In this document: one piece after another, positions 1-64,000 of the stretch
Position numbering within the stretch: position 1 is the stretch's first letter
How the letters are laid out: each line of letters starts with the position of its first letter
DNA from: Candidatus Poribacteria bacterium
GTDB lineage: Bacteria; Poribacteria; WGA-4E; GCA-2687025
DNA length: 64,000 nucleotides
Reading direction: 5' to 3'
Assembly (NCBI GenBank): GCA_028818695.1
Contig: JAPPNK010000011.1
Coordinates: 1 to 64,000, forward strand
Translations under genes and position numbers: made by a program
Notes under the pieces: generated by a model
Databases searched by the model: none
What the model was told of the DNA's origin: nothing
Seen by the model: the letters and a program-made list of their open reading frames with translations, nothing else

Positions 1-19
1 TCCATCGAACCATTTTCAT
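1..19 (-). CDS. Start of next gene in importer operon (partial, 6 codons)
   Basis: An ATG begins two bases after the stop of the osmoprotectant-type ATPase and is open to the window edge (reads MKMVRW). The tight spacing suggests a translationally coupled next gene, most likely the importer permease, but six codons cannot identify it. Confidence 0.35.
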
Positions 20-21
20 CT

Positions 22-765
22 TCAAGTCTCCATTCCTCTCTGGGCTTGGATAAACTGGGTCACAAACTTTTCTGACGGGTTTTCTAGAAGCTCTTTGAAG
101 GAGCTGACCTGGGCGATCATTCCCTCTCGCATGAGAACGATCTTGTCGCCGAAGTAGCCTGCTTCATGCATGTCATGCGTCACCATGACAACCGTCTTTT
201 TCAGCTCCTCAAAGATGGCGCGCAGCTGCGTCTGCAGGTCGGCGCGTATCATCGGGTCCAGCGCGCCCAGCGGCTCGTCCATCAGCAAAACGTCAGGGTC
301 CAGCATCAAGGCGCGCATCAGACTCACCCGTTGACGCTGCCCCCCGGAGAGCTGCGCCGGGTACCGGTCAAGCCCGCTCATCGGGAACTGCGTCAGCTCG
401 GCAAGCGCCTCAATGCGCAGTTCAATACTCTCGGCGTCCCAGCGCAGATGCTTCGCCAAAAGCGACACATTCCCCCGCGCCGTCAAGTGCGGAAAAAGCC
501 CGCCCTCCTGAATCACATACCCCATTTTAAGCCGAAGCGGACGAACATTATGCGGCGCGACGGGCGACCCTTCAAACTGAACCGAGCCTTCATCCGGCTG
601 GACAAGGCCGACCATCATCCGCAGAAGCGTCGACTTCCCGCAGCCGCTCGGTCCAATCAGTACGGTCGTCTTCCCTTTAGGCACGGACAGATCGACTTGA
701 TGAAGGGCGCACGTTTTTCCATAGGTTTTAGAAACGCCGTTGAGCTGAAAAATTGCGTCCGACAT
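22..765 (-). CDS. Osmoprotectant-type ABC transporter ATP-binding protein
   Basis: Cytoplasmic ATPase subunit resembling the OpuBA/ProV/OpuCA family, which powers uptake of glycine betaine, carnitine or choline. Visible motifs are Walker A GPSGCGKST (residues 38-46), Q-loop Q86, signature LSGGQ (139-143), Walker B VLLMDEP (159-165) and switch histidine H197. At 247 residues it is only the nucleotide-binding domain, without the C-terminal CBS pair of longer homologues. It lies 25 bases after the last of five exporter-permease genes in the same orientation, and a new ATG starts 2 bases after its stop, so the importer operon probably continues outside the window. The substrate is inferred from family resemblance only; another small solute is possible. 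Confidence 0.8.
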   Translation of the reverse strand: MSDAIFQLNGVSKTYGKTCALHQVDLSVPKGKTTVLIGPSGCGKSTLLRMMVGLVQPDEGSVQFEGSPVAPHNVRPLRLKMGYVIQEGGLFPHLTARGNVSLLAKHLRWDAESIELRIEALAELTQFPMSGLDRYPAQLSGGQRQRVSLMRALMLDPDVLLMDEPLGALDPMIRADLQTQLRAIFEELKKTVVMVTHDMHEAGYFGDKIVLMREGMIAQVSSFKELLENPSEKFVTQFIQAQRGMET

Positions 766-790
766 GATGTTCCAATTTTATGGACGAGAG

Positions 791-2254
791 CTATTTTTGC
801 GGAGCGTTCGTTGAACGAAAATACGGCTTGAAGGCGGCTATCTGGCGCGCCATCCATGGCAGGCCTATGAGGCATAGGATGAGCGCGATGAGTCCTGCGG
901 CGGCGCTTGGATAGTTCTCGGCGGAGGCGGCGGGGCCGCTCGCCATCCCCCCAAAGCCGCCCATGTTGGCGCCGATCAGAAACACGGCCCAGAGCAAGCT
1001 TCCGATGATTTGAATGCCGTAGGCGATGAGCCATGTATAGACGCTTGAGATGCGGTTTTTGAGCAGTTTGCGATGAATCAAGACAGCCCCCAAAGCGCCG
1101 ATCCATGAGACGCATGCTCCGAAGGTGAGCGGATAGAGAATCGCCTCCAGGTCACTGCTGATCATCGACGCCGAGACTGAGGTAGCGAAGTACGATCCGA
1201 TCAGCAGCGTCAAGACGATGCCGATAGACGACCAGATAAATCCGCCGGCTGAGCCGCTGTAGAAGAGAAAGGCGAAGGCGCGGGCGGCTCCTGAGCGCGG
1301 TATTTTCCGCCTGACGCGGACGCCTAGTTCGTCCCGTTCGCAGACGCTAATCACGAGCGCGGTTCCGAATATCCCGCTGAAAGCCGTCATCCACCCAACA
1401 ATCGGACTGCTGGAGGAATATATTTCTGAGCAGATGAGAACGACAGCGAGCGATAAGCCCCAGAGCGCCGTCGAATAGATGCGCGGCGCGAGCGCGCGGT
1501 TTGAGGACGGAGGGCTGACAAACGCTGCCGACATTAAGAACAGCCCCGCCGACGCCAATAATCCCCCCGCGATGATTCCGATTGTCGCCCACATCCCTTC
1601 ATAGGTTGTCAAAAAGCTCAGGAAATCGATTCCTCCAAAAGTTCTGGCGAAAAAGACGGTCACGATGCCGATCATCAGATAGCCAAAGATCGAGAAAAGG
1701 GTGAAGAGGCCGACAATCCCCTTGATGACGCGGTTGCCTGGCATGCTTCCGATCAAGATGCCGATCTGCGTCGCCGTCAGCACAAAGATAAAGCTGATGG
1801 CTAACAGCTGAATCGTCAGCTGAAGGTCAATGCCGCGCAGCATGTAGGTCATGATGATGAACGGCATGCAGGCGCTGTAGATCATGCAGGTGAGGATGCC
1901 GGCGGAAAGCGTTTTTCCCCAGATGATCGAATGAGGCTTGAGCGTTGTACTGAAGAGCAGGTCCACATTGGCGTCGGCGCGTTCGTTGGCGAGTCGAAAC
2001 CCGGCATACGCCGGAATGAGCAATGCGCAGGTTCCTGTCAAGAATCCGAGCAGCGCTTGAAACAGCTGCGGTCCAGGAGCGGAGCCGGTGGTGGCGAAAA
2101 AGGAAACCACGCCTGTGACGGTCAACTGTATAAACAGAAAACCGAGCAAGATCACGATCAAGAATTTCCCGCGCGAAGTTTGGCGCAGCTCCTTGACAAC
2201 AATCGGGTTCATTCGATTGTCAAGTCTGCGGACGATTGCGTTCAGCCTGCTCAT
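791..2254 (-). CDS. ABC-2 type permease paralogue 5
   Basis: Integral membrane protein of 487 residues, last of five tandem paralogues. It opens with a cytoplasmic stretch ending MNPIVVKELRQTSRGKF (about residues 15-31), then a first membrane span, and carries the family motif around 'ER.D.NVDLLFSTTLKP' before the third span. Roughly ten further hydrophobic segments follow. Such subunits form the membrane channel of ABC exporters driven by a separate ATPase, probably the one at 8117-9058. AAGGGA about 8 bases before the ATG supports the start. Unlike the other permeases it is separated from its upstream neighbour by 124 bases. Substrate unknown. Confidence 0.8.
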   Translation of the reverse strand: MSRLNAIVRRLDNRMNPIVVKELRQTSRGKFLIVILLGFLFIQLTVTGVVSFFATTGSAPGPQLFQALLGFLTGTCALLIPAYAGFRLANERADANVDLLFSTTLKPHSIIWGKTLSAGILTCMIYSACMPFIIMTYMLRGIDLQLTIQLLAISFIFVLTATQIGILIGSMPGNRVIKGIVGLFTLFSIFGYLMIGIVTVFFARTFGGIDFLSFLTTYEGMWATIGIIAGGLLASAGLFLMSAAFVSPPSSNRALAPRIYSTALWGLSLAVVLICSEIYSSSSPIVGWMTAFSGIFGTALVISVCERDELGVRVRRKIPRSGAARAFAFLFYSGSAGGFIWSSIGIVLTLLIGSYFATSVSASMISSDLEAILYPLTFGACVSWIGALGAVLIHRKLLKNRISSVYTWLIAYGIQIIGSLLWAVFLIGANMGGFGGMASGPAASAENYPSAAAGLIALILCLIGLPWMARQIAAFKPYFRSTNAPQK

Positions 2255-2378
2255 TCACACATCCCTTCTCTTGTTGTCCGTTATGCTAACAGATTTGCGA
2301 CGCGCTGGCTATCGATGTTTATGCGCAGCCGCTTGCCCCGATTCCCTGCCCTGCGTTGAAAAATGGAAGCGCCGCGGA

Positions 2379-3854
2379 TCATGCCGATCCAATCTTCTGC
2401 GTTCCCCGCGTCTCCAAGGGGGCGGGCTTGAAGGCGGCCGCCTGCCGAGCGATCCAAGGAATGCATGCGCACCCCAAAATCAAAGCGATGACGCCGGCGG
2501 CAGCTGTCGGCGGGTTCTCAGACGCCCACGCTGCGCCGATCGCCATTATTCCAGGCAATAACTCAATCAGATCGAAGTAGCGGTACGCTTCAGAGTCGAC
2601 TGCGAATATCCCCCACAACAGATTGGAAATGATGTAAACGCCGATCGCGATCAGCCATGTATAGGCTCCGGAGACGCGGTTTCTAAGAAATTTACGGTGG
2701 ATAAAGACCGCGCATACCGCCGCGTTCCACGCATTGAGGGACGCAAAACCAAAGCGGTTAAGGTAGTCCAAAAAGTCTTCGGAGCTTATCCCGCCTGAAG
2801 ACGCGGCAAACGCGCATGACCAGAACAAATAGGTCATGACGAGTCCAACGGAAGCCCAGAGAAACCCGCCCCCCGATCCACTGTAAAACAGAAACGCAAA
2901 CGCTCGCTGAAAGCGCAAACGCGGTATTTTTTGGCGAACGCGCAGCCCTATTTCATCGCGTTCGCTAACGCTGACCGTCAACGCCCATCCAAAACCGGCG
3001 AAGGAGAGGACAAACCACCACATGATCAGATCAAAATCGCCGTTGATTTGGTCCCAAACAAAGACAGCAATATAGGAAGCAGCCCACACCGCCGTTAAAT
3101 AAACGCGCGGAACAAACGCCCGGTTCGCTGAGGGCGGGCTGACGAACGCCGCCGAAAGCAATAAGAACCCGATCGAAGGGAAAGCCCAGATCCAAAGTAA
3201 TCTAAACCCCGCTTCAAGCGCTTCCTGGAAGCTCATATTGGCGGGCGACTCCGCTATGAGGCGGGGCAATATCGGTTCTCTCATCAGAATAAAGAAACTG
3301 AGGAACAGCCCAAGCAGCCCGATAATCCCCTTAATGAACCGATTGGCAGGCATGCAGCCGATCAAAATGCCAACCAGAATCGCCGTCAGCGTAAAGAGAT
3401 AACTCAGAACGATATTGAGAAACGCCGACAGCAGATCAACCCCGCGGAGAATGTAGGTCATCGCAATAAACGGCATGCAGACGCTGTAGATGAGGGCGAC
3501 AAGTACCGCGGCGGAAAGCGTTTTTCCCCAGACAATCGAGACAGGTTTGAGCGTCGAAATAAAGAGGAGGTCTTTATTCATGTCGGAATGCTCCTGCGCA
3601 AGTCGAAACCCGGCATACGCCGGTATCAACAGGATGCATATCACGGTCAACCAAACAAACAAAGCCTCATACAGTTCCGGCCCGGGCGCGGCAGAGCCGC
3701 TAAATGTCACCGCGCCTGTGACGAGCAACTGCATGAAGAGAAAACCGATCAGAATGACAGGCAAAAATTTTCCGCGCGAGATTTGACGCAGCTCCTTGAC
3801 AGCGATCGGGTTCATTCGGCTGTCAAACTTGCGGAGTAAGGCGTTCAAACGCAT
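2379..3854 (-). CDS. ABC-2 type permease paralogue 4
   Basis: Membrane permease of 491 residues, paralogous to its neighbours, with the N-terminal signature RMNPIAVKELRQISRGKF followed by about 12 hydrophobic segments. The frame is open upstream of this ATG, but the chosen start aligns with the MRLNA.LRKFDSRMNPI opening of the next paralogue, and the longer version would add a hydrophilic stretch lying inside the neighbouring gene's end. It starts 14 bases after the stop of paralogue 3. Note A instead of V at the second position of the otherwise fixed PIVVKELRQ motif. Expected to form an exporter channel with the ATPase at 8117-9058; substrate unknown. Confidence 0.8.
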   Translation of the reverse strand: MRLNALLRKFDSRMNPIAVKELRQISRGKFLPVILIGFLFMQLLVTGAVTFSGSAAPGPELYEALFVWLTVICILLIPAYAGFRLAQEHSDMNKDLLFISTLKPVSIVWGKTLSAAVLVALIYSVCMPFIAMTYILRGVDLLSAFLNIVLSYLFTLTAILVGILIGCMPANRFIKGIIGLLGLFLSFFILMREPILPRLIAESPANMSFQEALEAGFRLLWIWAFPSIGFLLLSAAFVSPPSANRAFVPRVYLTAVWAASYIAVFVWDQINGDFDLIMWWFVLSFAGFGWALTVSVSERDEIGLRVRQKIPRLRFQRAFAFLFYSGSGGGFLWASVGLVMTYLFWSCAFAASSGGISSEDFLDYLNRFGFASLNAWNAAVCAVFIHRKFLRNRVSGAYTWLIAIGVYIISNLLWGIFAVDSEAYRYFDLIELLPGIMAIGAAWASENPPTAAAGVIALILGCACIPWIARQAAAFKPAPLETRGTQKIGSA

Positions 3855-3868
3855 GCCGATCCCATCCT

Positions 3869-5233
3869 CTAGGTTCCAGCCGTTTTTAAAGGTAAAGGTT
3901 TGAAGGCGGACGCATGCCGAATAATCCACGGTATGCATAAACAGACCATCGCCGCGGCAACCGCTGCGACGGCGGCAATCGGCCAATCACTCATAATCCA
4001 TGCGAAGACCATCATTATGACCAACGCAATCGTCCAGTCATGGAAGTCGTTGCGTTGGCTTTTCAGAAACTTGTGAAGGATCAAGACAGCGCCCGTTGTC
4101 CCAATCCATGCATAGAGAGACGTACGGCAAAGGATAGATAGCGCCTCCTCAAATTGGCTGCTGGAGACCGTCGCTGAAGCGGCGGAAACCGCAACCGATC
4201 CGACCGCTATCGTCAGGACAAGCCCGATGGAAGCCCAGAGAAACCCGCCGGCAGATCCGCTGTAAAACAGAAACGCAAAAGCCCGCCGACCGCGCGAACG
4301 CGGAATTGTTTCCCGTACGCGCGCGCCCAACTTATTCCGCTCGCTGACGCTGAAAATCAATGCAAATGCAAATAAAGCAGCGCATGAAGACATCCAACCG
4401 AAGATCTGCCGATACGAACCGTTCATCTCACACCAGACGAGGACGCCGACAAGAGAGACAGCCCATGCCGCCGAAACATAGACGCGGGGAACAAGCGCGC
4501 GGTTCGAAGAAGGCGGGGCGAGAAGCGCCGCCGAAATCGAAAAGACCGCCCCCATCCACAACGTCAAAATTCCGACTAAACCCAGCGCCTCCGCCAGATC
4601 TATTTTGGACAGCGCAGCAACCAGCAAGTTGGATCCAGAATTCCATATATCGACGAATCCCACAACCAGCCCCCACAAAATCAAAAAAATGTAGGTCAGC
4701 CCGATCATTCCGCGGCTCATCGGCAAGCACGCAATCATAATTCCAACATGGATAATCAGCAGCATCATGACATAACTCACAAAAAGCTGCAGAAACGCCG
4801 ACGGCAGATCAATGCCGCGGAGAATGTAGGTCATCGCAATAAACGGCATGCAGACGCTGTAGATGAGGGCGGCGAGTATGGCGGCGGAAAGCGCTTTTCC
4901 CAAAACGATTGAGGCGGGTTTGAGCGTTGAGATAAAGAGAAGGTCTTTATTCGCGCCGGAGCGCTCCTGCGCGAGTCGAAACCCGGCATACGCCGGTATC
5001 AGCACGGAGCAAACCCCCGTCAAAAAACTAAACAGCGTCTGGTACAGCAGCAGTCCGGGGTTGGCAGAGCCGCGGTTATATAATATCGCCGCGCCTGTGA
5101 CGGTCAGCTGCGTGAAGAGAAAACCGATCAGGATAACGGGCAAAAATTTCCCGCGCGAGATTTGGCGCAGCTCCTTGACAACGATCGGATTCATTCGACT
5201 GTCAAACTTGCGGAGTACGGCGTTCAAACGCAT
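3869..5233 (-). CDS. ABC-2 type permease paralogue 3
   Basis: Shortest of the five permeases (454 residues), same layout: cytoplasmic MRLNAVLRKFDSRMNPIVV opening, then alternating hydrophobic segments. Its start overlaps the end of paralogue 4's upstream neighbour (stop at 5224) by ten bases, so the two are probably translationally coupled. Compared with its siblings it is shorter near the C-terminus, between the last loops. The stretch around residues 70-140, including the IPAYAGFRLAQER and FISTLKPASIV motifs, is nearly identical at DNA level to paralogues 2 and 4, indicating recent duplication or gene conversion. Predicted inner-membrane exporter subunit. Confidence 0.78.
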   Translation of the reverse strand: MRLNAVLRKFDSRMNPIVVKELRQISRGKFLPVILIGFLFTQLTVTGAAILYNRGSANPGLLLYQTLFSFLTGVCSVLIPAYAGFRLAQERSGANKDLLFISTLKPASIVLGKALSAAILAALIYSVCMPFIAMTYILRGIDLPSAFLQLFVSYVMMLLIIHVGIMIACLPMSRGMIGLTYIFLILWGLVVGFVDIWNSGSNLLVAALSKIDLAEALGLVGILTLWMGAVFSISAALLAPPSSNRALVPRVYVSAAWAVSLVGVLVWCEMNGSYRQIFGWMSSCAALFAFALIFSVSERNKLGARVRETIPRSRGRRAFAFLFYSGSAGGFLWASIGLVLTIAVGSVAVSAASATVSSSQFEEALSILCRTSLYAWIGTTGAVLILHKFLKSQRNDFHDWTIALVIMMVFAWIMSDWPIAAVAAVAAAMVCLCIPWIIRHASAFKPLPLKTAGT

Positions 5234-6702
5234 GCCGATCCCGTCCACTGCATTTCCGCCGTTTTTAAAGGCAAGGGTTTGAAGGCGGCCTTCTGCCGAA
5301 AAATCCACGGTATGCAGAAACTGACCGTCACCGCGGCAATCACAGCAGCGGCGGCAATCGGCGGATCCTCTCTGAACCTCGACATCCCCATAAAATTAAA
5401 CGACACCAGTTGAGAACCCGCGCTGATCATATATATTGACCAGAGCAAACCGGTTAACGCTTCAATTCCAAACGATATCAGCCATGTATGGACCCTGGCG
5501 ACGCGGTTTTTGAGGTATCCGCGTTGAAGCAAAACAGCGCTCGCCGCCGCAGTCCATGAATTGAACGCCATAAAACCGAGGTTTAAAAACAGCCTCTCAA
5601 ATTTGCTGCTGGAAATCGACGCGGCAAAGGCGGAAGCCGCAATCGATCCGACGATAAAGGTCATAACGACGCCGATGGACGCCCAGATGAAGCCGCCGGC
5701 CGATCCGCTGTAAAAAAGAAACGCAAGAGCCCGCCGACTGCGCGAATGCGGTATGGCTTGACGTACGCGCGCGCCCAACCGGTCGCGTTCGCTAATGCTG
5801 AACATCAATGCCATTGAAAAAATGAAGCTGAAAATCGTCATCCATTCGACGATCAGGTCCGCCGAATAAGCAAATTCGCTCCAAGCAAAAACAACGACTA
5901 TCGAGACCGCCCATACCGCTGTCACATAAACGCGGGGAACAAACGCGCGGTTCGACGCAGGCGGACTGACGAACGCTGTCGAAACCAAAAAGAGGGCCCC
6001 GGCATACGCCGCGCAGATCGATGCGACCCCCAGAGTTCCCAGCGCGTCTCTTTCAGCTGTCAGAAAACCTGTCGCGACGGCTCCAGAATAGTAAGCTTGA
6101 AAAAAAACCCCCATGCTCCCCAGCACGAACAACGGCATTACGATTAAGACGATCAACCCAGCGGTTCCCCTGACGATGCGGCTCGCAGGCATACAGCCGA
6201 TCATGATTCCGAGCTGAATCATCGTCAGCGTAAAGACATAACTCAGAGCGATCTGCAGAAACGCCGACGGCAGATCAATGCCGCGAAGAATGTAGGTCAT
6301 GACGATAAACGGCATGCTGACGCTGTAGATGAGGGCGGCGAGTATTGCGGCGGAAAGCGTTTTTCCCCATACGATCGAGGCGGGTTTGAGCGTCGAGATA
6401 AAAAGAAGGTCCCTATTCGTGTTGGAGCGCTCTTTGGCGAGTCGGAACCCGGCATACGCCGGTATCAGCGCGGAGCATATTCCCGTCAAAAAACGAAGCA
6501 GCGTCAAATACAGCTGCGGTCCAGGGTTGGCAGAGCCGCGGCTATACAATGTTACCGCGCCTGTGACGGTCAGCTGCGTGAAGAGAAAACCGATCAGGAT
6601 GACGGTCAGAAATTTCCCGCGCGAGATTTGACGCAGCTCCTTGACAACGATCGGATTCATTCGGCTGTCGAGGGCATGGACGAGCGCGCCCGCCGTCTTC
6701 AT
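5224..6702 (-). CDS. ABC-2 type permease paralogue 2
   Basis: Inner-membrane permease of 492 residues. The start at MKTAGALVHALDSRMNPIVV was chosen because it forms an ATGA overlap with the stop of the preceding permease and aligns with the other N-termini; a longer reading adds 23 residues inside that gene. The body repeats the family plan: KELRQISRGKF, first span, a span ending in IPAYAGFRLAKER, the motif LLFISTLKPASIVWGKTLSA, then several more spans. The C-terminal tail is charged and short. Its large similarity to paralogue 3 suggests tandem amplification. Function inferred as one subunit of a heteromeric ABC exporter. Confidence 0.8.
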   Translation of the reverse strand: MKTAGALVHALDSRMNPIVVKELRQISRGKFLTVILIGFLFTQLTVTGAVTLYSRGSANPGPQLYLTLLRFLTGICSALIPAYAGFRLAKERSNTNRDLLFISTLKPASIVWGKTLSAAILAALIYSVSMPFIVMTYILRGIDLPSAFLQIALSYVFTLTMIQLGIMIGCMPASRIVRGTAGLIVLIVMPLFVLGSMGVFFQAYYSGAVATGFLTAERDALGTLGVASICAAYAGALFLVSTAFVSPPASNRAFVPRVYVTAVWAVSIVVVFAWSEFAYSADLIVEWMTIFSFIFSMALMFSISERDRLGARVRQAIPHSRSRRALAFLFYSGSAGGFIWASIGVVMTFIVGSIAASAFAASISSSKFERLFLNLGFMAFNSWTAAASAVLLQRGYLKNRVARVHTWLISFGIEALTGLLWSIYMISAGSQLVSFNFMGMSRFREDPPIAAAAVIAAVTVSFCIPWIFRQKAAFKPLPLKTAEMQWTGSACV

Positions 6703-8120
6703 GACGGCGCATCTGCGAGAGGAGGCGTGAAGGCGGAGAACTGCCGCTTGATCCATGGAATGCAGAAGCATACCATGATGAGCGCGGCGATGCCGATTGC
6801 CGCAGTCGGCGGATTGTCATTAGAAACAGAGATGCCAAACAGCAATACTGCCCATATAGGGGCGTGGAAATTGACGCCAGAGCCGATGAGCATGGTTGCC
6901 CATGTTATATTGGAGACCATATAAACGCCGAGCGCGATGAGCCATGTATAACCGTTCGACACGCGCTTTTTGAGAAACTTGCGATGAATCAAGACCGCGC
7001 CGGCCGATGCAATCCATAGATTGATGCAGGCAAAACTGAGAATGCTAGCTCCATCTAGAAAATCCTCAGCGTCCATGAGTTGAGGCGGAGAGGTCAAGCC
7101 GATCCATCCAAAAAGAAATGTGCTCAAAACGCCGATAGAAGCCCATAGAAACCCGCCCGCCGAGCCGCTGTAAAACAGAAACGCAAAAAGCCTCCGCAAT
7201 CCTGAACGCGGTATTTGCCGGCGGACTCTCGGTCCCAAAAAGTCTCGCTCACTGACGCTGACGATCATCGCCCAGCTAAAAAAGCCTCCAAAAATGATAT
7301 ACCACATCAGGATCGGGCCAATCTCGACGGCAATGCGGCTCCAGACAAGGACGATCAAAAAAGAGATTGCCCAGACCCCCGTCACATAGAGCCGGGGGAT
7401 CAACGCGCGGTTCGCCGAGGGCGGACTGATGAACGCCGTTGAAAGCAAGAAGCATAATCCCGCAATCAGCGCCCAGATCAACAGGATTCCAAACCGCGCG
7501 GCAACCCCTGCGCCCGACATCGGAAACGCTTGAAACTGAAACGCGAAGACGAAGACGCCGACCAGTCCAACCAGCCCGACGATTCCCTTCATGACGCGGC
7601 TCGCAGGCATGCAGCCGATCAGGATGCCGATCTGCGCCGCGAGCGTCACATACCCAAAACTCATGACAAGCGACATAAGAGCCGTCAGCAGATCGATTCC
7701 GCGCAGCAGATAGGTCATGTAGATGAACGGCATGCAGACGCTGTAGATCATGGCGGCAAGTATGCCGGCGGAGAGCGTCTTGCCCCAGACGATGGAGGCA
7801 GGTTTGAGCGTTGTGGAGAAGAGCAGGTCCATATTCTCGCCGGCGCGTTCGTTGGCGATGCGGAAGCCTGCATACGCCGGTATCAGCAGGGCGCATGTCC
7901 CTGTCAAAAACGCGAGCAGCGTCTGAAACAGGTCCGGTCCGAGGGAGCTGGAGCCTCTGGAGAAGACGCTGAAGAAACCTGTGACAGTCAGCTGCGTAAA
8001 GAGAAAGCCGATCAGGATGACAATCAGAAATTTTCCGCGCGAGATCTGACGCAGCTCCTTGACAACGATCGGGTTCATTCGGTTGTCAAGGCTGCGGACC
8101 CATGCGGTCAACGCGCTCAT
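6699..8120 (-). CDS. ABC-2 type permease paralogue 1
   Basis: First permease after the ATPase gene, with which it shares an ATGA overlap (8117-8120), a strong sign that the two products work together. 473 residues: cytoplasmic start with MNPIVVKELRQISRGKF (15-31), spans at about 31-52, 64-88, 112-138, 145-170 and 175-195, then further hydrophobic pairs. The conserved loop ERAGENMDLLFSTTLKP (91-107) lies before the third span and may be the coupling helix that contacts the ATPase (inference). It also overlaps the next permease by ATGA. Substrate not deducible. Confidence 0.82.
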   Translation of the reverse strand: MSALTAWVRSLDNRMNPIVVKELRQISRGKFLIVILIGFLFTQLTVTGFFSVFSRGSSSLGPDLFQTLLAFLTGTCALLIPAYAGFRIANERAGENMDLLFSTTLKPASIVWGKTLSAGILAAMIYSVCMPFIYMTYLLRGIDLLTALMSLVMSFGYVTLAAQIGILIGCMPASRVMKGIVGLVGLVGVFVFAFQFQAFPMSGAGVAARFGILLIWALIAGLCFLLSTAFISPPSANRALIPRLYVTGVWAISFLIVLVWSRIAVEIGPILMWYIIFGGFFSWAMIVSVSERDFLGPRVRRQIPRSGLRRLFAFLFYSGSAGGFLWASIGVLSTFLFGWIGLTSPPQLMDAEDFLDGASILSFACINLWIASAGAVLIHRKFLKKRVSNGYTWLIALGVYMVSNITWATMLIGSGVNFHAPIWAVLLFGISVSNDNPPTAAIGIAALIMVCFCIPWIKRQFSAFTPPLADAPS

Positions 8121-9058
8121 TTCCCATTGCCTTCATCCTCTTTGCCCGTGATCTGCATAAACAGCGATTCAAGGTCGCCGCCCCTCCGCTTGAACTCGGC
8201 GATCTGAATCCCCTGCTTCATCAGCTCGCTCAGTATCTGGCTCGCTTCTTCCTCTCCGCCGGAGATGCGCGCTTCCAGCTCGTTTCCGACGACAGCGACA
8301 TTTTCAACATTCGGAAGCAGCATCAGCGCCTGCCGCGCCTCTTCAAGACCGCCGGCGGGGCGCACCGCCAAAACGGTCTGCGGGGCTTGTTGAGAAAGAA
8401 TCTCGTCCAATGTTCCAGCGACGGCGATTTTTCCTTTCTCAATGATGACCGCGCCCCCGCATATTTCGGACAGCTCCGTCAAAATATGAGAGCTGATGAG
8501 AATCGCCTTGCCCTGATCCGCAAGGATGCGGAGCAGCTCCCGAAGCTCAATGCGCGCGCGCGGATCAAGCCCAGCCGCCGGCTCGTCCATCACCATCACA
8601 GGCGGATCATGAATCAGCGCGCGCCCCAAACTAACCCGCTGTTTCATCCCTTTCGAAAGCGAATGGAGCGTGTTGTTGCGTATGTCTCCAAGCCCTGTGA
8701 AACTTTGCACATCGTCGATGGTCTGCGCCCGTTTTTCGCTCGGAATGCTGTAAGCGCGCGCAAAAAAATCAAGATACTCATGAACCGTCATGTCTCGATG
8801 GGTCGGCAGCGAGTCCGGCATATACCCGATTAGCTTCCGCACCTGCTCCGGATGGTTCACCGCCGAGACGCCGTCCAGCTCAACGTCGCCTTCGGTCGGC
8901 TCGTCCAGCGTCGCGAGTATGCGCATCGTGGTCGTTTTGCCGGCGCCGTTGGAGCCGATAAACGCGACAATCTCGCCCGAAGAGAACGAAAAAGAGATGT
9001 CGTCAACGGCGCGCGTCAACCCAAAATACCGCTTCAAACGATTGATCTTTACTTCCAT
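8117..9058 (-). CDS. ABC-2 exporter ATP-binding protein
   Basis: Single nucleotide-binding subunit for the adjacent permease array. Walker A GSNGAGKTT (35-43), signature LSKGM (134-138), Walker B VMVMDEP (154-160), and GYMPDSLP (78-85) where a Q-loop would be, a form usual in drug- or gliding-type exporters of the CcmA/GldA kind. After about residue 225 comes a C-terminal extension with EARQALMLLPNVENVAVVG, as in other 300-residue ABC-2 ATPases. It sits between three secreted accessory genes upstream (28-base gap) and five permeases downstream. One ATPase for five permeases implies either mixed permease dimers or several alternative transporters sharing one motor. Confidence 0.88.
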   Translation of the reverse strand: MEVKINRLKRYFGLTRAVDDISFSFSSGEIVAFIGSNGAGKTTTMRILATLDEPTEGDVELDGVSAVNHPEQVRKLIGYMPDSLPTHRDMTVHEYLDFFARAYSIPSEKRAQTIDDVQSFTGLGDIRNNTLHSLSKGMKQRVSLGRALIHDPPVMVMDEPAAGLDPRARIELRELLRILADQGKAILISSHILTELSEICGGAVIIEKGKIAVAGTLDEILSQQAPQTVLAVRPAGGLEEARQALMLLPNVENVAVVGNELEARISGGEEEASQILSELMKQGIQIAEFKRRGGDLESLFMQITGKEDEGNGK

Positions 9059-9086
9059 GTGGACGCTTTTCAGCCCCTTTCTATGT

Positions 9087-11030
9087 TCACTCGTCGCTCA
9101 TCTCGCCCATCAACATGGCGATGGACGTCGGCTTCGCCTTGGCGCCGTCTAGAGCCTCCTCAACAAACACGTTCTCTTTCAGCTCGGCTAGATACTGGCC
9201 TGGCGAAAGATACTGCAGCGGACGGTCTCTCATGTCTGCGATCGAAGAATGCCAGTCGCGCGTCGCATACACCTTGCGCAGAGGCACAGAGACTGGGGCA
9301 AGATCCGTAATCTCGTTCAACGGCGCCTCCTTCCCTTTGGGTATATCGCTCGCTTGATACCTGCGCCCGTCATGGTCTATATACACAAGGGATTTGATGT
9401 CCGCGCCAACCCCGTTCACGATTCTCAGCTCCCCCCCGTCTCTGCGCAGGTTGATTCGTTCGCGCCGCGTTTCGTTTTTACGCAGTTTGAAGTGGCGCGG
9501 AATGCGCGCCCGCACCCAGTCGCCTTTGAAATGCTGCCCGTCTGACCAGTCCACGGAACCTGAAACGGTGTCGCCGAAAATCAGCGGAGTAACCTCGGTG
9601 CTGTCTTCAAATTTCAGACCCGAACTGTCCGACATCGGAGAATAGAACCCGACCAGCCCGATCGTAGCCGCCCGGTTAACATCCTGATCCAGCGCCGTGA
9701 AGAACGCGTAGCGGGTGTGCTGCCCCCATCCTTCCGAAAAGGCGGCGTAAAGAAAAACCGCCCCGCATGCGAGCGCGGAAACCGCAGGCGTCGTCCAAAA
9801 TATCCACGACCGCCGTTTCCGCTTCGCAAGAACAATTAGATTGATCGGACCGATCAGAACGGCGAACGCCAGCATGGCAATGAACATCTGCCGAAGAGAA
9901 GCTTCGGAGTCGAGCTGCTTCGCCATAGGAAGAGACGCGTTCGCGCCCGAGGCTGTCGGAAGCGTCCCCCAGGCGTGTCCAGACTGTGCCCATGAATTCG
10001 TGATCTCAGCGGCGGCGGTCGGATTGTTGGCAAGAAGCTGATCGGGCGGCCCTGTCAGGAAAAGATGCCCCATGCCCACTCGGTACCGTTGAAAGGAGTC
10101 GTTGTCCAGCGTTTGATCCGCCAATTGAGGGTCGAGGTCCGCCCAAGCGTCCGGCAGATCGCCCTCGCCCATGATAGCGACGGAACCTCCGCACTCGATA
10201 TACTGCCACAGGGCGGAGAGCTCATTCGGCGCAAGCCCTTGCGCGTCAGAGAGCGCTAGAACGCATCCGTCGTAGGATGAATAGCTGAGCCAGTTCGGCT
10301 CAAATCCGCTTGCGTTGATGAATTCAACATTGGCGATACCGCCCGTCGAAGGTCCTATGCGGGTTACTCCTGGTCGGCTCGGCGGGATAGTGGCCGTGAT
10401 GGTCCCTCTAGTGAAGCCCGGGGAGGTGATGATGGGCGAAGCGGGGGGTCCAACGCGAGAAAGCGACGCAATTTTGCGCAGGTCCGATTCATCGGCGCTG
10501 TAACTGATCAGCACGCGCGGCTCAAACATTCCCGACCTGGCGCCGGCATTAATCCATGAAGTGGCTGTGTTGGGGATGCCGCGCGCCGACGTTGACGGGT
10601 AAGCCCCATGATCGCCGAGGCGCAGGGAGATGTTCGACTTCTGTTTCCGCCCGTTGATATACACGCCGACCCCGCCGCCGGACATCCGTAAAGCCGGCTG
10701 GTACAACGGCACATAAACTGTGGAGTTCGGGGCGACCTCAAACTTTTTGGAAAGCCCCCGGATCCGACTTGAAGGACCGATCGAACGATAATCATCTCCG
10801 GGAATTCGCAGCTCCACTTCATATTTCTTGCTGGGAGAGCGGTTTGACACCATAAAATTATACAGCGCGTACCCATGCGTCCCGTTGTTGGCTGACCTGC
10901 GCGATTCCGAGATAATTTGGATGTCGTCGAATTCTTCTGCGTCGGCGGCGGCGCTCCATCCGCAGCAGACGAGAAACAACAAAATAGCTGCGCGTAGAAT
11001 CCACAGCGCGCTTTGGCGGTCGCTTTTCAT
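9087..11030 (-). CDS. GldG-like secreted/membrane accessory protein, paralogue 3
   Basis: 647 residues: an N-terminal signal segment, a large extracytoplasmic beta-rich part, a rough Rossmann-like stretch with 'ALWQYIECGGSVAIMGEGDLPD', then two hydrophobic spans around residues 380-440 flanking a basic loop (AKRKRRSW), and a long C-terminal domain. This plan resembles the auxiliary proteins that accompany ABC-2 transporters of the gliding GldG kind. The ATG at 11030 is preceded by GGAG at good spacing; the longer reading would begin with TTG. Upstream lie 135 bases free of genes. Clearly paralogous to the two proteins that follow at 11166-15043, for example SVDWSDGQHFKGDWVRARIPRHFKLRK. Substrate and partner unknown. 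Confidence 0.72.
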   Translation of the reverse strand: MKSDRQSALWILRAAILLFLVCCGWSAAADAEEFDDIQIISESRRSANNGTHGYALYNFMVSNRSPSKKYEVELRIPGDDYRSIGPSSRIRGLSKKFEVAPNSTVYVPLYQPALRMSGGGVGVYINGRKQKSNISLRLGDHGAYPSTSARGIPNTATSWINAGARSGMFEPRVLISYSADESDLRKIASLSRVGPPASPIITSPGFTRGTITATIPPSRPGVTRIGPSTGGIANVEFINASGFEPNWLSYSSYDGCVLALSDAQGLAPNELSALWQYIECGGSVAIMGEGDLPDAWADLDPQLADQTLDNDSFQRYRVGMGHLFLTGPPDQLLANNPTAAAEITNSWAQSGHAWGTLPTASGANASLPMAKQLDSEASLRQMFIAMLAFAVLIGPINLIVLAKRKRRSWIFWTTPAVSALACGAVFLYAAFSEGWGQHTRYAFFTALDQDVNRAATIGLVGFYSPMSDSSGLKFEDSTEVTPLIFGDTVSGSVDWSDGQHFKGDWVRARIPRHFKLRKNETRRERINLRRDGGELRIVNGVGADIKSLVYIDHDGRRYQASDIPKGKEAPLNEITDLAPVSVPLRKVYATRDWHSSIADMRDRPLQYLSPGQYLAELKENVFVEEALDGAKAKPTSIAMLMGEMSDE

Positions 11031-11165
11031 CAAACTCTCCAATACTCTTCAACATACCCGCGAGACGTTTTTATGTTACCGCAATCGGACGCGCGCCGCA
11101 AATGTTGAGTCGGGGCATGTCGATGGAAAATGCATACGGGACTGCGTTCACAATCAAATTTATCT

Positions 11166-13250
11166 TTACTCAGGGGTACTGTCGCCGACGACGAGAAATG
11201 TGGACGGCCTCATCTTAGCGCCTTTCATCGCTTTCTCCACAAAGACGTTCTCTTCCAGCTCGGCGATGTATCTGCCCGGTTGAAGATACGCCGCGGGCGA
11301 CGCCTTAGCCGCCTCAATCTCAGGGACCCAGTCTTGGGAGATGTAAAGCTGACGCAGCGTTTTCCCGCCAATCTGAACTCCCTTTGTTTCGGTTAAAACG
11401 GCTTCAGCGCCGTTTCGGATGTCGGACGCCCGATAAAGTTTGCCGTCATGGTCGGCGTACCAGAACGCCTTGACATCGGCGCCGAGGCGGTTGACGGCTT
11501 TGAGCTTGCCGCCATTTCGTTTCAGATCGATGCGTTCGGTTCGTTCCTGTGTTTTGCGGAATTTGAAATGCAGCGGGATTCTAGGCTTGATCCATTCGCC
11601 GCTCCAGCGCTGCCCGTCTGTCCAGTCGATGGAGCCGACCGCATGTTCGTCTGTCCCATTAACAAGGATTGGGATTTGTGTGGAACGTGAAAACCCCGTT
11701 GTCGGCGAAGCTGCGCCCGGCGCAGTCTTGGTCGTCGGCCCGCTTATCGGTTCCGAAAAAGTAAATGTGACTGAAAAAGCATCTGAAGGCGGAGTTGCGC
11801 CCGGCGCAGGCTTAGGCGGCGGCCCGCTTGTTGGAGCCGTAGGCTTAACCTGAACTGTATAAGTCCCTGACGACGAAGTGACGCCGACCCCGGATTTAGG
11901 CGGCGGTCCATCCAGCGTAACCGTAATCATTTGCCCTGGGGGAAAACCGGCGCCGGATACCTTAATGCTGCTGGATACCTCGGGACCCGCCTGGAGCGCC
12001 AACTCTGTTTCTTCGTCAAAGAGCAAGCCGTCGGGATGCGCGGACGGCGAATAGAAGCCGAGCCAGCCGATCGTGAACGCCGAACGCGCCCCTTGGTCTA
12101 AGTAGGTCAGGCTGCAGACGCGCATACGCTTGCCGCCGTCTGCAATCGCCGCGTAAAAAACGACCAGAACGCATGCGAGCAGCGAAACGGCGGGGACCGT
12201 CCAGTACAGCTTCATGCGCCGGTCGATTCTTTTCAAAAGAAAAATGTTCACGGGTCCGATCAGAACGGCGAGGATCAGCATCAGAATAAACATGCGGCGG
12301 TAACTCGCCTGCGCGTCGTACGGCTCCTCTACGGGAAGGACGGCGTTCGCGCCGCTTGCGGAATAGGTTGCATTCCATGGCTGCTGCGTTTTCTTCCATG
12401 AATCGTACAGCTGATAGCGAACGGAGCCTTTGTGCGGGGGCGGCGGCGCCAACAAGAGCAGCCCAAATCCGATTTCATACCGCTCCATCGCGCCGCTTTT
12501 GGGAATGCCGTTCTCCAGCCGCGCGTCAAGGATCAGCCACTCGTCGGGCAGTTTGCCTTCGCCCATGACCGCGAGGCTGCCGCCGCTCTTCACATAATCC
12601 CATACCGCCTCGCGCTCCGCGCCGCTCAACGCCTCTGCCTCATCCAAGGTCAAGAGAATCCCGTCTAGGCTGCCGTAGATGAGCGCATTCGTCTCTAAAT
12701 CGCGCCGCTGCATCATGCCCGCCGATCTAGTATACGGGGGCAAACGCATCTTTTGGACGCCGTCTATCGCCACGGCCAGCTCTTTCTTATTGAACGTGAC
12801 AGCAGGCTTCTTGGTAGTGTACGAATAGGACCTTATTGTGGAAAAGCCGGGCAAACGAAGCGGCTTCGTCTGCTTCTGTCCGTCGATCCAGACCGCCGCC
12901 TTAAGAGGCCGTCCGTTTAGATTAAGGTACGGTTGGCGAATATAAGTATGGGCGGTTGCGTTCGGCGCAACCTTAATCGTCTTAGTGAGGCTTTTGAGCC
13001 GCCCTTCTTCATAAAAGTTTGAGGGATTCCTGTCAGGCTCAATGCTGATCTTGACGCGCCGCGTTTTGTTAGAAGAGCGGTTCTGAACTTGAACGCTGTA
13101 GGAAGCGTAGCCATGGCTCCTTTCATCTCCGACAGGATTGTCTACCGCGATGTCGATATCGCCGTAGCTAGCGCTGAATACAGCGGATGCGTTCAGAGCG
13201 CCCATGAAACAGATCAGCGCCGCTGTGCAGATGAGTCGACGCATCTTCAT
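11166..13250 (-). CDS. GldG-like accessory protein, paralogue 2, with repeat insertion
   Basis: 694 residues with a signal peptide (MKMRRLICTAALICFMGALN), an extracytoplasmic domain, the segment YVKSGGSLAVMGEGKLPDEW, a pair of spans with LIGPVNIFLLKRIDRRMKLYW between them, and a C-terminal domain. It differs from its upstream sibling by about 100 extra residues (roughly 420-530) rich in Gly, Pro and Thr, made of three degenerate repeats around PPPK.G.G.. and .PAPGA..P, following an Ig-like GAGFPPGQMITVTLDG. The start gives an ATGA overlap with the upstream gene; an ATG 6 bases on (13244) has better spacing from AAGGAGA. It probably works with the ABC exporter. Confidence 0.72.
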   Translation of the reverse strand: MKMRRLICTAALICFMGALNASAVFSASYGDIDIAVDNPVGDERSHGYASYSVQVQNRSSNKTRRVKISIEPDRNPSNFYEEGRLKSLTKTIKVAPNATAHTYIRQPYLNLNGRPLKAAVWIDGQKQTKPLRLPGFSTIRSYSYTTKKPAVTFNKKELAVAIDGVQKMRLPPYTRSAGMMQRRDLETNALIYGSLDGILLTLDEAEALSGAEREAVWDYVKSGGSLAVMGEGKLPDEWLILDARLENGIPKSGAMERYEIGFGLLLLAPPPPHKGSVRYQLYDSWKKTQQPWNATYSASGANAVLPVEEPYDAQASYRRMFILMLILAVLIGPVNIFLLKRIDRRMKLYWTVPAVSLLACVLVVFYAAIADGGKRMRVCSLTYLDQGARSAFTIGWLGFYSPSAHPDGLLFDEETELALQAGPEVSSSIKVSGAGFPPGQMITVTLDGPPPKSGVGVTSSSGTYTVQVKPTAPTSGPPPKPAPGATPPSDAFSVTFTFSEPISGPTTKTAPGAASPTTGFSRSTQIPILVNGTDEHAVGSIDWTDGQRWSGEWIKPRIPLHFKFRKTQERTERIDLKRNGGKLKAVNRLGADVKAFWYADHDGKLYRASDIRNGAEAVLTETKGVQIGGKTLRQLYISQDWVPEIEAAKASPAAYLQPGRYIAELEENVFVEKAMKGAKMRPSTFLVVGDSTPE

Positions 13251-15043
13251 TCTCCTTGTTCCAGTTCTCCGACGACGAGGCATGTGGGCGGCTTCATTTT
13301 GGCGTCCTGCATCGCCTTCTCCACAAAGACGTTCTCTTCCAGCTCGGCGATATATCTGCCCGGTTGAAGATACGCTGCGGGCGACGTCTTCGCCGCGTCA
13401 ATCTCAGGGACCCAGTCATAGGAGATGTAAAGCTGACGCAGCTTTTTCCCTCCAATCTGAACGCTCTTTGTTTCGGTTAAAACGGCTTCGGCGCCGTTTC
13501 GGATGTCAGACGCCCGATAAAGTTTGCCGTCATGGTCGGCGTACCAGAACGCCTTGACATCGGCGCCGAGGCGGTTGACGGCTTTGAGCTTGCCGCCATT
13601 TCGTTTCAGATCGATGCGTTCGGTTCGTTCCTGTGTTTTGCGGAATTTGAAATGCAGCGGGATTCTAGGCTTGATCCATTCGCCGCTCCAGCGCTGCCCG
13701 TCTGTCCAGTCGATGGAGCCGACTGCATGCGGGTCGGTCGTCAGCCACGCCTTCGGATGAGGCGCCATACTTTGGCTCGCCTGCAGCGCCAGCTCGGTTT
13801 CTTCATCGAAGAGCAAGCCTTCGCGATGCGCGGACGGCGAATAAAAACCGAACCAGCCGATCGTGGACGCCGAGCGCGCCCCTTGATCCAAATAAGTCAG
13901 GCTGCAGACGCGCATACGCTTGCCGCCGTCCGCAATCGCCGCGTAAAAAATGACAAGAACGCATGCGAGCAGCGAAACGGCAGGGACCGTCCAGTACAGC
14001 TTCATGCGCCGGTCGATTCTTCTCAAAAGAAAAATGTTCACGGGTCCGATGAGCGCGGCGAGAAGCAGCATCAGAAAAAACATGCGGCGGTAACTCGCCT
14101 GCGCGTCGTACGAATCAATGACGGGAAGAACGGCGTTGGCGCCCTCCGATGTGTAGGTTAGCATCCATGTTTGTTGAGTTTCCTTCCATGAATCGTATAT
14201 TTGCGCGTGAAAGGTCGGGCGCGTCGGTGTGGGATCATACTGCCTTGATGTCAAAAAGAGCAGCCCAAATCCGATTTCGTAACGCTCAATCGCGTCGCTT
14301 TTGAGAGCGCGGTTCTCCAGCCGCTCGTCCAAGCGTTTCCACTCGTCGGGCAGTTTGCCTTCTCCGATCACGGCAAGGGAGCCGCCGCTCTTCACATATT
14401 CCCATATCGCTTTTCGCTTACTGCCGCTCAACGCCTCGGCTTCGGGCAAGGTCAAGAGAATTCCGTCTAAGCCGCTATACATGAAGGGAATCGGTTCTAA
14501 TGTGTCGCGCGGTATAAAATTAACTGGTTCAAGCATGGCCATACGGCTCCTTCGGGCGCCGGCGAACGCGACGGTTATGTTAGCCAACTGTAACATGGAA
14601 GTGGAGGTACCCGCGAACGAACCGCTAGGGCCATGATCTGTATAACCAGAGGAGCCTCCTCTTCCCCCCACCTGCTCTCCGTCAACCCATATAGCATACC
14701 CATGAAGGTCGCCGATGAGTCGAAGATACGGTTGATGGATATAGATATCCGCGGTTGAATTTGGCGCGACCTCAACCGTCTTGGAGAGACTTTTAAGTCT
14801 CCCTTTTCCACTGCCGGAGCGCCAAGGCTGCTCAAGGCGTACCTTAATCCGATGCGTCTTGACGGGAGAGCGGTTCTGAATGCGAATGCGGTGGGAAGCG
14901 TAGCCGTATCTCGTATCGAATCCGCTGCGTCTGCTCGTCTCAATGTGGAGATGACCGTACGTAAGGCTGGTTCCTGCGGCTGCGTCCAACGCGCCCATGA
15001 AACCGATGAGGGCCGCTGCGCAGACGACGCGCCGCATGCTCAT
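13247..15043 (-). CDS. GldG-like accessory protein, paralogue 1
   Basis: First gene of the exporter run, 598 residues. Signal peptide (MSMRRVVCAAALIGFMGAL), beta-rich extracytoplasmic region, glycine-rich loop GRGGSSGY near 150, then YVKSGGSLAVIGEGKLPDEW, two spans around LIGPVNIFLLRRIDRRMK, and a C-terminal domain almost identical in protein and DNA to that of paralogue 2 (13500-13730 against 11430-11650). The start is placed at the ATG after a GGCGG-type ribosome site; an ATG two codons on is also possible. It diverges from hisS across a region holding a repeat copy. Inferred role: auxiliary extracytoplasmic subunit of the ABC-2 exporter; no enzymatic motif recognised. Confidence 0.72.
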   Translation of the reverse strand: MSMRRVVCAAALIGFMGALDAAAGTSLTYGHLHIETSRRSGFDTRYGYASHRIRIQNRSPVKTHRIKVRLEQPWRSGSGKGRLKSLSKTVEVAPNSTADIYIHQPYLRLIGDLHGYAIWVDGEQVGGRGGSSGYTDHGPSGSFAGTSTSMLQLANITVAFAGARRSRMAMLEPVNFIPRDTLEPIPFMYSGLDGILLTLPEAEALSGSKRKAIWEYVKSGGSLAVIGEGKLPDEWKRLDERLENRALKSDAIERYEIGFGLLFLTSRQYDPTPTRPTFHAQIYDSWKETQQTWMLTYTSEGANAVLPVIDSYDAQASYRRMFFLMLLLAALIGPVNIFLLRRIDRRMKLYWTVPAVSLLACVLVIFYAAIADGGKRMRVCSLTYLDQGARSASTIGWFGFYSPSAHREGLLFDEETELALQASQSMAPHPKAWLTTDPHAVGSIDWTDGQRWSGEWIKPRIPLHFKFRKTQERTERIDLKRNGGKLKAVNRLGADVKAFWYADHDGKLYRASDIRNGAEAVLTETKSVQIGGKKLRQLYISYDWVPEIDAAKTSPAAYLQPGRYIAELEENVFVEKAMQDAKMKPPTCLVVGELEQGE

Positions 15044-15130
15044 TCCGCCTTTCAAGCCGCCTCTCCTTCCCGCGTCCATCCCATTCCATTATACGTCCCC
15101 GCCGCTGAACGCTCAACCGCCCGCCGAATC

Positions 15131-15243
15131 GTCATTCCTCTGCAGCATGCCCCCGTGAAAGTGGGAAGGGAGCGGGAATCCAGAATCCCGGCAGAAACCG
15201 TCCGCGCTCGCGCTCAGACATGTCCCAACTCAAGCGCCGACAT
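15131..15243 (+). repeat. Partial copy of MITE-like repeat, expanded-palindrome variant
   Basis: Holds the central palindrome (GTCATTCC ... GCGGGAATCCAGAATCC), widened by an insert with CCCCGTGAAAGTGGGAAGGG, then AAACCGTCCGCGCTCG and the right-end segment ATGTCCCAACTCAAGCGCC. The left third of the full element is missing. It occupies most of the space between the exporter run and hisS and points its right end at hisS. Confidence 0.65.
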
Positions 15244-15313
15244 CCGTTAAAAAATATGGACATCAGCCGTTTGTCTGTCTATGATTTTCATACATACATT
15301 CGGAAATCGGCTT

Positions 15314-16582
15314 ATGAACATTCCACGCCCCCGCGGAACGAGAGACCTGCTCCACGAAACGCTGCGCGCCTTTCTGCGCATCGAAAACGCGGCAAGCAGC
15401 GTCTTTGAACGATTCGGGTACCAGCCGATCCGCATCCCCATTTTTGAACGCGCCGAACTGTTTATCCGCAGCGTCGGCGAAGAGACCGACATCGTCTCAA
15501 AAGAAATGTATACCTTCCAGGACCGCGGCGGACGCGACCTGACCCTGCGTCCTGAAGGCACCGCCGGAACCGCCCGCGCCGCCATCGAAAACGGGCTCCT
15601 GTCCCGCGGAGAAGCGCGCAAATTCTACTATACCGGACCCATGTTCCGATATGAACGGCCGCAAGCCGGACGATACCGCGAATTCTGGCAAACAGGCATC
15701 GAATCGTTCGGATCCAACGACCCGCTCATTGACGCCGAAACGATTCTATGCGCCCAACTCTTTTTAGACGAACTGAACATCGCCCCCGTACGCATCCGCC
15801 TCAACAGCGTCGGGAGCGGCGAGCGGCATACGTATGCTGACGCGCTCAAACAACATCTACAACCCAATTTTGAGAATCTGGGACCGCAGGACAAGGCGCG
15901 GTTTGAAAACAATGCGCTGCGCCTTCTTGACAGCAAAGACCCGAACACAAAGCGCATGCTTGAGAACGCGCCCAGCATTCTGGACTTTCTGTCCGATGAA
16001 TCGCGCGCGCATCTGGACGCCGTCCAAAACGCGCTGGACGCCGCCGGGGTCAAGTATCAGCTGGACCCAAGCATCGTGCGCGGTTTGGACTACTACACTG
16101 GAACCGTCTTTGAAATATCGGTCGACAGCCTCGGCGCCCAAGATGTGGTCGTCGGCGGCGGGCGCTACAACGGCCTCATTGAACAGCTGGGCGGAAAACC
16201 GACGCCAGGCATCGGATTTGCCGCCGGCATTGACCGCCTCGCCTTAGCCATGTCCGCCCAGGACTCTCTCGAAGAAACTTCCCCGCTCATACAGGTCTGG
16301 ATCGTCGCCATCGGCGAGGAAGCGAAACCAAGAGCCTTCGCCCTTCTGAACGAAATTCGCCGAGCAGGCATGCGCGCCGATATGGACTACCAGGGCAGAG
16401 GCGTACGCTCCCAGCTCAGAACAGCCGACCGCCTCAACGCCCATTATGCGGTCATCCTCGGCGAAGACGAGCTGGCGCGCGGCGAAGCGACGCTCAAAAA
16501 GATGAGCGACGGAACCCAAGAAAGCGCGCCGCTTGACGAAACAGCCGCGAGGCTGCGGCAATCCGTTCCGACAAACACCTAG
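15314..16582 (+). CDS. hisS: Histidyl-tRNA synthetase
   Basis: Charges tRNA-His with histidine in the cytoplasm. 422 residues, normal for the bacterial enzyme. Class II motifs are visible: PRGTRDLL at 6-13, motif 2 with FYYTGPMFRYERPQAGRYR (about 104-122), the histidine-specific GLDYYTGTVFE, VVGGGRYNGLI and motif 3 GFAAGIDRLALAM, then an anticodon-binding domain from about 330. The ATG before NIPRPRGTRD was chosen because the family begins just ahead of this motif; an ATA/ATG-rich open frame upstream would add residues with no counterpart. aspS follows after 12 bases, a common bacterial pairing. Confidence 0.95.
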   Translation: MNIPRPRGTRDLLHETLRAFLRIENAASSVFERFGYQPIRIPIFERAELFIRSVGEETDIVSKEMYTFQDRGGRDLTLRPEGTAGTARAAIENGLLSRGEARKFYYTGPMFRYERPQAGRYREFWQTGIESFGSNDPLIDAETILCAQLFLDELNIAPVRIRLNSVGSGERHTYADALKQHLQPNFENLGPQDKARFENNALRLLDSKDPNTKRMLENAPSILDFLSDESRAHLDAVQNALDAAGVKYQLDPSIVRGLDYYTGTVFEISVDSLGAQDVVVGGGRYNGLIEQLGGKPTPGIGFAAGIDRLALAMSAQDSLEETSPLIQVWIVAIGEEAKPRAFALLNEIRRAGMRADMDYQGRGVRSQLRTADRLNAHYAVILGEDELARGEATLKKMSDGTQESAPLDETAARLRQSVPTNT

Positions 16583-16594
16583 GAGGCGACACGC

Positions 16595-18361
16595 ATGCCA
16601 ACCTACAGAACCTCTTACTGCGGAGACCTAAGAGCCGAACATGAAGGAACCCGCCAGATCCTCACAGGATGGGCGGCAAAACGGCGCGACCACGGCGGAT
16701 GCATCTTTATCGACCTGCGCGACCGAACGGGCGTCGTCCAGCTGGTTCTAGACCCCGCCATCAATGAAAAGGCGCATGAAGAGGCCGCAAAGGTTCGGAG
16801 CGAGTACGTTCTCAAAATCGAAGGATCGGCGCGCCGCCGTCTTGAAGGCGCCATCAACCCGAAGCTGGCGACGGGGGAGATCGAAATCGCCGTTGACAGC
16901 CTAGAGATACTCAATAAGGCGGAAACCCCTCCCTTCGCCATCGACGAGGAAGCAAATGTCGACCAGGACACGCGGATGCAATACCGGTATCTCGACATGC
17001 GGATGCCGCGCGCGGCGAACGTCATGCGTCTGCGGCATCAGGCGTCTCAAGTAATCCGGCGGCACTTTGACGAGCTTGGTTTTCTTGAGATCGAAACGCC
17101 GTTTCTCACCAAAAGCACACCCGAAGGCGCGCGCGACTTCCTTGTGCCAAGCCGACTCCAGGCGGGGCATTTCTACGCCCTGCCCCAAAGCCCGCAGATA
17201 TTCAAACAGCTCCTTATGGTCGCCGGCATGGACAGATACTTCCAGATTGTGAGATGCTTCCGCGACGAATCGACCCGCTCGAACCGTCAGATTGAGTTCA
17301 CGCAGATCGACGTCGAGATGTCGTTCGCAACGCAGGAGGACATCTTTGAAACGGTCGAAGGTCTGACGGCGAAGCTGTGGCGGCTCATTGATGTGGAAAT
17401 TCAAACGCCGTTTCTGCGCATGCCGTTTGCCGAGGCGGTGGCAAACTACGGCACCGACAAGCCCGACCTGCGTTATGATATGCGCCTTGTCGACATCGCG
17501 CCTGAAGCAGAAAGCTCCGAATTCCGCGTCTTCAGATCGGTTCTTGAAAGCGGCGGCATGACGAAGGGCTTGCGGGCGGAGGGAGCCGGTTCCTTCTCGC
17601 GCCGGGAGATCGATGAGCTGACCGCCTTTGTCGGCCAGCGGGGCGCAAAAGGGCTGGCATGGATGCGCTGCGTAGATGGAAAGCTGGAGTCGCCCATCGC
17701 GCGCTTCTTCAGCCAAGAAGACCTCGATAGCCTCTCGCGGCGCATGGAAGCGCGGGACGGAGACCTGCTGCTCTTTGTGGCAGACCAGCCCAAAACGGTA
17801 CATCAAGCGCTGGGCGATCTGCGGGTGGAGCTGGCAAAGCGGCTTGATCTGGCGGATCCGAATCGGTATGAGTTTGTTTGGATCGTCGACTTTCCTTTGG
17901 TCGAGTGGAACGACGATGAGCATCGATGGAATCCGCTCCATCACCCGTTCACCTCGCCGCATCCGGACGACCTGCATCTTCTGGGCAAGGATCCGTCCAA
18001 GGCGCGTTCGCTCCAGTACGACCTCACCATCAACGGCCAAGAGGTCTGGGGAGGCAGCGTTCGAATTCACCAAAGCGAGGTCCAAGAGCGCATCTTCGAC
18101 CTGCTCCAGATCAGCGAAGAGGAACAGCGCATCAAGTTCGGCTTCTTGCTGGACGCGCTCAAATACGGCGCGCCGCCGCATGGAGGCATCGCAAGCGGGT
18201 TAGACCGAATCATCATGCTTTTAACAGGCGAATCGTCCATCCGCGAAGTCATTCCGTTCCCGAAGACGCAGGGCGGCGTCTGCCCCCTAACGAACGCCCC
18301 TACCCCCGTCGACCCTGAGCAGCTGGACGAGGTACACATCCAACCGATAGAGGACGAATAA
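16595..18361 (+). CDS. aspS: Aspartyl-tRNA synthetase
   Basis: Joins aspartate to tRNA-Asp (possibly also tRNA-Asn if the organism uses the indirect route; this cannot be told here). 588 residues, usual length for the bacterial type. An OB-fold anticodon-binding domain fills about 1-105 (GWAAKRRDHGGCIFIDLRD), followed by class II catalytic motifs such as QSPQIFKQLLM, FRDESTRSNRQIEFTQIDVE, a GAD-type insertion around 280-410 and motif 3 GGIASGLDRIIMLL near the end. AGGAGG sits about 8 bases before the ATG. It forms a two-gene operon with hisS. Confidence 0.95.
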   Translation: MPTYRTSYCGDLRAEHEGTRQILTGWAAKRRDHGGCIFIDLRDRTGVVQLVLDPAINEKAHEEAAKVRSEYVLKIEGSARRRLEGAINPKLATGEIEIAVDSLEILNKAETPPFAIDEEANVDQDTRMQYRYLDMRMPRAANVMRLRHQASQVIRRHFDELGFLEIETPFLTKSTPEGARDFLVPSRLQAGHFYALPQSPQIFKQLLMVAGMDRYFQIVRCFRDESTRSNRQIEFTQIDVEMSFATQEDIFETVEGLTAKLWRLIDVEIQTPFLRMPFAEAVANYGTDKPDLRYDMRLVDIAPEAESSEFRVFRSVLESGGMTKGLRAEGAGSFSRREIDELTAFVGQRGAKGLAWMRCVDGKLESPIARFFSQEDLDSLSRRMEARDGDLLLFVADQPKTVHQALGDLRVELAKRLDLADPNRYEFVWIVDFPLVEWNDDEHRWNPLHHPFTSPHPDDLHLLGKDPSKARSLQYDLTINGQEVWGGSVRIHQSEVQERIFDLLQISEEEQRIKFGFLLDALKYGAPPHGGIASGLDRIIMLLTGESSIREVIPFPKTQGGVCPLTNAPTPVDPEQLDEVHIQPIEDE

Positions 18362-18381
18362 TCCGCCAAATCGGGAGATCA

Positions 18382-18452
18382 GGATTTCCGTTTCAAGCGC
18401 GCGGAATGACGGCAGAAAGGCGCGTTGTCATTCTGCGCGCTCGGAGGAATCC
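18382..18452. terminator. Large imperfect inverted repeat between convergent genes
   Basis: Two ~28-base arms (18382-18411 and 18426-18452), both resembling one side of the GGAATGACG-type repeat seen elsewhere in the window, face each other across about 14 bases between aspS and the convergent reductase gene. A transcript from either strand could fold into a long GC-rich stem, so a bidirectional terminator is plausible. No U-tract is present, which weakens the call. Confidence 0.4.
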
Positions 18453-18512
18453 ACAAGCGCGCCGAAACCGCCCGCGTACGCAGCCGCGCCCAACGCATGC
18501 GCCAACATCAGA

Positions 18513-19508
18513 CTAACGTATATCCATATCGCTGCTGTGTCCTGGAAAGATCTTGCTGGACGGATCAATGCGGTTCTTGGCGTAGTTGACAGCGATGGCG
18601 ACCTCTCCGACGCCGGTCGCAATCAGTTTGAGCTTGCCTTCGCACGAGATCACATCTCCCGCCGCAAAAACGCCGGGGCGGTTCGTCTGCATATGATCGT
18701 CCACCAGAATCAGATTTTTATCCAACTCAAGCCCCCAAGTTTTGATCGGTCCAATGTCCGACTTGAACCCGATGCACACAACCATTTCATCCGCCTGTAT
18801 CCGCTTCAGCTCATCCGTCTTCGTATTCCGCAGCGTCAGCGCTTCAAGCCGATCCTCCCCGTGCGCCTCCTGAACGACCCACCAGAGCATGAACTCCACC
18901 GGCAGCTGCATGGCGGCGCGGACGCTGCCCTCATGGGCGCGGAACACGTCGCGGCGGTGGACGACGCGCAAGCTTTTGGCGACCGGCGCCAGATGGAGCG
19001 TCCAGTCGATGGCGGTGTCCCCCCCGCCGACAATGACAACATCCTTGCCTTTATACTTATCCAGCCCGCGCACAACATATTCAACGCCGGCGCCGACCAG
19101 CTCATTCACGCCTGGGCTAGACAGCTGCGTCGGCCGAAGCGATCCGATTCCCGCCGCGATGATGACGGTCCTGGTGTAATGCCGCGCCGCGTTCGTCTGG
19201 ATGATGTAGATGTCTTCCGCTTCGTCGTACTCAAGAGACTCGGAGCGCTCCTCAAGGCAAACCGCCGGATCTTTCCACAGCGCCTGGTCAACCATGTCTT
19301 TGACAAGGTCTTTCGCCAGCACCTTCGGGAAGCCGGGCATATCGTAGATGTACTTTTCGGGATACAGCGCCGTCAACTGCCCGCCCAGCTCCGACAGGCT
19401 GTCGATGATCTTCGTTTTGCATTCGCGCACGCCTGCGTAGAAGGCTCCGAACAAACCGATTGGTCCGCCGCCGATAATCGTGATGTCGTAAACGTCGCGC
19501 CCTGCCAC
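18513..19508 (-). CDS. Ferredoxin/flavodoxin-NADP(+) reductase, thioredoxin-reductase-like (YumC type)
   Basis: FAD enzyme that moves electrons between NADPH and ferredoxin or flavodoxin in the cytosol. 331 residues, the usual size. Visible: FAD-binding DITIIGGGPIGLFGAFYAG near the N-terminus, SLSELGGQLTALYPEKYIYDMPGFP, NAD(P)-binding VVIVGGGDTAIDW, RRDVFRAHE, and the C-terminal GVFAAGDV. The CxxC redox pair of true thioredoxin reductases is absent, which places it with YumC/TrxR-like reductases. The start is a GTG with AGGAGG five bases upstream; the ATG-initiated reading would add 53 residues unlike the family. Monocistronic and convergent with aspS. Confidence 0.88.
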   Translation of the reverse strand: MAGRDVYDITIIGGGPIGLFGAFYAGVRECKTKIIDSLSELGGQLTALYPEKYIYDMPGFPKVLAKDLVKDMVDQALWKDPAVCLEERSESLEYDEAEDIYIIQTNAARHYTRTVIIAAGIGSLRPTQLSSPGVNELVGAGVEYVVRGLDKYKGKDVVIVGGGDTAIDWTLHLAPVAKSLRVVHRRDVFRAHEGSVRAAMQLPVEFMLWWVVQEAHGEDRLEALTLRNTKTDELKRIQADEMVVCIGFKSDIGPIKTWGLELDKNLILVDDHMQTNRPGVFAAGDVISCEGKLKLIATGVGEVAIAVNYAKNRIDPSSKIFPGHSSDMDIR

Positions 19509-19612
19509 CCCAGCCTCCTGAAAGTTATGAAAACAACAACCGCCCCTGATTGTAAAGCAATCGGCGCCAAACGTCAACCGAGACAAACCTGATGGCGGCG
19601 CGCTAAGCAACA

Positions 19613-19696
19613 GCATTCCCACACAAGCGAGAATCCAGAGTCCGACAGACAACATCTGCATCCGCATTCAGAATTGTCCTAACTCAAGAGACAGGT
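19613..19696 (+). repeat. Degenerate partial copy of MITE-like repeat
   Basis: Right-hand part only: a decayed palindrome (CATTCCCACACAAGCGAGAA), TCCAGAGTCC, and an end segment reading TGTCCTAACTCAAGAGACAG instead of TGTCCCAACTTAAG. It lies in the divergent space between the reductase and the DUF1549 gene, with its right end toward the promoter at 19737. Confidence 0.5.
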
Positions 19697-19728
19697 CGCC
19701 AGTTCCGCTTGCGTCAACCCGTCGAACT

Positions 19729-19743
19729 GTGTAAACTTTACAC
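19729..19743. promoter_or_regulatory. Perfect 15-bp palindrome, putative operator
   Basis: GTGTAAA-C-TTTACAC is a perfect 7-1-7 inverted repeat. Its right arm contains the -35 hexamer TTTACA of the promoter that follows, so a bound protein would block RNA polymerase. This is the usual geometry of a repressor site for a dimeric helix-turn-helix regulator. The regulator is unknown and not encoded nearby. Confidence 0.55.
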
Positions 19744-19765
19744 TGCTTATCGCATACCTTATACT
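19737..19765 (+). promoter_or_regulatory. Sigma-70-type promoter of the DUF1549 operon
   Basis: TTTACA (19737-19742), a 17-base spacer and TATACT (19760-19765): five of six consensus bases at each hexamer with ideal spacing. Transcription would begin near 19772, leaving about 36 bases before the ATG at 19808. This argues against an ATG at 19772 as the main start. Confidence 0.68.
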
Positions 19766-19807
19766 GTAGGCATGTTACGCATATCCGAATGCAACCGGGA
19801 GAATCGG

Positions 19808-22282
19808 ATGAGACGGATCAAACGAACGGCTTGGCGTATGGCGCTAGCGGGCGCCATCGTCCTCTGCGGCATCATGAACGCGGCCGCGGCGCAAACGGTC
19901 AAGGTCGAAGAGCTGCGGCTGCAGCCCGCCGAACTGACGCTGCAACATGCGGAGGACGACCGGCGCATTCTGGTCTCCGGCAAAACAAAGGACGGAAGAT
20001 GGATCGATCTCACTGCCGGCGCGACCTATGAAACGCCGCCGGGCATCCTCATTGATGAGGAAGGTTTTTTCCGTCCCGCCGCGGCGGACATTCTACCGCA
20101 AAAGCAACCGCAAGAGGCGGTTGTCGTCGTTTCAGCCGGCGGCAAAACGGCGCGGTTGCCTGTCAAAATAGTCGGCGCGGAAACGAAACCTGTCAGCTTT
20201 GTCCGCGACGTTGTGCCGGTCATCAACCGCGTCGGATGCAGCGCGGGAACCTGCCACGGCGCTGCGAAAGGCAAAAACGGCTTCCACCTCTCCCTGCGCG
20301 GCTACGACCACGAATACGACTATGAATCGCTCGTTCAAGACATCTCAGGGCGCCGATTCAGCCGCGCCTTCCCTGAACAGAGCCTGCTTCTACTTAAACC
20401 GACCGCCGAAGTTCCCCACAAAGGCGGCCAGGTGCTGAAACCCGACTCCCGACACTACCGCCTGCTGCTCCGATGGATCGCCGAGGGGGTCCAGTCGGAT
20501 GTCGGAAAAACGAAGCCTGTTGAACGGTTGGAAGCGTTCCCGACCTCAATGGAGCTCTCCGACGCAGGAGACGTTCAGCAGATGCTCGTCATCGCGCATT
20601 ACGAGGACGGCTCAACGCGCGACGTCACGCGGGAAGCGGTTTTTTCAAGCAGCGCGACCGAGGTCGCTGAAGTCTCCGAAAGCGGCCTTGTGACGGCTCT
20701 CCGCCGAGGCGAATCGGCCGTCTTGATCCGATACGAAGGCGCCTACGAGACAAACGAACTGATTGTCATGGGCGACCGCGAGGGCTTTGAGTGGAAGGAA
20801 ACGCCTGAATTCAACTATGTGGACGCGCATATTCACAACAAGCTGAAACGGATGAAGATACAACCGTCCGAGCTGTGTTCAGACGAGGAATTTATCCGCC
20901 GCGTTTATATCGATCTGACAGGCTTGCCGCCGCAGCCCGAGGATGTGCGCGCCTTTTTAAAGGACGAAACGCCGACGCAAGAAAAACGCGCCGCCCTCGC
21001 CGAACGGCTACTCGCAAGCCCAGAGTATGTGCAGCGGTGGACGCATAAATGGGCGGACCTGCTGCAGTGCAACAGCAAATTTCTCGGCCAAAAAGGCGTC
21101 TGGCTCTTCCGCTCATGGATAGAGCAGTCGATTGCGGAGAACAAGCCGTATGACCAGTTTGTGCGCGAGCTGTTGACGGCGGAAGGCAGCGTCTATAAAA
21201 ACCCCGCCGCCAGCTACTACCGCATCTCGCGCGACAGCTCAACCGCTGTGGAGAACACGACGCAGCTGTTCCTCGGCGTGCGGTTCTCATGCAACAAATG
21301 CCATGACCATCCGTTTGAACGGTGGACGCAAAATCAGTATTACGAGCTGGCGGCGTACTTCTCTGATGTCGCGCGCAAAAACGGAAGGCTGCCCGGCGAC
21401 GAGATCGTGTACACATCGCTCAACCCTGCGCCCGTAACGCATCCAAAGACGATGGCGCCGATCGACCCGTCCGTTCCGTTTGGAGAGGAAAAGGGCGAGA
21501 GCCGCAACCTGCGCGAAGCGCTGGCAAAATGGATGACCTCCGCCGACAATCCGCTCTTCGCCCGTTCCGCTGTCAACCGCGTATGGAGCTACTTCATGGG
21601 GCGCGGCATCATTGAGCCGGTGGACGATGTGCGCTCCAGCAACCCGCCAAGCAACCCAGAGCTGCTGGACGCGCTCGTCAACGAGTTTGTGTCGAAAGGG
21701 TTCGACATGCGGCAGGTCATGCGTACGATCGTGAACTCGAGGGCGTATCAGCTAAGCGTCAAAACGAACCGCTGGAATGAGGATGACGAGCGCAACTTCT
21801 CGCGCGCGATGCCGAAGCGTCTCACGGCGGAGCAGCTGCTGGACGCCATCAGCGCGGCGGCGGGAAGCCGTCCAAAGTTTCCTGGACTGCCGAGCGACTT
21901 CCGCGCCGTCCAGCTGCCGGACAGCCGCATCGAAACGGACGGCTTCCTGAAGCTGTTTGGGCGGCCTGAACGCGAAACGGTCTGCGAATGCGAACGCGCC
22001 GACGAAGTGAGCCTCGCCCACGCAATGAACCTTATCAACGGCGCGACGATCGGCAACGCGCTCATCGACCCGAACGGACGCATTGCGTCGCTCATGAAAT
22101 CGGGCGCGGAGGATCAAGCGGTCGTTGAAGAGCTCTACCTAGCGGCGCTGTGCCGATATCCGCGCGAGGAGGAAATCGCGACAGCTCTCGCGCACATGGC
22201 GGGGGCGGCGTCCAAAACGGAAGGCGCGCAAGACCTGCTCTGGGCTTTGCTGAACAGCCCCGCCTTTTTATTCAACCGGTAA
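19808..22282 (+). CDS. Secreted DUF1549/DUF1553 (PSD1-type) protein with BIG2-like domain
   Basis: 824 residues after a signal peptide (MRRIKRTAWRMALAG...NAAAA). In order: a beta-rich N-terminus, a cytochrome-like segment GCSAGTCHGAAKGKNGF with Cx4CH around 140, a BIG2-like Ig domain (about 240-320), DUF1549 (DAHIHNKLKRMKIQPSELCS, DLTGLPPQPEDVRAFL) and, after a second motif CNKCHDHPFERW, DUF1553 (ALAKWMTSADNPLFARSAVN...VNSRAYQLS). Proteins of this plan are abundant in Planctomycetes and relatives and nearly always pair with DUF1501 genes, as here. Their activity is not firmly known; a role in extracellular polysaccharide or protein breakdown is proposed. GGGAG lies 7 bases before the ATG. Confidence 0.88.
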   Translation: MRRIKRTAWRMALAGAIVLCGIMNAAAAQTVKVEELRLQPAELTLQHAEDDRRILVSGKTKDGRWIDLTAGATYETPPGILIDEEGFFRPAAADILPQKQPQEAVVVVSAGGKTARLPVKIVGAETKPVSFVRDVVPVINRVGCSAGTCHGAAKGKNGFHLSLRGYDHEYDYESLVQDISGRRFSRAFPEQSLLLLKPTAEVPHKGGQVLKPDSRHYRLLLRWIAEGVQSDVGKTKPVERLEAFPTSMELSDAGDVQQMLVIAHYEDGSTRDVTREAVFSSSATEVAEVSESGLVTALRRGESAVLIRYEGAYETNELIVMGDREGFEWKETPEFNYVDAHIHNKLKRMKIQPSELCSDEEFIRRVYIDLTGLPPQPEDVRAFLKDETPTQEKRAALAERLLASPEYVQRWTHKWADLLQCNSKFLGQKGVWLFRSWIEQSIAENKPYDQFVRELLTAEGSVYKNPAASYYRISRDSSTAVENTTQLFLGVRFSCNKCHDHPFERWTQNQYYELAAYFSDVARKNGRLPGDEIVYTSLNPAPVTHPKTMAPIDPSVPFGEEKGESRNLREALAKWMTSADNPLFARSAVNRVWSYFMGRGIIEPVDDVRSSNPPSNPELLDALVNEFVSKGFDMRQVMRTIVNSRAYQLSVKTNRWNEDDERNFSRAMPKRLTAEQLLDAISAAAGSRPKFPGLPSDFRAVQLPDSRIETDGFLKLFGRPERETVCECERADEVSLAHAMNLINGATIGNALIDPNGRIASLMKSGAEDQAVVEELYLAALCRYPREEEIATALAHMAGAASKTEGAQDLLWALLNSPAFLFNR

Positions 22283-22336
22283 CCGAATTGGAGTCTCAAT
22301 GAACGCAACGGAGAAGACGGTCGAAAGGAGCGTACG

Positions 22337-23785
22337 ATGCTGAGATTTACAGGCAAACAGGGGCGGCTGTGCGACAGCGTGTCGCGCAGGGAGTTTCTTC
22401 GCGTCGGCGGAGCGGCGATGCTCGGATTGAGCGTCCCAAAACTGCTCGCCCTGCAAGACGCCCAGGCAAGCGCGGCGCCAGACCTGTCCCAGCCCTTAAA
22501 CGGCTTTGGGAAAGCGAAATCGGTCATCCTGCTCTTCCTGCAGGGCGGCCCGAGCCATATCGACATCTGGGATCCGAAGCCGGACGCGCCGTCGAATATA
22601 CGCGGCGAATTCAAACCGATCAAAACGAATGTGCCGGGCATCTGGCTGTCGGAGACGATGCCTCTCCTAGCGCAGCAGATGGACAAAGCGGCTCTGATCC
22701 GCTCCGTCAGCTACACGCCCGCCGGGCTTTTCAACCACACAGCGGCGATGTATCAGATGGTGACAGGCTCCACGCCGGACGAGGTGGCGCCGTCGGGGCA
22801 GCTGGACCCGCCGTCGCCGGATGATCATCCAAATGTGGCGTCGCATGTGTCCAATTTCCGCCCGTCAGACGAACCGATGCTCTCGGCGGTTCAGCTGCCG
22901 AGGCCGATGCAGGAGAGCAATATCGTCGGGAAGGGCGGAAACGCAGGCTTCCTCGGCCGGGCGCATGACCCGTATTTCCTGTTCCAAGACCCGAATCAGG
23001 ACATCAAGCTGGACGACCTGAGCCTGCGCCCCGAAGTGCCGGCGGCGCGGCTTGAAAAACGCGCGTCGCTGCTGGAAACGGTCAACGCCAGCATGCCTGA
23101 AATCGAGCGCGTCGCCGATGAATTCGCCCTCGGCAGCTACTACGAAAAAGCGTATGAGCTGATACTGTCGCAGCGGGCGCGCAACGCCTTCGACCTCACA
23201 AAAGAGCCGGACGCTGTCCGCGAGCGGTACGGACGGCACACATGGGGGCAAAGCGTTCTCATGGCGCGGCGGCTCATTGAAGCGGGAACGCGCTTTGTGC
23301 AGGTGAACTGGCCCTCCGTGGCGAACGGCGACCCGCGCACAACCGCTTGGGACACGCATGCGGCGAACTTTGGACCGCTGCGCAACCTGCATTGTCCGAA
23401 GCTGGACAGCGCCCTTTCGGCTCTGCTGGAAGACCTTGACCAACGCGGAATGCTGGAAGAAACGCTTGTTCTCGCCATCGGCGAATTCGGACGCTCGCCG
23501 AAGCTGGGCGTCAGCACCTCAGGCAACTCCAACGCGCCGGACGGACGCGACCACTGGCCCTACTGCTACACGGGCTTGATCGCAGGCGGCGGCGTACAGG
23601 GCGGACAGGTGTACGGCAAGTCGGACGAAACCGGTTCGTCGCCGCTGGAAAACCCGGTCCATCCGCGCGACATCCTAGCGACGGTCTACCACACGCTGGG
23701 AATCGATCCGCATACGGAGGTGCTGAACCACCTTGACCAGCCGCGCGAACTGGTTTTGGGCGATCCGATACTGGGGCTGTTCTAA
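22337..23785 (+). CDS. Tat-exported DUF1501 protein
   Basis: 482 residues with a twin-arginine leader (SRREFLRVGGAAMLGLS, about 16-32). The body belongs to DUF1501, thought to share the alkaline-phosphatase/sulfatase fold: VILLFLQGGPSHIDIWDPKP near 60, DTHAANFGPLRNLHCPKLD near 340, LVLAIGEFGRSPKLG near 380, and DGRDHWPYCYTGLIAGGG, whose Asp/His residues are probable metal ligands. It directly follows the DUF1549 partner (54-base gap, AAAGGAG before the ATG), the standard arrangement of this cassette. The pair is inferred to act together outside the cytoplasmic membrane; the substrate is unknown. Confidence 0.88.
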   Translation: MLRFTGKQGRLCDSVSRREFLRVGGAAMLGLSVPKLLALQDAQASAAPDLSQPLNGFGKAKSVILLFLQGGPSHIDIWDPKPDAPSNIRGEFKPIKTNVPGIWLSETMPLLAQQMDKAALIRSVSYTPAGLFNHTAAMYQMVTGSTPDEVAPSGQLDPPSPDDHPNVASHVSNFRPSDEPMLSAVQLPRPMQESNIVGKGGNAGFLGRAHDPYFLFQDPNQDIKLDDLSLRPEVPAARLEKRASLLETVNASMPEIERVADEFALGSYYEKAYELILSQRARNAFDLTKEPDAVRERYGRHTWGQSVLMARRLIEAGTRFVQVNWPSVANGDPRTTAWDTHAANFGPLRNLHCPKLDSALSALLEDLDQRGMLEETLVLAIGEFGRSPKLGVSTSGNSNAPDGRDHWPYCYTGLIAGGGVQGGQVYGKSDETGSSPLENPVHPRDILATVYHTLGIDPHTEVLNHLDQPRELVLGDPILGLF

Positions 23786-23848
23786 GAAGGACGCGGTACG
23801 GCGGCTGGGCATGACGATAATTTCATCCCAGCCGCCATCCCTGCCGGT

Positions 23849-23918
23849 CGTCATTCCCGCGCAAGCGGGAATCCAGAGTCCTAACAAACGACGTTTGCGT
23901 TCAAATTAAGGTAAAGTC
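23849..23918 (+). repeat. Partial copy of MITE-like repeat
   Basis: Keeps an intact core palindrome GTCATTCCCGCGCAAGCGGG, then AATCCAGAGTCC and a decayed right part in which GTTTGCGTTCAAATTAAGG replaces the usual end. It lies between the DUF1501 gene and the unknown gene at 23979, where it may also act as a transcript-end hairpin. Confidence 0.55.
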
Positions 23919-23978
23919 GGCAGACCAAGTTTAAACGCGTACGCGACGAAGCGCGGAAGGAGCATAAATATCACAGAA

Positions 23979-24935
23979 TTGAAGCCTGAATTGGTCGAGG
24001 CGGAAAAGAACGACGAGGTAGCTGCGGCGCAGGCGGAGGTAGAAAAGACGGCTGAAGCGTATAAGGCAGCGCAGGTTGCGCTGAATAATAGCCTGACGGA
24101 ATTGAAGTATACAGCGAGGAAGGCACTGGAAGAAGCCGCTCCTGATGAGTGGGAGGCGTTGGCCGCTGCATGGAATGCTCTGGACAACGCTGTCTACGAT
24201 GCCATGAACGAGCGGGCGCTTCTAGCATCTCATTTTGCTAATCTTGGTTTTGATGGATTCGAGCCGGTATTTATTTATGAAAAATTCGCGCCTGAGGAAT
24301 ATGAAGCGTGGTCTGATATGGGGAATTGGGGCGGCTCCGAGGAGTTAGCCTTCGAAATAGCTGTTGCGGAGTCTGTTGAGTCGTTGATAGTAGCTGCGAA
24401 GTTGAAACTGGTTATGCCTGACGAATGGGCGGCGTATGAAACGGCGCATGCAACCTTAAAAGAGAAAGCTCCTGCGGAGTGTGCGGCGTATGAAGCGGCA
24501 CTGGCGCAGTGGATATTGCGGTGTAGGAGGGATGAATTAACGCGTAAGCTTGAGCAACGGGCGTCAGGCGTGCGCGACGCATATCATGCGTTGCTAGATG
24601 TAGAATGGCATGTGAAGTGGGCTGAACAGTTGGCACATGTGGCGAGTGAATTCCATCATGAGGGGGATGATTACGATCTTCCCTGCGCGATTGCGGCATT
24701 GGCTGCTATGTTCCAAGCGTTTGAGTCGGCGCAGAAGACTGAGAACAGTATTTTGAGAGTGCCTATGCCATACAAGACGGTCAAGGCGATGAAAAAAGCA
24801 TTTTTTGCAGTGCATAAGGCATTTCGCAAAATTCTTTCATTAAAGGGTAATGAATGGTCTGAATGGTATGATATATTGATTGAATGCAAAAGCGAGGCGG
24901 ATAAGGATCGTCAAGAGCGGAAGGCTTCATCATGA
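23979..24935 (+). CDS. Unknown helical, coiled-coil-prone protein without an ATG start
   Basis: Not recognised. About 318 residues, rich in Ala, Glu and Lys with heptad-like stretches (EAEKNDEVAAAQAEVEKTAEAYKAA as the N-terminus, split across two helices) and aromatic-acidic patches such as PDEWEALAAAW and PDEWAAYETAH, which look like internal repeats. No signal peptide, so probably cytoplasmic. No ATG or GTG exists between the upstream in-frame stop (23907) and here; the start is given as TTG, but AAGGAG (23957-23962) is better spaced, 7 bases, for an ATC codon at 23970. Base composition is less GC-rich than its neighbours. Its end overlaps the PPC gene by ATGA, so it is translated with it. 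Confidence 0.6.
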   Translation: MKPELVEAEKNDEVAAAQAEVEKTAEAYKAAQVALNNSLTELKYTARKALEEAAPDEWEALAAAWNALDNAVYDAMNERALLASHFANLGFDGFEPVFIYEKFAPEEYEAWSDMGNWGGSEELAFEIAVAESVESLIVAAKLKLVMPDEWAAYETAHATLKEKAPAECAAYEAALAQWILRCRRDELTRKLEQRASGVRDAYHALLDVEWHVKWAEQLAHVASEFHHEGDDYDLPCAIAALAAMFQAFESAQKTENSILRVPMPYKTVKAMKKAFFAVHKAFRKILSLKGNEWSEWYDILIECKSEADKDRQERKASS

Positions 24936-27424
24936 AACGCGCATGGCGTGTCGCTGTACTATTAATGTGTATCGTCTGGGCGGGCGCGGCGTACGGGCAG
25001 GCGCAGCCCGTTCTTGAGGCGGTCTCGCCGCAGGGGGCGCAGCGCGGGCAGACCGTCACGCTCACCCTGCGCGGACGCAACATCGGGCGCGCGGACGCTC
25101 TCCTCTTCAACGTCGAAGGCGTCGCGTCCGAGATCAAGGCGCTCATGAGCGAAGCGGACGCGGTCATCGCAGGGGACGGCATCGAAGCGCGCGTCGACAG
25201 CCCGCAAACGATTTCCGCGACGATTGTCGTCTCGCCCAACGCTCCCATCGGCGTCCACACGGCGCGCCTCCGCACGCCCGACGGCGTCTCAACAGGGCGC
25301 AACTTCATCATCGGAAACATGCCCGAATTGACGGAAGCGGAGCCGAACTCCTCCCTTCAAAAACCGCAGGAGGTGACGCTGCCGATTACGATCAGCGGCG
25401 TCGTCTCTTCCGCCAACGACCGCGACGCGTTCCGTTTCAACGCGCAGCAAGGAACGCGCCTCATCGCGGACGTTCTCGCGCAGCGCATGGGTTCCCCGCT
25501 CGACTCCTACATCGCCCTGTTCGATGCGGAGGGCAAGGAGCTGGCGCGCAACGACATCTTCAACGGCCTGGATTCGCAGATCGACTTCACGGCGCCGAAG
25601 ACAGGAGTCTACACGCTGCTGGTGCGCGATTCGCAGTATCGGGGCGGCGGCAATTACACGTACCGGTTGAGCCTCGGCGCGCTGCCGCGTCTGGACGGCA
25701 TCTTTCCCTTAGGCGGAAAGCGCGGCGCGGAGAGCGTCGTCGCCCTGACAGGCAGAAACCTTGGCGGCGTCAACTCCATGCGCGTCTCCATCGCGCCGGA
25801 CGCGCCGCTCGGCCTCCGCGAGACGCGCCTTTTCACGCCGACAGGTTATGTGACGAACGCGCTGCTCTTCCAGGTGGAAGACCTGCCTGAAGCGACCGAA
25901 AAAGAGCCGAACGACGCGCTGGATAAAGCGAACGCCGTTCCGCTCCCCTCCGTCGTCAACGGACGAATCGACAAACCGGGCGACCGAGACCGATTCAAGT
26001 TTCAAGCGAAAGCGGGGCAGCAGATCATTTTTGAAACGTACGCAAGCCGACTCGGCTCGGAGCTGGACGCGCTCTTGAGCTTATACGGACCGCCGCCTCC
26101 AGCCCCTGCAGCCGCCGAGGGCGAAACGCCTCCCCCCGCGCCTCCTCCTCCGCTTTTGGCGGTGAACGACGACGGCGTCGGTCCGGAGGCGCGCTTCGCC
26201 TTCAACTTCCCCGCCGACGGCGAATACTCCATCGAGATACGCGACCTGAGCGCCAACGGCGGCGCCAACTTTGCATACCGCCTGCGCGCCGCGCCCCGCC
26301 GACCGGATTTCAATGTGAACGCCGCGCCGACGAATCCTGCCAAGGTCGGAAACGCTGTGGACAACGGCATCGCGCGCATCGGCCAAGGCGGAACGACAGC
26401 GTTCAATGTGAACATCGGCAGAATCGACGGCTTCAACGGACCGCTGCGAATCGAAAGCCGCGGCCTCCCGCCCAATTACGCGGTCAGCTCCGCCGAATTA
26501 GCCGCCGGAAAATCGAACGCGCTGGTGACGGTGACGGCTCCCGAAGACGCGCGATTGGAGACATTGACGCTCCGTTTCGCCGCGGTCGGCTCCATCGGCG
26601 GGCGGCGCGTTGAGCGCGCATCCAGCCCGATTCTGCTGACGGCGCTGCCGCGTCCGCCGTTTCGTCTTGAGATGGCTGAACCGTCGCTCTCCGCGCTTCA
26701 AGACCAAAACGCGGCGGCGAACATCATGGCGGCTCGCTCAGACGGATTCGCGGCTCCGATCGCCCTTTCAATCGTCGGCTTGCCGGCGTTGTCGACGCAG
26801 GTCGCCCCCGCTATCGGGCAGGGCGCCAACCGCTCAACGGTGACAATACGCGCTTGGAACATCAACGGTCGAACGGACGACCGCACCGTCCCCGCGGCGG
26901 GGGAGCAGTATATAACCGTGCGCGGAACGGCGACCGTCAACGGCGTCGTCTACACGCAAACGACGCCCGCGGTACGGCTGCAGATTCTAGAGGCGCCGTT
27001 TGTGGTGCGCGTTCAGCCGGTGCGGCAAAGCTTCGTCGTCTCAAACCCTGAAGCGCCGCCCGAAGAAGAAACCGCGGACGTCCCAACGGCGGACGGAGCG
27101 GAAGAATCGGCAGAAGAGCCTGAATCTGAGGCGAACGGAGCCGCCGAAACGCCTGAAACCATCGACGCGGAATTGACGCTAACGCTGGTGCGCCGCGGAG
27201 GTTTCACAGGCGCGGTCGACATCGCCGCCGTCAACCTGCCTGAAGGTTTGACCGCCGACCCTGTGCGCGTCGCAGACGGAGCGTCCGAGGCGAAGGTGAC
27301 GGTGAAAGCGGCGCGGACGATGAAGGCGGGCGACTACCGCTTTCACTTCATCGGCAAAGCGACCATCAACGGCCGCCCGTTTCAACAGATCACCTCCACG
27401 GTAACGGCGAAGATCATTCAATAA
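24932..27424 (+). CDS. Secreted PPC-domain protein
   Basis: 830 residues with a signal peptide (MKRAWRVAVLLMCIVWAGAAYG). An IPT-like domain (AVSPQGAQRGQTVTLTLRG) is followed by a first PPC (bacterial pre-peptidase C-terminal) beta-sandwich at about 130-245 (EAEPNSSLQKPQE ... DRDAFRFNAQQG), a second at about 325-450 (EKEPNDALDKANAVPLP ... GDRDRFKFQAKAG) interrupted by a Pro-rich loop, then Ig-like modules and an acidic Glu/Ala linker near 705-735. PPC domains often attach secreted enzymes to substrates. It completes the DUF1549-DUF1501 cassette and probably acts with it at the cell surface. No catalytic motif is seen. Confidence 0.85.
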   Translation: MKRAWRVAVLLMCIVWAGAAYGQAQPVLEAVSPQGAQRGQTVTLTLRGRNIGRADALLFNVEGVASEIKALMSEADAVIAGDGIEARVDSPQTISATIVVSPNAPIGVHTARLRTPDGVSTGRNFIIGNMPELTEAEPNSSLQKPQEVTLPITISGVVSSANDRDAFRFNAQQGTRLIADVLAQRMGSPLDSYIALFDAEGKELARNDIFNGLDSQIDFTAPKTGVYTLLVRDSQYRGGGNYTYRLSLGALPRLDGIFPLGGKRGAESVVALTGRNLGGVNSMRVSIAPDAPLGLRETRLFTPTGYVTNALLFQVEDLPEATEKEPNDALDKANAVPLPSVVNGRIDKPGDRDRFKFQAKAGQQIIFETYASRLGSELDALLSLYGPPPPAPAAAEGETPPPAPPPPLLAVNDDGVGPEARFAFNFPADGEYSIEIRDLSANGGANFAYRLRAAPRRPDFNVNAAPTNPAKVGNAVDNGIARIGQGGTTAFNVNIGRIDGFNGPLRIESRGLPPNYAVSSAELAAGKSNALVTVTAPEDARLETLTLRFAAVGSIGGRRVERASSPILLTALPRPPFRLEMAEPSLSALQDQNAAANIMAARSDGFAAPIALSIVGLPALSTQVAPAIGQGANRSTVTIRAWNINGRTDDRTVPAAGEQYITVRGTATVNGVVYTQTTPAVRLQILEAPFVVRVQPVRQSFVVSNPEAPPEEETADVPTADGAEESAEEPESEANGAAETPETIDAELTLTLVRRGGFTGAVDIAAVNLPEGLTADPVRVADGASEAKVTVKAARTMKAGDYRFHFIGKATINGRPFQQITSTVTAKIIQ

Positions 27425-27484
27425 CAAAGCGGTCAGACCCCGCGCTTGACGCGAGACGGAAAGCCAGAAGCGGCGCAGATTAAC

Positions 27485-27651
27485 CTGACCTTCCCCTAAA
27501 GTTGGGACCTTTGAACGAACAAAACCTTTATTGATGGGAAAACGTCTTCGCCAACCGGATCGTCATTCCCGCGCAAGCGGGAATCTAGAGGCGCCGCAGA
27601 AGACGTCCGCGTTCGCATGCCGACATGTCCCAACTTAAGACGTAAGGTCAG
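27485..27651 (+). mobile_element. Complete MITE-like element, copy A (167 bp)
   Basis: Ends are imperfect inverted repeats of about 25 bases: left CTGACCTTCCCCTAAAGTTG, right (read inward) CTGACCTTACGTCTTAAGTT. The centre holds a palindrome CATTCCCGCGCAAGCGGGAA followed by TCTAGAGGCGCCGC. It is the same element as 56754-56921, in the opposite orientation. There is no coding capacity, so it would need a transposase in trans. It sits between the PPC gene and the promoter of the nitroreductase operon; the rest of this 303-base gap shows nothing else before the promoter. Confidence 0.75.
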
Positions 27652-27662
27652 CAATCGATAGG

Positions 27663-27691
27663 TTGGAAAGAGCCGCAGTCTCGGCTATCAT
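27663..27691 (+). promoter_or_regulatory. Sigma-70-type promoter of the nitroreductase operon
   Basis: TTGGAA, 17 bases, TATCAT. The -35 hexamer begins 12 bases after the end of the MITE-like element. Transcription would start near 27698, about 30 bases before the ATG. Confidence 0.5.
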
Positions 27692-27727
27692 ATGGGCGTT
27701 CAGCGCCGCGAACCGAAAGGGATCTGA

Positions 27728-28336
27728 ATGTCTAAAAGCGCCGACGCCGACCACCCGATCCATGCGCTCATTCGCCAGCGCTGGAGTCCGCGCTCCTTCT
27801 CCATCCGACAGATGACGCACGCGCAGCTGTTGAGCCTGATGGAGGCGGCGAGGTGGGCGCCCTCCTCCTACAACGCGCAGCCGTGGTCGTTCATCGCGGC
27901 GCTGCGCGAGGATAAGCCGCTCTTTTCGCGCCTGTTTGAGTGCCTCATGCCCGGCAACCAGCGTTGGGCTGGAAAGGCGGGCGCGCTGCTGCTCTCGATC
28001 GCCGCAACCGTGGATGAAGACGGCGACGCAAACCGGTACGCTTTCCATGACGCCGGACTCGCCTCCGCCAACCTGATTCTCCAAGCGACGTCGATGGGCC
28101 TCTATGTCCATATGATGGGCGGATTCAACCGAGAAAAAGCGCGCGAGACATTCCAAATACCCGAGGGACGCGAACCGTGCGCCATGATAGCGGTCGGATA
28201 CCTCGGCGAAGCGGACGACCTGCCGGACGATCTGAAAGCGAGCGAGACGCAAACGCGCCGGCGCGTACCTGTAAACGACTTCCTATTCGGCGACAAATGG
28301 AACGACCCGCCCAGCTTCTTAAAGAAGGGATCATGA
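27728..28336 (+). CDS. Nitroreductase-family flavoprotein
   Basis: 202 residues, usual for the FMN-dependent nitroreductase fold, which reduces quinones, nitro compounds or flavins with NAD(P)H. Motifs: HALIRQRWSPRSF at the N-terminus (phosphate-binding Arg pair), RWAPSSYNAQPWSFI near 40-55 (typical FMN-binding A.S..N.QPW), DAGLASANLILQATSMGL near 105-120, and PCAMIAVGYLG near 150. ATG after AAAGGG at good spacing. First gene of a run ending with the GNAT-like gene; it overlaps the phosphoesterase by ATGA. The physiological substrate cannot be told. Confidence 0.85.
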   Translation: MSKSADADHPIHALIRQRWSPRSFSIRQMTHAQLLSLMEAARWAPSSYNAQPWSFIAALREDKPLFSRLFECLMPGNQRWAGKAGALLLSIAATVDEDGDANRYAFHDAGLASANLILQATSMGLYVHMMGGFNREKARETFQIPEGREPCAMIAVGYLGEADDLPDDLKASETQTRRRVPVNDFLFGDKWNDPPSFLKKGS

Positions 28337-29532
28337 TGCGCATGAACCAGCGCGCTGTTTTGATCGCTGTCTGCGGCGCTCTCGCGTTTTCGGCTCTCGC
28401 GTTGAACGGGCATGCGCATGTGCGCGGAGAACATGGCATCGCGCCGGAGCTCCCGCCCGATATACCAGGGCTGGAGCGCCCCTTTCCGCAGGACAATCAG
28501 AAATTCACCTTCGCCGTTATCGGCGACAAAACAGGCGGCGGGCTGGAAAACTGGCCGATCTTCGACAGGACGATGAGCGAGGTGAACGAACTGCGCCCCG
28601 ACTTTGCGATCATGGTCGGCGACCTCATCCAGGGAGATACGATCAGCGTCCCCCAACTCGACAAAGAATGGAAAGAATTCTTAGAGCATGCCAATCTGAT
28701 GGAGGCGCCGTTCTTCTTTCTGCCCGGCAACCATGACATCGGCAACCGCGTCATGTACGACTACTGGGAGCGGAACGTCGGGCGCACTTACTACTCCTTC
28801 AACTACAAAAACTGCCACTTCATGACGCTCAATACGGAGGAGGGCTGGCGCAGCGGAGAGGTCATGTTCGGCGAGCGGCAGCTGAAATGGGCGGAGGAGA
28901 ACATTGAAAAAAACCGAGGCGCAAAGCATCTGTTCCTCTTCATGCACCGCCCCGCATGGCGCCATACAGGCGAAGCGCTGGCGCAGTGGGAGCGAATCGA
29001 AGAGCGGCTAAAAGGGACGCGCTACACCGTCTTTGTCGGTCATTACCACCGCCTGAGCTATGAACCGAGGCGCGGCAGACCGTACTTTATTTTAGGACCG
29101 ACAGGCGGCGCGCTTCTGCCCAGCGAAGCGGAAGAGTACGGCGCGATCCACCATTATGCGCTCGTGACGGTCGACGGATCTGAAACGCGCGTCGCCATTA
29201 TCCGCCCGGGCAGCGTCTTCCCGCATGACATCGCCACGCCTGAATTCCGCGCCTTAGCCGACAAAGCGGTCCGCCTTGAGCCGAACAAGGAGCTGAACGC
29301 GCTCAAGGTGTCGGTCGAGAACCCGTTTAAAAAAACACTGCAGGCGCGCGTCTCCATCGGCGCGGGAGAGGAAAAGGACGCGTCCATCTCTTTCACGCTG
29401 GAACCGGGCGAGAGCGGCGCCGGCGTCCTGCAATATCCGCGCCCGTCCAACCCGGCGCAGCCCGCGCTGGTCACGGTGGAGGTCGCCTACGACGGCGAGC
29501 AGCTCTATCAACGCATCGGCGAGATTAGATAG
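28333..29532 (+). CDS. Secreted calcineurin-like metallophosphoesterase
   Basis: 399 residues. A signal-like segment (QRAVLIAVCGALAFSALALNG) leads into a metallophosphoesterase domain: FAVIGDKTGG (first metal Asp), VGDLIQG, LPGNHDIGN (the GNHD motif), HLFLFMHRPAW and VGHYHRLSYE (GHxH type, with Tyr before the last His). The C-terminal ~110 residues are beta-rich (NALKVSVENPFKKTLQARV), probably a sandwich domain. It starts inside the stop of the nitroreductase gene (ATGA). It hydrolyses a phosphoester outside the cytoplasm; whether nucleotide, sugar or lipid is unknown. Confidence 0.85.
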   Translation: MMRMNQRAVLIAVCGALAFSALALNGHAHVRGEHGIAPELPPDIPGLERPFPQDNQKFTFAVIGDKTGGGLENWPIFDRTMSEVNELRPDFAIMVGDLIQGDTISVPQLDKEWKEFLEHANLMEAPFFFLPGNHDIGNRVMYDYWERNVGRTYYSFNYKNCHFMTLNTEEGWRSGEVMFGERQLKWAEENIEKNRGAKHLFLFMHRPAWRHTGEALAQWERIEERLKGTRYTVFVGHYHRLSYEPRRGRPYFILGPTGGALLPSEAEEYGAIHHYALVTVDGSETRVAIIRPGSVFPHDIATPEFRALADKAVRLEPNKELNALKVSVENPFKKTLQARVSIGAGEEKDASISFTLEPGESGAGVLQYPRPSNPAQPALVTVEVAYDGEQLYQRIGEIR

Positions 29533-29551
29533 GCTAAACGGAGCAAAACGC

Positions 29552-31945
29552 ATGGATGTCGGCATGCCGCCCGTCCTGAAAGCGAGCGACGCCCAGCTGG
29601 AGGCGATCAGCCGAGAGGGCGGCCTGTCGCTCAACCTGAACGAAATGCGCGCCGTCCAGGCGCATTTCCAAAAAATCGGACGCGATCCGACCGACGTCGA
29701 GATCGAAACGATCGCGCAAACATGGTCGGAGCATTGCGTTCATAAAACCTTCCGCGGACGAATCGAATATGAAGAAAACGGACGGCGCGAACAGATCAAC
29801 AGCCTGCTCAAAACATACATCTTCGGCGCGACGGAGCGGATTGGACGGGACGACTGCGTCTCCGTTTTTAAAGACAACGCGGGCGTCATCCGCCTAGACG
29901 ACGAGTACGGAATCGCCTTCAAGGTGGAGACGCACAACCATCCCTCCGCGGTGGAACCGTACGGCGGCGCAGGGACGGGCATCGGCGGCGTCATACGAGA
30001 CATACTCGGAACGGGGCTGGGCGCCAAGCCGATTCTCAACACAGATGTGTTCTGTTTCGGTCCGCACGACATGCCGATGCAGAAGCTGCCGAAGGGGGTC
30101 CTTCACCCGAAGCGCGTCTTCAAGGGCGTCGTCGCCGGCGTCCGCGACTACGGCAACCGCATGGGCATCCCGACCGCGAACGGCGCCATCTTTTTTGACG
30201 AACGTTACACAGCGAATCCGATCGTGTACTGCGGCTGCGCTGGGTTGATACCGCTCAACCGCGTCGAAAAAAGCGTCCAGCCTGGAGATGTCATCATGGC
30301 GGTCGGCGGACGGACAGGAAGAGACGGCATCCACGGCGCCACCTTCTCCTCGGCGGAGCTGGACGAAACCTCCGAGTCGCTCGGCAGCGTCGTTCAGATT
30401 GGCAACCCGATCGTCGAAAAAAAGATGGCGGACGCGCTCCTTCAAGCGCGCGATGAAGGGCTGTTTAGATGCATAACCGACTGCGGCGCGGGCGGCTTCT
30501 CGTCGGCTGTCGGCGAAATGGGGCATTCCCCCGAGCGCAGGGGCGGCGCCGAGGCGCATCTAGAACGCGCCCCGCTCAAGTACGACGGACTCGCTCCGTG
30601 GGAAATCTGGCTCTCTGAGGCGCAGGAGCGCATGGTTCTTGCGGTTCCGCCAGAAAACGAGGCGCGGTTGAAGGCGCTGCTCGCGGCGGAGGATGTGGAA
30701 GCCGCCTCGCTCGGACATTTCACCGACACAGGCAGGCTCATCATTAAGTACAGAGGAAAGACGGTCGGCGATCTCGACATGGAGTTTCTGCATAACGGGC
30801 TGCCCGACATCGCCAAGCGCGCCGTATGGAAAGCCCCGAACCGGCGCGACCCCGTCTTTGACGAGCCAGACAACCTGACCGAGACGCTGACCGCGCTGCT
30901 CGCCATGCCGAACATCGCCAGCAAAGAGTGGGCGGTACGGCAGTACGACCATGAGGTGCAGGGCGGCGTGGTCGTCAAGCCGCTGCAGGGGCGCGACCAT
31001 GACGGCCCGGGAAACGCTTGCGTCGTTCAGCCGCTGCTGGACAGACCGGCGGGCGTCGTCTTCGCCAACGGCATGAACCCAAAATACGGCGACATTGATC
31101 CGTACTGGATGGCGGCTCTTGCCATCGACGAGGCGCTGCGGAACGTCGCCGCAACGGGCGGAAGCCGCCAACGAACCGCGCTGCTGGACAACTTCAGCTG
31201 GGGCAACCCTGACAAGCCGGACAGGCTCGGCAGCCTCGCGCGCGCGGCGAAGGGCTGCCATGACATCGCTGTCGGCTTCGGGACGCCGTTCATCTCCGGC
31301 AAGGACAGCCTCTACAACGAGTATCGGGACGGCGAAACGGGCGAGAGCGCCGCCATCCCAGGAACGCTGCTCATCTCAGCCGTCTGTCCGATCGACGATG
31401 TGTCTAAAACGCTCACGATGGACGCAAAGGCGCCAGGGGATGTTGTATATCTTGTCGGGCGGACGCGCAAGGAGCTTGGCGGTTCCCATTATTACGCGCT
31501 GCGCGGCGAAATTGGCGCCTCCGTTCCGCGGGTGCGTCTCGACGAGGCGCGCCGATCCATGGACGCCGTCTCGCAAGCCGCGGCGGAGCAACAGCTCCGT
31601 TCAGCGCATGATTGCTCCGAAGGCGGCTTGGCTGTCGCGCTGGCAGAAACGGCGTTCGCGGGCGGCTTCGGCATGAACATACGCATACCCGAAGAGGCGG
31701 CGAGGGGTATGCGCCTTGACGAATTCCTGTTTTCAGAGTCGCCCAGCCGGTTTGTCGTTACATGTTCGCCGAGTCAAGAGGCAGAGTTTGTAAAGACGTT
31801 GAAGGCGCATGGCGCGGAAGCGCATAGGCTAGGCGTTGTGGCGGAGCGGCCGCTTCTGGTCGTCCAAGACGCGGGCGGGCAAACGCGCCTTTCCGCCGAC
31901 ATTTTCGCGCTGAAAGAAGCATGGCAGCGGACATTCAAATGGTGA
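29552..31945 (+). CDS. purL: Phosphoribosylformylglycinamidine synthase subunit PurL
   Basis: Catalyses the ATP-dependent conversion of FGAR to FGAM in purine synthesis, using ammonia delivered by PurQ. 797 residues: somewhat longer than small bacterial PurL (about 740) and without an N-terminal PurS fusion. Key motifs: ETIAQTWSEHCVHKTF (about 50-65), KVETHNHPSAVEPYGGAGTG (about 125-144, catalytic His and ATP/Mg site), DCGAGGFSSAVGEMG and SEGGLAVALAETAF. GGAG lies 8 bases before the ATG. purQ follows after 7 bases. No purS is seen here, so it must lie elsewhere. Confidence 0.93.
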   Translation: MDVGMPPVLKASDAQLEAISREGGLSLNLNEMRAVQAHFQKIGRDPTDVEIETIAQTWSEHCVHKTFRGRIEYEENGRREQINSLLKTYIFGATERIGRDDCVSVFKDNAGVIRLDDEYGIAFKVETHNHPSAVEPYGGAGTGIGGVIRDILGTGLGAKPILNTDVFCFGPHDMPMQKLPKGVLHPKRVFKGVVAGVRDYGNRMGIPTANGAIFFDERYTANPIVYCGCAGLIPLNRVEKSVQPGDVIMAVGGRTGRDGIHGATFSSAELDETSESLGSVVQIGNPIVEKKMADALLQARDEGLFRCITDCGAGGFSSAVGEMGHSPERRGGAEAHLERAPLKYDGLAPWEIWLSEAQERMVLAVPPENEARLKALLAAEDVEAASLGHFTDTGRLIIKYRGKTVGDLDMEFLHNGLPDIAKRAVWKAPNRRDPVFDEPDNLTETLTALLAMPNIASKEWAVRQYDHEVQGGVVVKPLQGRDHDGPGNACVVQPLLDRPAGVVFANGMNPKYGDIDPYWMAALAIDEALRNVAATGGSRQRTALLDNFSWGNPDKPDRLGSLARAAKGCHDIAVGFGTPFISGKDSLYNEYRDGETGESAAIPGTLLISAVCPIDDVSKTLTMDAKAPGDVVYLVGRTRKELGGSHYYALRGEIGASVPRVRLDEARRSMDAVSQAAAEQQLRSAHDCSEGGLAVALAETAFAGGFGMNIRIPEEAARGMRLDEFLFSESPSRFVVTCSPSQEAEFVKTLKAHGAEAHRLGVVAERPLLVVQDAGGQTRLSADIFALKEAWQRTFKW

Positions 31946-31952
31946 GAGATCA

Positions 31953-32714
31953 ATGCGGGTCAAAGCGCTAATTTTGAGAGCCAGCGGCATCAACTGCGAC
32001 GTCGAAACGGAGCGCGCCTTCACAGCGGCAGGCGCCGACGCAGAGCGCGTTCACATCCGCCGCTTTTTAGACGGCGATCGGGAGCTGGACGAGTTCCGCA
32101 TTCTAGCGATACCGGGCGGCTTCAGCTACGGAGACGACATTGCCGCCGGAAAAGCGCTGGCAAATGAGCTGGTTCATCGGATGCATGAGCCGCTGCGCCG
32201 TTTCGTCGAGGCGGGGAAACCTATCCTGGGCGTCTGCAACGGGTTTCAGGTACTCGTACGCGCGGGGCTTCTGCCCGGCGGAGAGCTCGGAACGCAGACG
32301 GCAAGCCTAGCATGGAACGACTCCGGCAAGTTTGAATGCAGATGGACGCGCCTCAAGCCCGCCCCAAGCCGCTCCATCTTCACAAAGGGCATCGAAACGG
32401 AAATAGAGCTCCCGGTCGCCCATGCGGAAGGGAAATTTTTAACGGGCGGGGACGCTCTCTTGGACGCTCTGGAAGCGAACGGGCAGGTCGCGCTGCGCTA
32501 TGCGGGAGAGGGTTACCCCGCCGTCCCGAACGGCTCGGCGCGCGCCATCGCGGCGGTGTGCGACCCGTCGGGCGTCGTGATGGGCATGATGCCCCACCCT
32601 GAACGATTCATCAGCCGATACCAACATCCCCGCTGGACGCGCGAGCCGATCCCCGAAGAGGGAGCCGGGCTGACGATCTTTCGCAACGCTGTCGAATATG
32701 CGCAGGCGCTTTAG
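31953..32714 (+). CDS. purQ: Phosphoribosylformylglycinamidine synthase subunit PurQ (glutaminase)
   Basis: Class I glutamine amidotransferase that releases ammonia for PurL. 253 residues. Nucleophile Cys in LGVCNGFQVL (about 90-99), oxyanion PGGFSYGDD near 50, and the catalytic His/Glu pair in MMPHPERFIS (about 210-219). It begins 7 bases after purL, matching its partner role in one complex that also needs PurS. ILRASGINCDVET is the usual N-terminus. Nothing unusual. Confidence 0.94.
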   Translation: MRVKALILRASGINCDVETERAFTAAGADAERVHIRRFLDGDRELDEFRILAIPGGFSYGDDIAAGKALANELVHRMHEPLRRFVEAGKPILGVCNGFQVLVRAGLLPGGELGTQTASLAWNDSGKFECRWTRLKPAPSRSIFTKGIETEIELPVAHAEGKFLTGGDALLDALEANGQVALRYAGEGYPAVPNGSARAIAAVCDPSGVVMGMMPHPERFISRYQHPRWTREPIPEEGAGLTIFRNAVEYAQAL

Positions 32715-32723
32715 GATGAACCC

Positions 32724-33860
32724 ATGCAGAGCGGAGTTAACATTCAGCCGATCCATCTCCACCGCAGAGCCGACCGAAATAGATTTATTGATGTTCCCTA
32801 TCGGCTTCATGCGGATGAGCCGCACTGGAGAGCGCCGCTTCGTTTGAGCCAAGCGAGCGTTCTTAACACGAAGAAAAACCCGTTTTTTCAGCAGGCGCGC
32901 GTTGCCGCATGGCTCGCGCTGCAGAACGGGCTGCCGGCGGGGAGAATCGCTGCGATTGTGAATCCCGCGCACAACGATTTTCATGAGGACAAGGTCGGCT
33001 TCTTCGGCTTTTTTGAATGCGTCAACGACCGCGGCCTCGCCGAGGCGCTGTTCGATAAGGCGGCGGAATGGCTGCGTCAAAACGGGATGGAGACGATGCG
33101 CGGACCGGCGAACCCGTCCACTAACGATGAATGCGGCATGCTTATCGACCCGTTCGACAAGCCGCCGATGCTCATGACGCCGTATAACCCGCCGTATTAT
33201 CCGCAGCTGATGGACGCGCTCGGTTTTGAAAAGGCGCAGGATCTCTACATGCTGCTCATTTCGCACGAGGGCGGCGGGATGGACGAGCGCATCTTCCGCA
33301 TCGCCGACAGGCTGGAAAAGCGAATGAGCGTGAAGATACGCCCCATCAACCTAAACGATGTGCGTTCCGAGCTGGCGTCTTTTAAGGAGCTGTATCATAG
33401 CTCATGGGAGCGAAACTGGGGCTTCGTTCCGCTGAGCGACGCGGAGCTGGACTATATCGCCGGCGATCTGAAGACGGTCGTTCATCCTTCGTCCTCGTTG
33501 TTTGCGGAAGCGGACGGGCGTCTGGTCGGGGCATGCGTCTGCCTCTACGATATGAACGAAATACTGGCGGACAACCGCAGCGGAAGGCTTTTTCCGCTCG
33601 GCCTGTGGCGCGTCCTGACAGCCAAGAAGCGCGTCAAAGGCCTCCGCATTTTTCTACTGGGCGTCGTCCCAGAATACCGCAACCGAGGGCTGGACGCCGT
33701 CCTCTATGCCCGCATCTTTCGAAACGCAGGCGTTCAAGACGAAATGACGCATGGGGAGATGGGATGGGTTTTGGAAAGCAACGAGAACATGATACAGGCG
33801 GGACTGAAAATGGGCGGCAAGATCTATAAAACCTACCGCATCTACGACCGCCCCCTCTAA
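32724..33860 (+). CDS. GNAT-like acyltransferase family protein, function unknown
   Basis: 378 residues resembling conserved bacterial proteins with two GNAT-like halves. Visible: RHxxFIDVPYRLHADEPHW-like opening, GRIAAIVNPAHNDFHEDKVGFFGFFE near 75-100, MRGPANPSTNDECGMLI near 130, and a C-terminal part with RIFLLGVVPEYRNRGLDAVLYARIF, where R-N-R-G-L-D is a plausible acetyl-CoA loop. No signal peptide; cytosolic. It starts 9 bases after purQ, so it is probably co-transcribed with the purine genes, though a functional link is not evident. The acceptor substrate is unknown. Confidence 0.72.
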   Translation: MQSGVNIQPIHLHRRADRNRFIDVPYRLHADEPHWRAPLRLSQASVLNTKKNPFFQQARVAAWLALQNGLPAGRIAAIVNPAHNDFHEDKVGFFGFFECVNDRGLAEALFDKAAEWLRQNGMETMRGPANPSTNDECGMLIDPFDKPPMLMTPYNPPYYPQLMDALGFEKAQDLYMLLISHEGGGMDERIFRIADRLEKRMSVKIRPINLNDVRSELASFKELYHSSWERNWGFVPLSDAELDYIAGDLKTVVHPSSSLFAEADGRLVGACVCLYDMNEILADNRSGRLFPLGLWRVLTAKKRVKGLRIFLLGVVPEYRNRGLDAVLYARIFRNAGVQDEMTHGEMGWVLESNENMIQAGLKMGGKIYKTYRIYDRPL

Positions 33861-33913
33861 CCCCCTGCTCTCGATTCAAACGATACAACGGAGACATCTG
33901 CCCAAAACCGACC

Positions 33914-34039
33914 CGTCATTTACATGATTACTCCCGCGAAGCATGTCCCCGTGAAAACGGGGAGCGGGAATCCAGAATCCTTGCGGAAACCGCCCGCGTT
34001 CGCATGCTGGCATGTCATAACTCAAGCGTCAAGATCAGG
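33914..34039 (+). repeat. Partial copy of MITE-like repeat, expanded-palindrome variant
   Basis: Same variant as 15131-15243: CTCCCGCGAAGCATGTCCCC, GTGAAAACGGGGAGCGGGAA, then TCCAGAATCC, CGCCCGCGTTCGCATGC and an end ATGTCATAACTCAAGCGTC. It lies between the convergent GNAT-like gene and cysteine desulfurase, where the double palindrome could fold as a terminator hairpin. The 33861-33913 stretch repeats, nearly base for base, the last codons of the desulfurase gene (GATTCAAACGATACAACGGA), a short 34-base direct repeat. Confidence 0.62.
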
Positions 34040-34051
34040 AAATCAGACGGA

Positions 34052-35245
34052 TTAAGACTCCTGCTCTCGATTCAAACGATACAACGGAGACATCTGCCGC
34101 TGCTCTTCGATCTTCTCCGCCAACATATTGGCGACAGCGGCGGAATCTTCCATCGTATTTCCGCGCCCTAGCCCAAAGCGTATCGCCGACCGCGCAAGCC
34201 GCTCCTCAATGCCCATCGCCCGAAGCGCGTAGGAGGCGTCCAGCGACTTTGAAGTGCATGCCGAGCCGGAGGACAACGCAACGCCGCGCATACTAAGCAA
34301 TACCGCCTCGCTTTGAACAAACTCGAAGCTGAAATTCAGGTTCCCGTAAAGCCGCTCCGTCGGGTGGCCGTTCAGCTGCGCATACTCGATCTGGTTGAAG
34401 ATGCGGTCGCGCAGGTCGTTTCGCACCGCTTCGATGCGCGGCGCCTCTTCAGCGCGCAGCTCATGGCTCCGCTGCGCCGCCTTTCCAAAGCCGACGATGG
34501 CGGGAACGTTCAGGGTGCCGGAGCGGTAACCGCGCTCCTGCCCTCCGCCGTCCACCAGCGGAACAAAACGGATGCGCGGCCGCCGCTTCCGCATATAGAG
34601 CGCGCCGACCCCTTTCGGTCCATATATTTTATGCGCCGATATGGACATCAGGTCGACATTCAGCGCGTCCACATCGCTGTCGTATTTCCCGAACGCTTGA
34701 ACGCCGTCGGTGTGGAACAAAGCTCCCGCCTCCCGCGCGATGCGCCCAATTTCGGCGATCGGGTTGATCGTCCCGTATTCGTTGTGCGCCCAGACAACCG
34801 AGACAAGAGCGGTTTTGCCGTTCACGGCGCGCTTCGCTTCGTCAGGGTTGACCATGCCGTTCGGGTCGACATCCAGATAGACAACCTCAAAGCCCTCTTT
34901 TTCAAGCGCCTGACAAGCCTCTAGGACCGAGTGATGCTCCACCTTCGTCGCGACGACGCGATTTTTGCCGCGCTCAAGATAGGCGCGGGCGACGCCCTTG
35001 ACCGCCATGTTGTTCGATTCGGTCGCGCCTCCGGTGAACAGCACCTCATCCGGTCGGCAGTTGAGAACGTCCGCGATCTGTCCGCGCGCCTGTTCAACCG
35101 CCTCCTCAGCCGTCCATCCCCATCGGTGCGTTCGGCTGGACGGGTTGCCGAATTCGCTGGTGAGAAACGGCGTCATCGCCTCCAGCGCCGTCGGGTCAAG
35201 CGGCGTCGTCGCGTGGTGGTCCATGTAGACGGGTCTGTCCATCAT
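34052..35245 (-). CDS. Cysteine desulfurase (NifS/IscS family)
   Basis: PLP enzyme that takes sulfur from cysteine for Fe-S clusters or tRNA thiolation. 397 residues, typical length. MDHHATTPLDP near the N-terminus, FTGGATESNNMAVKG (PLP phosphate site), HHSVLEACQ, HTDGVQAFGKY, SISAHKIYGPKGVGALY with the PLP-binding Lys, and SSGSACTSKSLDASY carrying the active-site Cys. The ATG at 35245 has GGGAG at good spacing; an ATG 24 bases upstream lacks one. No iscU/iscA partner is adjacent. It could also supply selenium by acting as a selenocysteine lyase-like donor for selenoprotein synthesis, but nothing here shows that. Confidence 0.92.
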   Translation of the reverse strand: MMDRPVYMDHHATTPLDPTALEAMTPFLTSEFGNPSSRTHRWGWTAEEAVEQARGQIADVLNCRPDEVLFTGGATESNNMAVKGVARAYLERGKNRVVATKVEHHSVLEACQALEKEGFEVVYLDVDPNGMVNPDEAKRAVNGKTALVSVVWAHNEYGTINPIAEIGRIAREAGALFHTDGVQAFGKYDSDVDALNVDLMSISAHKIYGPKGVGALYMRKRRPRIRFVPLVDGGGQERGYRSGTLNVPAIVGFGKAAQRSHELRAEEAPRIEAVRNDLRDRIFNQIEYAQLNGHPTERLYGNLNFSFEFVQSEAVLLSMRGVALSSGSACTSKSLDASYALRAMGIEERLARSAIRFGLGRGNTMEDSAAVANMLAEKIEEQRQMSPLYRLNREQES

Positions 35246-35380
35246 CCGGCTCCCGCTGTGTAGTCTCATGATACATGCAACGGGCTTGACAGCGCAAATG
35301 CGGCGCAGTCCCTATAGTCGATCGTTTTTATTTGACGTTCTTAGGAAACGCAGTTCATCTCCAATTACTGACCCCGCCGT

Positions 35381-36751
35381 TCAGAGCGACAGAACAAACG
35401 CAACGAGAGCCGCCCTGTCGCCATGCGGCATCGTCTTAAACATCTCGCGGGCGGCTTCCGCTTCTCCGCCATGCCACAGAATAGCCTCCTCCACGGAGCG
35501 GGCGCGTCCGTCATGCAGCAGATTCGTATGCCCGTTCACAACGGCGCTGAGGCCGATCCCCCATAGCGGAGGCGTGCGCCATTCGTATCCGTTGGCGGCG
35601 TAGTCGGGCCGTCCGTCCGCCAGTTCGGGTCCCATATCATGCAGCAGCATGTCGGTGTAAGGGTAGATCGTCTGGTTGGAGACTTCGGGGACATCCGCCA
35701 AGACGCCTGTTCTCAATTTGGGAACATGGCAGGCGGAGCATTGCGCCTCTGTGAACAGCCGTTCCCCGCGCCGAACCTGCGGGTCGTTCACATTGCGGCG
35801 CGCCGGGACCGCCAGCGTCTGAATATAAAATGTCACGGCGTCCAAAATCTCATCGCTGATCTCCGGATCGTCCATCCGGTCGTCCGATTGGAGCTGTCCG
35901 TAAGACGACTCGCGCGGAAAAAGCGAGGTGGTGACGCCCATGTCGTCATGGTACGCCGCCGCCGTCTGCTGCCGCAGCGAGGGCTGATTCGCCTTCCACC
36001 CGAATCTTCCGAGCGCAAGCCGCCCCGTCGCGACGTCGGTCACATAATTGGGCTTGCCTGAGATGCCGTCTCCATCCGCGTCCTGCTCGTCGGCGAGGCT
36101 CAATATATATTCTTCAGAGACCGCCTCAAGCAGCCCCAGGCCGAAGACGGGGCGCGGCATCCGCAGGGAAGTCAGCGTTTCCGGCGGCAGCGGCGTGTAA
36201 GCGTTCTGAATGACAAATTCCGGGACGCGCAGCTCGTAGGAACGTCCGTCCGCGGTTTTGACAATGACGATGCGGTAATGGACGGCGACGGTCGCTTCCG
36301 GCTCCGAGTTGATGATCGCCCGGTCGTTCAGCTGCCCGCCGTAGCCGGGTACGGGCGTCGGGGCGCCGCCGTTCTCCATGTCGTCGGGCAGGCTGAGCCG
36401 TATGAGCGCGGAACCGAGCGGCCCGCCCTGCATCGGAGCGGGGGCGCGCCCGTCCCGCGGATGGCAAAACACGCATGAAGCGCTGTTGAAAAGAGGCCCC
36501 AGACCGCTGTTCACCTCGGCGGGAGCCGTCACAAACACCGCCTCAAATTGCGCGTCTCCCTCTAGATGCAGTTCAAGGCCTTCTTTATCAAGATTTGGCG
36601 CAGGCAAGGAATAGGCATGGCTAGAGGCGTCAAACACGGTCGTGTCTCCGCCGGCAAGCGGGACCTCTATGTCCATGCTGTTTTCATCTCCGCAGCTCGC
36701 CAGCAAGGCCGCTATCCCGATCAGCGCTCCGATGCGCGTTTTCGCTTTCAT
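35381..36751 (-). CDS. COG3488-type di-heme thiol oxidoreductase-like lipoprotein
   Basis: 456 residues. Lipoprotein signal (IAALLASCGDE), then a c-type cytochrome-like body with two heme motifs: CVFCHPRDGRAPAP near 90 and CSACHVPKLRTG near 340. This matches the 'di-heme oxidoreductase' proteins that accompany imelysin genes in iron-responsive operons of many Gram-negatives. It lies 9 bases after the imelysin gene, with AAGGAG six bases before its ATG. It probably sits on the periplasmic face of a membrane and exchanges electrons during iron handling; its substrate is not established. Confidence 0.85.
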   Translation of the reverse strand: MKAKTRIGALIGIAALLASCGDENSMDIEVPLAGGDTTVFDASSHAYSLPAPNLDKEGLELHLEGDAQFEAVFVTAPAEVNSGLGPLFNSASCVFCHPRDGRAPAPMQGGPLGSALIRLSLPDDMENGGAPTPVPGYGGQLNDRAIINSEPEATVAVHYRIVIVKTADGRSYELRVPEFVIQNAYTPLPPETLTSLRMPRPVFGLGLLEAVSEEYILSLADEQDADGDGISGKPNYVTDVATGRLALGRFGWKANQPSLRQQTAAAYHDDMGVTTSLFPRESSYGQLQSDDRMDDPEISDEILDAVTFYIQTLAVPARRNVNDPQVRRGERLFTEAQCSACHVPKLRTGVLADVPEVSNQTIYPYTDMLLHDMGPELADGRPDYAANGYEWRTPPLWGIGLSAVVNGHTNLLHDGRARSVEEAILWHGGEAEAAREMFKTMPHGDRAALVAFVLSL

Positions 36752-36760
36752 GGTTTCTCC

Positions 36761-37849
36761 TTACTTGATGTCGGCGGCTTCAATCAGCGGAAGGATGCCG
36801 CTTTCGAGCGTCGTTTGAACGACCCGCACCGCGTCGATCGCCGCCTGTACATCCGCCCGCGCGTTTGAAATCGCGTCGCGGAACGGCGGAGGTATCGCGC
36901 CGATTGCAGCGATGGCAGCCTCAATCTCTCCTTTGAGCCGAGTATCCAGCTCCGCGTCCTGCTCAGCGACAAATTCGGTCAAGCCCATGCCCGTCTCTTG
37001 ATATTTGCCAAGATATGCGTTCTGGATGCCGCGAATGTTGTTCTGAAAATCGGCGATGGAGTTGAAGCTGAACTGCGACTCGACCAGCGTCGGATCCTCT
37101 TCGTTGTACGGGTCGGAGATCTTGCCGTTCGCCACTTCGTCGGCGATCGTGATCATTCCATTCGCGATCTCTTGAACAGCCGCCCTTTTGGAGACGTACA
37201 CTTGGCTTGACCCGCCGGCGTTCACAAACTCGCCCAGAAAGTTGCCGCCGTCTGGACTCCACGCATCATAGAGCGCCGCCGTGTCGCCTTTCAAACTTTC
37301 CGTCACAGCCGTCAGATACTCGATCTCACGGTCTGTCAGGTCGGACGCCTTTTTCTGGCTTCCGACGCCAAACAGCAGGTACTCGATCGTGTGGAAGCCT
37401 TTCAGCGTCTCTTCCAGCGAGTCGACCGTCTCTTTGGTGAGCGGCTGCGAACTTGCAAGCACGGCGTCCAGGTCGACGCGGTTTACCGGCCAGCTGTCCA
37501 GCTTCGGATCAATGCCAAGCGTGTCGACAGGACCGAAGAGGAACGCCTCGCTCTGCTCCCATGGGATGCGCGTTGCTGTCCATGCGTCCTGCGCGGCAGT
37601 CAGGTTCGCGTCGGTCGGGTCGTTTTTGAGATTCAGAACGGCGGTGAGCAGAACGTCCGCTTTGGCGTCCAGTTCGCCGTAGGTTGCGAGAACGATCTTA
37701 TGGGCGTAGTCGCTTGTCAAGACAGTAGCGTCGAACCCTTCAATCGGTTCGACATCATCTTCTCCGCAGCCGATTGTGAGCGTCAAGAGCGTTAGGCAGA
37801 CGGCAAGCGCCGCCAAACGTGTGAAGATATTCGTTGCGTTTTTGGTCAT
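36761..37849 (-). CDS. Imelysin-family lipoprotein (iron-regulated IrpA-like)
   Basis: 362 residues. Lipoprotein signal ending LTIGCGEDD, then the all-helical imelysin domain. The hallmark GxHxxE motif is present as GFHTIEYLLFG, and TRIPWEQSEAFLFGPVDTLGIDP is typical. Imelysin proteins are periplasmic or outer-membrane-attached and are implicated in iron or heme uptake; peptidase activity once proposed is doubtful. AAGGA five bases before the ATG fixes the start; a longer open frame upstream gives an Arg-rich non-homologous stretch. Middle gene of a Fur-box operon. Confidence 0.88.
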   Translation of the reverse strand: MTKNATNIFTRLAALAVCLTLLTLTIGCGEDDVEPIEGFDATVLTSDYAHKIVLATYGELDAKADVLLTAVLNLKNDPTDANLTAAQDAWTATRIPWEQSEAFLFGPVDTLGIDPKLDSWPVNRVDLDAVLASSQPLTKETVDSLEETLKGFHTIEYLLFGVGSQKKASDLTDREIEYLTAVTESLKGDTAALYDAWSPDGGNFLGEFVNAGGSSQVYVSKRAAVQEIANGMITIADEVANGKISDPYNEEDPTLVESQFSFNSIADFQNNIRGIQNAYLGKYQETGMGLTEFVAEQDAELDTRLKGEIEAAIAAIGAIPPPFRDAISNARADVQAAIDAVRVVQTTLESGILPLIEAADIK

Positions 37850-37899
37850 GGTTTTCCTTTCGCGTTTGTTGAGGCCCGTTCGGGCTGGTTGATTCAGGT

Positions 37900-39120
37900 T
37901 CACAGGACGAACCCAAAGCCGAAGCTGAATGTGTCCTCTTTCTTGAGCGTTTCTGTACCTAAGCGGCGCCATGTGTAATGCGTTTTGAGGATCAGTTGAG
38001 ACGCGGGCGCGAAGTTGAGTCCGAGCGTCAGCGCTTGCCGATCCCAGCGCGGATTGTCGAAGGCGCCGTCCGGGACGCGGAACATCGTGTCGTAACCCTC
38101 GATCTGCCCAAAGAGAATCAGCTCCTTGTTGAAGCTGCCGATGAGCGTTCCGATGTCGTATCCGCCTTCGATGCGCCACCCGAGGGCGGCGCTGCCGACA
38201 GGAGTTCGTTTCACATTCAGTTTGTTGGACAGGTTGCGGTTTAGGCGGGAGATTTCGCCTGCGTTCTGAAGCGCGCCGTAAAGCAGAATCCCCCGCGCCT
38301 TCACAGGTCCGCTTTCATAAACGGCATGCAGGTTGGCGATGAACACATGCGCGTCCAGGTCGGTATCCGGCTTGGGGCGGTTGTCAGCCGTATCGCTCCA
38401 ATAAACCGACGCCCCGAAATGCGCGTCCGACATCGGATGCCCGTAGTCAAGTCGCGCGGCGAGGGCGATGTTGTCCGCATTGACCGTCTCAAAACGGGTC
38501 TGATGTCCGCGCGCAACCCACGAGGCGGAGCTGAAACCGGTCGAATCGAGTCCTGTAACGGCGAGGGCATGATAGAAAAACGGCCCGGCGTTGCCGACGG
38601 CGCCGACGCCCGTTTCGTGCCATACGACAGGGATAAGGCTGCTTTCCGACTCTGCCGGTTCGACGGTGAACGACTGCATCGGCGTGTGCCGAAGCGTTTG
38701 AAGCCCCACTGGGACAAGGAGATGTCCAAACTGAATGTCCAGGTTGGGATGCACAGAGGCGGTTAAGATCAGCTCCTCAATCAACACCTCTCCGCCGGCT
38801 TCCACTTCCTGTTCAAATTCGCCAAACTCTTCGAGCCGGTCGAATTCCATCGTGGAACCTGTGCCGCCGTGTTCAATTTCAACCTCCACTTCAAGCTGGA
38901 TATTTTTTGTGAGGTCAGACCAGAATTCGACGACCAGTTTGTTGAGATCGACGGCGGCTCTTCGTTCGGGTTCCCAGTCCCAGTTGAAGTTGGAGTAGTG
39001 CATGTTGCCTCTGGCTCCGAAGACGGTCTGGCTCTCTTGCGCGGAAGCTGTTGCGCTGGTCAACGCCGTCAAAGATGCGCATAGGAATGCGCAAAGAAGT
39101 GTATTGATATGTAGTCTCAT
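37900..39120 (-). CDS. Predicted outer-membrane beta-barrel protein of the iron operon
   Basis: 406 residues with a clear signal peptide (MRLHINTLLCAFLCASLTAL...ASA). The mature part shows alternating hydrophobic-polar strands (NIQLEVEVEIEHGG, NLDIQFGHLLVPVG, QLILKTHYTWRRLG) and ends FSFGFGFVL, as expected of a barrel of roughly 16 strands. An acidic loop (FDRLEEFGEFEQEVE) may be exposed. First gene behind the Fur box, so it is probably an iron-responsive porin-like channel or receptor; it lacks TonB-box or plug features. GGGAG lies 10 bases before this ATG; an ATG three codons upstream is also possible. Confidence 0.72.
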   Translation of the reverse strand: MRLHINTLLCAFLCASLTALTSATASAQESQTVFGARGNMHYSNFNWDWEPERRAAVDLNKLVVEFWSDLTKNIQLEVEVEIEHGGTGSTMEFDRLEEFGEFEQEVEAGGEVLIEELILTASVHPNLDIQFGHLLVPVGLQTLRHTPMQSFTVEPAESESSLIPVVWHETGVGAVGNAGPFFYHALAVTGLDSTGFSSASWVARGHQTRFETVNADNIALAARLDYGHPMSDAHFGASVYWSDTADNRPKPDTDLDAHVFIANLHAVYESGPVKARGILLYGALQNAGEISRLNRNLSNKLNVKRTPVGSAALGWRIEGGYDIGTLIGSFNKELILFGQIEGYDTMFRVPDGAFDNPRWDRQALTLGLNFAPASQLILKTHYTWRRLGTETLKKEDTFSFGFGFVL

Positions 39121-39466
39121 TTTCAGCATTCTCCCATAAAAACACAAATCGCTCATTTCATCATCCATTCACGCGCCGACGCGCCCGTTTCACATATAAT
39201 GATACTCATTCTCATTTATATCCGCGAGCATTAACTGAAAAAACGATACCCTACATCATCCGAGCTGTCAAATGTTTTTCTGAACTTGGGCTTTACCGCC
39301 TTGGAAAGCAGACCGTTTCGGCAGGCTGTAGATTCGCGCAACGGGAACGGCCGCCGAAATGCGGAAGGAGCGATCGGGTCAATCAATGCCTTTGAATTTC
39401 GCGTCCCCGCGCGCTACTTTTAAATTGCGTTCGAACCGACACGACTTAACTAAGGCAGGAAGATTC
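39121..39466. other. 346-base divergent intergenic region
   Basis: Holds the Fur box (39195-39213) and the start signals for the iron operon and pckG. The central part, about 39240-39400, shows no convincing gene, RNA or repeat. A short open stretch from 39359 in frame with pckG is not kept because AGGA at 39456 fits the ATG at 39467 better. Confidence 0.5.
39195..39213 (-). promoter_or_regulatory. Fur box upstream of the iron operon
   Basis: TATAATGATACTCATTCTC matches the 19-base Fur consensus GATAATGATAATCATTATC at 16 positions. It lies 75 bases before the first gene of the outer-membrane protein/imelysin/di-heme operon, whose products are of the kind known to be Fur-controlled. This predicts repression when iron is plentiful. 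Confidence 0.75.
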
Positions 39467-41206
39467 ATGGCCTCAAAACTTGAAACATGGGTGGACGAAT
39501 GCGCCCGCTTAACCAAGCCGGACTCGATCTACTGGTGCGACGGCTCCGAAGAAGAGATCGAACGGCTCAACGGCGAAATGATCGACGCCGGCATCTTTCA
39601 GCGGCTCAACGACGACGTCTACCGCAACTGCCACCTCCACCGCAGCGACCCGCGCGACGTCGCCCGAACCGAGCATTCCACCTTCATCTGCTCCGACAAG
39701 GAAGAGGAGGCCGGACCGACCAACAACTGGAAGCATCCCGACGAAGCGAGAGCGATGCTGAAACCGATGTACGACGGCGTCATGAAGGGGCGCACGATGT
39801 ATGTCGTGCCTTACGCGCTCGGACCGCTCGACTCGCCTCTCTCCCGCGTCGGCGTCCAGCTGACCGACAGCCCCTATGTGGTCGCCAACCTGCGCATCAT
39901 GACGCGCATGGGAAAAGCCGCGCTCGACAAACTGAACGGGTCGGACGACTTTGAACCTGGACTGCATTCGACCGGCGACCTGAACCCTGAAAACCGCTAT
40001 ATCTGCCATTTCACCTCCGAAGGCGTCGTCTGGAGCGTCAACTCAGGATACGGCGGAAACGCGCTGCTCAGCAAAAAATGTTTCGCGCTCCGTATCGCCA
40101 GCGCCCGCGCCAAGCGCGACGGATGGATGGCAGAGCATATGCTCATCCTTGAACTTGAAATGCCGGACGGCAGCCTCAAGTATGTTGCCGGCGCGTTTCC
40201 GAGCGCGTGCGGAAAAACGAACCTCGCCATGCTCATCAGCCCGCTGGAAAACCTAGGATACAAGGTGCGCACGGTCGGCGACGACATCGCATGGCTCCGC
40301 CCCGGCGCGGACGGAAGGCTCTGGGCAATCAACCCGGAGACGGGCTTCTTTGGCGTCGCCCCCGGTACGAACGAGCAGACAAACCCAAACGCGATGCGAA
40401 CGCTGGAAGAGAATTCCATCTTCACCAATGTCGCCGTCACGCCCGACGGCGTTCCATGGTGGGAAGACAAAACGGACGTCCCGCCCGACAACCTGACCGA
40501 CTGGCTTGGGAACTCGTGGGACGGCGAAAATCCAGCCGCCCATCCAAACGCCCGCTACACAACGCCCGCGAGTCAATGTCCGAGCATCTCCCCTCGGTGG
40601 GAAGACCCTGACGGCGTTCCCATCGATGTGATACTGTTCGGCGGAAGGCGCGCCTCGCTCGCCCCGTTGGTGTACGAGTCGTTCGACTGGGACCATGGCG
40701 TCTATATGGCGTCCACGATCGGCTCCGAGACGACGGCGGCGCAGCAGTCCGGCGCGGTCGGCGTCATCCGGCGCGACCCGATGGCGATGCTTCCCTTCTG
40801 CGGCTACCACATGGGCGACTACTTCACGCACTGGCTTGAAATGAAGGATCAATTGACCCAGCCGCCGAAAATTTTCTGCGTCAACTGGTTCCGAAAAGAC
40901 GCCGGCGGAAACTGGCTCTGGCCTGGGTTCGGGGAAAACCTGCGCGTCCTGCTCTGGGCGGTCGAACGCTCGGAAGGCAGAAGCGGCGCGGATGAGACCC
41001 CCATCGGCTTTCTCCCGTCTGAAAACGCGCTCAATCTGGACGGGTTGAAGATCGAAAAAACGGCGCTGCGCGAGCTGCTGAATGTGAATCGAGACGACTG
41101 GCAGGCGGAAGCGGAGCAGGTCGGCGAGTTCTACACGCGCTTTGGCGGCAGGCTCCCAGAACGCATGGCGAAACAGCTAAAAGCGCTCAATAAACGGCTC
41201 GGCTAA
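39467..41206 (+). CDS. pckG: Phosphoenolpyruvate carboxykinase (GTP)
   Basis: Interconverts oxaloacetate plus GTP and PEP plus CO2 at the start of gluconeogenesis. 579 residues, close to the bacterial GTP enzyme (about 600). Motifs: FPSACGKTNLAML, the P-loop with the GTP-type Cys; VGDDIAWLRPGADGRLWAINPE with the metal Asp pair; GVAPGTNEQTNPNAM; and GGRRASLAPLVYESFDWDHGVYM. The start before ASKLETWVDECARL was chosen for AGGA at 7 bases. A weak terminator follows. Confidence 0.93.
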   Translation: MASKLETWVDECARLTKPDSIYWCDGSEEEIERLNGEMIDAGIFQRLNDDVYRNCHLHRSDPRDVARTEHSTFICSDKEEEAGPTNNWKHPDEARAMLKPMYDGVMKGRTMYVVPYALGPLDSPLSRVGVQLTDSPYVVANLRIMTRMGKAALDKLNGSDDFEPGLHSTGDLNPENRYICHFTSEGVVWSVNSGYGGNALLSKKCFALRIASARAKRDGWMAEHMLILELEMPDGSLKYVAGAFPSACGKTNLAMLISPLENLGYKVRTVGDDIAWLRPGADGRLWAINPETGFFGVAPGTNEQTNPNAMRTLEENSIFTNVAVTPDGVPWWEDKTDVPPDNLTDWLGNSWDGENPAAHPNARYTTPASQCPSISPRWEDPDGVPIDVILFGGRRASLAPLVYESFDWDHGVYMASTIGSETTAAQQSGAVGVIRRDPMAMLPFCGYHMGDYFTHWLEMKDQLTQPPKIFCVNWFRKDAGGNWLWPGFGENLRVLLWAVERSEGRSGADETPIGFLPSENALNLDGLKIEKTALRELLNVNRDDWQAEAEQVGEFYTRFGGRLPERMAKQLKALNKRLG

Positions 41207-41211
41207 CGTTT

Positions 41212-41240
41212 AGGCGGGCGCGGACGGCTGCCTGTTTTTA
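41212..41240 (+). terminator. Possible rho-independent terminator after pckG
   Basis: AGGCGG (41212-41217) pairs with CTGCCT (41228-41233), one G-T pair, with a 10-base loop, followed by GTTTTTA. Short stem, 6 bases after the pckG stop codon. Confidence 0.4.
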
Positions 41241-41273
41241 AAGCATTGGCGCTGTCCGCTCCCGCTCTCCCTC

Positions 41274-42905
41274 ATGCGATCGCCTTTGCTCCGAAACACC
41301 GGAATACTCGCCGCGCTCACCAGTTTGAGCCGCGTTTTAGGGCTTGTGCGGGAGGCGGTTCTGTTCGCGCTCTTCGGCGCGGGCGGATCGATTCTCATGG
41401 ACGCCTATCAAGCCGCCTTTCGCATCCCGAACATGCTGCGCGATCTGTTCGCCGAGGGCGCGTTGAGCGCAGCGTTTGTGACCACCTTCGCGCAGACCGC
41501 CGAGACAGACGGCGAAGAAGCCGCATGGCGCCTCGGACGGCAGCTCATCACGGCGCTGGCTGGAGTCGTCGCCGCGATCACGATTCTGGGCGTCTTGGCG
41601 GCGCCGCTGCTGATAGACCTCATGGCGGGCGGATTTGAAAAAATCCCCGACGAACAATACAGCGTCTCCAAGCATAGCCTCGCCGTCCGCCTGACGCGCA
41701 TCTTGTGGCCGTTTCTGCTCATGATGTCGCTGGCGTCTGTGTGGATGGGCATGCTGAACGCGCGAAACCGATTCGCCGCCCCCGCCTACGGGCCGGTCAT
41801 GTTCAACCTCGCCTCCATACTGGTCGGCGCGCCGCTGGCGTATCTGCTGGATCCGAGCCTCGGAACGCGCGCCATCGCCGTCTTCGCCTGCGGAACGCTC
41901 CTCGGCGGGGCTTTGCAGTGGCTCATACAGATGCCGGCGCTGCGGCGCGAGGGGTTCCGCTTCCGCTTCGCCTTGCCGTGGCGCGAGGGAATCTTAAACC
42001 CCGCCTTCAAGCGCGTGCTTCGGTTGATGGCTCCCGCCGTCGTCGGACTTGCCGGCGTTCAGATCAACATTTTTGTGAACACACATTTCGCGTCTCATAT
42101 GGAACATGGATCGATTTCATGGCTCGCCGCGGCGTTCCGGTTCGTGCATCTCCCGATCGCGCTGTTCGGAGCGGCCGTCTCTACTGCTGCGATACCGGAA
42201 CTCTCCCGCGCCGCCGCTCGAAAAGACAACGCCGAATTCCGCGCGCTTCTCAAACGCGCCCTCAGCTTCGTCGCCATCTTATGCATTCCGAGCGCGTGCG
42301 GACTGGCGATCATCGGCAAACCGCTCACACGCCTTCTATTTGAACGCGGGCAATTTCTCCCGGAAGACACGCTCCAAACCGCAGCCGCGCTCCGTTTCTA
42401 CGCGATCGGCCTCGCGGCGTATGCGGCTATCAAGGTGACCGCGCCGGCGCTTTACGCTCTTGGCGACGCTCGGCGGCCGGCTCTCGTCAGCCTCTTCTCC
42501 GTCGGCGTCAACTGCCTCATGAGCTGGCTGCTCGGCGTCCATCTCGGTTTAGGACACCGCGGCCTCGCCCTTTCCGTCTCAACGGTCGCCGTTGTCAATC
42601 TGACGCTGCTGCTCTGGGCGGCCCGGCAGCATATCCCGCGCCTGTTGGGAGCCTCGTTTGCGCGTATGCTGGCGAAGGTCGTCCTGGCGTCGTCAGCGAT
42701 GAGCGGGGCGGCATGGGGCGCCTTGCGCTGGCTCAGCTCCGTTGCAAACGGCTCCGCGCTCATAGAGATCGCCGTTCTGGCGGCCGTTGTGGCGATCTCG
42801 TTGGCGGTATACGCCGCTTTCTGCCACGCGCTTAAGCTGGAAGAATGGAACGAAGTTCTTCAAACGCTGCGGCGGCGGTTTGCCCGAAAGACTCCCCGCG
42901 CTTGA
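41274..42905 (+). CDS. murJ: Lipid II flippase MurJ
   Basis: Moves peptidoglycan precursor across the inner membrane. 543 residues with about 14 hydrophobic spans. Opening LLRNTGILAALTSLSRVLGLVREAV, and MDAYQAAFRIPNMLRDLFAEGALSAAFV, the hallmark of the family with its essential Arg residues; later SISWLAAAFRFVHLPIALFGAAVSTAAIPELSR. A short hydrophobic C-terminal extension is followed by a basic tail. It starts 67 bases after pckG. The cell therefore makes peptidoglycan. maf lies 31 bases downstream. Confidence 0.93.
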   Translation: MRSPLLRNTGILAALTSLSRVLGLVREAVLFALFGAGGSILMDAYQAAFRIPNMLRDLFAEGALSAAFVTTFAQTAETDGEEAAWRLGRQLITALAGVVAAITILGVLAAPLLIDLMAGGFEKIPDEQYSVSKHSLAVRLTRILWPFLLMMSLASVWMGMLNARNRFAAPAYGPVMFNLASILVGAPLAYLLDPSLGTRAIAVFACGTLLGGALQWLIQMPALRREGFRFRFALPWREGILNPAFKRVLRLMAPAVVGLAGVQINIFVNTHFASHMEHGSISWLAAAFRFVHLPIALFGAAVSTAAIPELSRAAARKDNAEFRALLKRALSFVAILCIPSACGLAIIGKPLTRLLFERGQFLPEDTLQTAAALRFYAIGLAAYAAIKVTAPALYALGDARRPALVSLFSVGVNCLMSWLLGVHLGLGHRGLALSVSTVAVVNLTLLLWAARQHIPRLLGASFARMLAKVVLASSAMSGAAWGALRWLSSVANGSALIEIAVLAAVVAISLAVYAAFCHALKLEEWNEVLQTLRRRFARKTPRA

Positions 42906-42936
42906 CCTGACGCCCGCCCCGCTGTAGCATGCCGTT

Positions 42937-43527
42937 ATGTCGCTTTACCCTTCCATACTTCTCGCGTCAAAGTCCCCGCGCCGCGCCGCGCTGCTGCGTC
43001 AAATCGGGGCTGCGTTCATGGCGGTTCCAACCGGCGCGGACGAAACGATTCCGCCCGATATGGCGCCGAAGCGCGTCGTCGAAACCTTGGCGATGCGAAA
43101 AGCGCGCGCCGCCTCCCTCAACGCCCAGAAAAATTCAACATGGAAACAGTTCGAACTGACGCTCGGAGCCGACACGGTCGTCTGCCTGAACGGACTGATA
43201 CTAGGGAAGCCGAACGGCGTCCCCGGCGCAATGCGCATGCTCCAAGCGCTCAGCGGGAAAACGCACCGCGTGTTGACAGGAATCGCGCTCATCTGGAACA
43301 GCGGCGCAGAAGAAGCATGGCATGAAGAGACCCGCGTAACGTTCCGAAACCTCTCCGACCGCGAGATTGAGGCGTATGCGAAGACCGGCGGACCGATGGA
43401 CAAGGCGGGCGCGTACGGCATTCAGGAGCAGGCGGGCGCGTTTGCGGCGCGCATTGAAGGGTGTTATTTCAACGTCGTCGGCTTGCCGCTGGCGCGCTTA
43501 GCGGAAAGGTTGCTGGAGCCGTCATGA
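42937..43527 (+). CDS. maf: Maf-type nucleoside triphosphate pyrophosphatase
   Basis: Cytosolic house-cleaning enzyme that hydrolyses dTTP/UTP or modified nucleotides to the monophosphate. 196 residues. LLASKSPRRAALLRQIG (8-24) is the Maf signature; LGADTVVCLNGLILGKP carries the catalytic Asp; YAKTGGPMDKAGAYGIQEQAGAF is the typical late motif. There is no strong ribosome site before the ATG, but the family N-terminus fits exactly. Its stop overlaps the glycerate kinase ATG. Confidence 0.92.
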   Translation: MSLYPSILLASKSPRRAALLRQIGAAFMAVPTGADETIPPDMAPKRVVETLAMRKARAASLNAQKNSTWKQFELTLGADTVVCLNGLILGKPNGVPGAMRMLQALSGKTHRVLTGIALIWNSGAEEAWHEETRVTFRNLSDREIEAYAKTGGPMDKAGAYGIQEQAGAFAARIEGCYFNVVGLPLARLAERLLEPS

Positions 43528-44681
43528 AAATTGTCGCCGCGCCCGATTCCTTTAAAGAATGTATGACCGCAAAAGAGGCGGCAGAAGCGATCGCGCGCGG
43601 CATGCGGCGCGTCCTGCCGGACGCCGAATATGCGCTCGTCCCGATGGCGGACGGAGGCGAAGGAACAACCCAGTCGCTCGTTGACGCGACCGGCGGCAGA
43701 TTGGAACGGCGCCGCGTCCAGGGCCCTCTAGAGGAGGAAACGCAGGCTGTCTTCGGCGTTCTAGGAGGAGGGGAGACGGCGGTCATCGAAATGGCGGAGG
43801 CGTCCGGACTGGCGCTGACCATGTGGAGTGGACGCGACCCGATGCGCGCTTCTACCTACGGCACGGGAGAACTCATACGCGCCGCCCTGGAGCTCGGCGT
43901 CCGCAAGCTGATTGTCGGCATCGGAGGCAGCGCGACGAACGACGGCGGAGCGGGAATGGCGCAAGCCCTCGGCGCCCGCCTGCTTGACGCCGAAGGGCAA
44001 GAAATTCCGCGCGGCGGCGGTTTTTTAAACCGACTCGACCGCATCGACATCAGCCGCATGGACGCTCGATTGAAGAACATAGAGACGGTCGCGGCATGCG
44101 ACGTCGACAACCCGCTCACCGGACCAAGGGGAGCTTCAGCCGTCTATGGACCGCAGAAGGGCGCGTCGTCCGAACAGGTCAAACAGCTGGACGCAAACTT
44201 AACGCGCTACGCCGAAATCATGGAGCGCGATCTGGGCGTCAACCCGTCGGAGACGCCGGGCGCGGGAGCCGCCGGCGGCCTGGGCGCGGGCTTGCTCGTC
44301 TTCCTGGGTGCTCGGCTGAAACCCGGCATCGAGATCGTCTTAGAAACAACGCGGTTCGATGAGACGCTCAAGGGCGCGTCGCTCGTCATAACAGGCGAGG
44401 GGGAGATCAACGCGCAGACAAAACGCGGGAAGACGCCGATGGGCGTCGCGCAAGCTGCCAAAAAACGCGGTCTGCCCGTCTTTGCCCTGGCGGGATCGGT
44501 TGAAGCGAAGAGGCGGGAGCTGGCTGAAATCGGCATTGACGCCGCGTTCTCCATCGTTCCAGGTCCCATGAGTATGGACGCGGCGATCAAGCGCGGGGAA
44601 GCGCTGCTGGCGGACGCGGCAGAGCGTCTAGCCGGCGTCCTTCACACGATTTTGCCGGCGGCGTCCAAGCGCAACTCTTAA
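43524..44681 (+). CDS. Glycerate kinase, GarK/GlxK type
   Basis: Phosphorylates glycerate with ATP. 385 residues, normal length. KIVAAPDSFKECMTAKEAAEAIARG is the family N-terminus (split here at the first helix), PMADGGEGTTQSL near 40, GIGGSATNDGGAGMAQALGA near 130-150, PGAGAAGGLGAGLLVFLGA near 250, and TGEGEINAQTKRGKTPMGVA near 290. The ATG overlaps the maf stop (ATGA). Tail-to-tail, its TAA shares four bases with the end of the large minus-strand gene. 2-phosphoglycerate made here would feed PEP metabolism alongside pckG. Confidence 0.93.
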   Translation: MKIVAAPDSFKECMTAKEAAEAIARGMRRVLPDAEYALVPMADGGEGTTQSLVDATGGRLERRRVQGPLEEETQAVFGVLGGGETAVIEMAEASGLALTMWSGRDPMRASTYGTGELIRAALELGVRKLIVGIGGSATNDGGAGMAQALGARLLDAEGQEIPRGGGFLNRLDRIDISRMDARLKNIETVAACDVDNPLTGPRGASAVYGPQKGASSEQVKQLDANLTRYAEIMERDLGVNPSETPGAGAAGGLGAGLLVFLGARLKPGIEIVLETTRFDETLKGASLVITGEGEINAQTKRGKTPMGVAQAAKKRGLPVFALAGSVEAKRRELAEIGIDAAFSIVPGPMSMDAAIKRGEALLADAAERLAGVLHTILPAASKRNS

Positions 44682-47600
44682 AAATCGGCGCCGATAGACC
44701 AGTAATACCGCGGATCTTTGGCAATCTCCCATGCGGCGGCTCTCCATGCGGCATCGAATCGGAGGATGAACACGCCGAGGTTGAAACGCGCGCCGAAGCC
44801 TATCCCCGCCGCCAGATCGTCTATCGAATCCAACCGATCGGGACCGGAGGCATCGAACGCGGAGCCGGCGTCTATAAACAGGTTCCCCCCAATGCGCCTA
44901 AAAGCGATCGGCAGCGGCCACCCAAGGGCAAGCTGTTCAATCAGCTCAAACCGCCATTCAAGGTTGACGAGCAGAAACGAATCCCCAGTGTATTCGTATA
45001 GGTTAGACCCGCGCAGCGGTCCCTCAAAAGACGGAAAGAAGATGCTGTCGGCGCGCAGCTTCTCGTCAACGGCGCTGGAGATGCGCGGACTGATTTCCGA
45101 CCGCACCCCCCCAAGAAAGAAAGCTTGCGCATTTCGCCCGACGCTCATTCCGCCGGACAGACGCGCCGCAACGCTTTGCGTCTCCCCAATCGGAAAATAA
45201 TGCCGCCAATCCCCCTTGAAGGTGGCGAATTGCAAAAAGCGCTCCCCCGCGGCGGGGCTGGTGAAAAAGCTGAGACGCATGCGCTTCCCGTCCACAGGTC
45301 CGTACATCCCGTAACCAACCGTGTCCGCCACATACGCGAGCTCCATCGGCAGCATCGACTTGCGGTCTAGGGGCGTCTCTTCCACCTCTTGCCGCCCCGC
45401 TTCTCCAAACGGGCCAATGCGGTAGTAGTCATAAAACTGAATGCCGACAAGGTCGCGCTGAATCGCCTGATACCCGAAGCTGCCCTCCAAGCGGGAGTAG
45501 GGGCTGAACGGCCACTCCAAAAGCGCGCGAAAACCGATGTTCCGGTCGGCGACAAGGGCGACCCTGTCCCGCCTTTGAGGCTGATTTGCCAAAAAATATT
45601 CGCGCGTATGAAACCCGGCAATTCCGTAATTCCACCGCTCATGGAGCTGGGCGTATTGCACGAGCGCGTTTAGGTTCTTGATCGATGAGATCGACTGGTC
45701 GGTAACGATCAACAGCCGCTGATTTCCGAGCAGGTCGCTCATTGTCAGGTACGCCTGCCCGCTGAACCCGACGAAGCTGTTGATCTGCGTCGCAATGCCG
45801 AACGATTCGACGCTCATACGCGGGCGGTAGGCGCGCGGGCGGGTGTATTTCCGCTCTCTTTTCGTCTCCTTTTCGCTCTCCTCGTTCTCATCTCCGTCGC
45901 CTTCGATCAAGGTAGTAACCGTCCCTTCCTCGTCGCTCCTGTTCACAGGCAGGGGCGGATCGATCTCCGTCTCTTCAGAAGATGCCTCCGCCCCCTCGCA
46001 GAGAGACGCCGTTTCGTCCGTCTCAAGGTCCGATAAATTCGGCAATCTGGAGATCGAAGGCGGAAGATTCGGCGCGGCGGCTTCCGTCTCTTCCGCGTCG
46101 CCAGGCAGATCAATCGTCTCTTCGCTTTTTTCCTCTTTTTCCTCTTTTTCCTCCTGAGAAGCGTCCAGGGCGGCGGACGCGGCGGGGTCAAAGAGGCGCT
46201 TCGCCAGCTCCGTTTTTTCAGGCTGCGCTTTTCCTTCAAAGGAGCGCGGGTCGTCCATCAAAAAAATGTCGTATCCGCCCTCTTGAAACGCCGTGAAGGA
46301 AACCTTCGAGCCGTCCGCAGCCCAGTCCAGCTGCTGCGCGCCTGTCAGAGCGTCCGTCACAGGCCGCGCGTCGCCCCCCTCCAACCGCTTGAGATACATA
46401 TTCCCAACGCCCGAACGCTCCGACACAAACAGCGCCTCCCCGCCGTCCGGCGACCACGCAGGGTACATATCGTTCGACGGATGGTCTGTCAGGCGGATCA
46501 AACGGAGCGACTCCGCATCCAGCGCGTAGATGTCGTACTGCCCAAAACGGAACGGCGCGCTTTCGTCAAACTCAAGCGACTCGTCGGGCCGATCCGACGA
46601 AAACGCGAGCAGCCGTCCGTCCGGCGACCAGTCAGGGTCCCGCTCATCGTAAGGATCGTTCGTCAAGCGCGTCAAATCGCCGTCCGGCAGCTCTATCTTA
46701 TAGAGGTCCGACCAGCCGTTTTTCAAACCGACAACGACAATCTCGTTTCCATTCGGGTTCCAAGCGGGCGTGAACATCGCGTCCAGATCGAAGACGAATT
46801 CGCGCTCCACTTCCTCTTCGACGACGTCGTAGATAAAGAGCGCGTTGTGTCCGCGCATCTTGGCGACGACTGCAAGATGCGCCCCGTCCGGCGACCATGC
46901 CAGCCCTGGACGCAGCAGAAACAGCGACTCAAATTCAGGCGACTGCTCCCCTTCGATGATGCGCTCCGAGCGGCGCGTCTCAACATCCATCAGATACACA
47001 TCGGCAAAACCGCGCCTGGAGCTGATATACGCCAAGCGCGTCCCGTCCGGCGACAAACGCGCGCCGACATTCAGATAACCGCCGTCCTTTAAATGCTCCG
47101 TCATTTGGCGCGCAAACTCAACGGGGGACAGCCTTTCGGCGATCTCCGGCCAGTACTCTTTTTTAAGCCAGAGCCGCCATTCCCGCTCCAGCTGCGCCAT
47201 CGAAACGCCGAACGCCTCCCCCAGCGAGCGCTCCACATTGCCCCCGCTTTTGAGCGACTTCAAAAAACGCCCGATCTTGTCCCGCCCGTATGTGAGCGCA
47301 AGGTAGCGGTACAACGCCTGCCCGCCCTTATAAGCGAAGACGCCGTACAGCATCTGCTCAATCGGCGGCAGATAGTCGGAAATGACAGCGTCTCTCAACA
47401 CATTGTCCGCGTTGATGTCCCATCCCAGCGACTCGAATTCCGCCACACCCTCTACCACCCAAAGCGGCAGCGACATGAGGCGGTTCAACGCCATAGACTT
47501 CAAGCTGCCCGACCTGAACATTTTGAACTGAACGGCATGGACAAGCTCATGATGGATCACATGCCGCATCCGCTCATAGGAGCCTTCGTAAGGGATGACA

Positions 47601-47959
47601 ACTCGGCTTCGGTTGAATTCGGTAAAACCGCCGACCCCTTCCGTGATGCGCCCGCCGATGACGTTCGTCTCCGAAAAGGAGTTGTGGGAGTTGTAGATGA
47701 TGAGCGGGATCGCGCCCTCCACCTCAAACCCCCAAGCCTCTTCCAGCTGGTCTAACGCCTGCTCGGCGGCGCGGGCGGTGAAACGCGCGAGCCAGTCGGA
47801 ACCTTTTGGAAAGTAGATCTCCACCCGATTCGAGCGAATCGTTTGCCACTCATGTTGAGAGTAGTTCACCTTGTTTTTGCCGAACGTCTGCGCGTGGAGC
47901 GGAACGGCATACCAGAGCGGAAGGACAAGCAGAGCCAGAACGGCGCCAACGCGCTTCAT
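44678..47959 (-). CDS. Peptidase-MA-like / TolB-propeller / Omp85-like barrel fusion protein
   Basis: 1093 residues, signal peptide at 1-23. Residues about 40-270 form a gluzincin-like peptidase domain with HHELVHAVQF (HExxH at 137-141) and WVVEGVAEF (167-175) supplying a third ligand. About 290-590 hold WD40/PD40 blades (RLSPDGTRLAYISSRR, DPDWSPDGRLLAFSSDR, YPAWSPDGGEALFVSER). About 610-740 form an acidic Glu-rich linker with three EEK repeats. The C-terminal ~350 residues form an Omp85/BamA-like barrel (GGNLFIDAGSAFDAS, GIGFGARFNLGVFILRFDAAW). An outer-membrane protein with a periplasmic peptidase and propeller is implied. It overlaps the polyferredoxin gene by ATGA. Confidence 0.85.
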   Translation of the reverse strand: MKRVGAVLALLVLPLWYAVPLHAQTFGKNKVNYSQHEWQTIRSNRVEIYFPKGSDWLARFTARAAEQALDQLEEAWGFEVEGAIPLIIYNSHNSFSETNVIGGRITEGVGGFTEFNRSRVVIPYEGSYERMRHVIHHELVHAVQFKMFRSGSLKSMALNRLMSLPLWVVEGVAEFESLGWDINADNVLRDAVISDYLPPIEQMLYGVFAYKGGQALYRYLALTYGRDKIGRFLKSLKSGGNVERSLGEAFGVSMAQLEREWRLWLKKEYWPEIAERLSPVEFARQMTEHLKDGGYLNVGARLSPDGTRLAYISSRRGFADVYLMDVETRRSERIIEGEQSPEFESLFLLRPGLAWSPDGAHLAVVAKMRGHNALFIYDVVEEEVEREFVFDLDAMFTPAWNPNGNEIVVVGLKNGWSDLYKIELPDGDLTRLTNDPYDERDPDWSPDGRLLAFSSDRPDESLEFDESAPFRFGQYDIYALDAESLRLIRLTDHPSNDMYPAWSPDGGEALFVSERSGVGNMYLKRLEGGDARPVTDALTGAQQLDWAADGSKVSFTAFQEGGYDIFLMDDPRSFEGKAQPEKTELAKRLFDPAASAALDASQEEKEEKEEKSEETIDLPGDAEETEAAAPNLPPSISRLPNLSDLETDETASLCEGAEASSEETEIDPPLPVNRSDEEGTVTTLIEGDGDENEESEKETKRERKYTRPRAYRPRMSVESFGIATQINSFVGFSGQAYLTMSDLLGNQRLLIVTDQSISSIKNLNALVQYAQLHERWNYGIAGFHTREYFLANQPQRRDRVALVADRNIGFRALLEWPFSPYSRLEGSFGYQAIQRDLVGIQFYDYYRIGPFGEAGRQEVEETPLDRKSMLPMELAYVADTVGYGMYGPVDGKRMRLSFFTSPAAGERFLQFATFKGDWRHYFPIGETQSVAARLSGGMSVGRNAQAFFLGGVRSEISPRISSAVDEKLRADSIFFPSFEGPLRGSNLYEYTGDSFLLVNLEWRFELIEQLALGWPLPIAFRRIGGNLFIDAGSAFDASGPDRLDSIDDLAAGIGFGARFNLGVFILRFDAAWRAAAWEIAKDPRYYWSIGADF

Positions 47960-48567
47960 TCAAAACGCCTTTCGTTTGAGGCGAGCAGGCGTCTTGGGAC
48001 AACCTGTACCGCCTTTGGTTCAGTTGGGCAAACCTCTTGACAGACGCCGCAGCCGACGCATGTCAAGGCGCGAACCCGTATGCGGTTTTCCGGGTCAATG
48101 TCAAGAACTGTAACGCCGTCCTCATGCAAAGGGCATACGCGGATGCATTCGATGCAGTCCTGCCCGTGCGACCGAATGCACGTTTCATGGTCGACTTTGG
48201 CGGTTCCCATGCCGAGCGCGGTTCGTTCGCGCGGGCCGAGGGCGCCGCTTGGGCATGCGGACATGCAGGCAAGATCAACGCAGACGACGCAGGGCTGATC
48301 GGCGGGGTTGATGTAGGGCGAACCGTCCGCTTCAAAGGCGAAGATCGCGTCGGCGGGGCATGCCTTGACGCACTCGCCGCTGCGGTCGCAGGTTCTCAAA
48401 AAGGCGTCGTCGTCTTCCACGCTCGGAGGGCGCGTCCAGCTGTCGGACGCGGCGTCCTTTCGGCGAGATTCGGGGCGGCCCTCCTCTAAGCCCTGTTTGA
48501 ACGCGACCACAGGGCGCGCCAGCTCCCGCGCCAACTGACGAAAAAAATCTCGGCGCGCGTTTTTCAT
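47956..48567 (-). CDS. Polyferredoxin-like 4Fe-4S protein (NapF/MauM type)
   Basis: 203 residues with 16 cysteines in four cluster motifs: TCDRSGECVKACPADAI, CVVCVDLACMSACPSGAL, CIRSHGQDCIECIRVCPL and CVGCGVCQEVCPTEP, so it probably holds four [4Fe-4S] clusters and passes electrons. The N-terminus (KNARRDFFRQLAREL) resembles a Tat-like or NapG/MauM start but lacks a hydrophobic core, so it is likely cytoplasmic. It is coupled by ATGA to both neighbours. The redox partner is unknown; the context (sugar isomerase, barrel protein) gives no clue. Confidence 0.88.
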   Translation of the reverse strand: MKNARRDFFRQLARELARPVVAFKQGLEEGRPESRRKDAASDSWTRPPSVEDDDAFLRTCDRSGECVKACPADAIFAFEADGSPYINPADQPCVVCVDLACMSACPSGALGPRERTALGMGTAKVDHETCIRSHGQDCIECIRVCPLHEDGVTVLDIDPENRIRVRALTCVGCGVCQEVCPTEPKAVQVVPRRLLASNERRFE

Positions 48568-49433
48568 TTGCCCTTGCGCTCCTTGCCGTCCTCTACAAGA
48601 GAGCGAAGAAGCGCGACTCCCTTCTTCATATCCTCAATCTGCTCTGGGCCGGCAATCTCCCGCTCAATCGTGATATACCCGTCAAACCCGATCTGTTTCA
48701 GCTTGTCGACAAACCTGTCCATCCCAACATCCCCTTCGCCAAGGGGCGTCTCCGTCCCCCATGTTTCGCCCGGATGCTCCGACCAAGAGGCGTCTTTAGC
48801 GTGGACGCTGACGATATGCTCCTTCACCGTCTCCATCGCCGCGATCGGCTCGCCGCATCCATAAAGGATCATGTTCGCCGGGTCGAAGTTCACCTTCAGA
48901 TTTTGCCTGTCGACCGCTTTCAAAAAGTGGAGAAGCGCCTCGCCCGTCTCTTGCCCTGTTTCTAGGCTGAAGACCTGTCCATTCTGGGCGCAGTAGTCGG
49001 CAATCTTGCGCATCGTCTCGACCATCGCTTGAAAGAGCGGGTCCTCCTCGTCATGCGGAATGAAGCCGATGTGCGCGGCGACAGCGTCCACGCCCAAGCC
49101 CTTCGCAAATTCGGAGATGGCGTACGTTTTTTCGATGCGTTCCGCGCGCGTCTCTTCGGGAACATATCCGACCGTCTGCTTCACCGTCGGGATGTCCGCA
49201 TAACTCTCCCCCTCAAAGCCGCAGAAGACGGTCGTGACGCGAATGCCTGACTCTTCGATCCGCTTTTTAAGGCTCATGAACCCGTCGCCTGCCAGAAACT
49301 CGTCCGGCGGGCAACCGAGCTGTACGTTGTTGACGCCGACCGCCTTCGCCTTTTTCAGCTGCTCATCGGGCGTCAAATGCTCCTGACCTGGGTGATCCCC
49401 CACCGCTACGCTGAGCATGATGCCGATTTCCAT
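48564..49433 (-). CDS. Sugar phosphate isomerase/epimerase (xylose-isomerase-like TIM barrel)
   Basis: 289 residues of the AP-endonuclease-2/xylose-isomerase-like fold. Seen: EIGIMLSVAVGD at the N-terminus, GVDAVAAHIGFIPHDEEDPLF, QVFSLETGQETGEALLHFL, LKVNFDPANMILYGCGEP (metal Asp), IVSVHAKDASW (metal His) and GYITIEREIAGPEQ (metal Glu), the standard set for a Mn/Zn-dependent enzyme on a sugar or inositol. AAAGGA 8 bases before the ATG, in a leader almost identical to that of the small gene upstream. Specificity unknown. Confidence 0.87.
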   Translation of the reverse strand: MEIGIMLSVAVGDHPGQEHLTPDEQLKKAKAVGVNNVQLGCPPDEFLAGDGFMSLKKRIEESGIRVTTVFCGFEGESYADIPTVKQTVGYVPEETRAERIEKTYAISEFAKGLGVDAVAAHIGFIPHDEEDPLFQAMVETMRKIADYCAQNGQVFSLETGQETGEALLHFLKAVDRQNLKVNFDPANMILYGCGEPIAAMETVKEHIVSVHAKDASWSEHPGETWGTETPLGEGDVGMDRFVDKLKQIGFDGYITIEREIAGPEQIEDMKKGVALLRSLVEDGKERKGK

Positions 49434-49446
49434 GAGCGCGTCCTTT

Positions 49447-49536
49447 CTAATCTTTCTTTTTCTTTTTTCCGTTCAGTCCGTCAAAAATAACGATCCACGC
49501 GCCGGCGGCGATGAGCAGCATCAACCATAATTCCAT
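49447..49536 (-). CDS. 29-residue single-span membrane peptide
   Basis: MELWLMLLIAAGAWIVIFDG then LNGKKKKKD: one hydrophobic helix with a lysine-rich tail that should stay in the cytosol. AAAGGA lies 8 bases before the ATG. It fills the gap between the PolX-like gene (20 bases away) and the isomerase gene (13 bases away). The initiation region matches that of the isomerase gene at 18 of 20 bases. It is too small for family assignment. Translation is supported by the ribosome site and hydrophobic pattern only. Confidence 0.55.
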   Translation of the reverse strand: MELWLMLLIAAGAWIVIFDGLNGKKKKKD

Positions 49537-49555
49537 GAGCGCATCCTTTCCAATC

Positions 49556-51262
49556 CTACTCCCCGCTGGGCGCGTTCGCCGTTCCAAGCGTCTTGACGCG
49601 CTCCAAATCCCATGTGTTGATGACATGCCGCGGCTCAAGCCAAGCCCGCCGCGCTGTCATAATCCCGTACCGTATGTTCTCAAGCGTCGCCGCTCGGTGC
49701 GCGTCCGCGTTGATGGAGATGAGCGCGCCCGCTTCAACCGCCCGCCTGCAGTGTTCCGCGCTCAGGTCTAAACGCGCAGGCGAAGCGTTCAGCTCCAGCG
49801 CCGTGCCTGTCTCAACCGCTTTCTCGATGAGCGTCTCCATGCAGACGGGATACGGGTCGCGCCGTCCAAGCTGCCGCCCCGTCGGATGTCCGAGAACGCG
49901 CACAAACGGGTTCTCCATCGCCTTGCATAGCCGCTCCGTCTGCGCCTCCTCGGACAGGTTGAAGAGCGAATGCGCGCTTGCGACGACCCAGTCCAGCTTC
50001 TCTAAAATGCTGTCGGGGTAATCGAGCCTGCCGTTGGCGAGTATGTCCACCTCGCTTCCCGCCAGAAGCGCGATGCGCCCGTTCATTTTCTCGTTCGCTT
50101 CCCTCGTTTCGTCGATCTGCCGCATCAGCCGTTCGGCGCTGAGTCCGCCGGCGTAGCCTGATGAGCGGGAATGGTCGGTGATCGCTTGATATTCGCGTCC
50201 GAGAGCCGCTGCCGCTTCCGCCATCTCTTCGATGCTGTTGGCGCCGTCGCTTGCGTTCGTGTGGGAGTGGAGGTCGCCTCGATAGTCGCTTTCTTGAATG
50301 AGCGCAGGCAGACCGTCTCCATCCGCTTTTTCAACGGCGGCGCGCCCTTCGCGCATTTCCGGCGGAATGAACGGAAGATCCAGCTTCGCATAAACCTGCT
50401 CTTCGGAAAGGTTTCCCCATGCGCCGTTGTCGTTGAGCGGCGGGAGACCGCGGGATTCGGCGCGTTCGTTCAGGGCGTCCAGATGCTCCGCGTCAGCCGT
50501 CTCGCGCAGCCAGACGGCATGGAACGATCCAGGGGCGGCAAACGTCACAACCGCAGGGAATCCGCCGGCGATCGTTCCTTTAACAACTTCTCCAACGGCG
50601 GAGCTCTCAAAGCCGATCTTTTGAAGCGCCTCTGCCGCTTGATCCGTTTGCGCGGCTTCAGCCGTCACGCGGACGCCGACGCATGTCTCCCTTGCCCGCC
50701 GCGCCGCTCCTGAGACCTCCGCCTGCGGCGCTCCGCTCTCTTTCAAGGCTTCCGCCATCTGCGCGCCGACGGACAGCGCCTCTTGCAGCGGCCGTTCCGT
50801 TTTGCGCCGGCGAAAGCGCGCGATGCCGTCTCGAAACACGCCGACCGTTTTTGCTGTAAAGCCCTTCATCTTTAAAAAGCTGCCGTCGTCAAGGGCTGCC
50901 TCCAGCTGTTCAATGCTCGCAATCTGCCGCTCTTTGTAGAGGCGCTGCGCCGTTTTCATCCCTAGCCACGGTATCTCAAGCAGGTCCAGCGCCGTCGCGG
51001 GTACCTTCTCTTCAACCGCCTTCCGCTTGTCGCATTCGCCCGTTTCAAGCAGCTGGAGAATCGTCTTGGCGGTGGAGGCGCCGACGCCCTTGATCTCGTT
51101 CAGTTTCCCCGCCTGCGCGATGGACGCAATCGACTCGTCCAACCCCTCAATCGCGTCGGCAACGCGCGCCAAACTGCGGGCGCGGTACACATCTTCCCCG
51201 GCAATCGTCATCAGATCTGCCAGCCCGCGCAGCTCTTGCGCCAGTTCGTCGTTCGTCATCAT
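49556..51262 (-). CDS. PolX-like protein with HhH and PHP domains, polymerase site degenerate
   Basis: 568 residues in the order of bacterial family-X polymerases: an 8-kDa/HhH part (about 1-80, with GKLNEIKGVGASTAKTI), fingers/HhH (IPWLGMKTAQRLYKE), a palm region, and a C-terminal PHP phosphoesterase. In the palm, where active enzymes read GS..RR.....GDID, this one has SGAARRARETCVGVRVTAEA (about 184-203), with no Asp pair, so DNA synthesis is unlikely. The PHP site is intact: DLHSHTNASDG, ITDHS, GSEVDI, ASAHS, GHPTGR, INADAH. A DNA repair 3'-5' nuclease is the best reading. ATG 51262 follows AGGGA by 9 bases. Confidence 0.85.
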   Translation of the reverse strand: MMTNDELAQELRGLADLMTIAGEDVYRARSLARVADAIEGLDESIASIAQAGKLNEIKGVGASTAKTILQLLETGECDKRKAVEEKVPATALDLLEIPWLGMKTAQRLYKERQIASIEQLEAALDDGSFLKMKGFTAKTVGVFRDGIARFRRRKTERPLQEALSVGAQMAEALKESGAPQAEVSGAARRARETCVGVRVTAEAAQTDQAAEALQKIGFESSAVGEVVKGTIAGGFPAVVTFAAPGSFHAVWLRETADAEHLDALNERAESRGLPPLNDNGAWGNLSEEQVYAKLDLPFIPPEMREGRAAVEKADGDGLPALIQESDYRGDLHSHTNASDGANSIEEMAEAAAALGREYQAITDHSRSSGYAGGLSAERLMRQIDETREANEKMNGRIALLAGSEVDILANGRLDYPDSILEKLDWVVASAHSLFNLSEEAQTERLCKAMENPFVRVLGHPTGRQLGRRDPYPVCMETLIEKAVETGTALELNASPARLDLSAEHCRRAVEAGALISINADAHRAATLENIRYGIMTARRAWLEPRHVINTWDLERVKTLGTANAPSGE

Positions 51263-51326
51263 CAATCAGCGTCCCTCACCCTACATATCTTAACGTTCAA
51301 CCGCGCCGTTGGCAACCCGCCTGCGC

Positions 51327-52094
51327 TCATTCCACAGCGCCCCGCAGATCGTCTAGCAGCCGCCGATAGAACAGCGAGACAGCGGTCGCGTCCACATACG
51401 CGGCGATATACTGAACGCCGATGGAATGGAGCCAGCCAGCCATGTTGGCGTCCTTGGCGTAGGAGCCGACGAAACGCCCGGCGTCCCGCGCTTTTTGGGC
51501 GCATGACTCTAGGGCGCCGCGGACGCGCGGATCGTCCACCTGACCTGTGACGCCGAGCGACTGCGACAGGTCGTAGGGACCGAGGAAGATAACGTCAATG
51601 CCGTCCGTTTCCAGTATTTCGCCGATGTTCTGAACCGCCTCCATCCCTTCGATATGGACGACGGTCATCTGCTGGGCGTTGCATCGCTCTGTGTGGTCGG
51701 GCGATCCGACATAGCCGCCCGCGCGGGTGAAGATGGAGACGCCGCGCTGTCCGAGAGGGGCGTATTTGGCAGCTTCAACGACCCGCTCCGCTTCGACTTT
51801 AGACCCGACCTGCGGGACCTGGACGCCCGCGGCTCCGATGTCGAGCGCGCGCAGGATCAGCTCAGGGCGGTTGTCAGATACGCGGATGATCGGCGCCGCG
51901 CCGCCGCATTCCGCGCCGCGTATCAGCTCCTCGCATGTTTGGTAGGTTAAGGGACCATGCTCCATGTCGAGTATGACAAAATCGAGACCCGATAAGCCGA
52001 GCGCTTCGACGACCGTTGCGCTTGGCAGAATGCAGAAGGTTCCGAAGGCGGTTTTTCCCGCCTCCAGCGTTTTTCGTAAGCCGTTTTCTTTCAA
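51327..52094 (-). CDS. HpcH/HpaI-family aldolase
   Basis: 255 residues; the class II pyruvate aldolase family cleaves hydroxy-oxo acids such as 4-hydroxy-2-oxoheptanedioate with a divalent metal. DFVILDMEHGPLTYQ (metal Glu/Asp and His), GAAGVQVPQVGSKVEAERVV, IDVIFLGPYDLSQSLGV and a late AKDANMAGWLHSIG match. The start is TTG with GGAGG four bases upstream; the longer ATG-initiated reading adds 18 residues before the family N-terminus (LKENGLRKTLEAGKTAFGTF). It starts 185 bases from the divergent small gene. True substrate unknown. Confidence 0.85.
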   Translation of the reverse strand: MKENGLRKTLEAGKTAFGTFCILPSATVVEALGLSGLDFVILDMEHGPLTYQTCEELIRGAECGGAAPIIRVSDNRPELILRALDIGAAGVQVPQVGSKVEAERVVEAAKYAPLGQRGVSIFTRAGGYVGSPDHTERCNAQQMTVVHIEGMEAVQNIGEILETDGIDVIFLGPYDLSQSLGVTGQVDDPRVRGALESCAQKARDAGRFVGSYAKDANMAGWLHSIGVQYIAAYVDATAVSLFYRRLLDDLRGAVE

Positions 52095-52279
52095 GACGCC
52101 TCCTCCAAAGAAGTGAACGCATCCGATTCCCGCAAACCGAGACGACACAACGCCTCAATTATCCATATCTAACCGCCCTCCGCTATCGTCTCCCGCATTG
52201 AGCATTGCCCCCAATTTAAACTCCAACTTCTGTTCATGGTATCATCAAGAGTGAACACCCCTCTATTTAGGAGCAGCAT

Positions 52280-52663
52280 ATGAATCTCGAATTTATACCG
52301 GACGGTTCTCCAGATTGCCCGTTGATCATTTTGTCATGGTCGGTTCCAGAGAAGGCTGAACAGCTGCGCCAAGAGCTGCGCCGATTGGCGTCATCTTCTG
52401 AAACGACAGCGGCGCTCCACTCTCTGCCTTTCATTGCGCCGGTTGAAGGATGTGAACTGTTAGCCCATGTCTCGGAGGAAGATGTCGGCGCGCGCCTCTT
52501 AGAAAACTCCGACAACCGCTTCACATGGAGCCTAACGCCCCAATCTTGGCAAGATGTGGTGGATTTATTGCATCCTATGACCCTCCCAAGCAGCTCCGGC
52601 TACCAATGGCTTGATGAAACGGGGGAGATTGAGATTCTCATCTCAACGCGCCGCAGCTGGTAA
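52280..52663 (+). CDS. Small protein of unknown function
   Basis: 127 residues, not recognised. No signal peptide or spans. NLEFIPDGSPDCPLIILSW opens it; the middle is acidic (VSEEDVGARLLENSDN), the end basic (STRRSW). Two Cys (C13 and C58) are far apart. AGGAG with 6-base spacing supports translation, and codon use looks like neighbouring genes. It stands alone between the divergent aldolase and the convergent alcohol dehydrogenase. Confidence 0.6.
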   Translation: MNLEFIPDGSPDCPLIILSWSVPEKAEQLRQELRRLASSSETTAALHSLPFIAPVEGCELLAHVSEEDVGARLLENSDNRFTWSLTPQSWQDVVDLLHPMTLPSSSGYQWLDETGEIEILISTRRSW

Positions 52664-52687
52664 CGGACGCGCGGCAAGGTTCAACGC

Positions 52688-53725
52688 CTATCGTAGAGAC
52701 GGATCCAGCGCCGCCTTGACGCCCCGCTGTCTGCGCGCGTATTGAACCGCCTCGTTCGCTTTGCTCAAAGAGAACCGGCGGGGCTTCAAATCGGACAGAT
52801 CGATCTCGCCGTCAACGATCATCTGCCGCGCTTCTTCCAGGCTTCGCCGCGTGAACGCCCATGAAGCGCGTAGCGAATGCCCCTGAAAATGCAGCCGCTC
52901 CAGGTCGATCGCAAGCGTCCGCCCCGCCGGCGCCAGCCCAAAAAAGTTGACGGAGCCGCCCCGCCCCGCCGCGCCCAACGCCTGCTGGACGGCATGTTCC
53001 GCTTCCGTCGCGCAGACGACAGAGTCGGCGCCGCCGTCTGTACGGGCGCGCAGCTCGGCGTAACCTTCCGCGGTCGGCTCCAGCGCCAATTCAGCGCCCC
53101 GCGCCAGCGCCTTTTCGCGCCGTTCCTTCACCGGTTCCACAACAAAAACGCGCGCCCCCGATTTCGCCGCCAGCTGCGTGAACAACAGCCCGATCGGACC
53201 CGCGCCCAGAATCGCTGCCGTTTCCCCGAAAGGCGCGTCATGAACTGCGTTCAAAACGCATCCAAGCGGCTCAACGAACATCAACCGCTCAGGCGGCGTC
53301 TCCTCTGGGACGCGCAGCAGCCCCCCCCGCTCCACAAGCGGCTTCGGCGCCGTCATATACTCGGCAAAACCGCCGTCGATATCATGCCCGATGCCGTAGA
53401 GACGCGCGCAGTATCGGTCCTGTCCGCGCCTGCATTCGCGGCATTCTCGGCATGAGATCATCGGGTTGACGCTGACGCGGTCGCCGACATGCGCATGCGT
53501 TGAGCGCGATTCAACGACGACAGCGGCGATCTCATGTCCAAGCGCGACGGGCGGCGAGTAGTCCGAGGCGCCGCCGTCGATGGCGAGCAGGTCGGACGCG
53601 CACACGCCGCACAGGTCGATTTTAAGCCGCGCCTCCCCTTCTGAAAGCGGCGGCAGATCTCTCTCTTCCAATACAAGGGGTCGGTTCGCTTCATTAAAAA
53701 GAACGGTCTGGTACCGCTGCGTCAT
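52688..53725 (-). CDS. Zinc-dependent alcohol/polyol dehydrogenase (MDR family)
   Basis: 345 residues. NAD(P)-dependent oxidation of an alcohol or polyol. Catalytic zinc Cys in CGVCASDLLAIDGG with GHEIAAVVVE, structural zinc Cys cluster CRECRECRRGQDRYC near 90-105, and Rossmann AAILGAGPIGLLFTQLAAKSGA near 165, followed by acidic E for the adenosine ribose (VFVVEPVKER), which favours NAD. Resembles sorbitol/threonine dehydrogenase subfamilies. It overlaps the upstream nitroreductase by ATGA as the last gene of the Sec-peroxiredoxin operon. Substrate unknown. Confidence 0.88.
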   Translation of the reverse strand: MTQRYQTVLFNEANRPLVLEERDLPPLSEGEARLKIDLCGVCASDLLAIDGGASDYSPPVALGHEIAAVVVESRSTHAHVGDRVSVNPMISCRECRECRRGQDRYCARLYGIGHDIDGGFAEYMTAPKPLVERGGLLRVPEETPPERLMFVEPLGCVLNAVHDAPFGETAAILGAGPIGLLFTQLAAKSGARVFVVEPVKERREKALARGAELALEPTAEGYAELRARTDGGADSVVCATEAEHAVQQALGAAGRGGSVNFFGLAPAGRTLAIDLERLHFQGHSLRASWAFTRRSLEEARQMIVDGEIDLSDLKPRRFSLSKANEAVQYARRQRGVKAALDPSLR

Positions 53726-54498
53726 GGTTTTTTCTGTCCGTGTCGGTTGAAGTGCGCAATCCGCTCTGCAGGCAAGCGGGTTGAGAGAATTGGTTCCGTC
53801 TCTTTTTTAAGGTACCCCATCCGCAGGATCAGAATCGGCTCGCAGGTTTCGGGCGCTTCCAAAAGCAGGCGCGTTTCGTCCCGCCCTTTTGCCGTTTCAA
53901 GCGCCGCGACCGCGAATTGCGCGCCGATGCCGCGCTCCTCCGCTTCCAGCAGCATGTTCTGAAACATGGCGCCGATGGAAAGCAGCGTCCACACATCGCC
54001 GTTGGCGCCGGGCGAAACGCGGTCGAGACGCCTGAAGACGACGCACAGAAGCGGAGCCTCTGCGACGGCGCGTTTGGCGGCGTTGCCGGGACCGCTTCCG
54101 GCGCCCAGTTTCGCCAGCGCGGCCGCGGCGCCGGGCCGTTTCAAAAGCAGCGGCGCAACCAGACGCGCGAACCCCGAATCCGGCAGCTGATCGCCCAGAT
54201 AAACGCCATCTCCCTCCTCCTGCCACTCCTCTTGCGTGACGCGCGTCCAGCTCGCCGCCGCCTCCAAGAACGGCCGCCGCTTCATCTGCGCGGACATATG
54301 CCGGCGCGTCAGCTCCCCCAGCGCCGCTTTTTGCGCCGGCTCCGTTATGAACAGCAGCTCCCACGGCTGTATGTTGAACGGCGACGGCGCCCAGCGCGCC
54401 GCTTCGATGAGCGCGTCTATGTCGCCGCGGCGCACAGGCTCGCTCCGAAAGTCGCGCCGCTGGCTGCGCCGTTGCCGTATCAGGTCAAGGGGCGGCAT
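53722..54498 (-). CDS. Nitroreductase-family flavoprotein, second copy
   Basis: 258 residues. LDLIRQRRSQRRDF, ARWAPSPFNIQPWELLFI (FMN site) and RGIGAQFAVAALE are typical; the region between about 70 and 165 is longer than in small nitroreductases (EEWQEEGDGVYLGDQLP and an Ala-rich stretch). The ATG at 54498 overlaps the MptG-like gene by 14 bases; a longer reading reaches 54546 but overlaps by 62. Distinct from the gene at 27728. In the operon it could reduce a flavin, quinone or pterin, but nothing proves this. Confidence 0.82.
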   Translation of the reverse strand: MPPLDLIRQRRSQRRDFRSEPVRRGDIDALIEAARWAPSPFNIQPWELLFITEPAQKAALGELTRRHMSAQMKRRPFLEAAASWTRVTQEEWQEEGDGVYLGDQLPDSGFARLVAPLLLKRPGAAAALAKLGAGSGPGNAAKRAVAEAPLLCVVFRRLDRVSPGANGDVWTLLSIGAMFQNMLLEAEERGIGAQFAVAALETAKGRDETRLLLEAPETCEPILILRMGYLKKETEPILSTRLPAERIAHFNRHGQKKP

Positions 54499-55474
54499 CG
54501 CGCTCTGCGACCTCAATCGTTGCGCCGCGGTTGTTTGCGCGGACAATGCGCGTGAATCCAGAGTTGCCAGCCTTTTTGAGAAACCGATCAGCCGTAAGCT
54601 GAAGCTCTTCGAGCCGCTCGCCGAAGACTGCCATCGTCGGTCCCCAGCTGCTCATGGCGACGCCGTATGCCCCTTCCTTGCGCAGACGCTCCGCCGTCTC
54701 CCGCACAATCGGCTCCTGAATCTCCCACTCCACTTTTTTCCAGCCCGCCGTTCCCATCGCGTCCAGCGCCGCCGCCGCGGTCGGCATATCGTTTTCCGCC
54801 AGCGCGGGCAGCAAACTCATCATCAACAGGTGCGAGATGCGTTCAGCGGCGCGCGGCGGCATGGGGCATTTGGAACGGAAAAGCCGTTTCTCCTCCTCGC
54901 CGGAGACTTGCCGCGCGCGCGGCGAAATGAGCAGCATTTTCCAGTCAGGGAAGTTGCGCCTCAACAGCAGCGGACCGGGACCGACGCTCTCTGCCGCAGC
55001 AGACGGCAGAAAGTCTGCCTTTTGAGACGGCCAGCGATGCCCCCCGTCCACAAGAAACCCGCCCTTTTCAAAAGCGTACAGCCCGATCCCGGACGCGCCG
55101 CCCCGCCCCGACAGCCTCGCAGCCTCTTTAGCCGAAAGCGAAACCTCGTAGAGAGCGGCAAGCGCGTGGATAACGGAAAGAGCCGCCTGCGTCCCTGAAC
55201 CCAAGCCGACGTGGGCGGGTATCGTCTCTTCATACCGCAAATGAACGCCGCCGACCTTCCACAGCGCGCGCAACCGCTTCGCCAGCCGCTCCACGCGCTC
55301 CTGATGAACGCCTGCGCCGACCGCTTCAACGCGCTCCGCTTTGCGCGCTTCTAACACAAAGCTTGGCTTTTCAAGCGTCAGCCCGATGCTCCCATCGATA
55401 CGTCCAAGCCGACCCGTCAGATCAATCAGTCCAAAATGCAGGCGCGAAGGCGTTTCGATGCGGACCGTTTTCAC
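54485..55474 (-). CDS. Beta-ribofuranosylaminobenzene 5'-phosphate synthase-like protein (MptG/RFAP family, GHMP fold)
   Basis: 329 residues. RIETPSRLHFGLIDLTGRLG, RIDGSIGLTLEKP, HVGLGSGTQAALSVIHALAAL, GRGGASGIGLYAFEKGGFLV and MSSWGPTMAVFGE follow archaeal MptG closely. That enzyme joins PRPP and p-hydroxybenzoate/aminobenzoate in the first step of methanopterin synthesis; bacterial members occur in C1-metabolising bacteria and Planctomycetes. The start is GTG, four bases after the stop of the Sec-peroxiredoxin gene; the ATG-initiated frame would run 47 residues through that gene. No other methanopterin gene is in the window, so the role may differ. Confidence 0.82.
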   Translation of the reverse strand: MKTVRIETPSRLHFGLIDLTGRLGRIDGSIGLTLEKPSFVLEARKAERVEAVGAGVHQERVERLAKRLRALWKVGGVHLRYEETIPAHVGLGSGTQAALSVIHALAALYEVSLSAKEAARLSGRGGASGIGLYAFEKGGFLVDGGHRWPSQKADFLPSAAAESVGPGPLLLRRNFPDWKMLLISPRARQVSGEEEKRLFRSKCPMPPRAAERISHLLMMSLLPALAENDMPTAAAALDAMGTAGWKKVEWEIQEPIVRETAERLRKEGAYGVAMSSWGPTMAVFGERLEELQLTADRFLKKAGNSGFTRIVRANNRGATIEVAERDAAP

Positions 55475-55478
55475 CGGC

Positions 55479-56072
55479 TCATCGGCTTTTGAGTTCCGCC
55501 CAGACAGACGCGGCGCGGTTTTTTGGCGAAACGGACATCGGATCGCCCAGCAGCGACAGCGCCTGCTCCAATACCTTGTCGGCGGAGGGGCGGTCAGCCT
55601 TGTCGGCGCCGACATATTTCCACGCGACGACGCCGGCGCTGTCTAGCACAAAGACAGCCGGCTTTGCAATGTTCGCCGCAGCGTTCAAAACGTCATACGC
55701 CTTGATCGTCTCTCGACTGACGTCGCTCAACAGCGGAAAGGTTAGGTTATTCCGCTCTTTCATCTGCTTGGCGGTCGCTGTCGGATCAACGCTGATCGCC
55801 AGCAGCCCGATCTCGTTCGCTTCAAAGACATCAATCTTTTCCTGCAGCTCCACGAGCTGCTCATTGCAAAACGGTCAGAACAGGCCGCGGTAAAACACCA
55901 GTACGCATGGATTTCCGCGGTAATCTTTCAATTTAACGATCTCATTTTCCGTGTTCGGCAGCTCAAAAAGCGGCGCGCTTTCGCCGACATCCAAAGCGTC
56001 TGCGTTAAAAGCAAGCGGCAAAATCAGCGCGGCGGAGATCAATGCCGCGGCAAACGAAGCGGAAGGTTTCAT
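55479..56072 (-). CDS. Selenocysteine-containing peroxiredoxin-like protein 2 (UxxC)
   Basis: 197 residues if TGA at 55875-55877 is read as selenocysteine (residue 66). A signal peptide (MKPSASFAAALISAALILPL) leads a thioredoxin-fold AhpC/TSA domain: VGESAPLFELPNTENEIVKL, then FYRGLF-U-PFCNEQLVELQE. Homologues have Cys at the TGA position in FYRG.WCPFC..QL. The frame runs on unbroken (GLLAISVDPT, FPLLSDVS, KPAVFVLDSAGVVAWKYVG). A hairpin follows TGA at the SECIS distance. The product is predicted periplasmic and peroxide- or thiol-reactive. It overlaps paralogue 1 by ATGA; AAAGGA 9 bases before the ATG. Confidence 0.83.
55845..55859 (-). promoter_or_regulatory. Bacterial SECIS-like hairpin in Sec-peroxiredoxin gene 2
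   Basis: mRNA CAGCUC-GUG-GAGCUG: six base pairs with a G-starting loop, its stem beginning 16 bases and its loop 22 bases after the UGA. This falls in the published window for bacterial SECIS elements (small apical loop with an early G about 16-37 bases downstream). The same stem is in gene 1. Confidence 0.6.
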
Positions 56073-56644
56073 GGCGTTCGTCCTTTCGGCGTTGGTTGAA
56101 GCGAGCGTACCTGCTCTAGTATTGCGTTCACGGAGGGGCGGTCTGCCTTGTTATCGCCGACATATTTCCACGCGACGACGCCCGACGAGTCGATGACGAA
56201 GACGGCGGGCTTGGCAATCTGCCCGCTTTCAACGCCGTATGCGCGGATGGCTTCGCGCGTCGGGTCGCTCAGCACATTGAATTCAAGGCTGTTTTCGTTT
56301 GCCATCGCCTGCGCGTTTTCCAAATTGTCGGCGCTCAGCGCAACCAGACGCGCGCCGAGACGCTGAAACCGATTCAAGTTCTGTTGCAGCTCTACGAGCT
56401 GCTCGCTGCAATTCGGTCACCATAAGGCGCGGTAGAAAACCAGAACGGCGGGCGCCCCCTCTGCGCTGTTGAGCGACCAGTCCCCGCCGGAGCCGTTCAG
56501 GGCGAACTGCGGCGCTTTTTGTCCCACCTCGTTCCCGACGCTGATCTGCGGCTCTGGCGTTTCGGCGGCCGGTTTGGATGAGCAGGCTGCGAAGATCATC
56601 GACAGCGCGAGAGCGGAACATGCGGGCAGCGTCCAACGGCGCAT
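56069..56644 (-). CDS. Selenocysteine-containing peroxiredoxin-like lipoprotein 1 (UxxC)
   Basis: 191 residues if TGA at 56417-56419 is read as selenocysteine (residue 76). Lipoprotein signal (LALSMIFAAC-SSKP), a short Pro/Glu linker, then an AhpC/TSA domain: VGQKAPQFALNGSGGDWSL, FYRALW-U-PNCSEQLVELQ, LVALSADNLENAQAMA, FNVLSDPTREAIRAYGV, KPAVFVIDSSGVVAWKYVG. TGA occupies the reactive Cys position of FYR..WC..C. GGAG at 6-7 bases sets the start. Likely anchored to a membrane in the periplasm, reducing peroxide or a disulfide. First gene of a five-gene operon. Confidence 0.83.
56387..56401 (-). promoter_or_regulatory. Bacterial SECIS-like hairpin in Sec-peroxiredoxin gene 1
   Basis: mRNA CAGCUC-GUA-GAGCUG forms six base pairs with a G-starting loop 22 bases after the UGA; an alternative outer pairing UUGCAGC/GCUGCAA encloses it. 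Same stem and offset as in gene 2. Confidence 0.62.
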
Positions 56645-56715
56645 CGTTTTCTCCATTTCGGTTAACAGCGCTTCCAATTGCTTGGCGATGCGATCAGTCG
56701 AGTCGAATCCGTTAC

Positions 56716-56744
56716 ATTATGACATGCGGACGGCAAATCTGCAA
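56716..56744 (-). promoter_or_regulatory. Extended -10 promoter of the Sec-peroxiredoxin operon
   Basis: TTGCAG (56744-56739), 17 bases, then CATAAT (56721-56716) preceded by TG one base off, an extended -10. Predicted start near 56709, about 65 bases before the ATG. The -35 lies 10 bases from the end of MITE-like copy B. Confidence 0.5.
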
Positions 56745-56753
56745 GCGCCGCTA

Positions 56754-56921
56754 CTGACCTTACGTCTTAAGTTGGGACATTCCGCCTGGCGAACGCGGAC
56801 GGTTTCTGCGGCGCCTCTAGATTCCCGCTTTCGCGGGAATGACGGCCTGGTTGGCGGCGCCTTTTTCCCATCAATAGAGCGATCATTCGTTCAAATGTCC
56901 CAACTTTACGCATGAGGTCGG
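56754..56921 (-). mobile_element. Complete MITE-like element, copy B (168 bp)
   Basis: Opposite orientation to 27485-27651, same layout: right end CTGACCTTACGTCTTAAGTT identical to copy A for 27 bases; the other end, read inward, CCGACCTCATGCGTAAAGTT; centre palindrome TTCCCGCTTTCGCGGGAA, with TCTAGAGGCGCCGCAGAAAC beside it. It sits 4 bases from the stop of the repeat-protein gene and just upstream of the Sec-peroxiredoxin promoter. No open frame. Confidence 0.75.
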
Positions 56922-56924
56922 CCG

Positions 56925-59579
56925 CTAAGGCGAGGGACCGACGCATGGGCTTTTTCCAATGACAGGCTCTCCGTTCACCAGCAGCGGCCGAGCCGTCTCT
57001 GTTTCAAGATCGAACGCCCAGACCTGCCCGTTCCGTTCATAAATCAGCCCTGTTCCGCCGTTGAGCCATTTGGGTCGGCTGCCGCCTTGCTGCGTGATCT
57101 GACGAAGCGTCTTCTCCCCGGTTTTTGAGAATTCGGCGATCCATATCTGCGGGCGTTCGTCCTGGACGCGCGTGAAGGCGAGCGTCATCGGATGCGTCGG
57201 CGACCATGCAGGGTGGGCGTCGTAGGCGCTGTCGACGATGAGCGGCTCCAGATGCGCGCTCTTTGTGTCGTAAAGGTACAGATTCGATTCGGCGGAAGCG
57301 TCCGCGCCGTCCGATTTTTCAGCTGCTGAAAAGGCGATGAGGAACCCGTCTCGACTCCACACAGGTCCGTCGATCTGTTGGAGCTGAACGGCGGCAATCT
57401 CTTCCGTCCCTGTCTGCTCGCGCCGGATGCGCAGCTGTCCGGCTTTCAGATAGGCGATCGTCTTCCCGTCCGGCGACGCCGACGCCTGCCGCGCGGCCGC
57501 TTCTGCGGGGATGCGTACCGCCGGCGCGCCGTTTCCGTCCCAGAAGCGCAGATTGCGGTCTTCGTCGCGGAACCATACGCCTTTTTTCGACATCGTCAGC
57601 TCGCTTCCGATCCCGATCGGTTCCTGCGACCCGTCCGGCGCCAACGCCCAGATGATGTTGTCCGCTTCATAATACACCGGCTCGCGGACGACCGAGGAGA
57701 CGGAGAACGGCGTCGGCAGCGTCAGATCGTCGGGGCGCAAACGCTCCAGGGCGGCGCGGTTCGGCTCAAAGGCGCGCGACTCTTCCAGCTCCCAGCCCGG
57801 CCCTTTGGCGGCAAACGCAAAGAAGGCTCCTTCCTCCCAGTAGCGCCACTCTTCAATCAAGCGGCCGCGCACAACGCGCCGATATACGTCGTTCGGCTCC
57901 CCGTATTTTCGCCGTATGAGCGCGCGGGAGCCGTCGTCCAGCGGCGCGTACCCGCCCGCGTTGTTCGTCGCGACGGCGCTGACGCGCATGTGGATATACG
58001 GCGCGACGCTGTCGTCCCAAACATACACCTCCGAAGGCGCGCCGGTGAGAGGCGCGTTCGTTCCATAGACGGCGACCCCGTCTCCGCGCCCGACCATTTC
58101 GTCGCCCGCCGCGTCCACAACCGCCATGATGTAGTGGCTCCCTGACGGCAGGCTAAGCGCGAAGTTTCCATAGGAGTCTAGATCAACCCGGCGCGGCTGG
58201 GCGCCCTTGAAGTCGGGAGTTGAGGAGACAAAAATCCACGCGGCGGAGGGAGTCAACCCGTCCCAGACGATTCGCCCCGCGACGCCCATTGAGATCTCGT
58301 CGGACGCCCCGCGATAGGACTCGACAGCCCCGATAGAGACGATGCGGCCCGCGGGACTATAGACGCCGGTGATCGGAGCGACCGCTTCGACAGGCGTCTC
58401 CTCCGTCTCCTCTTTCAACTCAAACGGAAGCGGAGGGAAGGAGGCGATATTCGGCGAACCGTACGCCCCAAGGCCGTCCCCAGGACTGATATACCCGTCC
58501 CCGTCGAAGTCGGCGTTCGCCAAGATATAGTAGGAGCCGGGGGGAAGTTGTACCGAAAACTTGCCGTTCAGGTCGGCGGAGGCATGGGCTGTCGGGCGCA
58601 TCAGGGACGGGTCGGCATGAATCTCAACGGTCGATAGCGCGGAAACTCCCTTAGGCAATTCGATTCTGCCCCTCAATGTGAGCAGATTCTCGCCCCCTTC
58701 TTTTGTTAAAGGCTTCAGGCGCCCTTCGCCGTCTCGCTGCGCGGCGATCTTCAGCTCAACGCCCTCTACGAGTCCGCCGGCGGCATTGAGCGGCTCAGGT
58801 TCGCGCCGCCCCGTCTCGCTGTTGAGCGCATCGAGACTGCCGAAGGCGTCGCCTGCGTCAAAAATGTTGGAGCGGTTTCGGTCGGCGACCGCCGCGAGAT
58901 AGAGCGTCCCGCGCGGAGCTTCCAGCTCAAAAGAACCGTCTGGGTTGACGCGCGTCTGTCCAACGCGGCGGCGGCGCGCCGGGTCGTCGAAGGCGAGAAC
59001 ATAGACAGGACCCATGACGGTGGAAACCGCCTTGCCGCGTATGACCGCCTTCTCCTTGACAGCTTGCTGCGGCAACCCGTTCAATTCGGCGTCCTGAAGG
59101 CTCACGATGCGCGGACGTCCCTGAAACTCAACGCGGGCGGCGGAGACAGGTATCTGTATGTTGTACGTGCGGCGTCCGCTCTCGATCTGGACAGCCTGCT
59201 TCATCTCCTGAGTGTTTCCCCAAGAACGAATGCCGTACACGCCGATGGCGTCCCCGACATCGAACCCGCCGCTCCGATTGCGGTCGATGACCGCGGCAAG
59301 ATAGTACTCGCCTGGCGCCGCCTCAATATCAAATTTTCCATCCGCCGCAAGCAGAGGAAACGCCTTCTCCACCTTCCGAAGCGTCGGGTCCGAGTACAGA
59401 TAAACGACCGCCCCTTCAAGGCTCTCATTCTCCCAAACGACAACCCCGCTGACGCGCCCAGGACCTGTCTGCTCAGGGGCCGAGGGGGACATCGCCTCTC
59501 CATAGGCGGCGCAGACAAACGCAAATGTCAACGCGCAGGCGGCATAGACACGGATTTGCACATCCAACTCCTTCTTCAT
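56925..59579 (-). CDS. Secreted carboxypeptidase-regulatory-repeat and beta-propeller protein
   Basis: 884 residues, signal peptide near 10-28. At least four repeats of a carboxypeptidase-regulatory-like beta-sandwich fill about 40-550, each ending in a G.Y.LAA..D.N..G..D.GD..G.YG motif (AVIDRNRSGGFDVGDAIGVYG, AVADRNRSNIFDAGDAFGSL, ANADFDGDGYISPGDGLGAYG, AVVDAAGDEMVGRGDGVAVYG), which resembles Ca-binding loops. About 640-880 is a TolB-like propeller (SASPDGKTIAYLKAG, SRDGFLIAFSAAE, YDAHPAWSPTHPM). Likely a periplasmic or surface scaffold. Its last codon lies 4 bases from MITE-like copy B. Confidence 0.82.
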   Translation of the reverse strand: MKKELDVQIRVYAACALTFAFVCAAYGEAMSPSAPEQTGPGRVSGVVVWENESLEGAVVYLYSDPTLRKVEKAFPLLAADGKFDIEAAPGEYYLAAVIDRNRSGGFDVGDAIGVYGIRSWGNTQEMKQAVQIESGRRTYNIQIPVSAARVEFQGRPRIVSLQDAELNGLPQQAVKEKAVIRGKAVSTVMGPVYVLAFDDPARRRRVGQTRVNPDGSFELEAPRGTLYLAAVADRNRSNIFDAGDAFGSLDALNSETGRREPEPLNAAGGLVEGVELKIAAQRDGEGRLKPLTKEGGENLLTLRGRIELPKGVSALSTVEIHADPSLMRPTAHASADLNGKFSVQLPPGSYYILANADFDGDGYISPGDGLGAYGSPNIASFPPLPFELKEETEETPVEAVAPITGVYSPAGRIVSIGAVESYRGASDEISMGVAGRIVWDGLTPSAAWIFVSSTPDFKGAQPRRVDLDSYGNFALSLPSGSHYIMAVVDAAGDEMVGRGDGVAVYGTNAPLTGAPSEVYVWDDSVAPYIHMRVSAVATNNAGGYAPLDDGSRALIRRKYGEPNDVYRRVVRGRLIEEWRYWEEGAFFAFAAKGPGWELEESRAFEPNRAALERLRPDDLTLPTPFSVSSVVREPVYYEADNIIWALAPDGSQEPIGIGSELTMSKKGVWFRDEDRNLRFWDGNGAPAVRIPAEAAARQASASPDGKTIAYLKAGQLRIRREQTGTEEIAAVQLQQIDGPVWSRDGFLIAFSAAEKSDGADASAESNLYLYDTKSAHLEPLIVDSAYDAHPAWSPTHPMTLAFTRVQDERPQIWIAEFSKTGEKTLRQITQQGGSRPKWLNGGTGLIYERNGQVWAFDLETETARPLLVNGEPVIGKSPCVGPSP

Positions 59580-59658
59580 TCCCCGACGCGCGCCGGGCTG
59601 ACCGCAGCCTTCACCAACGTTCCTTAAATTATAGACGCAATGCCGCTATAGAGGTTGA

Positions 59659-61371
59659 TTAAAAGGAGCCTTCCCCGACAACCGAGCCGTAATGCAGCAC
59701 CTGAAAACGCCATTCCCGCCGATCCGCAGGCGTTCGAATCGATGCTCCGAACGACTTCCCCCCATCCGCCGACCGCATCTCCGCCTCGAACGTCTCGCCC
59801 TCCGAACTGATCACAACGACCAGCTTGCCCTCCGAGACAGGCGAACTCGGAACCGCCGCAATCTCGACAAACCCAGGATGAACGGGATTCGCATATCCAG
59901 CTGTAGTGAAGGAAACCCCCTCGCCGATCCGTCCCGAATACTCATAATCGGCTGAGATGGGCCCGTTCACAGAGGAAGCCGCAAGCCCAACCGAAATGAC
60001 GACCCGATCAACCGACGTCCCAAATTCTCCAAACGACCCGACGACGCGACCCCCCGCCGAAGAGAGTTGAAGCGAACGAACCCCCCGCAACCGCGTTCCG
60101 TCCAGCAGCGCAGCCTGTACCTGAAAATCGCCCGCCCAGCGAGTCGGCGCTTTCAGTTCAAATTGGAGCGGGGCGGAACCGCCTGCCGGCGCGCGAAACT
60201 CTATAAAATGGGAGCTCCAGTTCTCAATCTGCGCCGTATGCGTCGGCGTCGGCAGCGACCTAATCCGTTGTGGACGAATGCGAACGTTCAAATCCTTAAA
60301 GCCGTACCGCCCGCCCTGATACGTCTCGTCGTCCGACGAAAGCGCTAACTGCCAGTCCGCATAAAGCTGCTGAGCCGTCTCAAAGTGGCCCGCTGAACGC
60401 AATGCGCTCTCAACGCTCCGCATGCCGTTCTGCGAATGCTGCACAATCCGCCGAATCGCGGACGCGCCCCCCCGATGCTCGTAGATATATTGCCCGAACA
60501 GAAACGCCGCCCCGTAATGGGCAAGCGAGCTCCCCAAACCCGACGGCCAGTCCACCAGCGAAACGGACGGATCCTCCTCAAATTCGCGCACGTGATCAAG
60601 CGGCGCGTATCCGCAGAAAGACATCGCCAACTCAGACGCCGCCTCGTCCAGCCAGGTCTCTTCGTTTCTGTCGTATCGGTAATGAATCAGATGCTGAAGC
60701 TCATGCGCAACGATCCCAAACGCCTCTGTCGCGCCCGGATTGAGCGGGTTTGTGTCGATGTACAGCAGCTCTATCTCGTTGCTGTGAAAAACGACGCCGA
60801 GATGCGCGTCCCGTACCTGCCCCCTCACTTGGTTGACGGGCGAAAAATATCCCGCCACAAAAGAGCCGGACGAGCGAGAAAATGCGTCTTTGACGTCCAG
60901 AAGCAGCAGATAGATCCGAGGGTCGCCGTCGATGTCGGGCGGAGACCCAAACGCCTCGATCTCAATATCATAGATCCCGCGCGACCTGTCCGCCGCCGTC
61001 CGATTCTCAAACACGTCTAAAAGCGCGTCGACCGACCTCTGCGTCACGCGCCGATTCCACTGCGAATCCTCAACATAAATGTAGCATCGGTCCCCGACGG
61101 CTCGAAGCGTAGCGCGGGAGACGTACTCGGTCTGGTTTTTAAAATCGAAGGCGAAAAAATCGCGCTGATGCCCAACCTGACGAAGCGGCGGCGCCCCAAG
61201 AGGAACAGCCCGATCCGCGTCCGGCGCAGGCTGCACATCCCGAAACAGTTTCTTGAGATACGCCGTGCCATGGATCCCGTCCGAAGCGGAGGCGCCGTAC
61301 GCCGCAAGCAAGCACAAAACGGCGGCTAGCGCAGCCCGTTTACTCGGCGGAGGAACGTTCAGAGGTCTCAT
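59659..61371 (-). CDS. Secreted zinc metallopeptidase, M30/hyicolysin-like
   Basis: 570 residues from the ATG at 61371 (an ATG 9 bases upstream is also possible). A hydrophobic signal (RAALAAVLCLLAAYGASA) and a mature domain with HELQHLIHYRYDR (HExxH) followed by EETWLDEAASELAMSFCGY, matching M30-type peptidases (third ligand Glu). NRTAADRSRGIYDIEIEAFG and IYLLLLDVKDAF precede it. The C-terminal ~230 residues are beta-rich (LQLSSAGGRVVGSFGEFGTS, GKLVVVISSEGETFEAEM), probably substrate-binding sandwiches. Overlaps the TPR gene by 32 bases. Exported; substrate unknown. Confidence 0.8.
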   Translation of the reverse strand: MRPLNVPPPSKRAALAAVLCLLAAYGASASDGIHGTAYLKKLFRDVQPAPDADRAVPLGAPPLRQVGHQRDFFAFDFKNQTEYVSRATLRAVGDRCYIYVEDSQWNRRVTQRSVDALLDVFENRTAADRSRGIYDIEIEAFGSPPDIDGDPRIYLLLLDVKDAFSRSSGSFVAGYFSPVNQVRGQVRDAHLGVVFHSNEIELLYIDTNPLNPGATEAFGIVAHELQHLIHYRYDRNEETWLDEAASELAMSFCGYAPLDHVREFEEDPSVSLVDWPSGLGSSLAHYGAAFLFGQYIYEHRGGASAIRRIVQHSQNGMRSVESALRSAGHFETAQQLYADWQLALSSDDETYQGGRYGFKDLNVRIRPQRIRSLPTPTHTAQIENWSSHFIEFRAPAGGSAPLQFELKAPTRWAGDFQVQAALLDGTRLRGVRSLQLSSAGGRVVGSFGEFGTSVDRVVISVGLAASSVNGPISADYEYSGRIGEGVSFTTAGYANPVHPGFVEIAAVPSSPVSEGKLVVVISSEGETFEAEMRSADGGKSFGASIRTPADRREWRFQVLHYGSVVGEGSF

Positions 61372-63034
61372 CTTTGGCATGCTGCCGCACTTTCGCTTCG
61401 ATTTCAGCGTTGCCGGGGTCAAACTCCAGCGCGCTTCTCCATGACGCGACGGCCGCGTCCGCTTGATCAATTTTCAGATAGGCGTCGCCGAGATGGTCAA
61501 GGATGCCGGCGTTGTCCGGGTCGGCGTCGGCCGCCCTTTTCAGGTAAACAGCCGCCTCGTCGTATCGGCTCTGCCGATAATACGCCCATCCGAGGCTGTC
61601 TAGATAGGCGGGATTGGCGGGTTCCGCTTCCAGCGCCTTCTGAATCAAGGCGACAGCTTCGTCAAGATGCAAGCCCATATCGGCATAGACAAACCCTACC
61701 GTGTTGAGAATTCTGTGCGACAGCTGCGTCGGCAGGCCGCTTCCGCTTTCGATGGCTCCCCGTATCCTTTCCGCCGCGTCGCTGGGGGAGACGTCGTTCT
61801 CCGCATAGATCATGCTCATCTGCTCAACGGCGACCCGATTCTCAGGATTGATTTTGAGAACGGTTTGAAGCGTCAGCAACGCGTTGTCGAGATCGCCCAT
61901 GCGCCCGTAGGTCATGGCGAGGCCGAAGAGAGCCTCCGCGTTGTTTTTATCGATCTGCAGCGCGACGGTGTAACTCTCAAGAGCTTTAACAGGGTCGTCG
62001 GAGGCGACAAGATGGTACCTACCCAGCAGCGCATGCGCCTCGGCTATGTTCGAATTAAGACGAAGCGCTTCTCGAATATGCGACAGCGCCTCGTCGTAAC
62101 GCTCTGCCGCCAGGCAATAGCCGCCCAGCGCGATCCGCGCCTCGATTGAATCGGGGCTGATCTCTACATAACGCTTGAGCGTCTCAAGAATCTTGTCGAA
62201 CCGCTTCATCTTTAAGTAGATGTCCACAAGGTCGCTTATCTGATCGTAGCTGGGATACAGCTTGATGTAGGCTTCATAATTCTCGGCGGCGTTCTCAAGG
62301 TTGCCGAGATGTTTGTGAAGACTTGCCAGACTCAAAAAAGGCGCCGGCCAGTTCGAGTTGATCTGAGCCGCGCGTTCATATTCTTGGACGGCAAGCGGAA
62401 AACGCTCCGCATGTTCATACAGAGCGCCCAGATGAAGACGGTAATTCGCGTTCAACGGCCGCATATGCGTCAACGCTTCGAACGCTTCGATCGCCTGTTC
62501 TGATTTGCGGAGTAAACTCGCAAGTCTGCCGACCATCTCCAAGGAAGAGATATGGGACGGGTCGGCGTCAACCGCTTTCTGAAACAATTCAAACGCGCTT
62601 TGATTTCGTCCGCTGTTCACCGCGGCGCGCCCCATGATGTAGTAAGCATGCGCGCAGTTCGGATCGATGGCGATGGCTTTTCGGCACATCTCATTCGCTT
62701 TGTGCAGGTTTTGTCCAAAGAAGGATATCTGGCCGGCGTAGGCGTAAAGCCGCGCGGATGCGTTCCCGCTCTCATTCGCCAGCTGGATCGCCTTGTCCAC
62801 CGCTTCCCCCGCGCCGAGCGCATCGCCCCGGTATAGACGGTAGAGAGCGTTCATATAATGGGCGCGCGACTGCGACCGCGCGCTCTCTTCCGCCGACAGC
62901 GGAGCCGTCTCGATTGCCGCCGACTCCTCTACGAGCGCCCCGGCTTCCTCCTGGGCGCGCGCGCCAACTGCCAAAAGAGCCGCAGCCGCCCACGCCGCCG
63001 TCAGCAGAGCCAGAACGCAGGCGCGTTTACGCAT
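61340..63034 (-). CDS. Secreted TPR-repeat protein
   Basis: 564 residues with a signal segment (RKRACVLALLTAAWAAAALL) and about 12 tetratricopeptide repeats from residue 50 to the end, for example CAHAYYIMGRAAVNSGRNQSAFELFQKAV, ANYRLHLGALYEHAERFPLAVQEYERA and AGILDHLGDAYLKIDQADAAVASWRSAL, each in the W-LG-Y-A-F-A-P pattern. TPR stacks bind other proteins; a periplasmic scaffold is inferred. The ATG at 63034 follows GAGG closely and overlaps the gyrA stop by 8 bases; two ATGs lie upstream within gyrA. Co-transcribed with gyrA and the peptidase gene. Confidence 0.87.
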   Translation of the reverse strand: MRKRACVLALLTAAWAAAALLAVGARAQEEAGALVEESAAIETAPLSAEESARSQSRAHYMNALYRLYRGDALGAGEAVDKAIQLANESGNASARLYAYAGQISFFGQNLHKANEMCRKAIAIDPNCAHAYYIMGRAAVNSGRNQSAFELFQKAVDADPSHISSLEMVGRLASLLRKSEQAIEAFEALTHMRPLNANYRLHLGALYEHAERFPLAVQEYERAAQINSNWPAPFLSLASLHKHLGNLENAAENYEAYIKLYPSYDQISDLVDIYLKMKRFDKILETLKRYVEISPDSIEARIALGGYCLAAERYDEALSHIREALRLNSNIAEAHALLGRYHLVASDDPVKALESYTVALQIDKNNAEALFGLAMTYGRMGDLDNALLTLQTVLKINPENRVAVEQMSMIYAENDVSPSDAAERIRGAIESGSGLPTQLSHRILNTVGFVYADMGLHLDEAVALIQKALEAEPANPAYLDSLGWAYYRQSRYDEAAVYLKRAADADPDNAGILDHLGDAYLKIDQADAAVASWRSALEFDPGNAEIEAKVRQHAKDETSERSSAE

Positions 63035-64000
63035 CGTCCTCATGTTCTTGCGCATAATCTCTCACTTCCTCTTCATTCGACTCTTCCAAATCCTCCGTCT
63101 CGCCGCCGTTTTCGTCCAGACCGCTCCCGCGTTCAAGAATCGCGATGTCCTGAATCCGCTCCTCTTCTTGAAGCGACATGATCCGCACGCCCTGCGTGTT
63201 GCGCCCGATCGGGCGTATATCGGACGCCGCCATGCGCGTCACCATCCCGCGCGAACTGATCACAAACAGCTCGTCGTCTTGGAACACGAGACGCGCGCAC
63301 ACCACTTCTCCGTTTCGCTCACTCGATTTAATTGCAATAATACCAATTCCGCCCCTGTTCTGCAAGCGGTATTCGGAGATTCTTGTCCGTTTGCCGTATC
63401 CGTTCTCGGTGACGACAAGGAGCGTCGGTTCCCCGCTGCCGTTCTCCTCTTCAACCTCTCCCTCCTCTGCGTCGATAGGCTTTGTCACGGCGATGCCGAC
63501 CGCCTCGTCTCCGTTCCGCAGATTGATGCCGCGCACCCCCTGCGCCGACCTGCCCATCACGCGCACATCCTCCTGCGAAAACCGTATCGACATCCCGCCT
63601 CTGGTCGCCATGACGATCTCCTCGTCCGGCTCCGTCAGGCGCACAGCCATAAGCCGGTCCGCCTTGTTTTTAAGCGTCATGGCGATGATGCCGGAGGCGA
63701 GCGGTCTTGAAAAATCTTGAATCGAACAACGCTTTACGACGCCCATGCGCGTCGCAAAGAACAGCGTCCGCGGGTCATCCTCCGAGAAGCTGCGCAGCGG
63801 AACAACAGCGGCGATGTTCTCCTCCGAGCTCAACCGCAGCAGGTTCACCAGCGCGCGCCCTCTTGACTGACGCGTCGCTTCCGGTATCTCATAGACGCGC
63901 AGCCAGTAACAACGTCCGCTGTCTGTGAAACAGAGCAGATACTGATGATTCGAGGCGGTGAAAATCGACTCAACAAAGTCGCCGTCCTTCGTCCCCATTC
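63027..64000 (-). CDS. gyrA: DNA gyrase subunit A, C-terminal part (5' end outside window)
   Basis: About 324 residues of the C-terminal beta-pinwheel that wraps DNA in gyrase (ATP-dependent negative supercoiling). Blade-type repeats: GRCYWLRVYEIPEATRQSRGRALVNLL, TLFFATRMGVVKRCSIQDFSRP, EIVMATRGGMSIRFSQEDVRVMGRSAQGVRGI and LFVISSRGMVTRMAASDIRPIGRNTQGVRIM, the last being typical of GyrA. An acidic tail (EDLEESNEEEVRDYAQEHEDDA) ends it, as in many GyrA proteins. The catalytic Tyr and breakage-rejoining domain lie beyond the window edge. ParC lacks several of these blades, so GyrA is favoured. Confidence 0.93.
   Translation of the reverse strand, partial: MGTKDGDFVESIFTASNHQYLLCFTDSGRCYWLRVYEIPEATRQSRGRALVNLLRLSSEENIAAVVPLRSFSEDDPRTLFFATRMGVVKRCSIQDFSRPLASGIIAMTLKNKADRLMAVRLTEPDEEIVMATRGGMSIRFSQEDVRVMGRSAQGVRGINLRNGDEAVGIAVTKPIDAEEGEVEEENGSGEPTLLVVTENGYGKRTRISEYRLQNRGGIGIIAIKSSERNGEVVCARLVFQDDELFVISSRGMVTRMAASDIRPIGRNTQGVRIMSLQEEERIQDIAILERGSGLDENGGETEDLEESNEEEVRDYAQEHEDDA

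What the first reader, a model, noticed from the sequence alone, without database searches (positions are those of the whole stretch)
55479..56644. Two tandem genes with in-frame TGA at a peroxiredoxin redox cysteine: selenoprotein pair
In both genes a single TGA splits an otherwise continuous AhpC/TSA-like frame at exactly the place where homologues have Cys (FYRG-x-W-C-P-x-C-x-x-Q-L). They read FYRGLF-TGA-PFC and FYRALW-TGA-PNC. The flanking sequence on both sides stays conserved between the two copies, which pseudogenes would not do. One is a lipoprotein, the other a soluble secreted form, so both seem periplasmic. Sec-containing UxxC peroxiredoxins are known in selenoprotein-rich bacteria; a tandem exported pair of this kind is, as far as I know, unusual.
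Basis: partly seen in the sequence, partly recalled or inferred. Interest (0 to 1): 0.88.

Follow-up and report, generated by a model that had tools for sequence, protein, structure and literature searches.

The report
Tandem exported selenocysteine redox genes, Poribacteria
Two neighbouring genes in a Poribacteria-group genome use the UGA "stop" codon to insert selenocysteine into the active site of exported, peroxiredoxin-shaped redox proteins; the protein type has been known since 2005, but its multiplication into tandem copies across this group was not found in the papers searched.

Summary
Confirmed. Two minus-strand genes (A 56069-56644, lipoprotein; B 55479-56072, signal peptide) overlap by ATGA. 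Each has one in-frame TGA at the first position of a UxxC motif. The genome encodes tRNA-Sec, SelA, SelB and a SelD that itself carries a Sec TGA. Homologues in about 55 related genomes and several phyla carry TGA at the same column; the few exceptions have Cys, notably in a relative (G003) with no detectable selA. After each TGA lies a bacterial SECIS hairpin inside the codons for QLVELQ/QLGELQ. Its stem covaries through synonymous double changes, is broken in Cys homologues, and is absent after the genes' ordinary terminal TGAs. Correction: the Sec is not the peroxidatic Cys. It replaces the Thr of the Prx TxxC motif, and the catalytic Arg is replaced, usually by Pro, so these are Prx-like UxxC thiol:disulfide oxidoreductases, not canonical peroxiredoxins. 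Tandem copies are not rare here: 17 of 58 searched genomes have adjacent UxxC genes, and the A-B pair heads a five-gene cassette conserved in three genomes. New members of a known kind; no paper on Poribacteria selenoproteins was found. Substrate and reductant are unknown.

The parts
56069..56644 (-). Gene A: Sec-containing Prx-like lipoprotein (UxxC = UPNC); lipobox FAAC; GGAG Shine-Dalgarno-like motif just upstream of the ATG at 56644
   Evidence: start and lipobox read from sequence
56417..56419 (-). Sec UGA codon of gene A
   Evidence: same column U or C in all homologues
56386..56402 (-). bSECIS hairpin of gene A: GCAGCUC-GUA-GAGCUGC, loop 21 nt after the UGA
55479..56072 (-). Gene B: Sec-containing Prx-like protein with cleavable-type signal peptide (UxxC = UPFC)
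55875..55877 (-). Sec UGA codon of gene B
55844..55860 (-). bSECIS hairpin of gene B: GCAGCUC-GUG-GAGCUGC, loop 21 nt after the UGA
56069..56072 (-). ATGA overlap: terminal (ordinary) TGA of gene A and start ATG of gene B
54485..55471 (-). GHMP-kinase-fold gene, beta-RFAP synthase family, 7 nt after gene B; same position in G004 and G005
53722..54498 (-). Nitroreductase-family gene of the conserved cassette
52688..53725 (-). Zinc-type alcohol dehydrogenase (MDR) gene of the conserved cassette

Best explanation
Genes A and B are true selenoprotein genes. UGA at the first position of a UxxC motif is read as selenocysteine by the genome's SelA/SelB/SelC/SelD system, directed by a bSECIS hairpin whose loop lies 21 nt downstream, inside the codons for QLVELQ. 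The products are exported, one anchored as a lipoprotein and one soluble. They have an AhpE/Bcp-type peroxiredoxin fold in which the Prx catalytic residues Thr and Arg have been replaced by Sec and (mostly) Pro. They therefore most likely act as thioredoxin-like thiol-disulfide reductases, perhaps also on hydroperoxides: the Sec selenolate attacks the substrate and the Cys three residues later resolves it as a selenenyl-sulfide. Reduction by a membrane donor such as the DsbD-like protein is possible. Shown computationally: Sec coding, SECIS, predicted fold, motif and conservation. Inferred: export, chemistry, substrate and reductant. The confidence given is for the Sec-coding part; for the thiol-disulfide role it is about 0.6.
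For: tRNA-Sec 74.7 bits, confirmed by ARAGORN with anticodon TCA. selA, selB and selD all over their curated cut-offs. selD has its own TGA at the catalytic site, ECAGUASK. Homologues: 87 of 90 distinct sequences have TGA at this column and 3 have Cys; U/C and the second Cys are invariant in a 45-row alignment. bSECIS: 95% of cells paired against 13-45% when slid, 0/500 shuffles; pair 21-31 is G-C 23, A-U 20, G-U 3, never broken. Over 87 sequences the Gln third base and Leu first base are A-T 50, G-C 31, G-T 6, with no mismatch, and these changes are synonymous. The hairpin meets the published bSECIS limits (loop 3-9 nt, stem 4-16 bp, G in the first two loop positions, 16-37 nt from UGA, MFE -7.5 or lower; PMC13188914). 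Cys homologues have lost it (57% paired). The terminal TGAs of the same two genes have no such hairpin. G003, without selA over cut-off, has Cys in all three homologues, two of them nested among Sec forms in the tree. UGA also ends 15 of 37 window ORFs. Purifying selection downstream of the TGA. Fold: pLDDT 90, Bcp4/AhpE Z 26-27. Motif shift TxxC to UxxC; catalytic Arg absent in all 42 rows with a residue there, Pro in 36. A DsbD-type transmembrane protein is in the genome.
Against: No peptide or selenium-labelling data. A hairpin of this energy follows about 2% of all TGAs in the window by chance, and its folding z-score alone is weak; the case rests on covariation and conservation. Four relatives (G009, G033, G045, G053) carry TGA-containing homologues but no selA over cut-off, presumably because the assemblies are incomplete. 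Only three Cys homologues were available for the SECIS control. The enzymatic role is inferred from motif and fold; export is judged by eye from signal sequences.
Confidence: 0.95

Rival explanations
1. The proteins are selenocysteine-containing but work as true peroxidases in the Prx manner: C69 (aligned with the peroxidatic Cys) attacks peroxide and the neighbouring Sec acts as a resolving residue.
For: Fold closest to the peroxidases AhpE and Bcp; C69 aligns with the peroxidatic Cys and is invariant.
Against: The Thr and Arg that activate the peroxide in Prx are missing in all aligned rows. In UxxC/CxxC enzymes the N-terminal residue is normally the attacking one (general knowledge). PMC1088965 describes the motif as thioredoxin-like.
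Confidence: 0.25
2. Pseudogenes, sequencing error or a natural truncation: the TGA is a plain stop.
For: None beyond the presence of a TGA.
Against: Same column in two paralogues and in dozens of genomes; covarying SECIS; dN/dS about 0.1 downstream; full Sec machinery.
Confidence: 0.01
3. UGA is recoded genome-wide (for example as Trp) rather than as Sec.
For: In-frame TGA within conserved frames.
Against: TGA is the commonest ordinary stop in the window (15 of 37 ORFs) and ends both genes. Homologues have Cys, never Trp, at the column. tRNA-Sec is present.
Confidence: 0.01

Closest known systems
Prx-like thiol:disulfide oxidoreductase, UxxC (PF00578); 'Prx-like protein' of the Sargasso Sea and 'Prx-like 1' of GOS (PMC1088965, PMC2398784, PMC13188914)
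   Same: PF00578 domain, UxxC in place of TxxU/TxxC, bSECIS directly after UGA, both Sec and Cys versions exist
   Different: Here exported, tandem and overlapping, in a Poribacteria-group genome, and heading a conserved five-gene cassette; phylum-wide multi-copy use was not found described in the held papers
Canonical peroxiredoxins (AhpE, Bcp/PrxQ; Sec form PrxU, TxxU)
   Same: Fold (Z 26-27 to Bcp4/AhpE) and the peroxidatic Cys position
   Different: Thr of TxxC is Sec, catalytic Arg absent; Sec is three residues upstream of where Sec-containing Prx (TxxU) carries it
SelL-related redox proteins (NF040769); eukaryotic SelL (a Prx-like selenoprotein)
   Same: Best NCBIfam hit of both proteins
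   Different: Bits 67.7 and 70.6 against a cut-off of 120
ResA/TlpA/DsbE periplasmic thioredoxins
   Same: CxxC-type active site, Pro at the cis-Pro-like position, exported; weak hits
   Different: Sequence and predicted fold are closer to Prx; far below family cut-offs

Membership tests
Bacterial selenoprotein | In-frame UGA within a conserved reading frame at a Cys/Sec column | tested here: met
   U or C only, flanks conserved
[quoted passage not shown]
   21 nt, loop GUG/GUA, 7 bp, -11.6 and -13.1 kcal/mol; covariation
Bacterial selenoprotein | SelA, SelB, SelD and tRNA-Sec in the genome | tested here: met
Bacterial selenoprotein | Sec physically present in the protein | not testable with these tools
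   needs mass spectrometry or selenium labelling
Prx-like UxxC thiol:disulfide oxidoreductase | PF00578 domain above cut-off | tested here: met
   118.9 and 112.8 bits against cut-off 26
Prx-like UxxC thiol:disulfide oxidoreductase | UxxC motif instead of TxxC/TxxU | tested here: met
Prx-like UxxC thiol:disulfide oxidoreductase | Thiol:disulfide oxidoreductase activity | not testable with these tools
   no assay possible
Canonical peroxiredoxin | Thr/Ser three residues before the peroxidatic Cys | tested here: not met
   Sec or Cys in 45/45 rows
Canonical peroxiredoxin | Catalytic Arg | tested here: not met
   aligned column is Pro in 36 of 42, Arg in none
Canonical peroxiredoxin | Prx fold and peroxidatic Cys position | tested here: met
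SelL-related redox protein (NF040769) | Score over curated cut-off 120 | tested here: not met
   67.7 and 70.6 bits
AhpC-TSA_2 (PF13911) | Score over gathering cut-off 27 | tested here: not met
   22.8 bits for gene A, no match listed for gene B

The most novel reading that the evidence does not exclude
The lipoprotein and the soluble protein form a dedicated two-member selenium-based redox relay outside the cytoplasmic membrane. It would be functionally tied to the beta-RFAP-synthase/nitroreductase/dehydrogenase cassette it heads, and it would be one branch of a lineage-wide expansion in which Poribacteria run much of their extracytoplasmic thiol chemistry on tandem selenoproteins.
Probability: 0.15. 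Interest if true: 0.55.

Novelty: new member of a known kind. Interest (0 to 1): 0.38.

Why it matters
It places a clear, multi-copy set of selenoproteins in Poribacteria, a phylum for which the full-text library holds no paper that also mentions selenoproteins, and it may bear on the reported frequency of SelA/SelB in sponge-symbiont bins (PMC5649159). Ordinary stop-codon annotation would split or miss these genes. The hairpin inside QLVELQ is also a neat case of an RNA signal constraining protein sequence: the loop rule G[G/U]N goes with Val or Gly at that residue in 85 of 87 Sec forms.

Tried and rejected
First neighbour Pfam scan failed on a wrong frame and was redone. Folding energy alone as SECIS proof: rejected as weak (z -0.5 and -1.1; about 2% of all TGAs in the window reach the same hairpin energy). 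Pseudogene, sequencing error and genome-wide UGA recoding: rejected. Canonical Prx label: rejected on the Thr and Arg columns. Sec-versus-Cys label clustering on the tree is uninformative with three Cys rows. Origin of the A-B duplication: gene B forms a supported clade with its counterparts in G003, G004 and G005, but gene A's placement is unresolved. No literature on Poribacteria selenoproteins found; PMC5649159 mentions only SelA and SelB. The whale-shark and cold-seep papers returned were not relevant.

Full report
Observation. Gene B, 55479-56072, is FYRGLF-U-PFC. Gene A, 56069-56644, is FYRALW-U-PNC. The genes overlap by ATGA. Gene A begins with a lipoprotein signal (..MIFAAC-SS), gene B with an ordinary signal peptide (..FNADA-LDV); both readings are by eye. 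Both genes end in an ordinary TGA. They are 52% identical over 147 residues across the TGA, and both match PF00578 strongly.

Sec machinery. The genome (35 contigs, 3.57 Mb, 91% complete) holds tRNA-Sec (74.7 bits, anticodon TCA), selA (552 bits), selB (316 bits) and selD (348 bits). selD itself carries one TGA, at the catalytic ECAGUASK. UGA is otherwise the commonest stop among 37 predicted ORFs of the window, so it is not recoded genome-wide.

Organism. The window is therefore from the Poribacteria group.

Homologues. A scan of 84,980 species genomes returned 46 loci from Poribacteria, Acidobacteriota, Chloroflexota, Nitrospinota, Tectomicrobia, Myxococcota, Hydrogenedentota, Planctomycetota and others. 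A search of 58 genomes (own plus relatives) gave matches in 55, mostly three to six per genome. All but four of the matches listed contain at least one TGA. In 90 distinct sequences with a readable motif the column is TGA in 87 and Cys in 3. In a 45-row alignment the Sec/Cys, the second Cys, and QL are invariant. The Cys forms come from G003 (L021 and its two other loci), which has no selA over cut-off (only 61% complete), and two of them nest inside the Sec clade of gene B. This fits reversion to Cys after loss of the Sec trait.

SECIS. A 7-bp hairpin with a three-base loop, GCAGCUC-GUR-GAGCUGC, starts 14 nt after the UGA, with its loop at 21 nt. It satisfies the published bSECIS constraints (PMC13188914). 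It lies in the codons for E-QLVELQ. In 46 diverse sequences 95% of cells pair, no shuffle of 500 does as well, and slid versions reach 13-45%. The decisive pair, Gln third base with Leu first base, is A-U 50, G-C 31, G-U 6 and never broken in 87 sequences, all by synonymous change. Nine of the 46 lose the innermost pair; several of these read CUG-GUC-GAG, which widens the loop to GGUCG and keeps G first. The loop codon is GUN or GGN in 85 of 87 Sec forms, so the residue is Val or Gly; the Cys forms have Glu or Ala there and the stem is broken (57% paired). The terminal TGAs of the same genes have no such hairpin. Caveats: loci were found partly through QLVELQ, so the residues (not the codon choices) are selected there; the loci from the search were not chosen that way and give the same pattern. 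Folding energy alone is not significant, and about 2% of all TGAs in the window have an equally stable hairpin.

Selection. Downstream of the TGA, G004 and G005 differ with dN/dS of about 0.14 (gene B) and 0.09 (gene A). Pseudogenes are excluded.

What the protein is. Alignment with solved Bcp/PrxQ proteins puts the Sec at the Ser/Thr of the TxxC motif and the retained Cys at the peroxidatic Cys. The catalytic Arg column is Pro in 36 of 42 rows and Arg in none. The AlphaFold2 model (pLDDT 90) is closest to Bcp4 and AhpE, Z 26-27, rmsd 1.3-1.4. So the fold is Prx, but the active site is thioredoxin-like UxxC plus Pro. This is the family listed as Prx-like thiol:disulfide oxidoreductase (UxxC, PF00578) in PMC13188914, reported from the Sargasso Sea (PMC1088965) and frequent in GOS (PMC2398784). 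NCBIfam's nearest model is SelL-related, below its cut-off.

Context. In the window, G004 and G005 the order A, B, beta-RFAP-synthase-family kinase, nitroreductase, MDR dehydrogenase is conserved (the G004 genes identified by their similar sequences). Adjacent UxxC genes occur in at least 17 of 58 genomes searched (counted from the list). A Dehalococcoidia contig and a Poribacteria contig carry three in a row (L030, L046). GOS reads had shown neighbouring selenoprotein genes of other combinations (PMC2398784). A DsbD-type membrane protein is a candidate electron donor; this link is inference.

Verdict. The selenoprotein pair is real as far as sequence can show. It is a new member of a known kind, of interest for its lineage-wide tandem expansion and its absence from the selenoprotein literature that could be searched.

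Noticed in passing
54485-55471: Beta-ribofuranosylaminobenzene 5'-phosphate synthase family gene (TIGR00144 275.7 bits against cut-off 113.5), a methanopterin-pathway enzyme type, conserved right behind the Sec pair in three genomes. Its link to the redox genes is unexplained.
   Followed up: partly
L019 (G000:C35:179319-180242): The genome's SelD is itself a selenoprotein (ECAGUASK).
   Followed up: yes
L030:5357-7011: Three consecutive UxxC Prx-like Sec genes within 1.7 kb in a Dehalococcoidia (Chloroflexota) contig.
   Followed up: partly
L065:5065-5070: Two consecutive in-frame TGA codons (WUUFC) in a Latescibacterota homologue: double Sec, or an assembly artefact.
   Followed up: no
L105:1276-5676: Three tandem paralogues starting MKTTQ.. 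(two nearly identical at the N-terminus) close to a third Sec Prx-like gene of the same genome.
   Followed up: no
L117 (G000:C7): DsbD-like protein, 792-aa open frame, with what look like repeated N-terminal domains before the membrane domain.
   Followed up: no
56386-56402 and 55844-55860: The codon after QL is GUN or GGN in 85 of 87 Sec homologues, as the SECIS loop rule demands, so the protein alternates almost only between Val and Gly there.
   Followed up: yes
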